A DNA stretch of 64,000 nucleotides from Chthoniobacterales bacterium. Lineage in GTDB: Bacteria; Verrucomicrobiota; Verrucomicrobiia; Chthoniobacterales; UBA10450. The notes beneath the pieces are model-generated. The model saw only the letters and a program-made list of their open reading frames with translations. It did no database searches and was not told the DNA's origin. Below are positions 1-64,000 of this stretch, one piece after another. A program made the position numbers and the translations under genes. The stretch is from positions 186,001-250,000 of the forward strand of contig DATENU010000020.1 of NCBI GenBank assembly GCA_035274845.1. Direction: 5' to 3'. How positions within the stretch are numbered: the stretch's first letter is position 1; every line of letters starts with the position of its first letter.

Positions 1-521
1 TTTTGCAGGAGTTTCAAGTTGGCGCGGACGGCCGGATCGCGACCCTGGTAAATCATCAGGGCAGCCGGCGTGAAATTGTCGAACCCGGTCGGCATCGGAA
101 GTTCACGGCCTGCCCGATCCACCAGGGTGGCGTCCACCGCCGCGCCGCGAGTGTGCATCGAGCCAATGCCCTCGTTCGGGTCGGCGACAAACGACCGGTT
201 ATGGGTCGCCTTCCAGAGTTCGGTCTGGATCGACTCCGGCCGGTAGGCGTCCCAGATCTTGAGGCCGAATCCCTTTGCCTGCAGATATTTTTGCACAACC
301 ACGAGACGTTGGGCAACGCCCGACCGGACCAGGGCCGGCGTTCCAGGAGGATAAAGCGGCCGGCGAGCGACATTGTTTGCGGTCGCGTAGTGCAGATCGA
401 TCGCGATGGAGCGATCGACCTGATGAATGTCAACGAACTCGCTCTCATCCGCCGGCGGAGCCTGGCCGTTTCCCAGGAAGGACCACCACGCAGCCAGCAC
501 CAACATTCCGAGCGTGATCAT
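1..521 (-). CDS. D-alanyl-D-alanine dipeptidase (VanX/DdpX family), 3' end cut by window edge
   Basis: Zinc dipeptidase of the peptidase M15D (VanX) type, which splits D-Ala-D-Ala and so recycles or depletes a peptidoglycan precursor. The reading frame is open from ATG at 521 to the left edge (about 173 codons). The first 20 residues are hydrophobic and resemble a signal peptide, suggesting export. The family signature SMHTRGAAVD is at residues 121-130, giving zinc ligands H123 and D130. The DAYRPESIQ block near R94 matches the VanX substrate-binding arginine region. The expected distal ExxH with the third ligand would lie beyond the window. It is 21 bp downstream of the next gene on the same strand, so the two may be co-transcribed. 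Family call is firm; vancomycin resistance is not implied. Confidence 0.88.
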   Translation of the reverse strand, partial: MITLGMLVLAAWWSFLGNGQAPPADESEFVDIHQVDRSIAIDLHYATANNVARRPLYPPGTPALVRSGVAQRLVVVQKYLQAKGFGLKIWDAYRPESIQTELWKATHNRSFVADPNEGIGSMHTRGAAVDATLVDRAGRELPMPTGFDNFTPAALMIYQGRDPAVRANLKLLQ

Positions 522-542
522 GGCAGCGTCTGCGAAGCGGCC

Positions 543-2414
543 TCAGTTTCCCGCCATCGAGGGGACGGAATTGGTCCTGGCGAAGCGCTGCAGAATCAGG
601 CGCGCGCTGTTCTCCGGAACATCGAAACGCATCTGGACATCGGTCCCCTGCACATCCACTTCCGGCGGTTGCACGTAAAAGAGCTGATCGGAATCCTGGA
701 GACGAAGAAAACGCTGCGGCTCATTTCGGATTCGGGCGGCCAATTCAGTCGCCGCCTGCGCCGATTTTGCTTTTAGAATCAGGCGCGCCTTCACCGGGTT
801 CTGCAGCGTCATGGAGAGGCCGAGAAGATCGACCCCCGCCAGCATCTCATCCTGGAAAACGAGCGGGAACATCTTCGACAGCTTTGTCGGTTCGTTCGAG
901 ACGAGACGAAGCGCATTGCCTTCCTTCAACGACTGAAAGCGGTCGAAGAGGGGACCAGTGATTTTCAAGTCGGGATCGATTCCCAAACGGACCCGGGCCA
1001 GCGACGCCACTTCGCGTTCGGTTCCCACCGCCAGCGTTTTCGGTCCCACGCGGGCCAGGGCAAAATCCGGATGCAACCACATCGGTAGCCCGGTGATCGT
1101 GCGACGCTCGAACGATTTGTCCTTCTCGATGGAACTAATGACGCGGGAAACATCGCCGCGAGCCTCGACCAAGACATATTCACGCGTCGATCCGTTGTCG
1201 CTCGTGGACATGGCTCGCGTGACCCGGACGGCATCGCGCGGCAGGTTCAGGACCGGGGTGCGCTGGGCGTCGGCCAGGAGACCAGCCCAGACACTTTGCC
1301 ATTCCGTGCTCTGGTCTTTGCGCCAGCGTCTCGGCAAATCGTCCCGTTCGAGTTGTTCGAGGTTCACGGACAAAATCGCTTCCGTTCCTAGAGGAAGCCA
1401 TTCGCGCTTCTGCGGTGATTGGAAGACAAGGACGAGAATGATGGCGACCAGCACCACCACGGACAGGCCGGCGAAATAAAATTTCCGCAGCTCCTGTTTG
1501 TCGATCTGGCTGGAAAGAACCGCGAGCTCCGCGGTGTGCTGAGAATGACGATCGACCGCCGCGCGGTGCTTTTGCACTTCCGCCAGCAAATGGGGCGCGT
1601 TGGGCGGCGCGATTCCCTGCGAAGCAAGATGCCGCCCGATGTTCAGGTAGGCGGGATTTTTCTTCTCCTCGACGGTTTCATGAAGACCGCGCGCCTCTTT
1701 CAACGCATCCTGCTGGGCGCGGCTGCTTTCATTCAGGACCCGGTCTCGCGCTTCAAATTCCTCGCGCACCCGCGCGATGTTTTTGTCCATCGCCGCCAAC
1801 GCCCCGTCCTGCTCGGCCAGTTTTTCCCGGGCGATCCGGCAGGCTTCCGCGCTTCCCATCCGCGCGCGGGTAACTTCCGCCTTTTCTTCGGGCAACCGGA
1901 CCCGGCGCGCGCTGATCGAGGCCATTTGCGCGTCGAGGTCGTCGGGAGGAGGCGTCTGGGCCTGTAATTCGGCCAGCTTTTTCAACAGGTCCCGGTCCGC
2001 CGCATCGTTCTCCTGAAGTCGCCGTTCCACCCCCTGCAATTCGCGATCGCAAAGGTCCGCCGCGGACTTCGCCGAATTCCGCTTCTCGAGGACCGGTTTT
2101 TTTTCCTCCTCCAGTTTGGCCAGGGCCTGGTTTTGCTCTTTCGCGTTGTGTTCCCGCTGCAATTCAATCTGGCGGATGCCTTCCTCGATCCGTGCAATCC
2201 GGAGCGCGACTTCCTTCTGCTCCTGCTCGAGTTTCTTGAGCGCCACGATCTCACTCCGGACTTCCGGGAAATTCACCGCCTGCGAACAGCCTTCCCGGCC
2301 CAGGTTGATTTCGCTTTTTTGGAGCAGGCGCTTTTCGTGGCGCAACGCCATCCGCGTCTTCTGCCGGCGGATCTTCAACCCGATCTCCCGGAGGCCTGTT
2401 CGAATGAAACTCAC
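543..2414 (-). CDS. Coiled-coil membrane protein of unknown function
   Basis: 623 aa from a GTG start; an in-frame ATG at residue 22 is an alternative. I recognise no family. Residues of about 20-260 are Glu/Lys/Arg/Ala-rich heptad sequence, predicted as long coiled coil. One transmembrane segment follows at about 311-333 (the stretch FAGLSVVVLVAIILVLVFQ). The remaining 290 residues form a globular C-terminal domain. The plausible topology is a cytoplasmic coiled coil with an exported C-terminal domain. It precedes the dipeptidase by 21 bp. The pairing suggests an envelope role, but that is inference from position only. Confidence 0.7.
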   Translation of the reverse strand: MSFIRTGLREIGLKIRRQKTRMALRHEKRLLQKSEINLGREGCSQAVNFPEVRSEIVALKKLEQEQKEVALRIARIEEGIRQIELQREHNAKEQNQALAKLEEEKKPVLEKRNSAKSAADLCDRELQGVERRLQENDAADRDLLKKLAELQAQTPPPDDLDAQMASISARRVRLPEEKAEVTRARMGSAEACRIAREKLAEQDGALAAMDKNIARVREEFEARDRVLNESSRAQQDALKEARGLHETVEEKKNPAYLNIGRHLASQGIAPPNAPHLLAEVQKHRAAVDRHSQHTAELAVLSSQIDKQELRKFYFAGLSVVVLVAIILVLVFQSPQKREWLPLGTEAILSVNLEQLERDDLPRRWRKDQSTEWQSVWAGLLADAQRTPVLNLPRDAVRVTRAMSTSDNGSTREYVLVEARGDVSRVISSIEKDKSFERRTITGLPMWLHPDFALARVGPKTLAVGTEREVASLARVRLGIDPDLKITGPLFDRFQSLKEGNALRLVSNEPTKLSKMFPLVFQDEMLAGVDLLGLSMTLQNPVKARLILKAKSAQAATELAARIRNEPQRFLRLQDSDQLFYVQPPEVDVQGTDVQMRFDVPENSARLILQRFARTNSVPSMAGN

Positions 2415-2465
2415 GGGGTAACGCTAATCGAACTCAGCTTTTGACAAAGGTTTTCCTTGGCCTCG

Positions 2466-4415
<1,950 letters not shown>

Positions 4416-4518
4416 TTGCCTCAAGAGGCTAGCGATCCTGATGGTTCCCTCAATTCAAAGTTACGCGACCATCGAATCGGAGAGATCGGCGCACCAAACA
4501 GAGGAGTATTTCGCTCTC

Positions 4519-4739
4519 CGTCGCCCCTCCGGGGCTTGTCGCGATTTTCACGTATCCCCCGGAGTTCCGCTTCGCTTCACTCCGGGCTTTACTCCGTCGT
4601 CCCTTCGGGACTGGCAGAGAGCGAGCGTCACGGCAATGAACAGTAGCGCCGAAGGCGCGTCGGAATAGAGCCCGGAGTGAAGCGAAGCGGAACTCCGGGG
4701 GTTTAGGGATAATCGGAACGAACCCCGGAGGGGTGACGG
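4519..4739. repeat. Large inverted repeat (hairpin element), copy 1
   Basis: The 389 bp between acs and the dodecin gene contains no gene. It holds an imperfect inverted repeat with arms at about 4519-4611 and 4646-4739. The core arms, 4556-4587 and 4670-4701, are perfect 32-nt reverse complements containing CCGCTTCGCTTCACTCC. The outer arms carry smaller hairpins (CCCTCCGGGG, GCGCCGAAGGCGC). A related element lies at 5521-5747 with the two arm types in opposite order. This is consistent with a non-coding, REP/MITE-like mobile repeat. Confidence 0.85.
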
Positions 4740-4813
4740 ACGCGACCCGTAATAAGGGTCGAGTCGCCTACAATTGATTTGTGTTGGTCAGCTCCGCGCC
4801 CAAGAGTGCTTTC

Positions 4814-5023
4814 ATGAGCGATCACGTTTACAAAAAGATTGAGCTCGTCGGTTCGTCACCGGCCAGCATCGAAGAAGCGGTGGCGAATGCCCTGAGCCGA
4901 GCCCAAAAAACCATTCGCAACATGCGCTGGTTTGAGGTCACCGAAATGCGCGGGCAAATCGAGGACGGCAAGGTCAATCATTGGCAGGTGACCGTTAAAG
5001 TCGGGTTCACCTTGGATAAATAA
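4814..5023 (+). CDS. Dodecin family flavin-binding protein
   Basis: 69-residue protein, the normal size for dodecin, which forms hollow dodecamers that bind riboflavin, FMN or related flavins and buffer free flavin. The pattern [20 protein letters not shown], then AVANALSRA, then [10 protein letters not shown] and a final VTVKVGFTL strand follows the dodecin beta-alpha-beta-beta fold; W48 (in MRWFEV) is the flavin-stacking position. ATG at 4814 fits the family N terminus. An upstream in-frame start at 4781 would add eleven non-conserved residues. It is monocistronic. Confidence 0.92.
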
Positions 5024-5035
5024 GATTGGGGGCAG

Positions 5036-5113
5036 GTGACAGGTGACGTGTGACTCGGCAGTGACGAGTTAGCCTGTCTTCATCACGTCACTAGTCACTC
5101 GTCACTCGTCACT
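5036..5113. repeat. GTGACGA-type micro-repeat cluster
   Basis: Spacer between dodecin and the DUF883-like gene, made of diverged direct and inverted copies of GTGAC/GTCACTC (for example CACTAGTCACTCGTCACTCG). The same family recurs at about 35772-35795, 37081-37110, 37176-37202 and 37244-37262. It runs into the last codons of the next gene. Confidence 0.7.
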
Positions 5114-5396
5114 ATCCCTCGTCGCTCTGGGTAGCCTGGTAAAGCTTCGTGGCTCCGTAGGCCAGGATCGCCGGCTTAAAGGCAATCATCGCTAACCGCA
5201 CAAATCCTCCGAGAATTCGGCCAATCGGCAACCGATTGAGGATGAATCCAGCCAGGACCGCGTAAGCGATCGATCGCGTGGGATTCTCCCGAACGTATTC
5301 TTCGGTCTGCCCGAGAATCTGCTCGAACTGATCCTTGGTGTAGCGGAGTCCGCGCTCGGCAACGTCTCCTGAGGTTGCTGAAAACTGTTCGTCCAT
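5112..5396 (-). CDS. DUF883/YqjD-ElaB-like membrane-anchored small protein
   Basis: 94 aa. The N-terminal half is amphipathic and acidic (DQFEQILGQTEEYVRENPTR). It is followed by the ARSIAYAVLAGF-like segment typical of DUF883 proteins (here TRSIAYAVLAGFILNRL) and a second hydrophobic stretch, VRLAMIAFKPAILAYGATKL. E. coli homologues (ElaB, YqjD) are inner-membrane proteins that bind ribosomes in stationary phase; that role is only a possibility here. The last codons overlap a GTGAC micro-repeat. Confidence 0.65.
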   Translation of the reverse strand: MDEQFSATSGDVAERGLRYTKDQFEQILGQTEEYVRENPTRSIAYAVLAGFILNRLPIGRILGGFVRLAMIAFKPAILAYGATKLYQATQSDEG

Positions 5397-5520
5397 GGTA
5401 CTTAACTATCGAATTCCGCCGCGTTGTCGCGTGTTTTAATATCTCTCCTGCTCGTGATCATGATCACGAGTCGTGACGCACCGGACGCGTATAGGCGCCG
5501 CACGGCGGGATCGAGAGTTT

Positions 5521-5747
5521 GAGGCGCCGGAGGCGCGTCGGATTAGAGCCGGGAGTGAAGCGGAGCGAACTCCCGGAACACGTCGCAAAAACCTAAACCC
5601 CGGAGGGGTGACGGAATCGTGCGTTTTGGTTACGTCGCTGTTTCCGTCGGCCCTTGTCAGGGGCTGATCTGGGTTGGGGGAATCGCCACCCGGAGTTCCG
5701 CTTCGCTTCACTCCGGGCTTTATTTCCGACGCCCCGTTGGGGCTGGC
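5521..5747. repeat. Large inverted-repeat element, copy 2
   Basis: The gap 5397-5752 contains no convincing gene. Its right part holds the second copy of the element seen at 4519-4739. One arm is at 5521-5613 (GGCGCCGGAGGCGCG, then GGGAGTGAAGCGGAGCG, then CCCCGGAGGGGTGACGGA). The opposing arm is at about 5688-5747 (CGGAGTTCCGCTTCGCTTC, then GCCCCGTTGGGGC). Short open frames across it on both strands only translate the repeat. Confidence 0.8.
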
Positions 5748-5752
5748 CATAT

Positions 5753-6661
5753 TCACCTCAGCGTCAACCAAACCGTAGCGGCGCCTGCATGCGCCGGAAA
5801 ATCGGGCAGGGGAGGTTCGTGATGAAAATTTCCCGCGCGGCGGGTCGCTTTCAAGCAGAAGCGTCCCATCACTTCGAGCGCGCGCTCCCGGAGCGTCGAG
5901 CAATTGGTCGAAAGCAGGATCTTCGCGTTTCGTTCGGCAACCTCGAGGGCGGCCAGCAGCAGGCGTTCGAAATCCTGCTCCACCTGAAACGCCTTTCCCT
6001 TATGGGAGCGCGAGAAGGTCGGCGGATCGAGAATGATGACGTCGAACTTCTCGCCTTTTCGCGCCAAACGCGGCAGGACCGCCATGACGTCATCCGCCAG
6101 GAAGCGGTGGTCGTTCGTCGGCAGAGAATTCAGCGCGAAATTCTCCCGGCCGCGCGCGAGAGATTTCTTGGATAAATCGACGCTTATCGTTTTTGCCCCG
6201 ACCGTCGCCGCCGCGACCGAGAACGAACAAGTGTAGGCAAAGCAATTGAGCAGCGAGCTCGGCGCCAGCTCCCGCACAAAGCGGCGGTTCTCCCGTTGAT
6301 CGATAAAGAGGCCCACCGAATACCCCGCGCCGAAATCGATCGCGTAGCTCAGGGTTCTTTCCATGGCCGTGCTTTGGAGGTTCGCGCCCGGATCGCCCAG
6401 GATGAGGGTCGGCGCTTCCCGGTCCGCGTTTTTCTTCGGGAGAAACCGGGCAAAAACCCGGCGAAAACCAAAGTCGACGTTGAGCGCCCAGAGACAGAGT
6501 TCGGTCTTGAGCCGCTCGAGGGCCGCCTCGGTTTTGTACGAGATAAGGACATCGACGCCAAATCGTTCCACCCATCCATCGGGGTAGGTGCAAAGCCGGA
6601 TCGCGTCGGTCTGCTGCGAGATGAAATCCCGGTGGAGATCAGGGTCGATCCATTCGGACAT
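5753..6661 (-). CDS. Class I SAM-dependent rRNA methyltransferase, RlmI/RlmK-type catalytic domain
   Basis: 302 aa. A SAM-binding segment of the RlmI family is visible (SLLNCFAYTCSFSVAAA, near residues 138-155), then VDLSKKSLARGRENF. The catalytic ILDPPTFSRS motif lies near 207-216. The usual N-terminal PUA domain of RlmI (about 80 aa) is missing, so the rRNA position cannot be assigned. ATG at 6661 (MSEWIDPDL) is preferred to the GTG two codons upstream. It is divergent from thrB across a 136 bp gap that should hold both promoters. Confidence 0.85.
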   Translation of the reverse strand: MSEWIDPDLHRDFISQQTDAIRLCTYPDGWVERFGVDVLISYKTEAALERLKTELCLWALNVDFGFRRVFARFLPKKNADREAPTLILGDPGANLQSTAMERTLSYAIDFGAGYSVGLFIDQRENRRFVRELAPSSLLNCFAYTCSFSVAAATVGAKTISVDLSKKSLARGRENFALNSLPTNDHRFLADDVMAVLPRLARKGEKFDVIILDPPTFSRSHKGKAFQVEQDFERLLLAALEVAERNAKILLSTNCSTLRERALEVMGRFCLKATRRAGNFHHEPPLPDFPAHAGAATVWLTLR

Positions 6662-6797
6662 TTTCACGGTAAAGGAGCGGACAGAGACAATCTCAATACG
6701 TGATTCGCTTGTCAGGGCGCTTTTGCGTCCGTCTCTTGCCCGTCAGGCGCGGGAGGTTACAATGGCATCGCGCTTTGCCCTTTGGATCGCCTTAATC

Positions 6798-7688
6798 ATG
6801 CAACAGGTCACCGTCCGCGTCCCGGCGAGCACATCCAACCTCGGACCCGGCTTCGACTGCCTGGGTATCGCCCTCCGCCTTTACAATAACGTGACCGTCT
6901 CGCGCGACGAGGGCGGGCCGCCTCAAGCGATCGTGGGGTCCGCCGCGAGTTCGTTTTTTAAGCGGGCCGGAACGAGGCCGTTCCCGTTCTCCTGTTCGAT
7001 TGCCGGCGAAATCCCGCAGTCCCGGGGCTTGGGGAGCAGCGCGGCGGTTCGCATCGGAGTCCTCCTCGGCTTGAACGAGCTCGCGAATCGACCTCTCGAG
7101 CGTCGTGATCTTTTTGAGCTCTGCGCCGGGCTCGAAGGTCACCCCGACAACGCCGCGCCCGCCTGCTACGGAGGTTTCAATGTCGTGCGTCGCCTTGAAC
7201 GCCAGATGTTTACCGTCTCTGCCCAGCTCCATTTCGTCCTCCTCGTCCCCAATTTCGAGATCGCCACGGCCGACGCCCGGCGCCTCCTGCCTGCGCGGAT
7301 CGAACTTCTGCATGCCGTCGAGAATGCGCGCAACGCCTGCGCCATTACCGCCGCTTTCGCCTCCCGCGATTACCATTCACTTCGGGGCGCGTTCGCCGAC
7401 CATCTCCACCAGCCGTTCCGAAAAACGCTGATCCCGTTCCTCGATGTTGTCATTGGCGCCGCAGAATCCGCCGGCGCGCTTGGCGCCTTTCTCAGCGGCT
7501 CCGGTTCCACCATCTGCGCCATCACCCTTCGTTCGCCTGAAAAAATCGCCCATGAGATGAAAGCCGCCGCCAATTCCCGCGGAGCCCAAACCATCCTCAC
7601 CACCGCCGACAACCGCGGCGCCCGCGTCCTCAAAAATCGAAATTCGAAAATCGAAATTCGAAAATCTTCCAATGGGCCAGCGCGCTGA
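6798..7688 (+). CDS. thrB: Homoserine kinase
   Basis: GHMP kinase that phosphorylates homoserine for threonine synthesis. Motif 1 PASTSNLGPGFDCLG is at residues 9-23, the ATP-binding GLGSSAA loop at 77-83, and motif 3 AFLSGSGSTICA at about 230-241. ATG at 6798 aligns with the family start. The C-terminal tail (about residues 279-292) is encoded by two tandem copies of an AAAATCGAAATTCG repeat that also occurs near 14480 and 14530, so the tail is repeat-derived. The stop lies 17 bp inside lpxK, so the two are translationally overlapped. Confidence 0.95.
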   Translation: MQQVTVRVPASTSNLGPGFDCLGIALRLYNNVTVSRDEGGPPQAIVGSAASSFFKRAGTRPFPFSCSIAGEIPQSRGLGSSAAVRIGVLLGLNELANRPLERRDLFELCAGLEGHPDNAAPACYGGFNVVRRLERQMFTVSAQLHFVLLVPNFEIATADARRLLPARIELLHAVENARNACAITAAFASRDYHSLRGAFADHLHQPFRKTLIPFLDVVIGAAESAGALGAFLSGSGSTICAITLRSPEKIAHEMKAAANSRGAQTILTTADNRGARVLKNRNSKIEIRKSSNGPAR

Positions 7689-8862
7689 AAATCTCGAGCA
7701 GTTTGCCATCGACGTTATCCTGGAGCGTCGCCACGGCGTGCGGGCCGCGCTCCTCCGGGCGCTGCTTTACTTCCTCTCCTTTATTTATGAGCGGATCGTC
7801 CAGATGCGCCTGTTTCTTTATCGGCGGCGGATCCTGCGGGAACACACTCTCGGGTGCCTGGTCATCAGCATCGGGAACCTGACGGTGGGAGGGACCGGCA
7901 AGACTCCGATCGTCGAAAAATTTGCCCGTGCCCTGCGGGCCGGCGGGCGGCGGGTCGCAATCTTAAGCCGCGGTTACAAGAGTGTGCCGCGGCGCGCCCC
8001 GCGAAAATGGTGGCAGCGGTTGCGCCGAAGAGAGCCGTTGCCGCCGCGAATTGTTTCGGATGGAAAGGCGCTCCTGCTCGACTCGCTGACCGCGGGTGAC
8101 GAGCCCTACATGCTGGCGAAAAATCTCAAGGATGTCGTCGTCCTGGTGGACAAGGATCGCGTGAAGAGCGGGCTGTTTGCTATCAAGGAACTCAAGGCGG
8201 ACACGCTTCTTCTCGATGATGGCCTCCAATATCTCCACCTGAAACATCGCCTCGACATCGTCCTCATCGATCGCCAGGCGCCTTTTGGAAACGAGCATCT
8301 ACTCCCGCGGGGCACGCTCCGGGAGCCGCCCCGCAATTTGCGGCGGGCGAGTTACATATTTATCACCAAGAGCACCGGCGAGCCTAACGACGAGTTGATC
8401 AAACGGATCCGGCGTTACAATCGCACCGCCGAAATCATCGAATGCGCCCACCAGCCGCTCCATCTCCAGGACGTCCTGACCGGCGAACAGATCCCGCTCG
8501 AGCGTCTCCGGAACACGTATATCGGGTCGATTTGCGGTATCGCCGCGCCCGAGAGCTTCGAAGAAGGGCTGCGCAAACTCGGGGCGCGCCTTGAACTTTC
8601 GAAGCGCTACACTGACCACCATCGTTACACCGATGCGGAGTTGAACAGCTTCATTAACCGCTGCGTCCGCCGCGATCTCGAAATGATCGTGACCACCGAG
8701 AAAGACGCGGTCCGTTTCCCGCGCCTCGGGAAGGTGGACGTGCCAATTTATTTTCTGCGCGTCGAGATCGAAATCCTGAGCGGCCACGAAAGCTGGGAGC
8801 ATTGCGTCGCCCGGATCTGCCGGCCCCAGCCGATGCTCTCGCCCGAGCGCTTCTTCGCGTGA
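7672..8862 (+). CDS. lpxK: Tetraacyldisaccharide 4'-kinase
   Basis: Inner-membrane kinase that phosphorylates the 4' position of the lipid A precursor; it marks this as an LPS-making Gram-negative. A membrane helix lies at about 27-42 and the family P-loop [14 protein letters not shown] at 68-81. [22 protein letters not shown] near 180-202 is the conserved catalytic region. At 396 aa it is longer than typical (about 330); a basic insert around residues 103-125 ([15 protein letters not shown]) accounts for part of this. It overlaps thrB by 17 bp. The gene is followed by a GTAGC hairpin. Confidence 0.94.
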
Positions 8863-8863
8863 G

Positions 8864-8942
8864 GTAGCAACGGCGCTCTGTCGCCGTAAACACGCTGCAG
8901 CTAATCAACACCACTGGACGAAGACACGGTGCCGTCGCTACA
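8864..8942. repeat. GTAGC...CTACA hairpin repeat
   Basis: Fills the gap after lpxK. It starts GTAGCAACGGCGCTCTG and ends CACGGTGCCGTCGCTACA, with complementary ends. It belongs to the dispersed TGTAG/CTACA family also seen at 19855-19928, 23754-23833, 24725-24786, 43356-43409, 47089-47249 and elsewhere. Confidence 0.7.
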
Positions 8943-8950
8943 ATGAGATC

Positions 8951-9331
8951 ATGGAAATCGCGGTCCAGAAACTCACCGCCCTCTTCTTCCTGGTCACCGG
9001 TCTTTCCCACATCCTGCAACCGCGCGTCTGGGTTCAATTCTTCATCATGCTCCGCGAGAAAGGGGAGGTCGGCAGTTTCCTGAACGCCTTTCTTCATTTT
9101 CCGCTGGGCGCCTTCATCGTGGCTTTTCACAACATCTGGCACGGACTCCCCGGCACCATCGTCACCCTCATCGGCTGGGGACTGACCATCAAAGGCACGA
9201 TCTACTTCCTTTTCCCTCGCTGGGGCGTTCGCATGCTGGGGGTCGTTTCGATGGAGCGCTCCTGGCAGTTCGTGGTGGCCGGCATATTCAGTGTGGCCCT
9301 CGCCATCTGGATTTTGCTGGTCCATTGGTAA
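8951..9331 (+). CDS. Small integral membrane protein, function unknown
   Basis: 126 aa with four likely transmembrane segments (about residues 5-22, 44-62, 66-86 and 104-124). I do not recognise a named family. ATG at 8951 follows the hairpin repeat directly. No motif suggests a substrate. Confidence 0.75.
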   Translation: MEIAVQKLTALFFLVTGLSHILQPRVWVQFFIMLREKGEVGSFLNAFLHFPLGAFIVAFHNIWHGLPGTIVTLIGWGLTIKGTIYFLFPRWGVRMLGVVSMERSWQFVVAGIFSVALAIWILLVHW

Positions 9332-9338
9332 CTAACCT

Positions 9339-9420
9339 TGGAGACGGCCTGCCCCCAGGCAGTTGAGCGGAGGCTTGAATCCACGGTCTCCCTCTCCGGC
9401 ACGATGGCGTGCCGGCTCCA
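9339..9420. repeat. TGGAGACGGC hairpin repeat
   Basis: The spacer before the LigD-type gene begins TTGGAGACGGCCTGCC and ends GATGGCGTGCCGGCTCCA, so the ends are roughly inverted. Related sequence is at 22280-22360, and a short form is inside the glycosyltransferase gene at about 15660-15700. Confidence 0.55.
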
Positions 9421-9474
9421 CTACCTCCCCAACAAAGCGCGCGCGGAGTCGCTTCCACGCGATAGATTCAAGAA

Positions 9475-10392
9475 ATGAGCGAAAAAGCAGAGCTGATCGT
9501 CGAGGGCAAAAAGCTTCCGGTCTCGAATCTAAACAAAGTCCTTTACCCGAAGGCCGGATTCACCAAGGGCCAGCTGATCGATTACTACATCCGCGTCGCT
9601 CCGTTCCTTCTCCCGCATTTGAAAGACCGGCCGCTCACCATGAAGCGCTACCCGAATGGCGTCGATCAGCCGTTCTTTTATGAAAAGAATTGCCCCTCGC
9701 ATCGACCGAGCTGGGTGAAAACCGCGAAAGTCTGGAGCGAAGGCAACCAGCGCGACATGCATTATTGCCTCGCCCAGGATTTGCCGACCCTGGTGTGGGC
9801 GGCAAACCTGGCCGACATCGAATTGCACACTTCGCTCGCCCGCAAAAAAGATGTCGCCCGACCGACTATGATGGTGTTCGACCTCGATCCCGGCGCCCCT
9901 GCCGATATTGTCCAGTGCTGTCAGGTCGGGCTTTGGCTCCGCGAATTGCTGGCCGGGATGAAGCTGAAGAGCTGGGCCAAAACCTCCGGGTCGAAAGGGC
10001 TGCAAATTTACGTGCCGCTCAACACCGCCGTCACTTTCGACCAGACGAAAGAGCTTTCCCGCGCGCTCGCGGAACATCTGGAACGCGAACATCCCAAGTT
10101 GGTCGTCTCGAAAATGGCCAAGGCATTGCGGACCGGCAAAATTTTTGTCGACTGGAGCCAGAACGACGAACACAAGACGACCGTGAACGTGTATTCGATG
10201 CGGGCCAAGGAGCAGCCGACGGTTTCCACGCCGGTGAAATGGGAAGAGGTCGAGAATTGCTTGAAGAAAAAGAACGCGAAGCTGCTCGTTTTCCCGTTCG
10301 ACAAGGTTTTGCAGCGCGTGGAGAAAATGGGCGACTTGTTTGAGCCGGTCGAGACGCTCAAGCAAAAGATGCCGAAGAAGGGGAAATTGTAG
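9475..10392 (+). CDS. LigD-type polymerase/primase domain protein (NHEJ PolDom, stand-alone)
   Basis: Archaeo-eukaryotic primase-superfamily polymerase of bacterial non-homologous end joining, which fills and extends DNA ends and can insert ribonucleotides. At 305 aa it equals the PolDom alone. Visible elements are LHTSLARK (about 117-124), the metal-binding pair D136/D138 in VFDLDPG, KTSGSKGLQIYVPL (about 169-182), and the third-acidic region GKIFVDWSQND (about 221-231). No Ku or ATP-dependent NHEJ ligase gene is adjacent, so partners would be elsewhere. It is followed by a strong inverted repeat. Confidence 0.92.
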   Translation: MSEKAELIVEGKKLPVSNLNKVLYPKAGFTKGQLIDYYIRVAPFLLPHLKDRPLTMKRYPNGVDQPFFYEKNCPSHRPSWVKTAKVWSEGNQRDMHYCLAQDLPTLVWAANLADIELHTSLARKKDVARPTMMVFDLDPGAPADIVQCCQVGLWLRELLAGMKLKSWAKTSGSKGLQIYVPLNTAVTFDQTKELSRALAEHLEREHPKLVVSKMAKALRTGKIFVDWSQNDEHKTTVNVYSMRAKEQPTVSTPVKWEEVENCLKKKNAKLLVFPFDKVLQRVEKMGDLFEPVETLKQKMPKKGKL

Positions 10393-10393
10393 C

Positions 10394-10467
10394 CAAGGAG
10401 GGGCGCTTTCCAAACCGCCCTTTTTCTGCGTCGATTCTGTGGGCGATTTGGAAAGCGCCCCTCCTTG
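10394..10467. repeat. Long inverted repeat between the polymerase and transporter genes
   Basis: Arms CAAGGAGGGGCGCTTTCCAA and its exact complement TTGGAAAGCGCCCCTCCTTG are separated by about 30 bp. Transcribed, this would be a very stable stem. It could act as a bidirectional terminator or be another repeat copy; the loop side contains CCCTTTTTCTG. Confidence 0.8.
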
Positions 10468-10473
10468 TAAATC

Positions 10474-11337
10474 ATGATTGAAATCCTCGCGCTGGGAGCG
10501 GCGGTGTTTTACGGCTCCGCCGATTTCTTTGGCGGACTTACCGCGCGCCGCGCAAGCACTGTCGCCACCGTCTTCTGGTCGCAGTTTGCAGGCTTCGTCC
10601 TTCTTCTCCTGCTTTTGCCGTTTCTTCCGCCCACAATTGTTTCATCGCGCGACTGGATCTGGGGATTCGTCGCCGGTTTCACGGGCGGGATCGGCGTTGC
10701 CCTTCTGTATCGGGCGCTAGCGGTTGGCGCGATGGCCGTCATCGCTCCCACCACCGCGGTGATCGCCGCGATCATTCCAGTCCTCTTTGCCTTCGTGTTG
10801 GGCGAGCGGTTGCGACCGTTGACGCTTGTGGGCGTGGCACTCGCCCTGGTCGCGATTGGATTAGTGAGCAGGCCGGCGCCGCAGAAAGATTCTGAATCCC
10901 GGACACCAGGGAAGCTTTCGTTGCCGCCTGGATTCATTCTGGCCTTGCTGGCCGGTATCTCGGTAGGAATTTTTTTCCTCTCGCTCGCCCGGACGACGAG
11001 CGCCGCGGGAATGTGGCCGCTCATCGCGGCTCGAATTGCATCGATCGCTCTGTTTGGCGTCATCGCTCTTATCACGCGCCGGTCGCTTGGCATGAGCCGG
11101 TCCGCAATTTCGACCGCCGTAACCGGAGGCGCCCTCGATATGCTCGCCAATGCGCTCTACATGATTGCTGCCCGGATTGGGCCGTTGAGCATCGTCGTTA
11201 CGCTCGCCTCTCTCTATCCGGCGAGCACCGTCATCCTCGCTCGTATGGTTCTCGGCGAACGTCTTAGCCTTATCCAGGGAATTGGTCTGGGCTGTGCGCT
11301 TGCCGCCGTCGCGCTGATTGTCGGAACATCCGGCTAA
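10474..11337 (+). CDS. EamA/DMT-superfamily transporter
   Basis: 287 aa with about ten hydrophobic helices in two five-helix halves, the EamA (drug/metabolite transporter) layout. Each half ends near the conserved pattern seen here as IPVLFAFVLGERLRPLTLVG and YPASTVILARMVLGERLS. Inner-membrane exporter; substrate unknown. ATG at 10474. It is followed after 7 bp by the dehydratase-like gene, so the two may form an operon for amino-acid-related metabolite handling (inference). Confidence 0.88.
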   Translation: MIEILALGAAVFYGSADFFGGLTARRASTVATVFWSQFAGFVLLLLLLPFLPPTIVSSRDWIWGFVAGFTGGIGVALLYRALAVGAMAVIAPTTAVIAAIIPVLFAFVLGERLRPLTLVGVALALVAIGLVSRPAPQKDSESRTPGKLSLPPGFILALLAGISVGIFFLSLARTTSAAGMWPLIAARIASIALFGVIALITRRSLGMSRSAISTAVTGGALDMLANALYMIAARIGPLSIVVTLASLYPASTVILARMVLGERLSLIQGIGLGCALAAVALIVGTSG

Positions 11338-11344
11338 CAGACCT

Positions 11345-12295
11345 ATGGAACACCGCCTCAAGATCGAAAACATCCTGGCCGCGGCGGAAGCGATCGATCC
11401 GGTCTTCCGACGCACCCCGCAATATCACGCCGATTCCCTGTCGCGATTGCTCGGAACCAAAATCCTGGTCAAGGTCGAGACCGCCAATCCGATCCGATCG
11501 TTTAAAGGCCGCGGCGCTGAATTTCTGGCGTCGAAGATTCCGGCCAACACAAAACTGATCACAGCGAGTGCCGGCAATTTCGGACAGGCCATGGCTTACG
11601 CCTGCGCCCGGCGCGGGATCGAGCTCACCATTTACGCGAGCGTCAATGCCAACGCTCTCAAACTGGAACGGATGCGAGCGCTTGGGGCGACGGTGGTGCT
11701 CCACGGCGACGATTTCGATGCGGCTAAAATGGAGGCGAAGCGTCTCGCTGGCGCGGCCGGCGTCCGAATGGTCGAGGATGGCCTCGAACCCGAAACCGGC
11801 GAAGGGGCGGGCACCATCGGGATTGAGCTGGCGAAAGGAAGCGATGAAATCGACGCGGTCTTGCTGCCGCTGGGGAACGGTGCGCTGACCTGCGGAGTGG
11901 GCCGCTATTTGAAGCACGCTCGCCCGGAGATCCGCATTGTCGCCATCCAGGCTGCCGGGGCGCCCGCGATGCTCGAGTCCTGGAAGCAAAAGAGCGTTGT
12001 TACCTTCGATACGATGACGACCATCGCCGACGGGATCGGCGTCCGGATCCCGATTCCCGAATGCGTCCAGGACATGGAAGGAATTGTCGATGACGGCATT
12101 CTCGTGAAGGACGCCAGCCTGATCGAAGCGATGCGCCTGGCCCACCAGCATCTCGGCCTCGTGCTCGAACCTTCGGGCGCGGCAGGCCTCGCCGCGATCC
12201 TGGAAAACCGAGACCGCTTTGCCGGTCGAAATGTTGCGATCGTCCTTTGCGGCGGGAACCTCACCCCCGAGCAGATGAAGCTCTGGCTTTCCTGA
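11345..12295 (+). CDS. PLP-dependent threonine dehydratase / serine racemase-like enzyme
   Basis: 316 aa, fold-type II PLP enzyme. The Schiff-base lysine is K54 in IRSFKGRGAEF. The phosphate/substrate loop TASAGNFGQAMAYA is near 74-87. The glycine-rich PLGNGALTCGVG is near 178-189, and the C-terminal CGGNL matches the cofactor N1-binding segment (S/C-GGN) of this family. It lacks the regulatory ACT domain of biosynthetic IlvA, so it resembles the catabolic/short form. Threonine deaminase, serine/threonine dehydratase and racemase cannot be told apart here. ATG at 11345 is preferred to TTG at 11318, which would overlap the transporter. Confidence 0.9.
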   Translation: MEHRLKIENILAAAEAIDPVFRRTPQYHADSLSRLLGTKILVKVETANPIRSFKGRGAEFLASKIPANTKLITASAGNFGQAMAYACARRGIELTIYASVNANALKLERMRALGATVVLHGDDFDAAKMEAKRLAGAAGVRMVEDGLEPETGEGAGTIGIELAKGSDEIDAVLLPLGNGALTCGVGRYLKHARPEIRIVAIQAAGAPAMLESWKQKSVVTFDTMTTIADGIGVRIPIPECVQDMEGIVDDGILVKDASLIEAMRLAHQHLGLVLEPSGAAGLAAILENRDRFAGRNVAIVLCGGNLTPEQMKLWLS

Positions 12296-12301
12296 GTCCG
12301 G

Positions 12302-12844
12302 CTAACCGCCGGTCCTGAATTGGTCGTCCTTGTTTTTGAACAGGATGTTGAACGTTGTGAGCGAGCCGTAGGAGCGAGTGATGTATTGCTGCATCTCGAA
12401 CTTGTCGCCGTCGCTCAGCTTGTCGCTGGCATTCACCTTTTGCTCGAGGACGCGCAGATTGTTCCGGATCATCACGATCTTGTGAAAGAAAGTTTCGAGC
12501 GGCACTTCCTTCGGCTGCAACGAACTGTCGGCCGATTGCAGGACGAGCGTTCCGCGCTGCCACCGGTTCGCCAACCCTTCGACCACCACGTCCTTTTTTT
12601 CCAACCCCAGCGCTTCCACCACCGCGTGCGCGGTCTCGCGGATGAGGCCGCCGAGCGGTACTTGTAGCTCGCTCAGGGTCGCGGTCGGTTCGGCTGGCTC
12701 GAGATCGCTTGATTCGGGCGCCACCGTCCGCGGCGCGTCGTCGAAGGCGATTTCGGCCGTGTGTTCGGTGAGCGACCTGACAACGCCCACGCCATACTGC
12801 GGGTGGCGCACTTTCATTCCAATTCGGATAGATTCGATATTCAT
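12302..12844 (-). CDS. Protein with N-terminal CarD/UvrD-tail-like domain, function unknown
   Basis: 180 aa. Residues 7-45 (IGMKVRHPQYGVGVVRSL...) resemble the small Tudor-like beta domain found in DUF3553/PcrA C termini and CarD-type proteins. After a short Pro/Glu linker, residues of about 60-175 are mostly helical and unrecognised. Such Tudor domains bind RNA polymerase in UvrD and CarD, so a transcription- or repair-linked role is conceivable but not shown. It is convergent with the dehydratase gene (6 bp gap). Confidence 0.7.
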   Translation of the reverse strand: MNIESIRIGMKVRHPQYGVGVVRSLTEHTAEIAFDDAPRTVAPESSDLEPAEPTATLSELQVPLGGLIRETAHAVVEALGLEKKDVVVEGLANRWQRGTLVLQSADSSLQPKEVPLETFFHKIVMIRNNLRVLEQKVNASDKLSDGDKFEMQQYITRSYGSLTTFNILFKNKDDQFRTGG

Positions 12845-12931
12845 GCTTGGTGATTCACCCTGCTAACTCTCGACCGAAGCGCAAGTCCGCCCGTCGGACG
12901 AACTCGTCCTGCGGCGAGCTCGGCCCTCCAA

Positions 12932-14062
12932 TTATCCGAGCGAAAGCTGTAATTGCTCCCGGGGCTTTCGGAACGCCGCGGTCGATAACCCGGGCCGGCC
13001 ATTTATTCCTGCCCTGCGGCAACTCACCTCGAACATCGACCTGATCTGCTCCGCGAAAATTCCTTCACCTTTGGTGCGGAACCCCCAGCGCGGATCATTG
13101 ATCTTCCCGCCCCGGATGTGGCGGATTCTCGAGAGGACCTTTTCTTTCTTGTCGGGAAAATGCTCGTCCAGCCAATGCTCGAAAAGCGGAGCAATAGCCC
13201 ACGGCAGCCGGACAATGGTATATCCGGCGAATTGCGCGCCCGCTTTGGCGCAGGCCTCGACGATTCGCGGCACCTCGTGATCGGTGAGTCCGGGAATAAT
13301 CGGAGCCACCATCACGCCGACTGGAATTCCGGCGCCGTGCAGCGCGGCGATGGCTTCGAGGCGCGCCGCTGGCGACGAAGTGCGCGGCTCCAGCACCCGC
13401 TGCACCTTCGGATCGAGCGAGGTGACCGAGACATTCACCGCCGAAGCGTTATCCCGCGCCAGGTCGCCGAGAAGATCGATGTCCCGGGTCACGAGCCGGT
13501 TCTTGGTAATAATCGCGACGGGGTTGCGAAATTTCACCAGCACTTCCAGGCAACTGCGGGTGATCCTCAGCTTGCGCTCGACCGGTTGGTAGGGGTCGGT
13601 CACGCCGCTCATCACCAGCGTTTGCGGCTCCCACTTCGGCGAGGACAATTCCGCCTCGAGCAATTTGGCCGCGTCGGTTTTCACCATGATTCTGCTCTCG
13701 AAATCCAACCCCGCGGAAAACCCGAGGTATTCGTGGGTCGGCCTCGCAAAGCAGTAGATGCAGCCATGTTCGCAACCGCGGTAGGGGTTGAGGCTTGTCT
13801 CGAACCCGACGTCGGGGCTGTCGTTCCGGGCGATAATCGTTTTCGTCAGGTCGCGAAAGAACTGAGTCTCGCGCCTTGGCTTTTCTTCCTCGGCGCTGGT
13901 CGGAGCGATCTGGACCACGTCTTCGTCGCCTAGGTCGACGTGCAGCTTTTCGAATCGATTCGCCGGATTCCAGGAAGCGCTTCGGCCGTGAATCGCCGGC
14001 AACGGTGGGGGCGCTTCCTCCACAATCGGGACGAATTTTTTCTTCTTCCGAGGCGCCGACAT
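12932..14062 (-). CDS. PA0069/Rv2578c-family radical SAM protein
   Basis: 376 aa. The 4Fe-4S/SAM motif CxxxCxxC is visible as RGCEHGCIYCFARPTHEYLG, near residues 95-114, in the form typical of SPL-like (spore photoproduct lyase-related) proteins of the PA0069 family. The GVTDPYQPVERKLRITRSCL and IITKNRLVTRDIDLL segments are also characteristic. The substrate is unknown in the family. ATG at 14062 is preferred to a GTG one codon upstream. Confidence 0.9.
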   Translation of the reverse strand: MSAPRKKKKFVPIVEEAPPPLPAIHGRSASWNPANRFEKLHVDLGDEDVVQIAPTSAEEEKPRRETQFFRDLTKTIIARNDSPDVGFETSLNPYRGCEHGCIYCFARPTHEYLGFSAGLDFESRIMVKTDAAKLLEAELSSPKWEPQTLVMSGVTDPYQPVERKLRITRSCLEVLVKFRNPVAIITKNRLVTRDIDLLGDLARDNASAVNVSVTSLDPKVQRVLEPRTSSPAARLEAIAALHGAGIPVGVMVAPIIPGLTDHEVPRIVEACAKAGAQFAGYTIVRLPWAIAPLFEHWLDEHFPDKKEKVLSRIRHIRGGKINDPRWGFRTKGEGIFAEQIRSMFEVSCRRAGINGRPGLSTAAFRKPREQLQLSLG

Positions 14063-14085
14063 CACTCAAGTTCACATGAACATAT

Positions 14086-14344
14086 AGAGCTGTCGAGTCA
14101 AAGTGAGGATCAATGGTGGATCGGCCGCTACGCGGGCGATTGGTGTAAGCTGCAATTCATCTATGGCTTGGCTCCCATCGAGCGGCGTAGCGCTCGATCC
14201 ACCTTGCCCGCCGCAGAGCTGTCGAGTCAAAGTGAGGATCAATGGTGGATCGGCCGCTACGCGGGCGATTGGGTGTAAGCTTCAATTCATCTATGGCTTG
14301 GCTCCCATCGAGCGGCGTAGCGCTCGATCCACCTTGCCCGCCGC
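14086..14344. repeat. Tandem duplication of a 129-bp hairpin-bearing unit
   Basis: Two nearly identical direct copies, 14086-14214 and 14215-14344, differing by a few bases (one extra G in GATTGGGTG, G/T in AAGCTGC versus AAGCTTC). Within each unit GTGGATCGGCCGCTACGC and GCGTAGCGCTCGATCCAC form inverted arms, so each can fold into a hairpin. A shorter relative (GTGGATCG...CGATCCAC) is at about 19788-19850. It lies directly upstream of tRNA-Ser. Confidence 0.85.
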
Positions 14345-14385
14345 CAAGGCGATGGCACACTTCTCGCGACCGATCGGCGCTTCCA

Positions 14386-14473
14386 GGAGGGGTGGTCGAG
14401 TGGTTGATGGCTCCGGTCTTGAAAACCGGCAGGGCGCAAGCCCTCGTGGGTTCGAATCCCACCCCCTCCGCCA
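14386..14473 (+). tRNA. tRNA-Ser (anticodon UGA)
   Basis: 88 nt with a 7-bp acceptor stem (GGAGGGG with CCCCTCC) and an anticodon arm CCGGT-CTTGAAA-ACCGG reading TGA. It has a long variable arm typical of class II tRNAs, the T-arm GTGGGTTCGAATCCCAC, discriminator G and an encoded CCA at 14471-14473. It decodes UCN serine codons. Confidence 0.97.
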
Positions 14474-14522
14474 CTTAATTTTCGAATTGGAAAGCCCGGC
14501 CTCGCTCGCTGCGCGAGCTGCG

Positions 14523-15155
14523 TTACGGCGAATTTCGATTTTCGATTTGAAGCGGCTTCCAGCGGACGACGCAGAACGCCGCGACGAGCCCGATCAAGGC
14601 GGCGGCCAGGACATCGGATAAGTGGTGCGCGGCGACGTACATCCGGGAGAAGGCAATTAAGAGGGGAATGAAGAGAAGTCCGGCTCCGATCCGCCAGCTG
14701 ACAAACGCCAGCGTGGCGAAGAACGCCGTGGAAGCGGCGGTGTGCCCCGACGGAAAGGAATTGAAGCGGGGGATAAACCGCGGGCCGTTCCATTCGGCTT
14801 CCGTTTGCACGTTTGGCCGGGCGCGGCCCGTGGAAATTTTGACTACCCGCGCCGCGGCCCCGGCCAGCGCGCAGGCCAAAATCATCGCAGCAAATATACG
14901 CATCCATTTTTTGTTTCGGCGCCAATAAGCGAGCCCGAGGAGAACAACTCCCAGCGCCACATGCTCGGGCCAATCGCCGAACCGGCTCACCGCGCCCATA
15001 AAGTTCCTCAATCCGGCGTTTTGGTGCTGCGCCATCCAGGCCTGCACGCCGGCATCGAAATAAAAACTAATCATGAGCAGAACGGCCGAGCCGGCAAAGA
15101 TCAGGAACCACCAGCGCATGGAGGCGATCGACCGAATTTCCCGTTTGTCTTTCAC
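14523..15155 (-). CDS. PAP2-family membrane phosphatase
   Basis: 210 aa, about five or six transmembrane helices. All three PAP2 motifs are visible: KISTGRARP (motif 1), FPSGHTAAS (motif 2) and SRMYVAAHHLSDV (motif 3). Typical substrates are undecaprenyl pyrophosphate, phosphatidic acid or lipid A phosphates. The gene is divergent from a lipid A/polyprenyl-type glycosyltransferase, supporting an envelope-lipid role (inference). A GTG start is at 15155; ATG at 15119 is an alternative. The last residues (QIENRNS) come from the same AAATCGAAATTCG repeat as the ThrB tail. Confidence 0.88.
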   Translation of the reverse strand: MKDKREIRSIASMRWWFLIFAGSAVLLMISFYFDAGVQAWMAQHQNAGLRNFMGAVSRFGDWPEHVALGVVLLGLAYWRRNKKWMRIFAAMILACALAGAAARVVKISTGRARPNVQTEAEWNGPRFIPRFNSFPSGHTAASTAFFATLAFVSWRIGAGLLFIPLLIAFSRMYVAAHHLSDVLAAALIGLVAAFCVVRWKPLQIENRNSP

Positions 15156-15179
15156 TCGTGCCTATCTTTCAGTTCGGCT

Positions 15180-16682
15180 CTGTCACCCGCAATCCGCAAT
15201 TTCGTCCTGGTCTTTTTTGGCGCCCTGCTCCTGAACGTCGCCGGTAGCTGGGCCATCCCGCTGGTCGATCGGGACGAGCCCCGTTTCGCCGAGGCTTCGC
15301 GAGAGATGCGGGAGCGCCATGATTACGTCGTCCCGTATTTCAACGACAAATACCGCTTCGACAAGCCGCCCTTCATTTATTGGACGCAGGTGGTCAGCTA
15401 CCGCCTTTTTGGCGAAAATGAATTCGGAGCCCGTTTGCCGTCCGCGGTCGCGGCCGCCCTGACCGCCCTCGTGCTTTTTGCCTGGGGCCGCCGCCTGGGA
15501 AGCGAGCGCCTCGGCTGGTGGGCGGCCATCATTTTCACTCTTTGCCTGCAAACCTTCATCCACGCCAAGGCGTCCGTGGCCGATATGTGGCTGGTCTTCT
15601 TCGTCACCGCCGCGCATTGGGCCGGCTTCGAATTGCTCGCGCCCTTGGCGACGCCTTCCATGGAGACGGCACGCCTTCGTGCCGTGGGGGAAACGCCCGT
15701 ATCGGAAAACAACCCGCAGCTGAAATACTGGCGGTTCGCCTTCTACACCGCTCTCGGCCTGGCCTTTCTCGCCAAAGGCCCGCTGGGCTGGATTCCTCTC
15801 CTCACGGTCGCGGCTTCGCGATTTTTCGTTCGCGACCTCTCGTTCTATCGCCGGTTCTGGTTCGTAACCGGGATTCTCGGCATGCTCGCGATCGTGTGCG
15901 CCTGGGGAATTCCCGCTGTGGTTCGCACCCATGGCGACTACTTTCGCGTCGGCATCGGCCGCCACGTCGTCGAGCGCAGCTTCAACGTCATCGAAGGTCA
16001 CGGCGCCAATTCCTGGAACACCTACCTCGCCGCGCTGCCTTTCTATTTCATCACCGTCTTTATCAGTTTTTTTCCGTGGTCCATCAAGCTCCCGGCGTTG
16101 GTCAAACATCTCTGGCGAAAGCGCGACGCGATCGACAATTACCTTCTCTCCGGCACCCTGCTCTATTTTGTCATCATGAGCCTGGTGAAAACGAAACTTC
16201 CGCACTACACGCTCCCGGCGTTTCCGCTCCTCTCGCTTTTGCTGGCGCGCTATCTCTTCAATTTGCCGGGTTCGGAGCGGTTCGTCGTCCGGACTGCGAA
16301 GATTGCGGCTGTCGCTTCCCTGGCGGTGTCGTTTGTCGTGTTCCCGATGCTGGCGCCCACCTTTCCTTCCGCGCAGCTCTACAAGTTGTCCCGCAACGAT
16401 CTTCTCCCGGAGATGGAATTTGCGAATGTCGATTACGCGGAGCCCAGCGTCGTCTGGTATTTCCGCAGCCGCGCCCATGGATTTTTCCGGGGCCTCAATC
16501 CGGACATGGTGGAAAGATTTATGAATAATCCAGGGCCGCGATTCGTGATCGTCCCCACGCCCCTGGCCACCGCGCTCTCCGCCAAGATCAAGCCGGACTG
16601 GAAAACCTATCGGGCGCAAGGTTTCACCATCGTGAAAGGACGGCCGACCGATCTCACTCTGATCTTAAAACAGTCGCAGTGA
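15180..16682 (+). CDS. ArnT/PMT-like membrane glycosyltransferase
   Basis: About 500 aa, with more than ten hydrophobic helices. The first periplasmic loop carries the GT-C signature PLVDRDEPRFAEASREM, close to that of ArnT (aminoarabinose transferase to lipid A), followed by YNDKYRFDKPP-type sequence (FNDKYRFDKPPFIYWTQ). The donor would be polyprenyl-linked sugar and the acceptor an envelope lipid or protein. The start is uncertain: no ATG/GTG/TTG lies in frame near the expected N terminus, and CTG at 15180 is the nearest candidate; the next upstream ATG (14742) would overlap PAP2 by 400 bp. Residues of about 160-173 (METARLRAVGET) are read from a TGGAGACGGC repeat. Confidence 0.85.
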   Translation: MSPAIRNFVLVFFGALLLNVAGSWAIPLVDRDEPRFAEASREMRERHDYVVPYFNDKYRFDKPPFIYWTQVVSYRLFGENEFGARLPSAVAAALTALVLFAWGRRLGSERLGWWAAIIFTLCLQTFIHAKASVADMWLVFFVTAAHWAGFELLAPLATPSMETARLRAVGETPVSENNPQLKYWRFAFYTALGLAFLAKGPLGWIPLLTVAASRFFVRDLSFYRRFWFVTGILGMLAIVCAWGIPAVVRTHGDYFRVGIGRHVVERSFNVIEGHGANSWNTYLAALPFYFITVFISFFPWSIKLPALVKHLWRKRDAIDNYLLSGTLLYFVIMSLVKTKLPHYTLPAFPLLSLLLARYLFNLPGSERFVVRTAKIAAVASLAVSFVVFPMLAPTFPSAQLYKLSRNDLLPEMEFANVDYAEPSVVWYFRSRAHGFFRGLNPDMVERFMNNPGPRFVIVPTPLATALSAKIKPDWKTYRAQGFTIVKGRPTDLTLILKQSQ

Positions 16683-16709
16683 ACCGCGGCCGCACCCGCG
16701 TCCGCAAAG

Positions 16710-16865
16710 CGGCCGCGGAAATCCCAAATCCCAGGATCCAAATCCCAAGGAACTTTAAATTCCAATAACCAAAAACGTCGCGGCGCACTCTTGAGCAGTT
16801 TCCGCTTTGGTATTTTGAATAGTTGAAGATTATTTGGGATTTGGGATTTGGTTCTTGGGATTTCT
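16710..16865. repeat. GGGATTT-type inverted micro-repeats
   Basis: The spacer before ruvA contains AATCCCAAATCCCAGGATCC followed by CAAATCCCAAGGAAC on one side, and TTTGGGATTTGGGATTTGG followed by TTCTTGGGATTT on the other, an inverted arrangement of a short oligomer. No gene is seen. Confidence 0.7.
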
Positions 16866-16891
16866 AGCACAGCTGGCTAGGGATTGCGCGG

Positions 16892-17506
16892 ATGATCACT
16901 TTTCTCAACGGCACGCTCACGACGGCATTACCAACGCAGGCGATCGTGGACGTCCGCGGCGTCGGCTACGAGGTTTTCATCCCGCTTTCCAGCTACGACA
17001 AACTCCCCGCGCCCGGCCAGCCGGTCCAAATCCTCACCCATCTCCATGTCCGCGAAGACGCGCACATTCTCTACGGCTTCATGACCGCGGCCGAACGCGA
17101 TCTCTTTCGGCTCCTGGTCAACAACGTCAGCGGAATCGGCCCGAAGCTGGCGCTCGCGGTCCTGAGCGGAATGAGCGTGAGCAATTTCAAGAGCGCGGTG
17201 GTGAATGCTGATATTGCCTCGCTCTCGAAAATCAGCGGGCTCGGCAAAAAAACGGCGGAGCGCATTGTCCTGGAATTGAAAGACAAGCTGGGCGTGGTGG
17301 CGGCCTGGGAAGCGGCCAGCGCTCAGCACGCCCCGACCCCCGAGCAAACCCAGGCGAACGAAGCCGTCCTCGCGCTCATCGCGCTCGGGTACAAACAGGT
17401 CGATGCCCATAAAACCGTGCGCGATTTGCAGGAGCGCGAACCTGGAGCCAAATCGGCGGAAGATTTGGTAAAGTCCGCGCTGAAGAAGATGGCGGCTGGG
17501 AGATGA
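16892..17506 (+). CDS. ruvA: Holliday junction DNA helicase subunit RuvA
   Basis: 204 aa, the expected length. The N-terminal OB domain (MITFLNGTL...VDVRGVGYEVFIPLSS) is followed by the helix-hairpin-helix motifs NNVSGIGPKLALAVLSG and ISGLGKKTAERIVLELKDK. A flexible linker leads to the C-terminal RuvB-binding three-helix domain (about 155-200). It tetramerises on four-way junctions and loads RuvB for branch migration. ruvB and ruvC are not adjacent. ATG at 16892. The gene is followed by AACGTCC micro-repeats. Confidence 0.97.
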   Translation: MITFLNGTLTTALPTQAIVDVRGVGYEVFIPLSSYDKLPAPGQPVQILTHLHVREDAHILYGFMTAAERDLFRLLVNNVSGIGPKLALAVLSGMSVSNFKSAVVNADIASLSKISGLGKKTAERIVLELKDKLGVVAAWEAASAQHAPTPEQTQANEAVLALIALGYKQVDAHKTVRDLQEREPGAKSAEDLVKSALKKMAAGR

Positions 17507-17522
17507 AGAAGGCGCCGGCGGC

Positions 17523-17637
17523 GAAACGTTCAACGTCCAACGCTCAACATCCAACGTTCAACTAGAGGCGCCGGTCTAATTACGGTTTTCTGAAGTTCAA
17601 TGTTGGACGTTGGACGTTGGACGTTGGACGTTTGCTT
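17523..17637. repeat. AACGTCC/GGACGTT micro-repeat cluster (inverted)
   Basis: ACGTTCAACGTCCAACGCTC-type copies on the left, and four GTTGGAC units (GTTGGACGTTGGACGTTGG) on the right, in inverted orientation around GGCGCCGGTCTAATTACGG. The same oligomer is read in frame within thiC at 25089-25127. The right half runs into the 5' end of the next reading frame. Confidence 0.8.
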
Positions 17638-17640
17638 CCT

Positions 17641-18975
17641 GTGACGCTCGACCTTGCCTCAATTCGCTCTTCCTTCCCCAAGGAGGGCCTCTTCGCCGAG
17701 AAGGATTTCCATCTTTCCCCCGATCCTTTCCCGATCGACGAGAAGTTTGCCAGGGAACTCGAACAGCTCGGCCACCGGCTTTTCATTTTTCAGCGCGCCT
17801 GCAACGAGCTCTATCAGCGCAGCGTCAAAGGCAAACAGCCGGCCTGGATCGCGCAATACCTTGATGCCGGGAAACCTGCAGAGCTCGTCGAGTTCTCCCG
17901 CCAAAAACAGTTTCGCGACGACGTGCCGCTGGTTATCCGGCCTGACCTCATCCTGACTGAATCCGGTTTCACCATCGCCGAGATCGATTCGGTGCCGGGC
18001 GGGATCGGCCTCACCGGTTGGCTGAACCAGACCTACGCGGCGCTGGGGCGCGATGTGCTCGGCGGCGCCGACGGCATGCTCGAAGGTTTCCGCAGTCTGC
18101 TGCCGGACGGCGGCGATATCGTGATTTCAGAGGAAGCGTCCACTTATCGGCCCGAGATGAATTGGGTCGCCGCGCAGTTGAACGCGAAAACTGCAGCCGG
18201 CGGCGCTGATCCCGGCTACAAGGTCGTTGAAGCCGAGACATACGAGCCGGCGCCCGCTCGTAACGTCTATCGCTTCTTCGAGCTCTTCGATCTGCCAAAC
18301 CTGCCGAAGATCCAGTCACTGCTCAACGCGGTTCGCGATGGCGTGGTGAAAATCACACCCCCAATCAAACCGTTCCTAGAAGAAAAAATGTGGTTCGCCC
18401 TTTTCTGGATGCAGCCACTCCGCGAATTCTGGCGGCGCGAGCTGGGCGAAAAATATTTCCTGAAGCTCCAGGAGGTCATTCCTTACAGCTGGCCCCTCGA
18501 TCCCGCGCCGCTGCCGCAGAACGCCGTGATTCCTCGCCTGGAAATCCACGACTGGCGGGAAGCCGGCAAGCTCAGCCAGAAAGAGCGCGACCTTCTCATC
18601 AAGGTGAGCGGCTTTTCGCCGTTAGGGTGGGGAAGCCGCGGCATCGTGGTAGGTTCCGACGTTCCGCAGGTGGAATGGGAGCGCGAAATAGAAGAGGCGC
18701 TCGCGACCTTTCAAACTACTCCGCGCGTCATGCAGCGCTTCCATAAGGCGCGTTTGCTCGATCATCCGCATTGGGATAACGGCACCGGCGAAGTGAAGAC
18801 GATGCGTGGCCGGGTCCGCCTTTGCCCTTATTATTTTGTGGAGAATGCGAAGGTGAAATTGAGCGGAGCGCTGGCGACGATTGTTCCCGCCGACAAAAAA
18901 CTGCTTCACGGAATGTCCAATGCCATTCTCGCGCCGGCGGGCTTCGAGCCGACCGCGGGAAGCGCCGACAAATGA
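17641..18975 (+). CDS. ATP-grasp-like protein of unknown function
   Basis: 444 aa from GTG at 17641; no ATG is available, and a TTG at 17617 would lie inside the GTTGGAC repeat. I do not recognise a named family. The pattern RPDLILTESGFTIAEIDSVPGGIGLT near residues 105-130, and the acidic/basic patches later (FWMQPLREFWRRELGEKYF), recall circularly permuted ATP-grasp/glutathionylspermidine-synthetase-like proteins; this is tentative. The stop overlaps the start of the M23 peptidase (ATGA), so the two are probably co-translated. Envelope modification is therefore a reasonable guess. Confidence 0.6.
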   Translation: MTLDLASIRSSFPKEGLFAEKDFHLSPDPFPIDEKFARELEQLGHRLFIFQRACNELYQRSVKGKQPAWIAQYLDAGKPAELVEFSRQKQFRDDVPLVIRPDLILTESGFTIAEIDSVPGGIGLTGWLNQTYAALGRDVLGGADGMLEGFRSLLPDGGDIVISEEASTYRPEMNWVAAQLNAKTAAGGADPGYKVVEAETYEPAPARNVYRFFELFDLPNLPKIQSLLNAVRDGVVKITPPIKPFLEEKMWFALFWMQPLREFWRRELGEKYFLKLQEVIPYSWPLDPAPLPQNAVIPRLEIHDWREAGKLSQKERDLLIKVSGFSPLGWGSRGIVVGSDVPQVEWEREIEEALATFQTTPRVMQRFHKARLLDHPHWDNGTGEVKTMRGRVRLCPYYFVENAKVKLSGALATIVPADKKLLHGMSNAILAPAGFEPTAGSADK

Positions 18976-19787
18976 GCAGACGCTTCGTTTTCGCGCTTCT
19001 CCTGTTTTTTGCACGCCCTCTTTTTGCCGAGGACTCGATTAGAGATGTCGAATTCGTCAAAGAGCAGAACGGCGATGCCATTACGCTGATCGCCAAAAGC
19101 AAATACGTCTCCGAATTCACCGTCACTCTGGAGGCCACCCTCGAGAACATGACTCCGTCCCGGCCCGTGCCGTTCACGGTGGAGTCCGCCGGCCGAAGCT
19201 CTTTCGTTCTCGTTCGTTTCGAGCGAAATGACAAAACGAAACGCTTTCGTTACGACTACCGCCCTTATTGCCAATTTGGCGCCCGCCGCTCCACCACCAG
19301 CAATGACGCGGACTACGCCATGCCTTTTGGGCCGGGCCGTTACGTTGTCATGCAGGGACCGCGCGGCACCTTCAGTCACTTCGCCGGATCGGGCAGTGAG
19401 AATGCGGTGGATTGGACAGTCCCCGAAGGCACGATCGTCTGCGCCGCGCGGGATGGCCGCGTCGTCGGGGTAAAGCAGGATTCGAACATTGGCGGCGCGG
19501 ATCGAAGTTTTCGGCCCTTCGCCAATTATGTCATCGTCAAGCACGCCGACGGCACGTTTGCCGAATACGTCCATCTGCAAAAGGATGGCGCCATGGTGAA
19601 GCTGGGCGATGAAGTCACCACCGGCCAGCCGATTGGGCTTTCCGGTCAAACCGGATTTGCCAGCAAGCCGCATCTCCATTTCGACGTCTTCCAGGCCATC
19701 GACGGGAAACGGAAGCAGAGCTTGCCGTTCCGATTAAAGACCAATCACGGCACCTTCACCGATTTCGTTCGCGGGCAGGCGTACTAG
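18972..19787 (+). CDS. Secreted M23 (LytM-type) metallopeptidase
   Basis: 271 aa. Signal peptide MSRRFVFALLLFFARPLFAE is cleavable after the A of LFA. The C-terminal LytM domain shows FSHFAGSGSENAVDW (zinc ligands H and D) near 135-150, then a beta-strand core, and the final HLHFDV with two histidines near 235-240. It cleaves peptidoglycan cross-links or, if it binds metal poorly, regulates amidases. It overlaps the preceding gene by 4 bp. Confidence 0.9.
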   Translation: MSRRFVFALLLFFARPLFAEDSIRDVEFVKEQNGDAITLIAKSKYVSEFTVTLEATLENMTPSRPVPFTVESAGRSSFVLVRFERNDKTKRFRYDYRPYCQFGARRSTTSNDADYAMPFGPGRYVVMQGPRGTFSHFAGSGSENAVDWTVPEGTIVCAARDGRVVGVKQDSNIGGADRSFRPFANYVIVKHADGTFAEYVHLQKDGAMVKLGDEVTTGQPIGLSGQTGFASKPHLHFDVFQAIDGKRKQSLPFRLKTNHGTFTDFVRGQAY

Positions 19788-19854
19788 GTGGATCGCGCAC
19801 TACGTCGCGCGATGCCAAAAAAATATCGAGCGCAGAGCTCCCGATCCACTCTTC

Positions 19855-19928
19855 TGTAGCCGCTTCGCTGCGCGAAGCGTTGTAGCGCACACTGCACACT
19901 GCACGTCGCCCGCAGGGCGACGGCTACA
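19855..19928. repeat. TGTAGC...CTACA hairpin repeat
   Basis: Begins TGTAGCCGCTTCGCTGCGCG and ends GTCGCCCGCAGGGCGACGGC followed by TACA. The terminal 8-9 bases (TGTAGCCG/CGGCTACA) are inverted. It sits between the convergent M23 and M13 peptidase genes and could also end their transcripts. A GTGGATCG...CGATCCAC hairpin precedes it at 19788-19850. Confidence 0.75.
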
Positions 19929-19938
19929 GAAGAAATCT

Positions 19939-22173
19939 CTACCAGATGTTCACCCTCTGGTCCTTCGGCCGCGCCATCGGCGAGCCGTCCGGAATATCGA
20001 ACGCCTTCTGGAACTCTTCGAAGTTCGAGAGCGGAATATTAGCGCGGAAGCGGCCCGGCGAATGCGGGTCCGTGGCCAGCCGCAGCTTCAGATCCTCGTC
20101 CCGCTGCGTGTTCCGCCAAATCTGGGCGTAACCGAGGAAGAACCGCTGCTCCGGCGTAAACCCGTCGATCTTCGGCTGCGGACCTTTCTTGGCCAGCGCC
20201 TTCTTGAACGCCATGAATGCGATCTTCACTCCGCCGATGTCGGCGATGTTTTCGCCCTGGGTCAGTTCGCCATTGATATGCACGTTCGGCAACGGCTCGG
20301 CGGCAGCGTATTGCGCCACCACTACCTGTCGCCGCTTGTCGTACTCGTCCGCCGACGCTTTCGTCCACCAATCCCGCAGGTTGCCGACCGCGTCATATTG
20401 GCGGCCCTGGTCGTCAAACCCGTGCGTCATTTCATGGCCGATCACCGCGCCCATGCCGCCATAGTTAACGGCGTCGTCCGCTTTCGGATCGAAGAAGGGC
20501 GGTTGGAGAATGCCGGCCGGGAACACGATCTCATTCATGTTCGGGTTGTAGTAGGCGTTTACAGTCGGCGGCGTAATGCCCCACTCGGTCCGATCAACCG
20601 GTTTGCCGATTTTTTTCAAGAGCCGATCGATCTCGAACATGTCGGCGCGCAGGACATTTTGAACGTAGGAGGTGCGGTCGATTTTCAGGGCCGAATAATC
20701 GCGCCATTTGTCGGGGTAACCGATCTTCACCCCAAAGGCCGCGAGTTTCTTCAAGGCCTGGTCTTTGGTCGGCTGGTCCATCCACTCCAGCGACTTGATC
20801 CGGTCGGCCAGCGCTTCCCGCAGGTTGTTCACCATTTCGAGCGCGCGAGCCTTGGCTTCAGGCGGGAATTTCTCCGCGACATAAAGTTTACCGAGCGCTT
20901 CGCCCAACTTGTCGTCCGTCTGGGTCACGACTCGCTTCCACCGCGGTTTGATCTGTTTGGTCCCGCGCAGGGTCGCTTCGTAAAACTGGAAGTTCTCGTT
21001 TACGAAATCGCTCGAAAGCATCGGCGCCATGTCCTTGATCAGGTGCCACCGCAGATACGGTTTCCAGTCGTCCACCGCTACCGTCTTGAACACGTCGTTC
21101 GCCGCTTTGAAGAAGTCCGGCTGGCCGACGTTGATGTCGCCCGCGTTGCTGAGCTTCAACTCCTTCAGGTAATCAGCCCAGTTGAAATCAGGCATCATCT
21201 TCTGGAGGTCGGCCTGCTTCATCTTGTTGTAATTTTTCTGCGGATCGCGCAGCTCGACGCGGGTCCGGGCCGGTTTGGCCAGCGACATTTCCAGGTCCAT
21301 TACCTTCTTCGCGTCCGCCGCCGCCTTGTCCGCCGGCGCGCCGGCCATCGTCAGCATCTTGGTAACGTGCTCGAGGTATTGCTCCCGGATTTTTTTGTGC
21401 TCCTCGTCGTCCTTCGTGTAGTAATCCCGGTCCGGCAGCCCGAGCCCGCCCTGATACGCCTGGGCGATGACTTTGGTGCTGTCTTTGTCGTCCTGGCCGG
21501 AGATGAAGAAGAAGAAGGCGTGGAGGCCCATCGAATGAAAACGCCCGATCTCTTTCAGCACGTCCTTGCGATCTTTCATCGCGTCGATCCGCTTGAATTC
21601 CTCGTCGAGCGGGGTCGCTTTCGCCCCGTCCACGGCTGATTCATTCATCCCGCTGGCGTAGAAATCGCCGACCTTCTGCACATCGGCGGAATCCGCCTTG
21701 TCATTCCCCTTCGATTTCTTCGTGGAGCTGGAGGCGTCCGCCGGTGCGGTGCCGCCCGCCGCCTTCTCCGCGATCTCATGGAGCGCGTCGTTGTTCTTTT
21801 CCGCCAGCTCATTGAAAGACGCCCAGCGCGAAAACTCCGGCGGAACCGGATTAGCCTTTACCCAGCCGCCATTCGCATAGAGGAAAAAATCGTCCGCCGG
21901 TTTCACCGACGTATCCATGTTCTTGGGATCCAGCGGTGGCGGGTTCTTATCTACCTGTGGCTTGGCGGCGGCATCGGTCGAACTGTTGGGCGCGATGGCC
22001 GGGCTTTGTCCCGTGACCGGAGGCGGACTTTGGTCAGCCGGCTTTTTCCCAGGTTCCTTAACCGTCGGCGGTTTATCAGCATCCTTGGACGGCGATTTAT
22101 TCGGTTCGGTTTGCGCGAGCAGAGGGCCGGCTGCCAGCAAACCAGAGATCAGGAGATAGATCGGTTTACGCAT
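19939..22173 (-). CDS. Secreted M13 (neprilysin/PepO-type) metallopeptidase
   Basis: 744 aa, the typical M13 size. Signal peptide MRKPIYLLISGLLAAGPLLA, then a Pro/Lys/Ser-rich linker to about residue 65. DTSVKPADDFFLYANGGW is the M13 N-terminal signature. The zinc site HEMTH (HExxH) lies near 578-582 within IGHEMTHGFDDQG, the third ligand in GENIADIGG near 641, and the C terminus ends in the invariant Trp region (DQRVNIW). ATG at 22173 is chosen: the frame continues upstream for 96 codons, but that part is Arg-rich and reads a pyrimidine-tract repeat. It is expected to cut exported peptides. Confidence 0.95.
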   Translation of the reverse strand: MRKPIYLLISGLLAAGPLLAQTEPNKSPSKDADKPPTVKEPGKKPADQSPPPVTGQSPAIAPNSSTDAAAKPQVDKNPPPLDPKNMDTSVKPADDFFLYANGGWVKANPVPPEFSRWASFNELAEKNNDALHEIAEKAAGGTAPADASSSTKKSKGNDKADSADVQKVGDFYASGMNESAVDGAKATPLDEEFKRIDAMKDRKDVLKEIGRFHSMGLHAFFFFISGQDDKDSTKVIAQAYQGGLGLPDRDYYTKDDEEHKKIREQYLEHVTKMLTMAGAPADKAAADAKKVMDLEMSLAKPARTRVELRDPQKNYNKMKQADLQKMMPDFNWADYLKELKLSNAGDINVGQPDFFKAANDVFKTVAVDDWKPYLRWHLIKDMAPMLSSDFVNENFQFYEATLRGTKQIKPRWKRVVTQTDDKLGEALGKLYVAEKFPPEAKARALEMVNNLREALADRIKSLEWMDQPTKDQALKKLAAFGVKIGYPDKWRDYSALKIDRTSYVQNVLRADMFEIDRLLKKIGKPVDRTEWGITPPTVNAYYNPNMNEIVFPAGILQPPFFDPKADDAVNYGGMGAVIGHEMTHGFDDQGRQYDAVGNLRDWWTKASADEYDKRRQVVVAQYAAAEPLPNVHINGELTQGENIADIGGVKIAFMAFKKALAKKGPQPKIDGFTPEQRFFLGYAQIWRNTQRDEDLKLRLATDPHSPGRFRANIPLSNFEEFQKAFDIPDGSPMARPKDQRVNIW

Positions 22174-22204
22174 CCTGCACCAAAGGATGAAACCGCGCCC
22201 TTGT

Positions 22205-22360
22205 CCAGTCATCCTAATCTTCCTCCTCCTTCTGCTCCTCCTGCTCCTGCTCGTTCTCGTCCTCGTCCTCGTTCTCGCATGGAGACGGCACGCCCGCGTG
22301 CCGAGGGGCTGGCGCCCAATCACGCTCACCCCCAACGGCCCGATGGCGAGCCGTCTCCAT
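22205..22360. repeat. CTCCTG/CTCGTC low-complexity tract and TGGAGACGGC hairpin
   Basis: 22209-22277 is a pyrimidine-rich tract of CTCCTGCTCCTG and CTCGTCCTCGTC units. Then 22280-22360 forms an inverted repeat: TGGAGACGGCACGCC at the left and GGCGAGCCGTCTCCA at the right. It lies between the divergent peptidase and amidase genes, and probably covers or replaces part of their promoters. Confidence 0.7.
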
Positions 22361-22442
22361 TTTTTGAACGCCGCGCCGGCAAACCAACTCCAATTCCGCA
22401 TCCGATTACGATTGTGGCACCTATCCTGCACCCTTATCCGTG

Positions 22443-23741
22443 ATGAACGCCCGCCGCTCAATTTTCCTCGCTCTTGCGGGCGCGATCTGCCTTTGGCTCA
22501 GCCCCCACTCGTTCGGGGCCAAATCCAAATCCGCGAAGAAGTCCGCCAAATCCTCCCCGAAATCCGCCGCGACCCCCGCCGCCAAGCCTTCTCCCGCACC
22601 CAATAAAGATTGGCAGGTCATCAAAGTCGGTCCGCGCGATTACCTCAGCGCCGATAACATCGCGAAGTTTTACGGCCTGCTCGGCAACGTTGACGCCACC
22701 GGCAAAAGCGTCGTTCTCAATAATGGCCGCAACCAGCTTCAGGTCACCCTCGACAGCCGGGAAGCGATCGTGAATGGCGTTCGCAACTGGCTCTCGTTCC
22801 CGGTCATCGCGCACGACAACAAATTCCTCGTTTCGCGCATCGACCTCGCCAAAACCATCGAGCCGCAGCTTCGGCCCCACATGATCCAGCGTAGCGGGAA
22901 AGTCACAACCATCGTCCTCGATGCCGGCCACGGCGGGTTCGACAAAGGCGCCGCCAGCACTTTCGGCAACGAAAAAACTTACGCGCTCGATGTCGCCCGC
23001 CAGCTTCGCCCCATGCTCCAGGCGAAAGGATTCAAGGTCGTCGTGACCCGCGAGAACGACGTTTTCATTCCGCTCGAAGTCCGGGCCCGGATCGCGAACG
23101 CGACCAAAGATTCCATTTTCGTCAGCATTCATTTCAACGCTACCGGTGCGAACCCGCACGCGACCGGTTTCGAGATTTTCTCGCTTACTCCGCGCGGCGC
23201 GCCCTCGACGAACGATGAATCGCTCGCGCTCCATTTCGTGAACATGCAGACCGGCAGCCCGGTGGAAGCGCAGAGCTTCGAGCTCTCCGCGGTCGTTTAT
23301 CATTCGATGCTCGGGCATTTCCTCCAGGAGTTTGACCGCGGCATCAAACGCGCCCGGTTCGCGGTCCTGCGTCACACGAAGATTCCGTCGATCCTCGTCG
23401 AGGGCGGTTTCCTCAGCGAAACCGGCGACGCCAAACAGATCGCCGACGCCGGCTGGCGAAAGCAATTGGCCGAATCGATCTGCGTTGGACTCGAAGGCTA
23501 CCGCGCGCTGGTTGAAAAGAAGCAGCGCCCCATGCTCGTCGCCGAATACCGCGCCCAGGCTTCCGGCGAAATCACAGTCGTCGATCTCGCCGTTCCGCCA
23601 TCCAAGCTGGAACCTGATGCCGTTATGCCCGTGTCGAACCCGCCCTTCGTCCCCAACATCACTCCGGCGCCAGCTGGGACCCCTCCAACCATCGCCCCGC
23701 CCTTGGACAGCGCGCTGACCGGTCCCGACCCGGAACCGTAG
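22443..23741 (+). CDS. Secreted N-acetylmuramoyl-L-alanine amidase (Amidase_3)
   Basis: 432 aa. Signal peptide (about 1-26), then a Lys/Ala/Ser/Pro-rich linker to about 55, and an N-terminal beta domain. The catalytic Amidase_3 domain starts at VLDAGHGGFDKGA (zinc His near 161), followed by ARIANATKDSIFVSIHFNA and ILVEGGFLSE with the catalytic glutamate. The C-terminal 60 residues are Pro-rich. It cleaves the amide bond between MurNAc and the stem peptide in the periplasm. ATG at 22443 is preferred to the GTG one codon earlier. Confidence 0.93.
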   Translation: MNARRSIFLALAGAICLWLSPHSFGAKSKSAKKSAKSSPKSAATPAAKPSPAPNKDWQVIKVGPRDYLSADNIAKFYGLLGNVDATGKSVVLNNGRNQLQVTLDSREAIVNGVRNWLSFPVIAHDNKFLVSRIDLAKTIEPQLRPHMIQRSGKVTTIVLDAGHGGFDKGAASTFGNEKTYALDVARQLRPMLQAKGFKVVVTRENDVFIPLEVRARIANATKDSIFVSIHFNATGANPHATGFEIFSLTPRGAPSTNDESLALHFVNMQTGSPVEAQSFELSAVVYHSMLGHFLQEFDRGIKRARFAVLRHTKIPSILVEGGFLSETGDAKQIADAGWRKQLAESICVGLEGYRALVEKKQRPMLVAEYRAQASGEITVVDLAVPPSKLEPDAVMPVSNPPFVPNITPAPAGTPPTIAPPLDSALTGPDPEP

Positions 23742-23753
23742 CCGGGAAACGTT

Positions 23754-23833
23754 TGTAGCGACGCCGCTCTGTCGGCGTAAAAGCGCCTAATTTGCTATCG
23801 AGCGTTTCACGGCGGCCGAGCGCCGTGGCTACA
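23754..23833. repeat. TGTAGC...CTACA hairpin repeat
   Basis: Runs from TGTAGCGACGCCGCTCTGTC to GGCCGAGCGCCGTGGCTACA, between the amidase and the next gene. It is followed by a CTTAATTTTCCCTTCTTAAT micro-repeat region up to 23880. Confidence 0.7.
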
Positions 23834-23916
23834 GCCTCTGAATTTCTTAATTTTCCCTTCTTAATTCTTCCTTCCTTCGTTAGGCTGGCCGCCGAGCAAT
23901 CAACCGAAAGGAACCC

Positions 23917-24354
23917 ATGAAAAAATACTTCAGCCTCGCAGTGACAGTTTGGTTCGCGTCGATCATCCTCGCCGTTGCCGCAACGCCCGACAAGGACGCG
24001 ATCATGGCCAAAGAGAAAGAAGCCTGGCAGGCTTTCAAAGACAAGAACGCCGATGCGTTTAAGAAAGTGGTGGATAAGGATTTTCGCGGCGTTTATGCCG
24101 AGGGCATCGTCAATCTGGATCAGGAACTGGCTGAGATGAAAACGACCGACATGAAGTCGTTCGCGATCAGCGATTTCACATCCTTCTCCGACGAGAAAGA
24201 CGTCATAGTCACCACCTACAAGTGCGCCATCCAGAGCTCGAACGGCGGCAAGGACACCTCCGGCACGTATAACTGCGGTACCGTTTGGAAAATGGAAAAC
24301 AACGTCTGGATGGCCATCTTCCACACCAACGCCAAAGCCGAGACGGCGAAGTAG
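23917..24354 (+). CDS. Secreted SnoaL/DUF4440-like protein
   Basis: 145 aa with a signal peptide (MKKYFSLAVTVWFASIILAVAA). The mature part follows the NTF2-like/DUF4440 pattern: helix KEKEAWQAFKDKNADAFKKV, then DKDFRGVYAEGI, and a terminal beta sheet ending VWKMENNVWMAIFHTNA. Family members are small ligand-binding or enzyme-like domains of mostly unknown function. ATG at 23917 has a good upstream GAAAGGAA ribosome site. Confidence 0.75.
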   Translation: MKKYFSLAVTVWFASIILAVAATPDKDAIMAKEKEAWQAFKDKNADAFKKVVDKDFRGVYAEGIVNLDQELAEMKTTDMKSFAISDFTSFSDEKDVIVTTYKCAIQSSNGGKDTSGTYNCGTVWKMENNVWMAIFHTNAKAETAK

Positions 24355-24531
24355 GATTTTAGATTTAGGATTGCAGATTGCGGATTCCTGCGGCGGGGGT
24401 CTGTTGCCCCCTCGTGCCCAAAGGCTGCGGGGTGAAGGTCGCGAAGAGTGCGCTTCGCGCGTCCAGGGGCAATTTGATTGCCGGCGTCCCAATCTGAAAT
24501 CTGAATTCGGCAATCTGCAATTTCCCAATTT

Positions 24532-24567
24532 TCCTTTTTACTTCTTACTTCTTCCTTCTTACTTTCC
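24532..24567. repeat. TTACTTCTTCCTTC micro-repeat (AAGTAAGAAGG family)
   Basis: Short direct repeats (TTTACTTCTTACTTCTTCC) just upstream of the TPP riboswitch. The same oligomer in the other orientation ends the DUF1801 gene (about 45910-45945), and a relative lies before trmO (62435-62471). The region 24360-24530 before it holds ATCTGAAATCTGAATTC-type copies and no gene. Confidence 0.65.
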
Positions 24568-24570
24568 CCC

Positions 24571-24656
24571 ATAGCGGGGGAGCCGAATTGGCTGAGACGT
24601 CCTGGACGAACCCCTTGAACCTGATGCGGGTAATTCCGCCGAAGGGAGCGAGGCAA
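24571..24656 (+). promoter_or_regulatory. TPP (THI-box) riboswitch controlling thiC
   Basis: Conserved TPP aptamer elements in order: GGGGGAGCC, GGCTGAGA at about 24590, the pyrimidine-sensor stem, then CCCTTGAACCTGAT, GGGTAAT, CCGCCGAAGGGA and GCG. These are the THI-box consensus blocks. It is followed within 20 nt by a strong intrinsic terminator and then thiC, so control is most likely by transcription attenuation when thiamine pyrophosphate is bound. Confidence 0.95.
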
Positions 24657-24662
24657 TAGTAG

Positions 24663-26734
<2,072 letters not shown>

Positions 26735-26735
<1 letters not shown>

Positions 26736-26968
26736 TGCGCATTTCCATGAACACGCGTTTGAGCGGGAGCGCGCGGGTAGACCGCACGGATGTGCTGCCT
26801 TCAGGTAAGCTTCGCGGGCTGACGAAGCTTATCAAAATCACTGAGGACGTGCGCAAATATGCTGCCGAGCACGGTATGTTGGACCAAGAGGGGTTAGCGA
26901 AAGGAATGGCCGAAAAAGCCGCTACGTTCCGCGCGAGCGGCGCCGAACTCTACGTAGCCGACAAGTAG
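26735..26968 (+). pseudogene. ThiC C-terminal fragment, copy 2
   Basis: 77-codon open frame starting in the thiC stop (TGATG). The first 31 codons are unrelated to ThiC and include a hairpin, TAAGCTTCG/CGAAGCTTA (26807-26833). From about 26829 it reads [20 protein letters not shown]...FRASGAELYVADK, which aligns with the last 45 residues of ThiC but differs from the intact gene at many positions. The Fe-S cysteines are absent. It may be translated by coupling, but it is most simply a displaced or remnant thiC 3' end. Confidence 0.75.
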
Positions 26969-26974
26969 CTCCTT

Positions 26975-29900
26975 GTGGAACCCAAACGTCCTTCTTTGCA
27001 GCGTGAGTTGCAAATTCGTGCGGATTCTGATGCCGCTGAGAGTGAATTGGCGCGGAGTCTGACAGAATTAGCAGGGTACATTATCCCTCAAGCCGAGGCG
27101 CATCTAAAACAGATCATCGCGCAGCATCCCGGGTTCGACCTACACGACGAGAAGCATTCTGCGGCCGTTGCCGAGAATATTTTCAAACTGCTCGGACAGT
27201 GCCTAAATGCCCGTTCCACGTTCGAGCTGTTTATACTTTTGGCGGCCGCGTATCTTCACGACTGCGCGATGGCGCTGCCGCAGTGGGAGATAAATCTATT
27301 TCAGCTCACTGAAGGAGTCAGTAAGGATGGGACGAACGACGAGAGCGGCGTCCGCAATGATTTGAAGCCGACGCTCAGCTACGAAGCAGCTGTACACCTC
27401 GTTCGGGGCCGCTCCCGTGAGCTTTACGGCGATTATTCGGAAGCGCGACGATGGCTGTTTTCGGCGCGAAGCGAAACCGCGTTTGTGGATGATCTTGCGG
27501 CACGGCTTCGTGCGTACCAAGATTTCCGAAGTGGCCATGCCACCGCATTGCGCGAACTTGCTGAGAACGCCGAACACTTTAGCAAATATTCGGACGAGCT
27601 CCGACAGGGTTTTATCCGGGAAACGCACTCGACGAGAATCGAGACTTGGGTTCGCAATCTCGACGAACTGTTCGAAGAGAGGCTGTCGGGTCGTTGGGGA
27701 AAAGCTCTGGCGCATGATCTGGCACGGGTATGTAGGAGCCATGGGGAAGGAGGCGAGTACATCCGAGCATTGCCCCGGACGGCATCTTTCGTCGGATCGT
27801 CCTGCGCGGATTTGCAGCTCGTCGCGACGTTGCTCCGCCTCGGGGACATCATTCATTTCAGCGCGGATCGAGCACCATTGATTCTCTTCCGGGAAAAGCT
27901 GATCGCGTCGCCGATGAGCAGGAAGCATTGGGCCGTAAAGAACGAGGGAATCAACAATGCGATCTCAACATTACCTTCCGGCGAGCGGACGGTCCGATAT
28001 TCGGCATACTTCCAAACACCGGGGCTGTATTTTCTCTTTCAGGAATACGCCGATTCCATCGATCGCGAGCTCGGGCTATACAATGAGCTAATTAGCCGTC
28101 CCAAGGCGGACGGTTCCGGCATCGCTTCGGTTCCGCTCCTTGCGCTTCGTAGTGATCGCGCTGGCGTTCGCTACGACCCGGCCAAGTTCGAACCGATCGC
28201 GGGTTTGAAGTTTTCACTCAACCAGAAGCGCATTCTTGACTTGCTGATGGGTGTGAACCTTTACCAAGACCGGTTTGCGTGTCTGCGCGAACTGTACCAG
28301 AACGCGCTCGATGCATGCAGATGCATGCGATCCATCGCCGCAAACGCGAGCATAGACGGGAACATCGAGTTCGGTTTCGGGAAAAGTGCTGGCGCAGGGG
28401 AAACGTACTTGTTCTGCCGGGACAATGGCATCGGGATGACAAAGGACATTGTCTCTCGGTTCCTGCTACAAATCGGGAACTCCTTCTACCGGTCGTCAGA
28501 GTTCCAACGTCTTGCGACAAATCTCGGAAGTACATTCACGCCGACTTCGCAATTTGGGATTGGCATCCTGTCATGTTTCATGATCGGACATCGAATGGAA
28601 ATCGTATCGCAGCCAATTAGTAGTATGAGCGGAACGTCAGCGCCGATCTCGTTTGTAATCGATGGCCCGCACGAGCATTTCTACTACACGCCTGTACATC
28701 CTGCAGATGCCGAAGCTGTTGGTCTGCACGGAACCCTAGTAAAGGTTTTCCTGAAGGAAGACGCTCAAAAGGCGATTTACAACGACGACGAAGATGTTGC
28801 GTTTTATGAGCACGGCGCATCCGCCCTCACGCACGACACGCCGTTTTCGAAGCAGGCGAAACGATGGGAGTCTCATCTTTATCACAAGGTCGCCATGTTT
28901 GTTGCTCAGCCGGTTGCCGGAATCAACGTCACCATTCAACTGGCGAAAAATCGCAGAGTGCCCGTCCTACGGTCGACGATCCCGTTCAACTACAGGACTC
29001 TCGGGATCGACGAAAGTAAGATCAAAGTTCTGGACGAGGCACGTAGGAAGCTCCGATGGGAAGAGAAGAATTACGCGTACCTCGATGTCATCGATGCGGT
29101 GGTTTCAAAGGAAATTACTGTCGAACATGAAGGAACAACGTTCAGCTGTATCGTGACATTACCGCGGCGCGGCTTTGTGCCATCTGACTGCCGCGCGTTC
29201 GGAGAAGTACGCGCTCTGTCCAAGGACAGTGGAGTCTTAGTTGATGGTATAAGCATTGGCAAAGCCGAGATCCAGTATCGGTTCGAGCGATCAGACTCGC
29301 TATCGCGGGTTGGCATTATCAACTTCTCCGGACGAACCCGGCCGGTTCTCTCGGTCAATCGAATGAACGTCGTCGAGTGGCCCAGCAACATTGAGGAGAT
29401 AACGACCGAGCTAGCGAGTCGACTTACGTTACGCCTCATACAAGAAGTTGAGAGGCACGCTGCCACTGAACGATTGACGGCGGATTCTGACGAACTCGCG
29501 CTAACATGGGAGTACCTCTTTTCGCGCTTCGGATTTCTGGCGGGCGACCTGATCAACGCTATCGTGGGCCGCGCGGAAGCTCACGTCCCGCACCGAGAGC
29601 TGTCTCAAGTGGTTGGGTGCTCGACGACGATCGAAGCGTTTGCTGCAGCACCTGTTACCACACTAACGCTCGGCAGATACCATGGGCTCAGTCAAACAAC
29701 GAAGCTCCTGTTGATCGCGAAGCTTTCCGAAGCCGAGGAGGTCCACGTCAAAGACGGCCACGTTGAGATTCGCGGCGGCGCATTTGCACCCCTCAGAAAC
29801 TTCTACGATTGGGACCATTTCCGCGAGCGGCAGTATGTGTTTCGAGCTGATACGTGGACCGGGTGCTATGAACATTTCGACTTGCTATCTGAAGTGTGGC

Positions 29901-30442
29901 CTGTCATTCCGCTGCGACTATTTGATCAACTCGGCTCGCACTATGGCGAAATGGAGTTCCTCAATAAGCGGACGAAGGTAATTCACCATTACAGCAACTC
30001 ATTGAGTGCGGTGAGCATGCTAGATCCGCTTCTTATACACCAAAAGCTCGGGATTTACGACGCGAAGCACCGGAGCTTTCCGGAGCGAAAACCGTCGAGT
30101 TTCGTTTATCGGTTTGAACAGGCACGCAACGATTTTTGGTTCGCGGAGTTAGAATCCGATACTGGCGAATCAGGCTTGAAGCGTGTGCGACCGATGATCA
30201 CAGCGTTCGTTGCACCACGTGAGCTAAGCGATGCGGAGAGCAGTGAGCTCGAAAGATATCGTGCTGAAGACCCCGAGTACGTCGACGGCGTGGAGAACGG
30301 TTGGAGCTTGCTGTTCACCGGGGATCGCGATTTGAATGTCGTCTGTCTGCCGGGGATTGTTTCGCGACAGCAGCTAATCGAGGCGCTTCCTGAGGCCTTC
30401 CGGCTAATCCACAACAAAGACGAGTATGTCTTTCTGAGCTGA
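26975..30442 (+). CDS. Large HD-domain plus GHKL (HSP90-like) ATPase protein, candidate conflict/defence gene
   Basis: 1155 aa from GTG at 26975, 6 bp after the thiC remnant. The N-terminal region (about 50-330) has an HD-type metal phosphohydrolase pattern: LHDEKH (57-61), AAYLHDCAMA with H95-D96, and LLRLGDIIHFSADR. The GHKL ATPase follows with the N box ELYQNALDAC (about 438-447), G1 box DNGIGM (about 480-485) and G2 box QFGIGILSCF (about 524-533), as in HSP90/MutL/MORC. The C-terminal 500 residues are unrecognised. HD plus HSP90-like ATPases occur in predicted NTP-dependent conflict systems. Codon use looks less GC-biased than its neighbours, consistent with transfer. Biochemical role unknown. 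Confidence 0.8.
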   Translation: MEPKRPSLQRELQIRADSDAAESELARSLTELAGYIIPQAEAHLKQIIAQHPGFDLHDEKHSAAVAENIFKLLGQCLNARSTFELFILLAAAYLHDCAMALPQWEINLFQLTEGVSKDGTNDESGVRNDLKPTLSYEAAVHLVRGRSRELYGDYSEARRWLFSARSETAFVDDLAARLRAYQDFRSGHATALRELAENAEHFSKYSDELRQGFIRETHSTRIETWVRNLDELFEERLSGRWGKALAHDLARVCRSHGEGGEYIRALPRTASFVGSSCADLQLVATLLRLGDIIHFSADRAPLILFREKLIASPMSRKHWAVKNEGINNAISTLPSGERTVRYSAYFQTPGLYFLFQEYADSIDRELGLYNELISRPKADGSGIASVPLLALRSDRAGVRYDPAKFEPIAGLKFSLNQKRILDLLMGVNLYQDRFACLRELYQNALDACRCMRSIAANASIDGNIEFGFGKSAGAGETYLFCRDNGIGMTKDIVSRFLLQIGNSFYRSSEFQRLATNLGSTFTPTSQFGIGILSCFMIGHRMEIVSQPISSMSGTSAPISFVIDGPHEHFYYTPVHPADAEAVGLHGTLVKVFLKEDAQKAIYNDDEDVAFYEHGASALTHDTPFSKQAKRWESHLYHKVAMFVAQPVAGINVTIQLAKNRRVPVLRSTIPFNYRTLGIDESKIKVLDEARRKLRWEEKNYAYLDVIDAVVSKEITVEHEGTTFSCIVTLPRRGFVPSDCRAFGEVRALSKDSGVLVDGISIGKAEIQYRFERSDSLSRVGIINFSGRTRPVLSVNRMNVVEWPSNIEEITTELASRLTLRLIQEVERHAATERLTADSDELALTWEYLFSRFGFLAGDLINAIVGRAEAHVPHRELSQVVGCSTTIEAFAAAPVTTLTLGRYHGLSQTTKLLLIAKLSEAEEVHVKDGHVEIRGGAFAPLRNFYDWDHFRERQYVFRADTWTGCYEHFDLLSEVWPVIPLRLFDQLGSHYGEMEFLNKRTKVIHHYSNSLSAVSMLDPLLIHQKLGIYDAKHRSFPERKPSSFVYRFEQARNDFWFAELESDTGESGLKRVRPMITAFVAPRELSDAESSELERYRAEDPEYVDGVENGWSLLFTGDRDLNVVCLPGIVSRQQLIEALPEAFRLIHNKDEYVFLS

Positions 30443-30576
30443 GTGATCTGTGTAGAAGTCCACTCCCGTCGCTAGGGACTGGCCGAACCTTAGCCCGGCG
30501 TCATAACAATATGGGGAGCTGCTAGGGGCCAGAGCTTGATATCGTCAACTTAGCTGGCAACGATTTCTTTCATTCG

Positions 30577-30770
30577 TTGGCTTTTACTTCGTGCGCCTCA
30601 TGCAAACTGTGCGGTGGCAGCGCTAACACGCACGGGAATGTTCCAGCGCTCACCGCGATCATCAGCAGCAAGCCCAGGCGAAATCCACCGACGGTGGCGG
30701 CTAAAACGAAGACGCCGACGCCGAGGGCGACGCCAGCTCTAGTTGCGGTCGGCGGAAGTCGGTGTGACTA
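30577..30770 (-). pseudogene. Small membrane-protein-like frame, possible remnant (copy 1)
   Basis: The gap 30443-30811 has no complete gene. On the minus strand an open frame without a good start reads VFVLAATVGGFRLGLLLMIA followed by VSAGTFPCVLALPPHSLHEAHEV and stops near 30575. A diverged, interrupted relative lies at 31900-32100 (GLLSMIAVSAG ... FTCVLALPAHSLHSAREL). The two copies flank the membrane protein gene 30812-31714 in the same orientation. Nature unknown. Confidence 0.4.
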
Positions 30771-30811
30771 CCTCTGATCTAAGCGGCGGATGCTTGCTGC
30801 TGTGGTCCGCG

Positions 30812-31714
30812 TTATCGGCTCATAGTCGTGCCATAGCGCGCGCGTTCGGCCTCAGACAAGCGATCATAGTAATCGCTAAAAGATTTATCCGTGTACCAGC
30901 TCGGATACCGACCGCTCCGGATGTAGTTGGCTGATTTAGCGGCGGTATACACGCCAAAGAAGAGCAACATCGAAAGAAGCGTGCCGACAGCGCTGCGCAC
31001 GAACTTCGCAGCAGCTAAACGTTTCGACTGCGGGCGCCACACGGAAACCGTGACGATTACGACGCCAAGCCCGAACAGCAACATGCCGAATCCGACCGAG
31101 ACTCGCGTTCCGATGTACGTGACGAATCCCGTGCCGCTCGCAAGCACAGGGTATGGATACTCACTCGCGTCCTGAGAAACACCTTTTAGGTCGACATCCA
31201 GTTCAAAATGCTCGTATCCCGTTAGCAATTCCGGTGATTCTAGTGTCGCCTTAATAGCGAAGCCATCGTTGCGTTCGATCGCGGCATCACTTGCGACGTG
31301 GAGGTCAATGCTGCTCCCGCGCGGTGTCGCAGTGATCGCCAACTGCGGCCGGCTGGATGCAATGACTTCAGCGCTCTTGATAACGACTGGAGCGTCCGTG
31401 GTAAGACGAAACCCGTTTGTACTCGAGATGTCTCTTGCTGAGAACGACTTGTCACTGCCATTCCAGACGACGACTCTAACAACATACGTTCTCGCAACGT
31501 CCTTTGTTAGCAGAGGGTATATATCCGAATGGCGCACCGTATTTCGTGGCCCCCAAACCGGACCGTGACTGTAAGCTAGCCCTTCGACGGTCATCGGCCG
31601 CAGCAGTGCGGAAAAGACCGCGACAACGAAGACCCCACAACTGATCAGATTTGCACCGAGCGCGATTCGTCCGAGAAGGTCTAATTCTTTAATCTGATGC
31701 CACAGCTTGGCCAC
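30812..31714 (-). CDS. Membrane protein of unknown function
   Basis: 300 aa from GTG at 31714. One transmembrane helix lies near 15-38 and two near 210-230 and 245-262. Between them is an extracytoplasmic domain (about 50-200) of mostly beta character, ending in DLKGVSQDASEYPYPVL. I recognise no family. It is convergent with the HD/GHKL gene and flanked by related short sequences (30577-30770, 31900-32100). It may belong to the same accessory block. Confidence 0.65.
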   Translation of the reverse strand: MAKLWHQIKELDLLGRIALGANLISCGVFVVAVFSALLRPMTVEGLAYSHGPVWGPRNTVRHSDIYPLLTKDVARTYVVRVVVWNGSDKSFSARDISSTNGFRLTTDAPVVIKSAEVIASSRPQLAITATPRGSSIDLHVASDAAIERNDGFAIKATLESPELLTGYEHFELDVDLKGVSQDASEYPYPVLASGTGFVTYIGTRVSVGFGMLLFGLGVVIVTVSVWRPQSKRLAAAKFVRSAVGTLLSMLLFFGVYTAAKSANYIRSGRYPSWYTDKSFSDYYDRLSEAERARYGTTMSR

Positions 31715-31899
31715 GGCGCTACTCTCGCATCACCCGGTGCTGAGGCAAAGTGGTGGACGAGGGAAGCCGGGCCGGGGTCGCGTGTAAACATTTGACATTT
31801 GGTGGTGCAAGGGGCGCTTCCGAGGAAATGTTAGATGTTTAGACGTGCCCCTTTCCTTCCGCTCACGTTTTCTTTCCCGTCGCAGCTTACTAATCGAGC

Positions 31900-32100
31900 G
31901 CGTTGAGTTCGCGCGCGCTGTGAAGACTGTGCGCTGGCAGCGCCAGCACACACGTGAACGTTACGCTCCCTGGCGCTAGACGTTCGAGAATGCGTGCCCG
32001 TTATAGATGTCGCTTCGCGACGGAACACCCGGCGCTCACTGCGATCATGGACAACAGGCCGACAGCAAAAGCTGAAAACCTGAAACGCTGAACTACTGCG
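31900..32100 (-). pseudogene. Interrupted relative of the 30577-30770 small frame (copy 2)
   Basis: The gap 31715-32215 has no intact gene. The minus strand encodes AFAVGLLSMIAVSAG and, after about 60 bp of unrelated sequence (TAGCGCCAGGG to CCGGGTG), resumes as VTFTCVLALPAHSLHSAREL in another frame. These segments match copy 1. The left part (31805-31860) has inverted AAGGGGCGCTTCC/GTGCCCCTTTCC sequence. Evidence is my own alignment only. Confidence 0.4.
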
Positions 32101-32215
32101 ACGGTTTCCTGAGCAGCGACGTTGTTAGAAGGAAGAGGAACGCTGCATCGCTGGTGTGGGCGACATTTCGCCGGCCAGCACTCGACCATTCCGAGCAAAT
32201 CGCGGAGGATTGGGC

Positions 32216-32596
32216 ATGATCGATCACGTCATTATCACCGTCAGCGACCTCGACCGGAGCAAAGCTTTTTACGAGCGGGCGCTCGCGCCGCTGGGGATGA
32301 CGGCGACGCCGGAGTTTCCCTGGGGCCCGATACAAGCGCGCGGCGTTGGGTTGGGAGGCGAGGATAAGGAGTTTTTTATAGTCGAAGGTTCGCGAATCCG
32401 GCCGCCGATCCACGTTGCGTTCCGGGCTGCGACCCGGGCGGAGGTGAGGGAGTTCCACAGAGAGGCTCTGGCCGCGGGCGGTGGGGACAACGGCGCGCCA
32501 GCGCTCAGCCCTGAACATCATGCTGACTATTTCTCGGCCTATGTCTTCGATCCCGACGGCCATAACATCGAAGCAGTGTGCCACGAGCCGGAATAA
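32216..32596 (+). CDS. VOC (glyoxalase/bleomycin-resistance-like) protein
   Basis: 126 aa. Opens with IDHVIITVSDLDRSKAFYERALAPLGM, the VOC family first beta-alpha unit, and closes with AYVFDPDGHNIEAVCHE, the second metal-binding-type half. Metal-ligand candidates are H4 and E122. ATG at 32216 has GGAGG ten bases upstream. Substrate unknown. Confidence 0.85.
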   Translation: MIDHVIITVSDLDRSKAFYERALAPLGMTATPEFPWGPIQARGVGLGGEDKEFFIVEGSRIRPPIHVAFRAATRAEVREFHREALAAGGGDNGAPALSPEHHADYFSAYVFDPDGHNIEAVCHEPE

Positions 32597-32694
32597 CGCG
32601 CGTGCCCGACACAACGAAATTCCGGCGACACAAATAGAGGCGCGGCGTCAAGGCGGACCATTTTCCTGTTGCGCCGGAGCCTTGGCGAAGGCGG

Positions 32695-32860
32695 ATGCTC
32701 CATGTGCGGCCCTCACTTTTGTTCCATGAAGATCACCGAGGATGTCCGCAAATTCGCCGCAGAGCAGGTGATAGCGGAAGACAAAGCTCTCGAATCAGGA
32801 CTGCAGGAAAAAAGGAAAGAATTCGTCGAGACCGGTGCCGAGCTCTACTCGAAGGTGTAG
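32695..32860 (+). pseudogene. ThiC C-terminal fragment, copy 3 (retains Fe-S cysteines)
   Basis: From about 32697 the frame reads [20 protein letters not shown], then [34 protein letters not shown] and stop. This aligns with the last 56 residues of ThiC including the CxxCxxxxC cluster motif. It is preceded in frame by GRRSLGEGG-like repeat sequence (CGGAGCCTTGGCGAAGGCGG). It cannot be an enzyme alone. It is diverged from both the intact 3' end and copy 2. Its stop codon sits in a GTAGC hairpin (32856-32890). Confidence 0.8.
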
Positions 32861-32890
32861 CGGCGGGTGTCACCACCCGCAGAAGCTACC
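32856..32890. repeat. TGTAGC...GCTACC hairpin repeat
   Basis: TGTAGCGGCGGGTGTCACCA followed by CCCGCAGAAGCTACC. A short member of the TGTAG family that supplies the stop codon of the third thiC fragment. Confidence 0.6.
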
Positions 32891-32909
32891 TCGTCTCGGG
32901 TCGATGCCG

Positions 32910-34118
32910 TTAAATGCCGCCTATTTGTCCGCGAAATTCATCCATTAGCTGCAAAATCCCTTCCCGAGTCGCAAACACTTCCTGGCGTGCTTCGGTGCTA
33001 ATCTCGGGGGGCAGCAACCCCTTCGCCACCACTGCTGACAAAGCGGCCTGCGCTTTGTGAAGGTGATCCAACGCGCGTTTCAGATAGGCGACTGTGAGGG
33101 CGGGGTCGTGAAAGCCTTGGCCGCGCGCAATCCCGTTCAACGCACCGGCCAGCTTTACGCTCGTCGTCTGAAATTCGAAAACGAATGCGTCGAGGTCGTC
33201 CCTCACCTCGTCGTCGTTTAACTCCTCAACCACACGGTGAAATTTCATCGCGGCTTCGAAGGCCCGATGCTGGAGCGGATGACGCAGGTCGCCGCTTTCG
33301 GTCCGAATCCAATCAATTCCTTCGCGATGCCGGTCGGGCTCGGGTTCAGGTTCGGCCAGCGCTTCTTCGCAGGCACGATTCATTTCATCGATCCGCCGTT
33401 CTTGTTCTTCAGCTTCCTCTTCTCCGAGCTCGCGTTCCCAGCCCATCTCCCGGGCGATTACGGCGTCGGCTTCGTCCGAATCGCCGTATTTCTCGAGTAA
33501 CTCCCCGTATTTCTCCGTGCGGGCGTCCGATTCTTTGAGAAAGCGCTCGTAATCGTGCTCGTCCCACGGCTGCTCGTGTTCCTTCTGCCCGCGCTTATGG
33601 TGTTCGATCGCATCGGTTAGTCTTTGCAGAAACGTCCCCATCGCCCTCGCAACGTCACGCGCGCGTTGTTCGTTTTCTTCCGGAGTCAGCTTCCATTGCG
33701 GCGGAGAAATCGTCAGATGATAATCTGTGCTCTCTATTACGACACGGCCATTCGTTTCACTGAACCACTCCAGATATAAGGAATTCGCCACATGCTCCGG
33801 CGGTTTCTCACCGTGCTTCGACATCGCGTAAGCCTCCTCAACAGAAACGTCGAGAACACGCGCTTTACGCGAGGCAGTGAGATCGCCGACCATACCCTGT
33901 TGGTGTCGCGAAATCCTTTCGAGGCCTGGATCGGCAAAGCGGCGCCCGCGGTTGCTGAAGGTGAGCAGGCAGCCGGCGAGATCTGGATGCGCGTTGCCGT
34001 TCAATTCGAGCAGAATCGGCTCCGGCTGACCCTCCAACCAGATCTTGCCTCGGACAATTCCTTTGGAGCGATTATCGATCTCGCCAGCGACCACGTTATC
34101 GTGAATCCGGAGGGCCAT
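32910..34118 (-). CDS. Acidic hypothetical protein
   Basis: 402 aa from ATG at 34118 (MALRIHDN); a TTG seven codons upstream lies in a GGCTACGG repeat. The N-terminal 100 residues look beta-rich. Residues of about 140-265 are strongly charged helices (ELGEEEAEEQERRIDEMNRA). The C-terminal 120 residues are helical (FHRVVEELNDDEVRDDLDAF ... KALDHLHKAQ). No family is recognised. No signal peptide; presumably cytoplasmic. Confidence 0.7.
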   Translation of the reverse strand: MALRIHDNVVAGEIDNRSKGIVRGKIWLEGQPEPILLELNGNAHPDLAGCLLTFSNRGRRFADPGLERISRHQQGMVGDLTASRKARVLDVSVEEAYAMSKHGEKPPEHVANSLYLEWFSETNGRVVIESTDYHLTISPPQWKLTPEENEQRARDVARAMGTFLQRLTDAIEHHKRGQKEHEQPWDEHDYERFLKESDARTEKYGELLEKYGDSDEADAVIAREMGWERELGEEEAEEQERRIDEMNRACEEALAEPEPEPDRHREGIDWIRTESGDLRHPLQHRAFEAAMKFHRVVEELNDDEVRDDLDAFVFEFQTTSVKLAGALNGIARGQGFHDPALTVAYLKRALDHLHKAQAALSAVVAKGLLPPEISTEARQEVFATREGILQLMDEFRGQIGGI

Positions 34119-34162
34119 GCGCAATTCGACCGTAGCCAAGGGCGCGGCCCGAAGGCGAGCCT

Positions 34163-34193
34163 CCTTTCACGGCGACACAGCGCCGTGGCTACA
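34163..34193. repeat. Half of a CACGGC...CTACA repeat
   Basis: TTTCACGGCGACACAGCGCC followed by GTGGCTACA matches the right half of the element at 23754-23833 (TTTCACGGCGGCCGAGCGCC). It lies in the divergent promoter region between the acidic protein and the VOC gene. Confidence 0.6.
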
Positions 34194-34243
34194 GCATAAT
34201 GCTTTCAACTCGACACACGTCACCTTGAACGGAAGGAGAAATC

Positions 34244-34621
34244 ATGTTGGAAAACAGTAAGGCTTTCAGCGGATTCGCAGCGCCCGATATTGCCAAAGTA
34301 AAAGCGTTTTTTACCGAAACGCTGGGACTGAAGACCAGCGAAGATCACGGTCTGCTCATTTTGCATCTCGCGGGTGGAAACAATGTTCTCATTTATCCGA
34401 AGCCAAACCACGTTCCCGCGACGTTCACCGTGCTAAATTTTCCCGTCGACGATGTCGATCGTGCCGTGGACGAACTGAAGCGGCGCGGAGTCCGCTTCGA
34501 ACATTACGACCAGGGGGATCTGAAGACGGACGAAAAAGGAATCATGCGCGGAAACGGCCCCACCATCGCCTGGTTCACAGACCCGGCCGGTAATATTTTG
34601 TCAGTCCTTAAGCCAGAATGA
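34244..34621 (+). CDS. VOC-family protein
   Basis: 125 aa with the two-module VOC layout: [20 protein letters not shown] at the start and [17 protein letters not shown] at the end. The first-strand metal ligand position is not an obvious His, so a metal-binding role is unclear. A ribosome site GGAAGGAG lies 8 bp before ATG 34244. Substrate unknown; a second VOC gene lies 1.6 kb upstream but is only distantly similar. Confidence 0.85.
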
Positions 34622-34747
34622 TCCTCGACTCGGCGCTGTAGCTTCCGCTGTCTCCAGCGGACTTTATTCCGCACCCCTTGGTTTTAGCCTTCGCCGCGCC
34701 GCCGCGAAAGCCTTGACAGACGGAATGCGAAATGCCGAGGCTTGGGT

Positions 34748-35635
34748 ATGAAGGTTCCCCCCGGATTCCTAGCTACCGCTGTCGCCTGCTCCGCCTCCTA
34801 CTTCCTGATCTGCAGTGTCGCGGCAGAGCAGAATGATCCTCCAGCCGTCGCTCCGCCGGCAGAAAAACAACCGCCGCCTCTGCTCCTGGCAAATGTGTGG
34901 AACCCGTCCATCGATCCGACCGGCTGGTGGATGAGCGAAAAATACGATGGCCTCCGCGCCTTTTGGGATGGCCAAAAGTTATGGACCCGGAACGGCAATC
35001 TCATTCACGCGCCGGATTACTTTCTTGCCGAATTGCCGCGCGACATCGCGTTGGACGGCGAGTTATGGATTGGCCACGGGAAATTCGAAGAGACCGCCAG
35101 CATAGTGCGTTCACAAACGCCGGATGACCGCTGGAAACGCATTCACTATATGGTGTTCGATGCTCCGCGGATGAAACGCACTTTTGAACAGCGAATGGAA
35201 TTCCTGCGCGCGACGGTTTCGGAAGGAAACCAGTTCGTTCGGGTCGTGGCGCAGGAACGCTGCCAGGGACCGGCTCAACTCCTGGCCGAGCGCGATCGCG
35301 TCGTCCGGGAGGGGGGTGAAGGATTGATGTTGCGCCAGCCGGAGTCGCTTTACGAACCGCGCCGCTCGCCCACCTTGCTCAAGGTCAAGCCTTACGATGA
35401 TGCCGAAGCCACGGTCGTTGCGCACGAACACGGCACCGGAAAATTCGCCGGCAAACTCGGAGCCCTTCGTGTGCGGACTGACGATGGCCGTGAATTTTCG
35501 ATCGGCACCGGCCTGACCGACGCCGACCGCGAATCGCCACCGCCGGTAGGAGCGGTCATCACCTATCGATTCCAGGGATTGACCGCCAAAGGCCTGCCGA
35601 GGTTCCCTGCCTATCTGCGCGTCCGCCGCGATTGA
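34748..35635 (+). CDS. Minimal ATP-dependent DNA ligase with signal peptide (Lig E-like)
   Basis: 295 aa. A signal-like N terminus (MKVPPGFLATAVACSASYFL, then ICSVAAE) precedes a Pro-rich linker. Nucleotidyltransferase motif I is EKYDGLRA, with the adenylated lysine near residue 65. Motif Ia is near TRNG, motif III is in HYMVFDAP, motif IV is EGGEGLMLR, and motif V is LLKVKPYDDAEATV. A small OB domain ends the protein. Size and leader match the Lig E class, thought to act in the periplasm on incoming DNA. ATG at 34748 is used rather than TTG at 34742. Confidence 0.9.
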   Translation: MKVPPGFLATAVACSASYFLICSVAAEQNDPPAVAPPAEKQPPPLLLANVWNPSIDPTGWWMSEKYDGLRAFWDGQKLWTRNGNLIHAPDYFLAELPRDIALDGELWIGHGKFEETASIVRSQTPDDRWKRIHYMVFDAPRMKRTFEQRMEFLRATVSEGNQFVRVVAQERCQGPAQLLAERDRVVREGGEGLMLRQPESLYEPRRSPTLLKVKPYDDAEATVVAHEHGTGKFAGKLGALRVRTDDGREFSIGTGLTDADRESPPPVGAVITYRFQGLTAKGLPRFPAYLRVRRD

Positions 35636-35805
35636 ATCAGCGACTGTAGCCGTGTTGGACGCGCCCCTCCTGTAGCGGCGGTCTACCCGTCGCGCCGTAG
35701 CCAGGCGAAGGAGGATGACCGTCGAATCTGCGACGAACTTTTCCTTAAGTACGCCGCCCTCTTCTGATACAACACGTCACACGTCACACGTCCCTTGCCC
35801 CTGAT

Positions 35806-36435
35806 ATGAACAAAGCGATGCGTTTTCTTCCCCGGTTTCTCGCCGCGATTCAGGTCCTGCTGGCCATCGGCGCAACCAGCGCTGGCGAGATTCGCGAGTT
35901 CGATGTGAAAACGACCGAGCGGCTGGGCAACGAGCTTGTCAGGGTAAGTAAGCGCGCTGACCGCGGGTTCGCCACGCCCGCAAAGAAGCACGGAAGAGAA
36001 ACCGCCATCGCGGCCGTCCGCGATCGACTCTACGACCAGGTCCGGTACGATTATGCGGTCTTGGACGATCCCGCTGGCAGCGGCTTTCTGGTCTACGCCC
36101 TCGCCATTCAAAAGAAGAAAGGCGGCATCACAACGGGAGGTCATTATCGGGTAACGACATCCGCTGACGGCACGGTCGCGAAGCGTGTCGATCTGCTATC
36201 TCAACTGATCGAACAGCCGAAACCAGCCGTGGGAAACAGCTTCGCTGCCCTGGTCATTGCGCAAGTTGAAGCCCAACATCCGGTCGAGACCTGGATTTAC
36301 ACCAGCGATCTTTATCACCTGCCAATATTCATAGCCACGATGGACAAATCTTTCTGGCGAATCGCGAACGGGACAATTCACAAGTTCACGAAGGCTGAGC
36401 TCGAAAAATTGGAATCCGCAGGGAAAAAGAAATGA
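35806..36435 (+). CDS. Secreted hypothetical protein, tandem paralogue A
   Basis: 209 aa with a signal peptide (MRFLPRFLAAIQVLLAIGATSAG from the second Met). The mature start EIREFDVKTTERLGNEL is nearly repeated by the next gene (EIREFDVKTLQRLGNEL), as are RETAIAAVRDRL and YDYAVLDDP..SGFLVYAL. No known family. Stop and next start overlap (ATGA at 36432), so the pair is co-translated and arose by tandem duplication. Product presumably periplasmic or extracellular. Confidence 0.75.
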   Translation: MNKAMRFLPRFLAAIQVLLAIGATSAGEIREFDVKTTERLGNELVRVSKRADRGFATPAKKHGRETAIAAVRDRLYDQVRYDYAVLDDPAGSGFLVYALAIQKKKGGITTGGHYRVTTSADGTVAKRVDLLSQLIEQPKPAVGNSFAALVIAQVEAQHPVETWIYTSDLYHLPIFIATMDKSFWRIANGTIHKFTKAELEKLESAGKKK

Positions 36436-37061
36436 AACGGTTTGCGGTTTTCATCATCTGCTTCCTGACGAGCGTTGAAGCATTGGCCGGCGAGATTCGC
36501 GAGTTCGACGTCAAGACATTACAGCGCCTTGGGAATGAACTAACGCGCGTCATCCAGACACCGGACCGCGGCGCAACCACGGCCGAGCGCAAACGAGCCA
36601 GGGAAACCGCGATCAATGCCCTCCGCGGCCGCCTCTTTAGTATCCGCTACGACTATGTCGTGCTCGACGACCCCGATAAGAGCGGCTTTCTGGTTTACGC
36701 GATCGGCTCGAGCGGCAAACCCGGGCAGTTCGTCCTCGCGGGTCATCGCCGCGTCACCATCTCGGCCGATGGCAGGAGGGCCGAGCGGGTCGACGCCCTT
36801 TCCCAGACGTTAATGATCGGCGACCCGCGTCGCGATACGCCCAAGGGCACTACCCCCGCGGCCGCCTATATGAATCAAATTGTGAGCAACAAGCCCGTGG
36901 AGACGCTCATTTACATCGCTCATCTGATGAAGCAGCCAATCTTTGTCGGCACACCGGACGGCCGCGTCTGGAAAGTCACGGGACGAGGAATGTCGATCGA
37001 CACCACCAAGCCCGGGGACACTTCCCCCGCCGCCGCCGCTCACAAGGTCTTTGGCCGATGA
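36432..37061 (+). CDS. Secreted hypothetical protein, tandem paralogue B
   Basis: 209 aa with signal peptide MKRFAVFIICFLTSVEALAG. Conserved with paralogue A across REFDVKTLQRLGNELTRV, RARETAINALRGRL, YDYVVLDDPDKSGFLVYAIG and HRRVTISADG. The C-terminal third diverges (KPVETLIYIAHLMKQPIFVG versus HPVETWIYTSDLYHLPIFIA). Function unknown; co-translated with A. Confidence 0.75.
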   Translation: MKRFAVFIICFLTSVEALAGEIREFDVKTLQRLGNELTRVIQTPDRGATTAERKRARETAINALRGRLFSIRYDYVVLDDPDKSGFLVYAIGSSGKPGQFVLAGHRRVTISADGRRAERVDALSQTLMIGDPRRDTPKGTTPAAAYMNQIVSNKPVETLIYIAHLMKQPIFVGTPDGRVWKVTGRGMSIDTTKPGDTSPAAAAHKVFGR

Positions 37062-37080
37062 TGAATCGGAATAAAGGAAA

Positions 37081-37262
37081 GTGAGGTGACGTGAGACGAG
37101 TGACGTGACCTGTAGCGGCGGTCTCAGACCGTCGAACCGCAGCCGTCGGATCGGCGCACTCTCGGCAAGGAAAGTGACCTGTGACGAGTGACCAGTGACA
37201 TGTTGATCAAGCGGTGCGAAATCTGATAAATCTTCTCGGTTCTCTTCACGTCACACGACACT
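37081..37262. repeat. GTGACGA micro-repeats around a TGTAGC element
   Basis: The 208-bp gap holds GTGAGGTGACGTGAGACGAG, then a TGTAGCGGCGGTCTCAGACC element from 37111 to about 37170, then GTGACCTGTGACGAGTGACC and CTTCACGTCACACGACAC. No gene. The same combination recurs at about 35645-35795. Confidence 0.75.
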
Positions 37263-37269
37263 TCTCCCT

Positions 37270-38046
37270 ATGCATAAGACCGCATCGCGCCAAGAGTGGC
37301 TCACAGCACGCCTTGAGCTGCTCAAGAAAGAAAAGGAACACACCCACCGTAGCGACGAACTCGCGAAGCAACGTCAGGAACTCCCCTGGGTCCGGATCGA
37401 CAAGGAATACCGGTTCGACACGACAGAGGGCACCAATTCGCTCGCCGACCTCTTCCGAGAAAACTCCCAACTCCTCATTTACCACTTCATGTTCGGCCCC
37501 GATTACACCGCCGGCTGCCCCGCCTGTTCTGCCATCGCCGACGGCTTCAACGGCATCACCGTCCATCTCGCGAACCACGACGTCATGCTCTGGGCGGTGT
37601 CGCGCGCCCCGCTCGCAAAGCTCCAGGCCTACAAGCAGCGGATGGGTTGGAGTTTTCCGTGGGCCTCGTCATTCGGCACCGACTTCAACTACGACTTCAG
37701 TTCCTCGTTCACCGAGGAGCAGGAGCGCGAAGGCGTCGAATACAATTACCGGAAAGAGCCGCCCTACGAGCCCCCCAAAGATCCCGACAGCGGTGCCGTC
37801 ATGTTCGCCAAAATGAGCGGAACCGACCACGCGCACTATACGCGCGAGGCCCCTGGCATGAGCGCGTTTGCCCTCGAGAACGGCGTCGTCTACCACACCT
37901 ACTCCGCCTACGCCCGCGGCCTCGACGCCCTGTGGAGCATGTATCAGTGGCTTGATCGCGCTCCGAAGGGGCGCAACGAGGAAGGCTTGTGGTTTCGTCG
38001 GCACGACGAATACGGGTCGGGCGCTCAGACCACCGGCTGTTGCTAA
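37270..38046 (+). CDS. DUF899 family (thioredoxin-like fold) protein
   Basis: 258 aa. Typical DUF899 features are the N-terminal SRQEWLTARLELLKKEKEHT, LPWVRIDKEYRFDT, LLIYHFMFGPDYTAGCPACS with a CPAC pair, VMLWAVSRAPLAKLQAYKQR and the terminal WLDRAPKGRNE. The family is predicted thioredoxin-like and is common in soil bacteria and actinomycetes. The CPAC cysteines suggest redox activity but this is untested. ATG at 37270. Confidence 0.9.
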   Translation: MHKTASRQEWLTARLELLKKEKEHTHRSDELAKQRQELPWVRIDKEYRFDTTEGTNSLADLFRENSQLLIYHFMFGPDYTAGCPACSAIADGFNGITVHLANHDVMLWAVSRAPLAKLQAYKQRMGWSFPWASSFGTDFNYDFSSSFTEEQEREGVEYNYRKEPPYEPPKDPDSGAVMFAKMSGTDHAHYTREAPGMSAFALENGVVYHTYSAYARGLDALWSMYQWLDRAPKGRNEEGLWFRRHDEYGSGAQTTGCC

Positions 38047-38161
38047 CAACCGGGGACGCCCCTATGAACGCTCGTTCCCCCCGGCAAATCGCGGAATTCA
38101 CTAACTCGTTTTTGCGAAGGTTCACGCACCCAGCGTTTTGGCCGAGTGATTGGTAACGGCC

Positions 38162-41100
38162 ATGGGCGCGGAAAAAAAAGAGGGATTGGCTGGAGATCCC
38201 GCGCGGCGAGCCAGCGATGCAGTGCACGGTTTTATCTCTCAATTTTGGCATACGGTCCATGCTTGGCTAGACCTCCCATCAGGCGACATTCTGTTCGTCG
38301 AAGGTGCGGAAGATTTTGATGTAGTCTCGGGCCAATCAGCGACTGCCACGCAAGTCAAAGCAACGAGCGCGAACATCACCCTTCGCTCGGCGGACGTCGT
38401 AGAAACAGTCAAGAATTTCTGGAACACGCGACAAAAAAACCGGGACCACCGGATTTATTATCGCTTTCTTTCTACATCGGAGAAAGGCCAGGAGCGAGGA
38501 GCACCGTTCGGTCCTGGCGTCTCTGGTCTTGGCATATGGGAGCGGTCAATCCGTGACCCTTCTCTCGTCGAAGTCTTGAGAGCATTTCTCATCGATGAGA
38601 AATGTTTTGATGGAGATCTTAAAAGCTTCATCGAATCCGCAACAACGTCGGAGCTTGCCGAAGAATTGATTTCACGCATCACGTGGGACGTTGGAGCATC
38701 CGACAGCACTGGCGTGCAGGAAGCCGTCAAACGGAAACTAATCGATTTCGGTGTTACGCGTCATGTGCCTGCGCCGGATGCCGAACGTGTGGCGTCTCGA
38801 CTTCTGCGGGAGGTCGCCGATGCAGCCGGGTCGAAAGAGCGTCGCGCTCTCCAATACGCCGACTTCGTTCAGATCTTTGACGAAGAAACGCGCATAAGCG
38901 TTCCAATTGCCCAGCATCAAGCAAGCGTGGCGGCAATTATTTCCCTCCTTTCCGGATCGTTATCGTCGACCTCCCTCACGCTTGACTTAAGGACGGCAAC
39001 ACAGCGTAAGCCGCCCCCTCTGCCTAAGATTTACGCGCCGCGAACAGCTGTTGTGCAACAAGCGCAATTGCAATTGACGCACAGTCACATCGTCTCTTTC
39101 CAAGGTTCGACCGGTAAAGGTAAAACGATCCTTGCTGCGCTTGTCGTTCAGTCGAGATCAGACCTTGTTTGGGCACCTTTCCGCGGACTGACACCGCGGG
39201 AAACGAATTCGGGTTTGCGACAACTCGGGCATGTTATTGACGAGAATCGCTCGCTGAAGACGATCGTGCTAGACGATCTGGATTTTGATCCGACTGCGAC
39301 GCGCGATTACGAAGCGGTGCTTGGCGGGCTCTTGTACACAATTCTTGCCCGTGGCGGAGAAGTCATCGCGACGAGTGAGCGAGTATTCCCGCCGTCAATC
39401 TGGCGCGGCATGGGTCTCAGCAAAGATCCGACAATCGCCGTTCCGTCACTAGCGCGGACGGAAATTGAGAGTTTTGCTTTAAGTCTTGGTTGCCCCGCAG
39501 ACAAAACGAAACATTGGGCTTCTGTCGTCGAGATGAAGTCGGAAGGGCATCCCCAGCTCGTACATGCGCAGCTCCTTACGTTGTCACGTCAGGGCTGGCC
39601 AGACGTCGACATGAACGCTGTTATTGAGATACCAAAAGAAATCGCGGCTGAGCGCGCGCGCGCGAGAATGCTCCTAGCGGAACTCCCAGAGGAGGAAAAG
39701 CGCCTTCTTTATTATTTAAGTCTCATCAGCGGACCTTTCAGGCGTGACCATGCTATAGCAATTGCGGAGATGCCGCCCGCTGCCGGCATCCCTGGCGACA
39801 TTTTTGATCACCTGTTGGGTCCTTGGATTGAGCCGGTCAGCCCGAACTATTTTCGTTTGTCACCGTTGCTCGCGAACGCGGCCACCGAGGTGTGGTCGGC
39901 GGATAAGGTAAACGGTTATCGCGAACAGGTGGGTCTTGCGTTGCTGCAATGCGGCAAACTTACGACGGCGGAAGCAAACCAGATATTGATGCTAGGATTT
40001 GTTTCTCGGTCACGACCTCTTCTTTTTGCCATGTCGAGCAATATATTGGCTAGGAATTTGCCGCTGCAAGAGCCGATGGCCCAAAGTTTGTTTTGGCTGA
40101 CAGCCCTCGTTACCGACAGGCCGGTATTTCCTGAGCAGCTACAGATTAACTGGATGCTCCGCGCGTTGCAGTTTCATGTTGCCGCTGCGCTTGCAGATAA
40201 AAACATCAATGCAATTGCAAATCGTTTGGACATCGAAACAACTTCGCAATTTTTGGGAGGGAATTACGAAATCGGCCGACTTCTTTCACTTCTGTCTGTC
40301 GTGTTAGCGTTTCAGGCCCGGTTTTCGCCTAAGATGCTGCTGCATTTCATTGACGAGATCGACCTTGTTTATTTGAGACTAGCAGCAGGAGACGATGATC
40401 TGGCTAGAGGCGTCCGAGAGATCAAAGCCAGTTTGTCGCGTGTGATACACAGTGAAGCAGGATTAGCGGCAGTCCTATTTGGCTTCGTCAGCATTAGGTG
40501 CGATGGGTCAGAGTATCTTTCGGCAACATTAGCGGAGCTACGAAACAATCGATCAAAGCTGATCGATCATTTTCGCGAATTTTTTGCAGCAGACGATATG
40601 CAGGCTCGAATGCTGGTCGATCGCGCTTGGATCGGCGATGAAAAGCGTGAGCCGCAAAATTGGAATCGCTGTATCGAGGTGATGCAAGAGGGAGTCGAGT
40701 TCGCCAAGGAGTTTGATGTGCCAAACCTGGCCGATGCGGCTGTTCGCGCGATGGTTATCGTTTGCGACGAGTATCTTAATGATCGTCCCCGCGCGTTCCA
40801 AATCTTGGAGAAGATCGGGGCGAGCCTGTCATCACATTCCAACGTTTATGTCGATGCTCATGCCAACTTGCTCGTAAGCGATGGTAGAAATGCAGATGCG
40901 CTTAAGCTTTGGGATAGCATTTTGCCAGATTGGCAGGTCCATCCGGTATCTCTGGATTCGAGCGTGGTATTCGCTCATCGAAAAGCGGGCATGGCGTCAG
41001 TGGGTCTTGAAGAATTTGAACGGGCGAGCCAATACTTTTTAACTGGAGTTGCGAAAGCGGATGCTGCGGGATTAACCGCTATTGCCGCAGGCTTGCTTGC

Positions 41101-42238
41101 CGACGCGGCGTTTTCCAAATGGCGCGGTGGCGACTTTGATTATGCAATTTCGGTATTCGTCGACGTGCTAAAACGTTTAGAGATCCTCCCCAACTCCAAA
41201 GAGGACATTCCTTCGTTTCGCGTTCGAAAGATCGTTGGGCAGATGCTGATCCACATTGAGCACTCCGCAGCCGGCGTGCAAAAAGAAGGCGCATATGCGC
41301 CTCCGCCGGGAGCCGGAAGTAATCCCGAAGCGGGCGAGAAATGGCTCGAACTGCCAGTGACCTCACCAGAGCAACTTTGGTTGTTGCTTGCGCAAACCGA
41401 AGCGGCATTGCATTTAGAGCCACGGGCATTCACTGAGCTTCGAACAAGAATAGGAGGATCAACTCTACCAACTGTCCGCTGGTTCGGCGCAGAGCTAGAA
41501 GTAAAGCATGCGATCAGAAGCGGAGAGTTGACTAAGCTCCCGATTACGGCCGAGGAAATGGCCAGAGTTAATCGACTTGTTTTCGGTAATCAATCCATTC
41601 GAAATGACTCCGCTGAGAAAGCGAACGAAGAGCTTGCCCGTGCTCCGGCGGAGCTTGGAGATATTGCTGTCGCTCAGCAAGTTTTAGTTTCTGGTCTTTT
41701 GTCGATCATCGTGCGTGAAACATCCATTTCGGATACTTTGGCCGACTGGTCGAAAGCCATTAAAGGGCTCGTAATCGAAGCCGGATTAAAATCTTGGCTT
41801 CAAGATGGGCGCGAAATCTTGCTGATGGCGACCGAAGACGCCGTAGTCATCGCGAAGTCAGAAGAACAACCTCGAGAGAGGCGCCTTCTGGCCGCTCTAA
41901 GAATGTCCGCTGATAAAACATTAGATGTCGACAGTATATTTTATTCACACGTCACAATTCTGGTCTTTTTTAGCGCGTCGATCGTGCGTTCTACAGCTGC
42001 CGAAGTTCTCGTGGCTATTTTAGCAAGAGTCTGGCCTGCGAAGATGATTTCCACGTTTGCCTTACAATCGCCGCGGCTGACAGTTCCAGCGGTCTTGGCT
42101 GCGTGTGAGTCGAATCTTGGGCCGCTGCAGAAATCGGCGAAGATACTCCTCGCAGTGCAACAAGCAATTGGGAGGCGCTTGCCTAAAGAATACCAGGATC
42201 AACTGAATTCAATTGCGTCGAAGTCTCAGTTGTTATGA
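38162..42238 (+). CDS. Cap4-like nuclease + STAND-type NTPase + helical repeats: candidate Avs-like antiviral protein
   Basis: 1358 aa from ATG at 38162. The N-terminal domain (about 10-110) has ASDAVHGFISQFWHTVHAWL, EGAEDFDVV and QVKATSANIT, the acidic-plus-QxK arrangement of PD-(D/E)XK DUF4297/Cap4 dsDNA nucleases. A P-loop NTPase follows: Walker A FQGSTGKGKT (about 313-322), Walker B KTIVLDDLDFD (about 365-375), then a sensor-like VIATSER and a winged-helix-like segment. Residues of about 580-1350 look like TPR-type helical repeats, the usual sensor part. This order matches antiviral STAND (Avs) proteins, which recognise a phage protein and then cut DNA. Less GC-biased codon use than the flanks suggests acquisition. 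A 14-bp palindrome (41288-41301) is read in frame. Defence activity is inferred. Confidence 0.82.
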   Translation: MGAEKKEGLAGDPARRASDAVHGFISQFWHTVHAWLDLPSGDILFVEGAEDFDVVSGQSATATQVKATSANITLRSADVVETVKNFWNTRQKNRDHRIYYRFLSTSEKGQERGAPFGPGVSGLGIWERSIRDPSLVEVLRAFLIDEKCFDGDLKSFIESATTSELAEELISRITWDVGASDSTGVQEAVKRKLIDFGVTRHVPAPDAERVASRLLREVADAAGSKERRALQYADFVQIFDEETRISVPIAQHQASVAAIISLLSGSLSSTSLTLDLRTATQRKPPPLPKIYAPRTAVVQQAQLQLTHSHIVSFQGSTGKGKTILAALVVQSRSDLVWAPFRGLTPRETNSGLRQLGHVIDENRSLKTIVLDDLDFDPTATRDYEAVLGGLLYTILARGGEVIATSERVFPPSIWRGMGLSKDPTIAVPSLARTEIESFALSLGCPADKTKHWASVVEMKSEGHPQLVHAQLLTLSRQGWPDVDMNAVIEIPKEIAAERARARMLLAELPEEEKRLLYYLSLISGPFRRDHAIAIAEMPPAAGIPGDIFDHLLGPWIEPVSPNYFRLSPLLANAATEVWSADKVNGYREQVGLALLQCGKLTTAEANQILMLGFVSRSRPLLFAMSSNILARNLPLQEPMAQSLFWLTALVTDRPVFPEQLQINWMLRALQFHVAAALADKNINAIANRLDIETTSQFLGGNYEIGRLLSLLSVVLAFQARFSPKMLLHFIDEIDLVYLRLAAGDDDLARGVREIKASLSRVIHSEAGLAAVLFGFVSIRCDGSEYLSATLAELRNNRSKLIDHFREFFAADDMQARMLVDRAWIGDEKREPQNWNRCIEVMQEGVEFAKEFDVPNLADAAVRAMVIVCDEYLNDRPRAFQILEKIGASLSSHSNVYVDAHANLLVSDGRNADALKLWDSILPDWQVHPVSLDSSVVFAHRKAGMASVGLEEFERASQYFLTGVAKADAAGLTAIAAGLLADAAFSKWRGGDFDYAISVFVDVLKRLEILPNSKEDIPSFRVRKIVGQMLIHIEHSAAGVQKEGAYAPPPGAGSNPEAGEKWLELPVTSPEQLWLLLAQTEAALHLEPRAFTELRTRIGGSTLPTVRWFGAELEVKHAIRSGELTKLPITAEEMARVNRLVFGNQSIRNDSAEKANEELARAPAELGDIAVAQQVLVSGLLSIIVRETSISDTLADWSKAIKGLVIEAGLKSWLQDGREILLMATEDAVVIAKSEEQPRERRLLAALRMSADKTLDVDSIFYSHVTILVFFSASIVRSTAAEVLVAILARVWPAKMISTFALQSPRLTVPAVLAACESNLGPLQKSAKILLAVQQAIGRRLPKEYQDQLNSIASKSQLL

Positions 42239-42523
42239 TCACAGCGGGCGGTAGGCCATTCTTGGCTGCCTCTCGGGGCTCAGGCGTCGAGATGAATTCG
42301 GAATTCGGGGTCAGTCCTTTTTTCTTGCAATTTGTTGCGTTCCAAACGGTCGTGATCCGATCGATTTTGGGTGCTGTATGTTGCGGGTGGGGACATTACA
42401 CCGCCAATCCAACCCGAAAGGGTCTTCTCTTGAACGGCCCGCAGTCGCTTACCAAGAACGACGATACAAACCTCAGAATCTCGACATTTGAAACGAAGGG
42501 AAGTGAACGCCAGATTTGGGCGA
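42239..42523. other. Non-coding gap after the STAND gene
   Basis: No credible gene. It contains GAATTCGGAATTCGGGGTCA near 42296-42316, a sequence style often seen at the edges of REP-associated transposase elements, but no transposase is present. Otherwise nothing recognised. Confidence 0.4.
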
Positions 42524-43012
42524 ATGCAGACCTCGTCGATTGCGGTGGCTGTAACGATCGTTCTCTTGGTTAGCCCGGCGAAGGCCGATCCCCCGCGACA
42601 CCCGCTGTTCGGTCCGCCGCGCACAGCGCGCGGCGTGGTAGAGCGTATTCTCCTCTTTCGTAAACAAATGTTCCTTCATCACGGTGACGGTGGGCTCGAC
42701 GGGGTCCTCGCGCTCCAGGGTGGCGTGCTCATGCCGGTGAGCGAGGATAGCGATGGCATCTACTACTAGGCGCCGAAGGGGGTGTGGGTCTTCGACAAGA
42801 ACCACTTCAGCATATTTCCGCTTCCGGGCATTTTGTATCCGGGCGGTTTATTCTTCAGCAAAACCAAGCCGGACGACGTCTACGCGTATACGGGAGATGC
42901 CCGTAAACAAAATCAGTACCTGGACAGGGACCGCCGTCCGATTTCACCTGCCGCGCTCGCCCAGTTGCAGGTTGATCACGTGGCAACTGGGACGAAGAAA
43001 TCTGGTCGCTGA
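42524..43012 (+). pseudogene. Secreted hypothetical protein interrupted by an in-frame TAG
   Basis: One continuous frame from ATG 42524 to 43012 broken only by TAG at 42767-42769. The first part has a signal peptide (SSIAVAVTIVLLVSPAKA) and reads to SEDSDGIYY. After TAG it continues APKGVWVFDKNHFSIFPLPG, then GGLFFSKTKPDDVYAYTGDA to a final stop. Both halves look protein-like and share frame and base composition, so a single nonsense mutation is likeliest. No family recognised. Confidence 0.6.
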
Positions 43013-43081
43013 AATCTCTGGCCTTGCGCGATTCCGGGTGTTCGGAGGTTGCAACTGCGCCTGCAAAAGCGGTCATGGTGG

Positions 43082-43240
43082 GCTGCCGGATGCCAGCATT
43101 CACCGTGACTGAGTATCTTGCCGCGTCTCCGGCGGATCGCTTGAAACGCGTTGAACGACGTTCGACCGGGGAATCAACCGGGTCCTGCCGGGATACGAAT
43201 AGGCATCCAATCGGGTACGAATCTCCGAGCTTGCGTTGAC
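43082..43240 (+). pseudogene. Frameshifted, truncated DUF1801 duplicate
   Basis: MPAFTVTEYLAASPADRLKR matches the start of the intact gene at 45460 (MPASIVTEYLAALPADRRDA). Similarity at DNA level continues (ACCGGGGAATCAACCGGGTC versus GCCGGGGAATTAACCGGGCC) but with a frameshift, so the frame ends early. Even the upstream GGTCATGGTGGGCTGCCGGA matches the intact copy's leader. A remnant of duplication 2.4 kb away. Confidence 0.75.
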
Positions 43241-43355
43241 CCGTTGGTCATACTTTGCAAAGTGTGGCATGCCTTTAGCCACCTCGTCTTCCAGGCTCAG
43301 CCGGAACTTTGCGCACCTGCCGCGCCGCGTCTTGATATGCGCGCTTTAGCGCGTC

Positions 43356-43409
43356 TGTAGCCGTTCGGCTTTGGCGAACGTGCGCGTCGCCCACAGGGCG
43401 ACGGCTACA
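43356..43409. repeat. TGTAGCCG...CGGCTACA hairpin repeat
   Basis: TGTAGCCGTTCGGCTTTGGC to GTCGCCCACAGGGCGACGGC plus TACA. The right half is nearly identical to the copies at 19890-19928 and 47053-47077. Together with 43241-43355 (no gene seen) it fills the end of the gap. Confidence 0.8.
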
Positions 43410-43426
43410 AAGGGAATTCTTGATCG

Positions 43427-44023
43427 CTACGAGCGCGATTCGTCGTCACCCCGTGACTTCCCGTCCGTATCCTTCTTTTCCAACGCCTCGCTGGCGTATT
43501 GCAACTCGAGCATGAGAGTGCGGGCGGATTGGCGGCCGGTGAACAAGGTCAGGCCAACGAAGAGAACGGAAAGAAAGATGAGAACAACTAGGAGACGGAG
43601 GTTGAATCCGACCTGGGTGACGACAAAGACAAGCGCGGCGAGGGAGATCAAGGCGAAATTGAAGACCGTGGAACGAACGAGGCGGTGTTGGTTGATGTGC
43701 TGTTGAAGCACGTGATAAATGTCCGGGTCTTTGGCGAGCACTCGCATGCGCATCGCGAGCGGCGTCGGGGCGTCCGCGCTTTCCGACGCCGCGCTGCCGC
43801 GGACGATCCAGCTAAACGGCAGCGAGGAGATAGCCTTGTCGCAAATCAGGCCGAACAGGTAGCCCACTCCGACAAGGCCGAAGGAGAGTTGAGTCGCCCA
43901 TTGGTTAACGAAATCGAATCGGATCCATTGATAACCGAAGACCGAGAACACAAGCAAAAGGATCCAGGCCACGACTTCGAAGCCGATAATGACCAGCTCG
44001 ACAATGATCGGGATCTCTTTCAT
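43427..44023 (-). CDS. Membrane protein of unknown function
   Basis: 198 aa from ATG 44023 (MKEIPIIVELVIIGFEVVAW); the frame extends upstream but that part is not protein-like. Hydrophobic segments lie at about 5-27, 42-60, 118-137 and 140-160. The cytoplasmic loop has KDPDIYHVLQQHINQHRLVR. No family recognised. Confidence 0.7.
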   Translation of the reverse strand: MKEIPIIVELVIIGFEVVAWILLLVFSVFGYQWIRFDFVNQWATQLSFGLVGVGYLFGLICDKAISSLPFSWIVRGSAASESADAPTPLAMRMRVLAKDPDIYHVLQQHINQHRLVRSTVFNFALISLAALVFVVTQVGFNLRLLVVLIFLSVLFVGLTLFTGRQSARTLMLELQYASEALEKKDTDGKSRGDDESRS

Positions 44024-44152
44024 GGCATGCGGCGATTGTGGCGGGAAAACGGCGAAACGAGAAGATAGAACTTGCGACCGGTGCGGTTCCCGGCGGTGGC
44101 GGCCACCGGCTTTCCTGGCGTCCGGGGCGGTTCCCAAAAGCGTTTCCTTGAC

Positions 44153-45346
44153 GTGAAGCTCGAACAACGCGCGCGCAAGTTTCTCGGTCGCGCTGCGGAC
44201 GCGGAGGAGTTTCAGGTCGCGCGCACTGACGGCAGCTGCGTTTTCGATTCGAAAGGGAAACGTTACATCGATTTTTTAGCGGGCTGGTGTGTGGGCAATC
44301 TCGGTTGGAACAACCCCGAGATCGAACGGGCGTTGCGAGCCGCCCCAAAAGTAACCTATGCGTATCCGTATTATCTTTACCGGCCCTGGGTCGATCTGGC
44401 GGAATTGCTGGCAAAAATCGCGCCGGGCCGCCTGACGAAATCGTTTCGCGCGACCGGCGGCAGCGAGGCGGTCGAGATCGCGCTGCAGATCGCGATGGTG
44501 CACACCAACCGGCGCGGCGTTATCTCGCTCGAGAACGCCTATCACGGCAACACGATCGGCGGACTGAGCATTGGCGCGTCGAGCAATCGCGAAACCTATC
44601 CGAATTTGCTTCCCCATTGTTACAAAATCTCACCGCCATTGAATCGCGCGGCTCTGGGCAAGATCGACAATCGATTGCGGAAACGCGACGTGGCCGCATT
44701 CATCATGGAGCCGATCAGTTGCAACCTGAACGTCCTCGTGCCGGACAAGGAATTCATGACTGGGCTGGTGCGGCTTTGCAAAAAATATGGGACGCTGCTG
44801 ATCGTGGATGAAGTTGCATCCGGCTGGGGCCGCACCGGCCGCTTGTTCGCGACCGAACATTTTCCGATTGCGCCGGACATCATGTGCCTGGCGAAAGCAA
44901 TCACGGGTGGTTACGCGCCGATGGGGGCAGTGATGACGACAGCCACCGTGGCAAAGTCGGCGGAAGAAGATGGAAGTTTTTATTCGACTTACGGCTGGCA
45001 TCCGCTCGCGGTCGAAGCTGCGCTCGCGAATGTACGGTACTGGATTCGGCACAAGACGAAATTGCTCGCACATGTGAATGCGATCGGCACCGTGTTTGCG
45101 GAGCGACTGGCTCAGATCGAATTCAAACAGCGGCCTACGATTCGCGCAAAAGGATTAGCCATTGCCGTTGAGTTCGATGATTCGGATTACGCGGATAGGA
45201 TTGCCAGTCGTTGCGAGGAAAATGGATTGCTCCTCAGTTCCTCCGGCAATGCGATCACAATGTTTCCGCCCCTAAACATAGAGCGGAGACTTGTGGAAGA
45301 AGGACTCAAGATTCTGGAAAGCTGCGCGGTCGGAAAAAGAAGTTAA
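44153..45346 (+). CDS. Class III aminotransferase
   Basis: 397 aa, PLP fold type I. RYIDFLAGWCVGNLGWNNPE is the N-terminal class III pattern. RATGGSEAVEIALQIA binds the cofactor phosphate, and LLIVDEVASGWGRTGRLFA holds the PLP aspartate. LAKAITGGYAPMGAV carries the Schiff-base lysine, near residue 246. The substrate is not evident; ornithine, GABA or diamine aminotransferases and glutamate-1-semialdehyde-like enzymes share these motifs. The start is uncertain: GTG at 44153 gives MKLEQRARKFL, while the frame opens at GTG 44072. Confidence 0.9.
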   Translation: MKLEQRARKFLGRAADAEEFQVARTDGSCVFDSKGKRYIDFLAGWCVGNLGWNNPEIERALRAAPKVTYAYPYYLYRPWVDLAELLAKIAPGRLTKSFRATGGSEAVEIALQIAMVHTNRRGVISLENAYHGNTIGGLSIGASSNRETYPNLLPHCYKISPPLNRAALGKIDNRLRKRDVAAFIMEPISCNLNVLVPDKEFMTGLVRLCKKYGTLLIVDEVASGWGRTGRLFATEHFPIAPDIMCLAKAITGGYAPMGAVMTTATVAKSAEEDGSFYSTYGWHPLAVEAALANVRYWIRHKTKLLAHVNAIGTVFAERLAQIEFKQRPTIRAKGLAIAVEFDDSDYADRIASRCEENGLLLSSSGNAITMFPPLNIERRLVEEGLKILESCAVGKRS

Positions 45347-45459
45347 CGACTCAGATCTGAGTTAAAGGTGCGAGTCGCCCTGGCAGTTGGCGCACGTGAT
45401 CCAGCCGATATCGCACGGTGCAATTGCGGCCGGGAACGCTCTCATGGTAGGCTTGCCGG

Positions 45460-45924
45460 ATGCCAGCATCTATCGTGACTGAGTATCTTGCCGCGCTCCC
45501 CGCGGATCGCCGTGACGCGTTGAACGAAGTTCGCCGGGGAATTAACCGGGCCCTGCCGCCGGGTTACAAAGAAGGCATCCAGTTTGGCATGATCAGCTGG
45601 TTCGTTCCGCTGTCCACATATCCGGCGGGCTATGGTGGCAACAAAAAGGTCGCGCTGCCGCTTGTCAGCCTGGCGTCACAGAAGAATTACATGGCATTGC
45701 ACATGGTTTGTTTTTACGGACAGCCGGCGTTGCGGGAGTGGTTTACCGCGCAATACGCCAAGAGCGGCAAGAAACTGGACATGGGCCAGGGCTGTCTTCG
45801 TTTCAAGACGTTGCCGGACCTCGCGCTGGATGTGGTGGAAAAGACGGTGGCCCGGCTTCCGGTCGAGGATTACATCGCAGGGTATCAGGCTATGCGGGGC
45901 GCCGCCAAGAAAAGTAAGAAGTAA
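45460..45924 (+). CDS. DUF1801 family protein
   Basis: 154 aa. IVTEYLAALPADRRDALNEV, PPGYKEGIQFGMISWFVPLS, LALASQ-type LVSLASQKNYMALHM and the terminal LPVEDYIAGYQ follow the DUF1801 (YdhG-like) pattern. The fold is small, alpha/beta, and of unknown role. Its last codons and stop are formed by an AAGTAAGAAG micro-repeat that continues to about 45945. A broken duplicate of its 5' end is at 43082-43240. Confidence 0.88.
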   Translation: MPASIVTEYLAALPADRRDALNEVRRGINRALPPGYKEGIQFGMISWFVPLSTYPAGYGGNKKVALPLVSLASQKNYMALHMVCFYGQPALREWFTAQYAKSGKKLDMGQGCLRFKTLPDLALDVVEKTVARLPVEDYIAGYQAMRGAAKKSKK

Positions 45925-46076
45925 GAAGGAAGAAGTAAGAATGGAGCGCGCGAGTCGAGCGACATAGACGACGGAGAGGGTAGCGGTAAGCGAGTTGGGA
46001 AGTTGATCCAGCGAGGGGCGCGCTCGTCGTTGCCGCGCAGAGCAAAATCACTACCGATCGACCCGGCGAGCGGCCG

Positions 46077-46961
46077 TCATTGGCGGCCGGACGGATTACT
46101 TGAATGTGTTCCTTTGACCAGGAGCCACATGGCCAGGGAGGCTTCACCGAAGAAGCAAGGGATGATGATCCAGGGAGAGAGAAGATGAGCCAGCGAAGGC
46201 GCGATCGCGTCGGACAATGTGCTGATGAAGTAGCAAATCCCGGCAATGATCATCATCACGCCGATAGTTTTTGGCACCAGGGCGGTGCGCAGGATCGCGG
46301 TTCCAAGGGCGGCGCAAAAACCCGAAAAGAAGAATAGAGCGAGCCCGAAGCCGATTTGAGAGAGACGGAGGGCAACGTAGAGGAGTGCCTGCCGATCTGC
46401 TCCGCCGATGCCGGCCAACGCGCTCGGGAATTCAATCGTTAAGAGTGGGACATAGAGCGGGAGAAGAGCCGCGGCTTCCACGGCTTGAGACACGATGCCG
46501 GACGTCAAGGCGATCAGGGCGAGAGTCGGCTGGACCTGCTTAATAATTCCGTAAAGGAGCACGTTCATCACCGTGGCCGGACCGGCCAAGTAGATGAGAT
46601 GAACCGCAATACCCCAACGCCAGAGCGATTCATGGGCGGCGATGGCTGCAGCTGTAGCTGCGGTGTCGCCATGGACCGTGACAGACTCATCGACGATACC
46701 GGCAAATAAACCGCCCGCGATGACGAGGACGTAGAGCGCGCCAGCGATTCGTGCGGTCCGGCGCGTGCCCGCTGCCTCGGCTATGGCCGGGCTGCCAGGA
46801 ACGTTCGATTCCGAGTTCGGGGTCACGCTGCGGACGTTATATTCCCCGACACGAAGCGTCGAGGGGGCAATGATATTGTCGTGATTGCCGTCCGGCAGGC
46901 GCCGGGCGGAAGAATTCTGTCGTGCCGCATCGCGGGACTCGATCGCGAGGCTAATAGTCAT
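46077..46961 (-). CDS. DUF4386 family membrane protein
   Basis: 294 aa. After a polar N-terminal stretch of about 65 residues (which may be partly untranslated), RTARIAGALYVLVIAGGLFA begins a six-helix membrane domain with the DUF4386 features. These include HLIYLAGPATVMNVLLYGII and the final IIIPCFFGEASLAMWLLVKG. Function unknown. The start at 46961 is uncertain. Confidence 0.8.
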   Translation of the reverse strand: MTISLAIESRDAARQNSSARRLPDGNHDNIIAPSTLRVGEYNVRSVTPNSESNVPGSPAIAEAAGTRRTARIAGALYVLVIAGGLFAGIVDESVTVHGDTAATAAAIAAHESLWRWGIAVHLIYLAGPATVMNVLLYGIIKQVQPTLALIALTSGIVSQAVEAAALLPLYVPLLTIEFPSALAGIGGADRQALLYVALRLSQIGFGLALFFFSGFCAALGTAILRTALVPKTIGVMMIIAGICYFISTLSDAIAPSLAHLLSPWIIIPCFFGEASLAMWLLVKGTHSSNPSGRQ

Positions 46962-47050
46962 TCCAGCGGTTTAGCGCTGGGTTATTTTTCAGAAGGAAAT
47001 ACGGACGCGTCCGCCGCGGAGGACGCGTTGCAATTGGAGACGCTCTGTCT

Positions 47051-47249
47051 TGCGTCGCCCACAGGGCGACGGCTACAAGAAGAAGCAGTGTAGGGCAACC
47101 GCAGCGGTTGCCTCGAACGAGGGCAGCCGGCGCGCCCGGCCTACAAATCTCGCAGGCGAAGGCAACGACAGGCTCCCCGCTTGCCTATTGTAGGGCAAGC
47201 ACTCGGCTTGCCGGGGAGAAATCACGGCAACCGAAGCGGTCGCCCTACA
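47051..47249. repeat. Cluster of three TGTAG...CTACA hairpin repeats
   Basis: The gap 46962-47350 holds GCGTCGCCCACAGGGCGACG plus GCTACA (to 47077), an element 47089-47145 (TGTAGGGCAACCGCAGCGGT to CGCCCGGCCTACA), and an element 47189-47249 (TGTAGGGCAAGCACTCGGCT to GCGGTCGCCCTACA). The latter two are the closest relatives of the copy inside thiC. No gene. Confidence 0.85.
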
Positions 47250-47252
47250 ATG

Positions 47253-47339
47253 TTAGAAATGCTGGCCGACGTATTCCCACATCTGGTGGTGCCAATAGGG
47301 CCATTCGTGGCCGCCTTTCGGGCCCCAATCGTCGAGATT
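47253..47339 (-). pseudogene. Duplicated 3' end of the esterase gene
   Basis: The last 28 codons (DDWGPKGGHEWPYWHHQMWE, YVGQHF, stop) of the esterase at 49814-50542 are repeated here in the same orientation. 47257-47303 is identical to 49818-49864 (47 nt), and the whole 82-nt block has only three mismatches. The secreted-protein gene 47351-49570 lies exactly between the two copies. Confidence 0.92.
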
Positions 47340-47350
47340 CGAAGTCCGCC

Positions 47351-49570
47351 CTACGGCGTCCCTCGATCGTAGATTTCAATAAGGCCGACACCAATGGAAT
47401 TGGTGTCCCCATACATCAGCGCAGTGTAAGGGCCTGGCGACAGCGTAGCAGCGATGGCCGCCTCGAGATTGCTACTCGGCGCCAAACCCGCCGCACTGAT
47501 TTCCGCTGCTTGAGCCGGAACATCCCGCCAGTCGTTATTCGCGATGAGGAGGGATCCATTGAGATCGCGCAGTTCCAGGGTGGGATTCGCCAGAGCGTTT
47601 GGCACCCCTGCCGCAGCGAGACTGGGACCAATTCCCCGCACCACAATCCGGTCCTCCCCGCTGTTACCGCCCAGAATGAAGCCCGCGATCACGATGTTGG
47701 AATTCGTCCCGACAAAGGCCCGCGTGCTGATATTAGCCAGCTTCGAGTCCACTGTCTGACTCAGGTCGTACACTTCTACCACGCCGATACCGGAAGTATT
47801 ATTCTTGCCTCTGATGACCGCGGTATAGAGGCCAGGACTCAAGGTCGCATCTATCGCTGATCCGAAATCATCGTAGGGCGCGAGGCCAGTGGCCAGGATC
47901 GCGGCAGCCTGGACAGGATCATCTCGCCAGTTGTCGTTTGTGATCGTAGGAAATGCACCCGGACCGTGCAGTTCCAACACCGGGTCATACAGCCGATCGA
48001 ACTTGACGTACATTGCCCCAATGGCCCGAAGAACCACGTGTTTGGGTGCGTTGCCGGTGATGATAAACCCACCAATGCCCACGTTATCACCGGTCTGCAC
48101 TCGCATCCGGCTGGAAAGGTTGAGGGCCTGGGCCGCCGGAGACGAGCTGGGTGTTGCAGTTGGAATCGGCGTGGTGGTTGGGGTTGGTGTGGGCGCGGGG
48201 GTGGCAGGGGGCGTTGGGGTCGGCGAAGGGGGCGTTGGGGTCGGCGAAGGGGGCGTTGGAGTCGGCGAAGCAGGAGTCGGGGTTGGCGAAGCGGGAGTTG
48301 GGGTCGAGGTCGGCGTGGGTGAGCTTTGCGCCGGGGCCACTGAGATAGGCAGAGCCCGCAACGTAGTATTGCCGCTGTCATCGGTGACGGTGAGGCGAAC
48401 GGAATAATTCCCCGGCGCCGGAAATGTCTTCGCCGGATTCTGCGCGATGGAAAACGTGCCGTCGTCGAAGGTCCATTGATACGCCACGATTGTTCCGTCA
48501 GGATCGGTGGCACTTGCCGTGAAGTTCACGCTCAGTGGAGGCGGGCCGCTCGAGACGCTCGCGCCAGCTGTTACCTGCGGCGGCTGGCCGGTAACAGTTC
48601 GCTTGAGAAACCAGGGGGCGGCGGTGGGATCGGTCTTGAAAAACGCGAGAAGGTGAGCGCCCACTTTCGGCACGCCTCCGCTCGCAGAAGGATGCGTAAA
48701 GTCGGACTCGAGATCGGAGCAGAGCCAGGTGAACCCATCGGAGCGCGGGGTAAGACCGTCAGCCCAGATATAAGGACCCCATAAGATCAGCGGCGCAACC
48801 ACGGCGCCCTTAGCAGGATCGAAATTAAGATTGCCTGCGCCGGTAATCTGATCCTCAATCGTCCACTTAACTGCGAAGCCGGTCTCATAGGCGAAGGGCT
48901 CCGGATTCAAGGCGGTCGGAGTATTCGTGTAAGCCCGTGAGCGCGGGGAAAGATAGGTGATCTTGATGTTAGGGAATTTCGTCTTGAGATTGCGCACGAT
49001 GATCTCAAGGTCGGCCTGCAACGCCTGCGCGTGCGCCGGGAACGCACCGTAGTTATTTGGACCTGCCAGTGCTTGCTTGAGCCAGGCCACTTGCACCTGC
49101 TGCGGCGCAACCCCGGCCGCTGCGAGACGCTGATTGACTATGCTCCACGTCGTCGCGTTCGGGTTGATCCAGGCCGGAGCGTCCTGGCCGCCTTGCGCGC
49201 CGTCTACGATAACCAGCTGCGGATTCTTCGCGGGATCAGCGTCGGCGCGCAGTTTGAAGTTCTGTGTGCCCTTGGTCGCGAATTCCTGCGTCGTGTTTGA
49301 CATGCCGATTGAAATCATGACGATCCTGCCATTGACCGAATCCGGATCGCCGGAGGCGTTCAATGGCTTGATCTGATCGGTGGCTATGGTGAGAGCAGCC
49401 GCAGCGTGCGCATTCGGAGGCGTATCGAAACCGGCTGGATACAGCCCTGCCGTGAAGCCTTGGTAACTACCGGGTCCCAAATCATTGAGCGGAATGGTGC
49501 CGGTGCTGGTAAGAGAACAGTCGGCGCGCAGAAGCGCAGGCCTTAGGACAAGCGCTGCGACAAACAACAT
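47351..49570 (-). CDS. Secreted PKD-domain protein with verrucomicrobial C-terminal repeat pair
   Basis: 739 aa. Signal peptide (MLFVAALVLRPALLRAD). An N-terminal domain (about 20-320) has VNGRIVMISIGMSNTTQEF and FTHPSASGG-like blocks that recall SGNH/GDSL-type esterases (possible Ser near MSN and late Asp/His), not certain. A PKD domain (about 325-405) shows VAYQWTFDDGTFS and VRLTVTDDSGNT. A (SPTPTP)n linker (about 413-480) follows. Two copies of a beta domain complete it: LSSRMRVQTGDNVGIGGFII and ANISTRAFVGTNSNIVIAGF, each ending GIGxxEVYD. The C-terminal half is shared with the 1573-aa gene. It is bracketed by duplicated esterase 3' ends, suggesting insertion. Confidence 0.82.
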   Translation of the reverse strand: MLFVAALVLRPALLRADCSLTSTGTIPLNDLGPGSYQGFTAGLYPAGFDTPPNAHAAAALTIATDQIKPLNASGDPDSVNGRIVMISIGMSNTTQEFATKGTQNFKLRADADPAKNPQLVIVDGAQGGQDAPAWINPNATTWSIVNQRLAAAGVAPQQVQVAWLKQALAGPNNYGAFPAHAQALQADLEIIVRNLKTKFPNIKITYLSPRSRAYTNTPTALNPEPFAYETGFAVKWTIEDQITGAGNLNFDPAKGAVVAPLILWGPYIWADGLTPRSDGFTWLCSDLESDFTHPSASGGVPKVGAHLLAFFKTDPTAAPWFLKRTVTGQPPQVTAGASVSSGPPPLSVNFTASATDPDGTIVAYQWTFDDGTFSIAQNPAKTFPAPGNYSVRLTVTDDSGNTTLRALPISVAPAQSSPTPTSTPTPASPTPTPASPTPTPPSPTPTPPSPTPTPPATPAPTPTPTTTPIPTATPSSSPAAQALNLSSRMRVQTGDNVGIGGFIITGNAPKHVVLRAIGAMYVKFDRLYDPVLELHGPGAFPTITNDNWRDDPVQAAAILATGLAPYDDFGSAIDATLSPGLYTAVIRGKNNTSGIGVVEVYDLSQTVDSKLANISTRAFVGTNSNIVIAGFILGGNSGEDRIVVRGIGPSLAAAGVPNALANPTLELRDLNGSLLIANNDWRDVPAQAAEISAAGLAPSSNLEAAIAATLSPGPYTALMYGDTNSIGVGLIEIYDRGTP

Positions 49571-49813
49571 GGCGCACCAACCTGCGCGGCGTGAAAGGCC
49601 CCTGACCGCTGGGACGGCCGGCGCGGCCCAGGCAATGAGGCGGGGAATCTCGGCAAGTGCTCGGATGCCCGGATCATGCCCGGGCCACCGCGAGAACGCA
49701 AGCCTTCAGGTCCGCCGAGCGCGGCGCCAGCGCGCTCTCGTCCTCTCATTGCAAATTGTCAGGAGATCGGATTGTAGGCCGTCTCGTGAGACGGCGTGTT
49801 TAACAATCAGCGG

Positions 49814-50542
49814 CTAAAAATGCTGGCCGACGTATTCCCACATCTGGTGGTGCCAATAGGGCCACTCGTGGCCGCCTTTCGGACCCCAGTCGTCGAGATG
49901 ATGAGGAATGCCGGCGTTCCGGAGGACTTCGGACATTTTGTAGGTGGGGCCGGGTTGTTCCCACGGGCCGCAGCCGGTGGCGAGATGGATGTCGCAGCTG
50001 GCGAGCTGCTCGCGAAACCAGGGATCATTCTGGTTCGCCATGTAGTCGACCGGGTTATTGAAGTAGAAGTTGTCGTCGTACATTCCGTCCATGGAATCGC
50101 GCAGATCGTAAACGCCGGAGAGGGCGTAGCAGCGCTTCACGCGGTCGGGGTGTTTGAAGAGAGTGTTGGCGGCGTGATAGGCCCCGAGCGAGGCGCCGTA
50201 GGTGGTGACCGGGACGGCGCTCTGGCATTGGTCGTAGATGAAAGGGATGACTTCGCTGGCCACGTAGTCGTCGTATTGCGCCTGGAGCCAGCTGCGATGG
50301 AAGGGGTGCGCGTTCTTGTTATTGAACGAATCGCTCTGGACGCCGTTGATGCAGAAGATCCTGATCCGGCCCTGGTCGAGATACGGGGAGAGGGTGCGGA
50401 TCATGCCCTGGCCTTCCTGTTCGTGTTCGTCCCCCATGCTGGTGGGGAAGGCAATGATGGGCAGGCCGTAATTGCCGTAGACGTTGATGCCCATGTCGCG
50501 GCTGAGGCGGTGGGAATACCAGCGGTGATGTTCGCGATGCAT
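49814..50542 (-). CDS. Alpha/beta-hydrolase esterase
   Basis: 242 aa. VYGNYGLPIIAFPTSMGDEH forms the first strand and oxyanion region. The nucleophile elbow TYGASLGAYHA gives S118. The acid is probably in the LSGVYDLRDSMDG segment, and the His in KGGHEWPYWHHQMWEY near the C terminus. The pattern matches the putative-esterase/PHB-depolymerase-like families that act on acyl esters or carbohydrate esters. ATG at 50542 (MHREHHRWYS) is preferred; the frame upstream reads repeat sequence. The 3' end is duplicated at 47253-47339. Confidence 0.88.
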   Translation of the reverse strand: MHREHHRWYSHRLSRDMGINVYGNYGLPIIAFPTSMGDEHEQEGQGMIRTLSPYLDQGRIRIFCINGVQSDSFNNKNAHPFHRSWLQAQYDDYVASEVIPFIYDQCQSAVPVTTYGASLGAYHAANTLFKHPDRVKRCYALSGVYDLRDSMDGMYDDNFYFNNPVDYMANQNDPWFREQLASCDIHLATGCGPWEQPGPTYKMSEVLRNAGIPHHLDDWGPKGGHEWPYWHHQMWEYVGQHF

Positions 50543-50683
50543 AATTCCGCGAAAATACCCGGTTCGCGGGAAGTGCCAATCCCAAATCCTAGATTCCAAT
50601 CGGTGTGGGGCGCGTGTCACACCCGCAGCGGGAGGGGAAGGCGGAATGATTCTGCGGGTGGAGACACCCACCGCTACAGCGAT

Positions 50684-50887
50684 TCAGTTTTTCGGGTCCG
50701 GCCGGCGGTCGCGGGTGGGCTCCCAGTTTTTGTCGGGGTTGAAGCGAATGACCATTTCGCTTTTTCCTTCACGAGGGGAATCGCCATCGGGAAATCATCG
50801 TTGCCCTACCGAGACAATCACGCGCCTGGAATTTTTGGGATCTGAACCGAGTGACAATTTTTCCTTTACGCTGGCCGCAAGCGCCAT
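50684..50887 (-). pseudogene. Possible small gene remnant with in-frame TGA
   Basis: In the gap 50543-50919 one minus frame reads MALAASVKEKLSLGSDPKNS, RRVIVSVGQR, TGA (50795-50797), then FPDGDSPREGKSEMVIRFNP followed by DKNWEPTRDRRPDPKN and stop. The part after TGA looks protein-like. No family recognised; it could be noise. The rest of the gap has a CGGGTGTCACACCC-type hairpin. Confidence 0.25.
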
Positions 50888-50919
50888 TGCCCGATGTTCG
50901 TTTCGACGGAACTCTTGGA

Positions 50920-53900
50920 TTACTGAACGCTGTAGACCTCGACGAGTCCGATACCGACGCCGCCGTTCTTCCCAGCAAGGATGGCCGTGAAGGCGCCGGG
51001 CGGCAGGGAAGTGTAGATACCGGATTCCTTCGGATCGGACGGCGCGAGCTGACTGGCAATGAGGGCCGCGGCAGAAACCGGATCGCTCTCCCAGTCGTCG
51101 TTTGTGATCAAGACAGTGCCATTGCTGTCGCGCAGCTCGATTGTCGGATCCGCGAGGACGCCGTTAAGACCGAACTGGCTGAGCGATGGGCCCATCCCGC
51201 GGACCACGACGTTGCCGTTGGCGGTGCTGCCGCCCAGGATGAACCCGGCGATAAGGACGTTGTTTCCGGATTGGACAAAGCCGCGGGTGCTGATGTTACC
51301 CAGGTGTGAATCGGAGCTGGCGCTCGCATCGTAAACTTCCACAACGCCGACGCCGGTAGTTCCATTCTTGCCGGTGAGGAGAGCGGTGTACGCTCCGGGT
51401 GCAAGGGTGACCACCATCGCAGATTCGCGATCGTCACCCGGTTGCAGGCCAGTGGCCTCGATCTCTGCGCGTTGCGTGTCCTTCCAATTATCGTTCGACT
51501 GGATCAGCAAGCCGTTGGAGCCGCGCAGTTCCAGGAACGGGTCGGCAAGGAAATTGGTGATGCCAGAACCGGCGAGGACCGGGCCCATTCCGCGGAGGAC
51601 GATCTTCTTCGGCGCGTTCCCGGTGATAATGAAGCCGCCGATCATAAGTTTGTCACCGGTGCCGACGTTGAGACGACTGGAGAGGTTCATCGGCCGAGCT
51701 GGCGCCGCCGTTGGGGTGGCCGTAGCAGTAGCGGTCGCGGAAGCCGTGGCAGTGGCGGTTGGGGTAGGGGAAGCCGTAGCAGTGGCCGTCGGTGTAGGTG
51801 TCGCCGTGGCCGTAGGCGTCGGTGAGATTACGGGCGTCGCGGTCGGAGTTGCGGAGGGGGTCGCAGTCGGCGTCGCGGTTGGGGTCGCAGTCGGACTAGC
51901 TGTGGCCGTGGGGGTAGCGGTTGCCGTAGCAGTTGCGGTTGGAGTCGCGGTGGCAGTTGCGGTCGGAGTCGCAGTGGCAGTTGCGGTTGGCGTCGCAGTG
52001 GCGGTTGCGGTTGGCGTCGTAGTGGCGGTTGCGGTCGGGGTCGCAGTGGCAGTTGCGGTCGGAGTCGCAGTGGCGGTTGCGGTTGGCGTCGCGGTCGGTG
52101 TTGCAGTCGGCGTCGCGGTCGGCGTTGCAGTTGGCGTCGCGGTCGGAGTCGCCGTTGGGGTTGCGGTTGGCGTTGCAGTTGGTGTTGCGGTCGGAGTCGC
52201 GGTCGGCGTCGCCGTCGGGGTGGCAGTTGGCGTCGCGGTAGGTGTAGCCGTGGGTGTCGCAGTCGGGGTAGCGGTTGGCGTCGCTGTCGCCGTTGCGGTC
52301 GGTGAGGGGGTTGGCGTTGGCGTTGGCGTGGGCGCCGCAACGGTCAGGACGACGCTGTTCGCGTTATAAGTAATGGTGAAATCGGTGCCATCAATGTTGA
52401 TAGAAGAGCCTTGCGCGAACGTGCCGGTGAGCACGTCGGTGCTTTGAATGATGGCGAACTGTTGTCCGGGTGTGGGCGTGAAGCCGTTGATGAGCGTGCC
52501 GCTGAGGGTAGTGACACCGGCCCCGAGACTAACGGTCCCAGTAACTTGCAGCTGATCATATCCGGTGCCGAAATTCACGCCGCCGATTTCGATGGTGAAA
52601 GTCGTTGCCGTGTTGAAGGTCACATTGCCGGCGGAAGTCAGCACGCCGGCGCTGTTTCCTGGGGCCACGGATCCATTGGTCGCGATAATGCCGCCGACTG
52701 TGCCGGAGCCGCCCAGCGTCCCCCCGTTAACATTCATCAAACTGCCGGAAGTGTTGCCGTTTATCAGCAAAGTCCCGGCGTTAATCGTCGTGATGCCGGT
52801 GTACGTATTCGAGGCGTTGCTGAGAGTCAGGATGCCGGGGCCATTTTTCACAAGGCCGCCCGCGCCGCTTATTTGCCCCGTCCAAATGGAACTAAGGCCG
52901 CTGCCAATGTTGGCGCCGACGCTTCCACTCCCCGCGATCGGAATGCTGCCGCTTGGGGGGTTGATATTATACCCGACTCCGTTGAGGACGAAATTGTTGT
53001 TGATGGTCGAATTATCCAGCGGGGTGAGGAAGGCCAGCCCGCTCGTGTTCGAATTGTTCGTCGAGATCAAGCCGGTGGGCAGCGCTCCGGAGGTGTAGGC
53101 GATGAAACTATTGTTGTTCGTGCCATTAATGATAAGCGGGGCTGTGGCGCCTGGTGTGCCATTGAAGGTCACCTGGGTGTTGTTCCCTGTTTCGCCGAGC
53201 CAGAAGCCACCAGCGTTGCTGTAGTTACCCGAGAACGTCATGCGCCCGTTGACGACGCGAATGGAGGAGGGACCGGAGATGTTACCCATGAAATTGGTGG
53301 ACCCGGTTCCGGTGGCGCCGCCGCCTTGGATCCGGAATGGGGTGTTCACCGTGATATTACCGGTGAGGGTTTGAGAACCAGTGGTATTATTCAGGGGACT
53401 CAGCCCGGCCATGAAAGAGTTGCCAAGCGCTACACCGACGTTGGCCTGAGTGCCGTTATTAACGATAATGTCACGACCGATGGTGGCGTTGGCGCCTGCG
53501 CCCGAGATACTGAGGCTGGGAACTGCACCCACCATATCGGGGTCGTTGGCTGAGACGCCCAGGGTAATCGCTCCCTGACCAGCGAGCGTCTGGCTGATGT
53601 TAATATTAAAAGCCCCCTCGCGAACTTCGATCGAGCCACCGAAGGTGTTCGTAGCCAGGGCGATCGTTCCTATGGTGTTCTCTGTGATCGTTCCAGCAAG
53701 TCCGGACAAGTCGCCGCTCAGGGTAAGCGTGCCGGTGGAATTTAGTAAGCCAGCGCTGCCGGTGATGGCGCTACTCACGGTATTGGTGCCAAAGAAGGTG
53801 CCGGGGGCGGAGCCGAAGGCAATCGTTCCGCCAGTGTAGGTGCCTGTGCCGCCAGTGCTCAGGACCATTCCGGAATTGATTCCCAGAGTGACACCGCCTC

Positions 53901-55641
53901 CAAGCGTGAGAGCAAAGGAGGTGGTGCCGCGCTTTAGGGCGTTGATATTCACCGAAGAACTAACCGTGGCGGCCGCGGTCACCGAAACGTTCGTTCCGGA
54001 TGTGCTGAAGTCAGTAGAATAACCGGTGTAAGGCGTGAGTCCGGTCGCGCCGTTGTAAGTAAGGAAGTCAGTCGTCTGGACAATGCGCGGCAAGATGCCG
54101 GTCGCGTCCACGGGGGGAAGGGTGCCGTTCACAAAAACCTTGTCGTTAACGGCAAGGCTGGTCGAGCTCAGGGTGAGGGTCGATCGCGCCGCCACGGTGA
54201 GATCGCTCGCAATGGTAAAGGTGGCTGTGCCAGTCCCACCGGTATTTATCGTAAAGACATTGTTTCCGCCGAGCACGCTGACGCTGCCGATCGTCTCGGA
54301 GGCAGCGACATTATTTTGCCCCCGGTAAGTAAAGTTGGCGTCGCGTAGCTGAAGCGCGACGTTGTCCGCCAAACGATTGTTATTCTGCGCCCCAGGAATT
54401 GTCGGAGAAAAGTTCCCGGCTCCGCCGATGGACGCGTTATTCTCAATTTGGAAGGTGGCGCCGGAGAATACCTGGATCGTGGTGGCTGAAAGATAAGAGC
54501 CGTTGGCGCCTTGGAGCGAAAGTGCGCCCTGACCGGTATTTCCAATCACTTCAACCGAAGTAGAAGCATTCGTGCCAGTGACGGCGCTGAAACCGCCACC
54601 GATTCGAGTCGATCCGGTGTAGGTATTGTTGCCGAACAGGCCGATCCCATCGCCGGGGGCCATAACGCCGTTCTGATTGTAACTCAGCGTCTTGAGGAGC
54701 GAACCGTTGGAAAGAACCCCCATCAGTTGCAGCGCTCCCCACTGATTCTGGGTTACGGCGTTTGAGACGCGGATGATCTGGGTGCCGCCGCCGAAATCCA
54801 GGTTGGGAGCGATCGTGTTGCTGCCGACACTGAAGTTAAACACATTTCCCAGAACATTGATCTCGCCGGTGACGCGCAGGGTCCCGGTGCCGGTAATACC
54901 AAGACCGGCCGTGTTAGTGGCCGGATTAAAGGCGAAGAAATCCGTGTCGTTATAAAAGGTGATCGAGCCCAGGGTGATGTTCAGGGCGCCAAAATCAAAC
55001 AGGCCATCGGAAATGCCGAGACGCGTGGTCGCGGGCAGAACGCTGGTGTTCATAATCTGGGTAGTGCCACTGTACTGGGTCGGAGTTTGGCTGCTGATTC
55101 CTCCCGCGTAAATGTCGACGGGGAGAATGTTAGTCGCGCTGGTAAGGGATAAGCCGAAGCCGCTAAAAGTAAGAGGCCCGGCCAACTGCAAGATTCCCTG
55201 GCCCGCCTTCGTCAGGCCAAACGAGCTGTTGATTGGCGTGTTGATCGTGGCGGTGAGACCGGTATCCACGAAGGCTTTCCTGGTGCCAAGCGAACTGGTG
55301 CCACTGACGAAGTTGAGCGGGCCGGAGCCATTCAGGACATAGCCGCCCGCGATTAAGCCAATACTGTTGACGTTGATCGGCAAAGCGACGCTGACCGTAC
55401 CGACGCCGGTCGAGCCGAAGATCGCGCCGTCTCCGTTCGCGTTATTCCAGATGCCCGAAGACCAGTTCATGTCGGTGGTGTTCCAGAGAAAATTTCCCTG
55501 GCCATTGTTCCAGGTTACATCAGCGGCGCGGAGCGGAGCGACGATAACGCAGAGAAGCGCGAGCGTGAGTAAAAAGAAGAAGCGCGAGGTGCGCTTACGG
55601 GAACGAATTGACGACAATACGGCTGTGGGAGACGCGTTCAT
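50920..55641 (-). CDS. Giant secreted autotransporter-repeat protein with minisatellite linker
   Basis: 1573 aa from ATG 55641. Signal peptide ([20 protein letters not shown], then LRA-A). About 1060 residues of beta-helix-type sequence carry autotransporter-associated repeats ([45 protein letters not shown]). A Pro/Thr/Ala linker (about 1100-1310) is encoded by a DNA minisatellite. Then comes the same C-terminal domain pair as in the 739-aa protein ([20 protein letters not shown] ... [20 protein letters not shown]). There is no beta-barrel translocator at the C terminus, so the end pair may serve as a surface-anchoring or sorting domain (inference). The frame continues 46 codons upstream, but the signal peptide fixes the start. 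Confidence 0.85.
51715..52335. repeat. Coding minisatellite (GTCGGCGTCGCG/GTTGCGGT-type units)
   Basis: About 620 bp of imperfect 6-, 12- and 18-bp units (GTCGGAGTCGCGGTGGCAGT and variants) encoding [20 protein letters not shown] on the minus strand. Such a tract should vary in length by slippage without breaking the frame. It is also where assembly errors would concentrate. Confidence 0.92.
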
Positions 55642-55844
55642 GGCCGCGATTGTGCACGGTTCGCGCCGCGTCCGAAATGGGACCTTAGTCTTATCTAATT
55701 CCGTTAACCTACGGAATAGTAATCCATTCGTTAGGCAAAGTTGCGGGACAGATTCGATTTGGCGGACGGGATTGTTCATTTCGCTTCGGTGATTGGGAAG
55801 CGGGAGATTTCATCATATCGCCGAGCCTGCATTCACTATCTGGA

Positions 55845-55933
55845 GTGCATTGCGCGGCGGAGTGATGCGCTGCGCAGCGCCCTGCAGTTCTGGGATGTAT
55901 TGCGCGGCGCAACGATGCGCTGCGCCGGCCCCG
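55845..55933. repeat. Short GCGCGGCG...GATGCGCTGCGC repeats
   Basis: Two diverged direct copies, ATTGCGCGGCGGAGTGATGC and ATTGCGCGGCGCAACGATGC, each followed by GCTGCGC, upstream of the giant secreted gene and downstream of the next gene. No gene seen. Confidence 0.6.
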
Positions 55934-56302
55934 CTAGCGACGCAAATCAGCGCCCCGCATGAAAGCGAGTTCTTCCTGGATATGGTCGAGGAGCCAGTCG
56001 TCCGGTTTGAGGCACTTCTTGGCGACCTTTTCCACCTGGGTTGCGGCGTCGAAATGCAATTGCAGATTGACGCCTTTCCAGCCCTGCTTGCGCAGGGTGA
56101 CGAGGCTCTCGATCGCGCGGCGTTGCTGCTGCCAGCTCGCATTGGCAAAAGCCTTGGCGATCGGGCGCTTGGGAAGATAAAGCAGGTCGGTAAAACAGAG
56201 CGACACAAAGTAAGCGGAAAGACTTCGGAAATCTCGGACGCGATCATTGAGAAGTTGTTCCAGTTCGGCCGGGACATTGACCGTGTGGCGAGTTGTCTTC
56301 AT
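55934..56302 (-). CDS. Small hypothetical protein with RHH-like N terminus
   Basis: 122 aa. MKTTRHTVNVPAELEQLLND resembles the strand-helix start of ribbon-helix-helix DNA-binding proteins. The rest is helical and basic, and contains KGVNLQLHFDAATQVEKVAK. It could be an antitoxin-like or regulatory protein, but no toxin gene is adjacent. Evidence is weak beyond a well-formed frame. Confidence 0.5.
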   Translation of the reverse strand: MKTTRHTVNVPAELEQLLNDRVRDFRSLSAYFVSLCFTDLLYLPKRPIAKAFANASWQQQRRAIESLVTLRKQGWKGVNLQLHFDAATQVEKVAKKCLKPDDWLLDHIQEELAFMRGADLRR

Positions 56303-56450
56303 AGGTCACAATTTTGCCCCGGACGCGGGCTTCTTGTAAAGCGTGCGACGAAGACTGGTGACGTGGACCGTGGGCCCCCCGCGAGCGAGGACTTTCCCGA
56401 AAGGACTATGTCAGATCACGGGATACCCAGTTAAAGGTCGAGTCGGTCAC

Positions 56451-57284
56451 ATGCCTTTTGCCGAACATCGCCCGACCCGCAGCCAGCCGGCGTGGAAGCA
56501 TCGGCTCTACTCGATCATCTTCGAGAGCGACACGCGGGCGGGAAGAGCATTCGACATTGGGCTGCTGATCGCGATTGGAGTCAGCATCACGGTGGTGATG
56601 CTGGAAAGCGTGGAGTTCATCTGGACCGCCCACGCTGTTCTGCTGCGCAGCCTGGAATGGGCCTGCACCATCCTTTTCACTCTTGAGTACGCGGCGCGCC
56701 TGGCCTGTGTGCGGCGTCCCCTGCGTTATGTCTGGAGTTTCTACGGGGTCATTGACCTGTTCGCGTTTCTCCCGAGTTACATCAATCTCTTTATCCCGAC
56801 CGCGAATTTCCTTCTGATGGTCCGGGTCCTCCGGCTCCTGCGCATCTTTCGAATTCTCAAGCTCTCGGAGTTCATGGAAGAGAGCGAGACACTCATGGCC
56901 GCGCTCTACTCCAGCCGGCGCAAGATCGCCGTTTTCATCTCCACCGTGCTGGCGGTCGTTCTCATCATGGGCACGATCATGTATCTGGTCGAAGGTCCGG
57001 AGAATGGTTTTGAAAGCATTCCTCGCGGGGTTTATTGGTCGATTGTCACGATCACGACCGTTGGCTACGGAGACGTGACGCCGCACACGGTGCTCGGGCG
57101 CACTCTGGCCTGTTTCCTCATGATTATGGGCTACGGCATCATCGCTGTGCCTACCGGCATTTTTGCCGTGGAACTGCGCGAAGCCGCCAAAGCGAAGGAA
57201 GGACCAGCGTGTTCGGCCTGTGGGACAGTTGAAACGGATCGCGAGGCGCGTTTCTGCCGGCGCTGCGGGAGGGCGCTGGGGTAG
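56451..57284 (+). CDS. Voltage-gated-type potassium channel with C-terminal zinc ribbon
   Basis: 277 aa. Six transmembrane segments: S1-S3 lie between residues 30 and 125. S4 carries regularly spaced arginines (MVRVLRLLRIFRILKLSEF). S5, the pore helix and the selectivity filter TITTVGYGDVTP (about 201-212) follow, then S6 (ACFLMIMGYGIIAVPTGIFA). The cytoplasmic tail ends in a zinc ribbon, CSACGTVETDREARFCRRCG, with four cysteines near 255-273. Opens to K+ in response to voltage; the ribbon could sense metal or redox state or bind a partner. ATG at 56451. Confidence 0.93.
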   Translation: MPFAEHRPTRSQPAWKHRLYSIIFESDTRAGRAFDIGLLIAIGVSITVVMLESVEFIWTAHAVLLRSLEWACTILFTLEYAARLACVRRPLRYVWSFYGVIDLFAFLPSYINLFIPTANFLLMVRVLRLLRIFRILKLSEFMEESETLMAALYSSRRKIAVFISTVLAVVLIMGTIMYLVEGPENGFESIPRGVYWSIVTITTVGYGDVTPHTVLGRTLACFLMIMGYGIIAVPTGIFAVELREAAKAKEGPACSACGTVETDREARFCRRCGRALG

Positions 57285-57400
57285 GGCAAGCAGGCTGGAG
57301 TAATGGAGTGGTGGAGTGATGGGCTCGGGATTGGCCGGCGACTGATCGGTTGGCAATAAGAACCGTCGTCTGGAAGGCCCGCTCCGGCGAGCCCGCCGAA

Positions 57401-58183
57401 TCACTTCAGATCGATCAGGCGATCGAGGACGAGCTGGTAAGAGTGGGAATCGATGGCGAGGGGACCGCTTAAGGGACGGTCGAGGCTGGCGATCACGAAC
57501 ACGACCAGGCCGATGAACATGGAGAGGAATCCGGTCAGAATGAAATGGAGTTTGCGATTGATGTCGAGCAGGTAGGTGATGGTGATGGTCAGGAAGGCGC
57601 CGATCAGGACGACCGACCACATGACGGAAGGCAGACCGCCGCCGATGGCGTTCAGGCGCTGGCGGCGGAGAGCGGCGACCTGGTTGTATTGGGTCATCAC
57701 CTGGGAGTGGAGGATTTGTTGTCCGCTCGTCGTGGGCTCGAATTGGACCAGCAAATGTTCGAGATTTGTTAACATCCGCGTCGCCTCATCCGTCGGCAGC
57801 CCCTGCCTCTGGAGGGGCCACGCTCGGTTGAGGAGGAAGTCGACGTAGGCACGAATCTCGATCTGCATCTGGGTCTTGGCCGGCTCCGGATAACCGGTGA
57901 CGTCGCGGTAGAGGCAACCGATCGCCGTGGCCTCGGACGAGACGACATTTTCCGCGTTCCGGTAGCTGGTCCAGACGCCGACCGCGATCATGCCGGCCGT
58001 GAGGCTGTAGAACATGCCGATCATCGAGGCGAAGAAAATGACCTGGTTATTGAGGTGCTCGACCAATCGGAGCCGGCCGCGCGCGAGAAGTTGAAAAACA
58101 AACAGGCCCCCGATCGCCAACACTACGAAGGTGGTGACGACGATGATGCCGAAAATCCAGGGCGGCAGGCGCAACAGGTTCAT
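57401..58183 (-). CDS. DUF4239-like membrane protein
   Basis: 260 aa from ATG 58183. Hydrophobic segments lie at about 8-30 and 48-68, and two near 195-215 and 222-242. The central soluble loop contains SYRNAENVVSSEATAIGCLY RDVTGYP, the DUF4239 hallmark, and a helical LEHLLVQFEPTTSGQQILHS. Bestrophin-like four-helix proteins have this layout. Function unknown. Confidence 0.8.
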   Translation of the reverse strand: MNLLRLPPWIFGIIVVTTFVVLAIGGLFVFQLLARGRLRLVEHLNNQVIFFASMIGMFYSLTAGMIAVGVWTSYRNAENVVSSEATAIGCLYRDVTGYPEPAKTQMQIEIRAYVDFLLNRAWPLQRQGLPTDEATRMLTNLEHLLVQFEPTTSGQQILHSQVMTQYNQVAALRRQRLNAIGGGLPSVMWSVVLIGAFLTITITYLLDINRKLHFILTGFLSMFIGLVVFVIASLDRPLSGPLAIDSHSYQLVLDRLIDLK

Positions 58184-58360
58184 GCTGGTATCAGGGCTGT
58201 GCCCCGGCATAGTTCCCCGCGGCGCGACGCGGTGCTATCGGACTTAAGTCGTACCTCGCCGCGAAGGCTTTCCCGGGAGGCCCTCAGGATGACGAATAGT
58301 ACCTTGGTCCAATAGCGCTGGCCTGAATCAGTCTGGAGGATGGCGGTCCGTGGATCCGCC

Positions 58361-59983
58361 ATGAAATGCCCGGCCTGTCGTTCCGAGATTGACGATCGCT
58401 CGTACCGTTGCCGGCATTGCCGCCGGATCTGTTCGTACCGGCGCCTTTGCTGGCGGTATCGTTACGTCGTCCTGATAATTATTGTCCTGATCGGATTCTG
58501 GACGCTCCCCGGACTGATCAGGCAAAGATTCGTGCACGGTTACGACAAGCTGCCCGCGGGCGCGGCGGTCTCGGATGCCACGACCCTGGGATGGCTTGGA
58601 CTGACCGATAAGGAATGGTTTTGCGTGGAGCCGCATTACAAGGGCAACCTGCTTCATCTGCGGCATAAGGTTTTCCAAGCCAAGGACGTCATCGTTTTCG
58701 TCCACGGGTTCATCGGAGATTACATCAACACCTGGGGCAAGCCGAGCATGTTGCTGGACGATCCGCGGTTTAATCGGAACTACGACTTTGTCTTTTATGG
58801 ATTCAAAACGGCGCTCTTTGGGGACGTGCCCGCGTTCGATGAGGAAGCGAACAGGCTCGATCGCACCCTGACTCATCTCGAGGAGGATTATAAAAGCATC
58901 ACGATCGTGACTCACAGCAAGGGCGGTCTGCTGGCGATGCGCACGCTTCTCAATCGCGTTCACGACTTTCCAACGAAGCAACCGTACAAGATCCACCGCA
59001 TCGTCATGTTTACGCCGCTGACCGAAAACGTCTCCCTCGCGGGGCAGCAGGAGGTCGTGAAAATACTCGGCGAGCAGAGCGCGGATATCGCGCAAATGCA
59101 GGCGAACACCTACTCAGAACTTGGCCGCGTGAAGGAGGACCTGAAGGCGTTGCTTGAGCCGCAGGATCCCATGGCCCAGGCGCGGAAGGAAGCGTTCATG
59201 AAGGATGTGGCCGAACATCTTTACGTCATCAATGCCGAGCGGGACGAAGTCGTGGATGTGGGACCGGACGGCGAAAAGGTCGTGAGCGAAGCAATGCGAA
59301 AATTGAGCCAGCTGCCGACTCAGGGCGTGCCGCGGTTGGTCACGCTTCGCTACAGTGACATCGGCGGATCACAGGAAGAGGCGCGAGAAACAAGAAGTGG
59401 AGTGAAAGATCCGAGTTATGCGCACGGCATCGTAGTGAAGATGGGAGCGCAAGGCGCTTTCTCATTCTTCAATCATTTCGAGGAACTGCTCTACGATCGC
59501 ATTGGTCTGCCGCCGCGAAGCCTTGCGGCCAACGCCGAACAGATCAGGCAAAGCACGCATGATCGAATCGAGGACACCATTTTCGAGATGAACAAGTTCG
59601 TCGTCGACAAGAACGCGATGGTCGGCCTGGCCTGGAAGGACATTTCCGACGCCGTTCGGGCCAGATTCAAAGATGTCCCGGAGCCGGCCCGGACCAAGCA
59701 AATGGAAGACCTCACCAGGCAAGCCTACTACGTCTATATCTTCCTCAGCTTGTATGCGCGGATGGACGGTCTGCGAAGCCGCGGAATTCTCTCGCCGAAC
59801 GATGACATGATCGTCACTTGGAAGCGCTCCTGGCTGCCAAACCTGATGCAATCGGAGTTAGGCCGCTGGATGCTGGATAATAACCTGATGGAGTATTACT
59901 CCGAGACGATGGTCAAGGACCTGCGAGCGGCTGCAGCACCGGCTGCCACTCCCAAAGCATCACCGCAAACAGGCGGTAATTAA
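58361..59983 (+). CDS. Zinc-ribbon, membrane-anchored alpha/beta hydrolase (active-looking paralogue)
   Basis: 540 aa. Zinc ribbon CPAC...CRHC (C3, C6, C17, C20), then a transmembrane segment (about 35-54). The alpha/beta hydrolase core follows: oxyanion motif VIVFVHGF (about 110-117), nucleophile elbow VTHSKGGLLA with Ser near 186, and a later DVVDVGPDGEKV (acid) and PSYAHGIV (His) as catalytic candidates. The C-terminal 170 residues are helical. Similar to putative serine esterases/PGAP1-like lipases. ATG at 58361 aligns with the start of the downstream paralogue; the ATG at 58340 adds seven non-conserved residues. Confidence 0.82.
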   Translation: MKCPACRSEIDDRSYRCRHCRRICSYRRLCWRYRYVVLIIIVLIGFWTLPGLIRQRFVHGYDKLPAGAAVSDATTLGWLGLTDKEWFCVEPHYKGNLLHLRHKVFQAKDVIVFVHGFIGDYINTWGKPSMLLDDPRFNRNYDFVFYGFKTALFGDVPAFDEEANRLDRTLTHLEEDYKSITIVTHSKGGLLAMRTLLNRVHDFPTKQPYKIHRIVMFTPLTENVSLAGQQEVVKILGEQSADIAQMQANTYSELGRVKEDLKALLEPQDPMAQARKEAFMKDVAEHLYVINAERDEVVDVGPDGEKVVSEAMRKLSQLPTQGVPRLVTLRYSDIGGSQEEARETRSGVKDPSYAHGIVVKMGAQGAFSFFNHFEELLYDRIGLPPRSLAANAEQIRQSTHDRIEDTIFEMNKFVVDKNAMVGLAWKDISDAVRARFKDVPEPARTKQMEDLTRQAYYVYIFLSLYARMDGLRSRGILSPNDDMIVTWKRSWLPNLMQSELGRWMLDNNLMEYYSETMVKDLRAAAAPAATPKASPQTGGN

Positions 59984-59989
59984 CGACCG

Positions 59990-61600
59990 ATGAATTGCCC
60001 AGCCTGTTACTCGGAGATCCACGATCGATCCTATCGCTGCAGGGAATGTCACCGGATCAGTTCGTACCGGCGCCTGTGCTGGCGCTATCGCTATTTTGTG
60101 TTTGTGATCATCGCGCTGATTGGATACTGGACCGTCCCCGGCCTGATCAGGCGATGGTTTGCCCGGGATTATAACAACCTGGCTCTCGGCGCCCTCGTTT
60201 CCGATCAAATGACTCTCGGCTGGCTTGGACTGACGGACAAAGGATGGTTTTGCGAAGAACCACATTACAAAGGCGCCCTGTTGCATCTGCGGCACAACGT
60301 TTTTCAGGCCAAGGACGTGATTGTTTTCGTGCGCGGGTTCACCGGCGATTACGTCAACACCTGGGGCAAACCGAAAGTCCTGCTTGATGACCCGCGGTTC
60401 AATCGAAACTACGATTTCGTGTTTTGCGGGTTCGAGAAGGCGCTCTATGGCGATGCGGCAGCGTTTGATGAGGGAGCGGCAAAGCTGGATAACCTGCTCA
60501 GCCACCTGGAGGATAATTATAAGACCATCACGATCGTCGCCCACGGCAAGGGCTCACTGCTCGCGATGCGCACTCTTCTTAATCGGGCGAAAGATTTTCC
60601 AAAGAAACAACCTTATAAGATTCACAAGATTGTCCTGTTCTCGCCGCCGACCGAGAATGTTGTTTTAGCGCAACACACCGAGCTCGTGAAGCTGCTGGGC
60701 GGGCAGAGGGCGGAGCTGGAACGAATTCAAGCCAGCACCGAGTCGGAGCTGGGAAGGGTGAAGGAGGATTTGAAGGCCTTGCTTGATCCACGCGACCCGG
60801 CCGGCCAGGCGCGCATGGAGACATTCAAACGGGAAGTGACCGACCATCTCTACGTCATCAACGCCGAGCGCGACGGGGTGGTTGATGTCGGGCCTAACGG
60901 CGAAAAGATCATAAACGAAGGAGTGCGAACGCTGAGTGAATCGCCCACGCTCGGCCCGCCTCGGCTGGTCACGCTTCGCTATAGCGACATCGGTGGGACG
61001 GAAGAGGACGCGCGCGAGAAGAAAAGCGGAGTGAAGAATCCTGCCTATGCGCATGCCATCCTGATCAGGATGGGCGAACAGAAGGATTTCTCATTCTTTG
61101 ATCGTTTCGAGCAGTTGCTCTTCGATCGCATTGGCGTGCCTCCGCGAAGTCTCTCGGCCGATGTCGAACAGATTCGGCAAAGCACGTTCGATCGAATTAA
61201 TTCCACGATATTTGAGATGAACCGGTTCGTGGTCGACCGAAATCCGATGGTGGGTCTTTGCTGGCGTAATATCGCCGACGCGGTGAAGGCAAGACTTCAA
61301 AATGTCCCGGAGGCTCAGCGGCAGAAGGAGACGGAAGAATTGGTCAAACAGATTTACTATGTTTACATCGTTCTCGATCAGTATTCGCAGCTCGATGACC
61401 TGCGTAACCGCGGATACATGTCCGTGGACGACCCCAAGCTCGCCGAGTGGAAGCGCTCCATGTTGCCCAACCTGATGCAATCGGACGTGGGAAAGTGGAT
61501 GTTCGAGAGCAACCTGACGGAGTATTACACCGAACAGATGAACAAGGATTTGCGAGAGGCGGTGGCGAGCATCGAGAAGCCGGCGGTCACCGCGCCGTGA
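59990..61600 (+). CDS. Zinc-ribbon, membrane-anchored hydrolase paralogue lacking the nucleophile
   Basis: 536 aa, colinear with the upstream gene (6 bp gap) including ribbon CPAC...CREC, the membrane segment and the helical C terminus. Two catalytic positions differ. The oxyanion motif reads VFVRGF instead of VFVHGF, and the elbow reads VAHGKGSLLA, so the nucleophilic serine is glycine. The protein is otherwise well conserved, which points to a pseudoenzyme, perhaps a partner or regulator of the first copy, rather than decay. Tandem duplication is certain; the functional reading is inference. Confidence 0.82.
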   Translation: MNCPACYSEIHDRSYRCRECHRISSYRRLCWRYRYFVFVIIALIGYWTVPGLIRRWFARDYNNLALGALVSDQMTLGWLGLTDKGWFCEEPHYKGALLHLRHNVFQAKDVIVFVRGFTGDYVNTWGKPKVLLDDPRFNRNYDFVFCGFEKALYGDAAAFDEGAAKLDNLLSHLEDNYKTITIVAHGKGSLLAMRTLLNRAKDFPKKQPYKIHKIVLFSPPTENVVLAQHTELVKLLGGQRAELERIQASTESELGRVKEDLKALLDPRDPAGQARMETFKREVTDHLYVINAERDGVVDVGPNGEKIINEGVRTLSESPTLGPPRLVTLRYSDIGGTEEDAREKKSGVKNPAYAHAILIRMGEQKDFSFFDRFEQLLFDRIGVPPRSLSADVEQIRQSTFDRINSTIFEMNRFVVDRNPMVGLCWRNIADAVKARLQNVPEAQRQKETEELVKQIYYVYIVLDQYSQLDDLRNRGYMSVDDPKLAEWKRSMLPNLMQSDVGKWMFESNLTEYYTEQMNKDLREAVASIEKPAVTAP

Positions 61601-61609
61601 GCTCAATCC

Positions 61610-61635
61610 TGTAGCGGCGGTCTCGGACCGTCGGC
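61610..61635. repeat. TGTAGCGGCGGTCTCGGACC repeat
   Basis: Single short copy after the hydrolase pair, nearly identical to the element at 37111 (TGTAGCGGCGGTCTCAGACC). It contains the small hairpin GGTCTCGGACC. Confidence 0.65.
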
Positions 61636-61709
61636 AAGGGAGAGTGGGGAACAAGATTGAACACGTTTATTCGCGTTCGTTCGCCGGCGGGCTGTGATTA
61701 GATCATCGC

Positions 61710-62438
61710 GTGGATTCAACGGGTGAGACTTCGCCAGCAACTCGGCAGATCAGGCCGCCGCCGGTGTCGCAGCATTTGCGCGAGTTTGTGCGGAATCCGC
61801 ATGCCTGGGTGGTCCTGGGCCGAAACCTGGTTCCGGTCGTCGGAATTTATGCGTTCGGGTGGTCGGCCGCGCTGGCAGTGTTTAGTTATTGGTTCGATGG
61901 GCTGGCGGCTCTGGCGGCGATCGTAACGGCCATGGTGCCGAGAGCGGTGCGGGAAAGCCAGCCGCACTTGCGTAACGCTACGACGGGAAAAGTGGCATTG
62001 GTGGCGAAGAATGTCGTCGGTGGAGTAGTGACCTGGGTGGTGCTGATGGTCGTTGTCGGATTGCCCTACTGGATTGTGTTGATTCCGCTCCACGGTCTGT
62101 TGCTTGGAACAGAGTTGCGGCGAGCGCTGGCGGAGTCGCCGCTGCTTTGGCTGACTTTTGGATCGCTCGCGGCCGGGCATTTCTGGAAGGCGTTCCGCTC
62201 CGGTTACGACACGATGCCGGACAATGAGCTGAAGCAACGAGTGCGTTGGGATACTTATCTTCTGATCTTGCGCGCCGTCGCCATGTTTTTCATGGCCGCG
62301 CACGGGCTCGCCCTTGTTATGGTTCCGCTGATGGCGCTGGTGCTGACCTACTTCGAGATTTGGCCCGAGCGCGTACTCGGCGCGGTGTTTGGCGATCCGA
62401 AAAGGCTTTGGGAATACGATCCGGAGAAGGGGAAGTGA
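61710..62438 (+). CDS. Multi-pass membrane protein (DUF6498-like)
   Basis: 242 aa from GTG 61710. HAWVVLGRNLVPVVGIYAFG, followed by AVFSYWFDGL, resembles the DUF6498 start. About five membrane helices follow, with AGHFWKAFRSGYD before the last pair and a C-terminal EIWPERVLGAVFG. No function is known for the family. Its stop lies in a GTGAGAAGTGAGAAGG micro-repeat that leads to trmO. Confidence 0.7.
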   Translation: MDSTGETSPATRQIRPPPVSQHLREFVRNPHAWVVLGRNLVPVVGIYAFGWSAALAVFSYWFDGLAALAAIVTAMVPRAVRESQPHLRNATTGKVALVAKNVVGGVVTWVVLMVVVGLPYWIVLIPLHGLLLGTELRRALAESPLLWLTFGSLAAGHFWKAFRSGYDTMPDNELKQRVRWDTYLLILRAVAMFFMAAHGLALVMVPLMALVLTYFEIWPERVLGAVFGDPKRLWEYDPEKGK

Positions 62439-62479
62439 GAAGTGAGAAGGAAGAAGGAAGAAGGAAGAGGTTACATATT

Positions 62480-62887
62480 ATGAACGAGTACACGCTGGAG
62501 CCGGTTGGTTTCATCCGGTCGACGGTGCAGGGACGCGAAGACGCGCCGCGGCAGGGACCGGAAGGAGCCCCGGATGCGTGGCTCGAGATCGAACCGCGAT
62601 TCGCGGACGCGCTGCTTGGTATGGAGGTTGGTCACGAGCTGATTGTGATCACCTGGTTGGATAAGGCGGACCGCGCGGTCTTGAAGAACCATCCGCGGAG
62701 TGATGAGAGCCGTCCGCTTACCGGCGTCTTTTACACGCGCTCGCCGGCGCGACCAAATCCGCTCGGCTTGCACCCGGTCATCGTGCGCGAGATCGATGGC
62801 ACGCGCTTAAAGATCGGGCCAATCGAAGCGTTCGATGGCACTCCGGTGGTCGATATCAAGTCAGCGTCGACGCGGGCGGACGAGTAA
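62480..62887 (+). CDS. trmO: tRNA (N6-threonylcarbamoyladenosine37-N6)-methyltransferase TrmO (TsaA/VirR family)
   Basis: 135 aa, the bacterial core length. Family blocks are EPVGFIRSTVQGREDAPRQG at the start, LIVITWLDKADR, TGVFYTRSPARPNPLGLHPV (the SAM-binding RSPxRPNP motif) and AFDGTPVVDIKS at the end. It methylates t6A37 of threonine tRNA. ATG at 62480; the long upstream frame is a shadow plus micro-repeat. Confidence 0.93.
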   Translation: MNEYTLEPVGFIRSTVQGREDAPRQGPEGAPDAWLEIEPRFADALLGMEVGHELIVITWLDKADRAVLKNHPRSDESRPLTGVFYTRSPARPNPLGLHPVIVREIDGTRLKIGPIEAFDGTPVVDIKSASTRADE

Positions 62888-62900
62888 GGGAGAAGCGGGG

Positions 62901-63824
62901 ATGGAGGATCGAGGATTGAGGATGGCGGGAAGCAGCAAGACTATTTTCTATTCCATCTTTTCTATCCTCGCTGCGCTGATCGCAGCTGCAGCTCTCGCGG
63001 CCGATTCAAACGGGCAGGGCGGAGGCAAGACTGGTTACGTTGATGTCTCCGGAGCGAAACTTTACTACGAAGAATGCGGTTCCGGTCCGGCGGTAGTTCT
63101 CTTGCATGATGGCTTGCTTGACTCCAAGTCGTGGGACGAGGTCTGGCAACGGCTCGGGGCGAAGTGCCATGTGATCCGGTATGATCGACGCGGTTACGGG
63201 CGTTCCGATCCGGCCACCAGTTCGTTTTCGCCGGTCGAGGACCTGGCGAAACTGCTGACGCACTTGAAGGTGCAACACACGGTAGTGGCCGGCAGCTCAT
63301 CAGGCGGCGCACTCGCGATCGATTTTGCCATTGAGCAACCGGAGATGACGGTTGGGCTGTTTCTGATTGGCCCGGTCCTGCACGGCATGGACTTCAGCGC
63401 TGAGTTTCGGGCGAGAGCGAATCGCAACAATGAGCCGATGGAGCGCGACGATGTCCGCGCAATGGCTAGGAATTGGTCGCAGGACAAGTTTCTCCTCACG
63501 GGCCCGAATGAGAAGGCGCGCCGCAAAATCTACGAGCATCTCGTCGCGAACGCGGAAAAGCTAAAGAAATACGACGGCGCTCTCGAAAACAAACTCGCGC
63601 CGCCAGCCAGCGAACGGCTCGGCGAGATCAAAGCGCCGACGCTGATTCTCCTTGGTGAAGGCGACATCGGGGATGTGCAGGTTCACACTCGGGCGATCAG
63701 CGGCGGTATCAGCGGATCCGAGCGGATCGTGGTAAAGGGCGCCGGCCACCTAATCCAACTCGAGAAACCGGACGACCTAATCAAGCGGCTGAAGGATTTC
63801 GCCGAGAGGTGCGTGCACAAATGA
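62901..63824 (+). CDS. Secreted alpha/beta hydrolase
   Basis: 307 aa. A signal-like segment IFYSIFSILAALIAAAALAA follows a short polar start. VVLLHDGLLDSKSWDEVW is the oxyanion region (HDG), YDRRGYGRSD is the second conserved block, and VVAGSSSGGALAI is the nucleophile elbow (Ser near 132). The acid is in LILLGEGDIGDV and the His in VVKGAGHLIQLEKP. Epoxide-hydrolase/haloperoxidase-type fold; substrate unknown. ATG at 62901 or 62922. The 176 bp after it hold nothing I recognise. Confidence 0.88.
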   Translation: MEDRGLRMAGSSKTIFYSIFSILAALIAAAALAADSNGQGGGKTGYVDVSGAKLYYEECGSGPAVVLLHDGLLDSKSWDEVWQRLGAKCHVIRYDRRGYGRSDPATSSFSPVEDLAKLLTHLKVQHTVVAGSSSGGALAIDFAIEQPEMTVGLFLIGPVLHGMDFSAEFRARANRNNEPMERDDVRAMARNWSQDKFLLTGPNEKARRKIYEHLVANAEKLKKYDGALENKLAPPASERLGEIKAPTLILLGEGDIGDVQVHTRAISGGISGSERIVVKGAGHLIQLEKPDDLIKRLKDFAERCVHK

Positions 63825-64000
63825 TCGGAAGCTGGCCTCTGTCTGGCCGGTAGAGTGGATTACGACGCGCCATATCAGCCACGCGATCGCTCGGAGACGA
63901 TGCTTTCGGGCGCCTTTTGATCGCCGCCACGTCATGACCGCCGGTTCTGAATTATGGGCTCAGGTCCAAGACGTTGCTTAGGTAGTCGTGTTGGTAGATC

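Follow-up and report, generated by a model that had tools for sequence, protein, structure and literature searches.

The window analysed here, a 64,000-nucleotide stretch of contig DATENU010000020.1 from a Chthoniobacterales bacterium (genome G000), contains an esterase gene whose 3′ end occurs a second time on the far side of a neighbouring gene, referred to below as the cargo. Read leftwards from the esterase, the order is cargo (47351-49570), displaced esterase end, GTAG hairpins, a DUF4386 gene, and a gene that we take to belong to the DUF1801 family. The features of this region are as follows.

42254..42309, minus strand, older decayed remnant of an esterase 3′ end, about 77% identical to 49860-49914 and also matching congener esterases; this third esterase end was absent from the initial annotation
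43042..43220, plus strand, decayed copy (78%) of the DUF1801-like 5′ end, which brackets an aminotransferase-like gene; a mirror-image case
45460..45924, plus strand, DUF1801-like gene, the convergent esterase neighbour in several congeners (from congener context)
46077..46961, minus strand, DUF4386 gene between the displaced end and the DUF1801-like gene; closest relative at 39% among 60 family genomes
47076..47252, GTAG hairpins (at 47076, 47090 and 47190) directly behind the displaced esterase end, like hairpins found after other stop codons
47253..47338, minus strand, displaced 3′ end of the esterase (27 terminal codons and stop); repeat with five silent differences
47351-49570, minus strand, cargo gene, whose 739-aa product is predicted to be secreted and contains a PKD domain (ORF list and Pfam)
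49571..49813, spacer from the esterase stop to the cargo start, different from the sequence behind the displaced end
49814..50671, minus strand, intact esterase (PF00756, Pfam E=4.5e-12), 82-89% protein identity to congeners

The two esterase ends and their surroundings

A repeat search placed the direct copies of the esterase end at 47254-47338 and 49815-49899, 85 nt long, 95% identical, and 2561 bp apart; self-blastn over 360 kb of the contig gave an E value of 1e-30 for the pair. The repeats lie in coding sequence at gene ends: the copied unit consists of the last 27 codons of the esterase and the stop codon, both copies being closed on the minus strand, by TAG at 49814-49816 and by TAA at 47253-47255. 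The direct repeat described in the initial annotation, there given as 82 bp and 28 codons, is therefore real. The same annotation placed the cargo exactly between the copies, which holds on one side, where the stop codon of the cargo ORF is 12 bp from the outer copy, and not on the other, where its start leaves a gap of about 240 bp to the esterase stop.

All five differences between the two ends are silent (GAC/GAT, GGT/GGC, GAG/GAA, TTT/TTC, and TAG/TAA, intact/truncated), a pattern with P of about 2e-4 under neutrality. In an alignment with seven congeners, the base prevailing among them is found in the truncated copy at four of the five sites (at one of these by 4 to 3 only) and in the intact copy at one. 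Because of the silent-only differences and the congeneric state of the truncated copy, the two ends look, at the level of sequence, like alleles from diverged lineages and not like a target-site duplication, and the earlier proposal that the target had been duplicated upon insertion was the weaker part of the initial annotation. The Q in “GQHF” is common to both copies (congeners have A or T), which places the origin of both in the home lineage or a close sister. Similarity between the copies ends at the stop codon, with nothing in common beyond it; at junction 47338 no similarity past the repeat was seen between the two copies. We infer that the 3′ end of the intact esterase is the incoming allele and the displaced end the resident one; the spacer would, from its sequence, be incoming DNA as well.

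Two other origins of the repeat are disfavoured. Local duplication followed by decay is a poor fit, since the differences are all silent and the truncated copy is congeneric at four of five sites. A transposon target-site duplication would be short, identical, and a few bases long; the repeat is 85 bp at 95% identity, in frame with the gene end.

The esterase was kept in all seven congeners sampled, in none of them with the cargo behind it. In G003, G004, G005, and G007, a convergent DUF1801-like gene is located near the esterase, with neither the cargo nor the DUF4386 gene present. The displaced end here thus lies on the native flank, on the side of the esterase facing the DUF1801-like gene, with the DUF4386 gene intervening. 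The latter, missing from the congeners' esterase locus, is probably a separate gain. Uninterrupted esterase loci, which the initial annotation had suggested looking for in relatives, were thus found in congeners without the cargo, several of them near the DUF1801-like gene. Together with the location of cargo orthologs elsewhere, they support an insertion of the cargo at the esterase end. Further esterase 3′ ends or fragments are present in G025, G009, G031, G003, G007, and G016.

PKD was the sole family found by Pfam in the cargo; the target is an esterase, and no toxin domain with an immunity gene was found. The cargo is the sole gene-sized ORF of the insert besides overlapping antisense frames, no other ORF of recombinase size being present. 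Its two-part C-terminal tail is also carried by the neighbour at 50920-55779, a PATR autotransporter-like protein of 1619 aa that also contains a long PT-rich repeat. Orthologs of the first cargo domain were detected in nine of 61 family genomes, counting the home genome and including G002, G006, and G016. None outside the home genome adjoins the esterase where context was read, and a flanking gene-end repeat is absent around the orthologs in G002, G016, and G063.

The hairpins abutting the outer copy had been proposed to be relevant to mobility. Another GTAG hairpin is located at 49774 and about ten are present in the window, which means that the outer copy is not alone in having them. In the home contig they are about four-fold more frequent than in shuffled sequence, at a density similar to that in control genomes of the family. 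They are common after stop codons, and given the similar density in the controls, no specific link to mobility is seen and they were not retained as its agent. Separately, the G000 genome contains nine matches to Y1_Tnp (REP-type transposase), which, with the hairpin excess, suggests that REP-like elements are present.

Displaced ends behind other genes

A search for other cargo flanked by duplicated gene ends, as advised in the initial annotation, was successful at an S9 peptidase gene (G006), at thiC, at an MFS-like gene, and at one more gene. In G006, a cargo ortholog lies behind the S9 peptidase gene (a name read off the sequence itself rather than a family search), and ~150 bp of the peptidase 3′ end, up to the stop codon, recur after the cargo. 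The two peptidase tails differ at 15 silent and 4 replacement codons, and the insert holds no recombinase-sized ORF other than the cargo. The uninterrupted site is seen in G000, the home genome, and in G005, where the next, convergent gene follows at 9 bp and 93 bp, respectively. Thus, one cargo gene is found in two species at two sites, followed by different resident tails.

The parallel with thiC drawn by the initial annotation also held, the second target gene being followed by two displaced ends in the window.

24675..26735, plus strand, intact thiC
26831..26968, plus strand, first displaced thiC 3′ end, 46% protein identity
26975..32614, genes between the displaced thiC ends, including one for a 1155-aa protein
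32696..32860, plus strand, second displaced thiC 3′ end, 67% identity, on the side of the DNA-ligase-like gene

A DNA-ligase-like gene comes after thiC in G003, and its counterpart in the window is found past the second displaced end, with 32910-34139 intervening. The 1155-aa protein (26975-30442) had no match in 60 other family genomes and is probably a recent gain. Displaced thiC ends were found in G000, G001, G007, G020, and G022, and the start points of the fragments differ among cases, except for the G000/G007 pair. The members of that pair, 32696-32860 in G000 and 3032-3196 of L219 in G007, have a common hairpin junction, GCCTNGGCGAAGGNGGATGC, a conserved frame, and many silent changes, which suggests that they exchanged again with intact alleles or serve some function. 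The coding region of thiC itself contains, at 25083-25200, a low-complexity in-frame insert of GTCCAAC repeats. Like scars occur at the MFS-like gene (named by sequence appearance) in G003 and G006, and at one small gene of no assigned function in G005 and G007. In G003, L035 9832-16415 contains four to five modules of the DUF1801-like 5′ end at 0.9-2.8 kb spacing, with the palindrome CTTTGCAAAG; these copies look partly like tandem duplications and were dropped as clean cases.

In 1.14 Mb of the genus, 10 3′-terminal fragments lie downstream of their own gene and 4 upstream, one repeated module of G007 supplying two of the former and two of the latter. The controls (0.97 Mb from two other genera of the family and E. 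coli) yielded two downstream fragments, both less than 350 bp away. At distances of at least 1 kb, there were eight fragments in the genus and none in the controls (six versus none without the repeated G007 module), a contrast inflated by the partial choice of genus contigs for holding a case, and dependent on the counts of a simple ORF caller. The contrast, which describes sampled stretches and not a genome-wide rate, is suggestive.

A probable one-sided gene gain and competing explanations

The locus was probably left by a one-sided gain of a gene, in which homologous recombination was combined with an illegitimate second junction, in the manner of homology-facilitated illegitimate recombination (HFIR), or in which a circle integrated by a single crossover. 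DNA of a close relative, with an esterase end followed by the cargo, would have recombined with the resident esterase through the common coding sequence, and its other end would have been joined without homology 27 codons ahead of the resident stop codon. Alternatively, a circle bearing such a junction could have integrated by a single crossover. In the product, an esterase with the incoming end would precede the cargo, and the displaced resident end would follow it on the resident flank; the linear and the circular routes give an identical product here. This reading is based on the observed geometry, on differences that are silent throughout, on the congeneric states of the displaced copy, on relatives whose loci are uninterrupted, and on recurrence at other targets. 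As in HFIR, one side has homology within the resident gene (the esterase repeat), the displaced ends of the esterase and thiC stay on their native flanks, and start points vary between events (esterase and thiC). ComEC and DprA families are encoded in the genome; they permit, and do not prove, transformation. Several observations count against one-sided gain. Replacement and silent changes are equally numerous in some fragments (those of the 280-aa and 285-aa genes), four 3′ fragments are found upstream of their gene instead of downstream, and the common hairpin junction and conserved frame of the G000/G007 thiC pair are not predicted by simple decay. The donor arrangement, an esterase end directly followed by the cargo with no displaced end, was not found among the relatives examined.

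Other histories would also leave a gene end on either side of the cargo. Site-specific integration of a small island for which the esterase 3′ end served as attachment site and which restored the gene with a replacement end, its integrase being lost or acting from elsewhere, would agree with the geometry and silent differences generally known for 3′-end attachment sites, and the genome has five tyrosine recombinase matches. We nevertheless consider it unlikely: no recombinase-sized ORF accompanies the cargo in the esterase or G006 insert, start points vary so widely within the esterase and thiC that there is no fixed core, and mirror cases occur at the 5′ end of the DUF1801-like gene. Tandem duplication of the esterase end with the cargo, the second cargo being lost afterwards, would place the fragment downstream on the same strand, as is found; at 95% identity, the spacer should be repeated too, yet similarity halts at the stop codon, no remnant of a second cargo was detected behind the displaced end, and silent-only differences are a misfit for a decaying fragment, which makes this history quite improbable. 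It is very unlikely that a complete tandem paralog of the esterase once stood here and that deletion spared only its final 27 codons, now seen as the displaced end. Silent-only differences would be expected had the second copy been functional until recently; however, no full tandem pair is present at the congeners' esterase loci, and unrelated deletions would be needed at the esterase, S9 peptidase, thiC, and MFS-like genes, in most cases with the 3′ end surviving downstream of the intact gene.

The 5% allele-like divergence of the two ends could also arise if cargo-bearing and cargo-free strain haplotypes had been joined in one contig, the relatives, and probably the home genome too, being metagenome-derived. 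For the esterase case alone, such a strain chimera is conceivable. There is, though, no run of N at the junction, and the architecture recurs in several assemblies at divergences far past those of strains (46-74% protein identity for the thiC fragments). Chimerism, possible for one locus, thus fails to account for the class, and we give it little credence. It is also doubtful that the scars were left by an undescribed recombination process that preferentially puts single genes at resident gene ends and restores the end, with recurrent hot spots at the esterase, thiC, and MFS-like genes, perhaps aided by post-stop hairpins and Y1-type REP transposases acting in trans.

Known systems and significance

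Tyrosine integrases insert islands at the 3′ ends of genes such as tRNA genes and icd. As at the esterase, the gene end is duplicated with silent differences and the gene is restored; here, in contrast, the insert is without an integrase and there is no fixed core position. The minimal mobile elements of Neisseria consist of variable genes located between conserved genes, without mobility genes. The esterase locus is similar in both respects, but two-sided homologous exchange should leave no displaced gene end.

A search of the literature for precedents turned up displaced ends of type T6SS/Rhs only. Displacement of effector 3′ ends with orphan immunity genes has been described for the T6SS of Vibrio cholerae, as have orphan Rhs ends, and homology-facilitated illegitimate recombination was suggested (PMC5361080). 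There, as here, an intact gene with a new end is followed by a new gene or genes, and the old 3′ part is pushed downstream (PMC5361080). Unlike the different toxin domains in that system, the two ends here are identical in the peptide they encode, and ordinary genes serve as targets. The new part relative to this precedent is the recurrent use of ordinary genes as targets. As cited in PMC5361080, HFIR comes from laboratory work in Acinetobacter, Pseudomonas stutzeri, and Streptococcus pneumoniae, where, as proposed here, one end is anchored by homology, the other is joined without it, and foreign DNA is added. HFIR as cited there is known from laboratory transformants, whereas here it would be read from scars in wild genomes.

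In this lineage of soil Verrucomicrobia, ordinary genes seem to receive foreign genes just downstream, each arriving with a new version of the resident gene's tail, and the former tail stays behind as a scar. Such displaced ends should not be annotated as plain gene fragments or attachment sites. For single genes that enter a chromosome without a mobile element, the evidence is usually indirect; from displaced gene ends, the insertion point, direction, and relative age of past gains can be read, and the frequency of one-sided recombination becomes measurable in uncultured soil bacteria.
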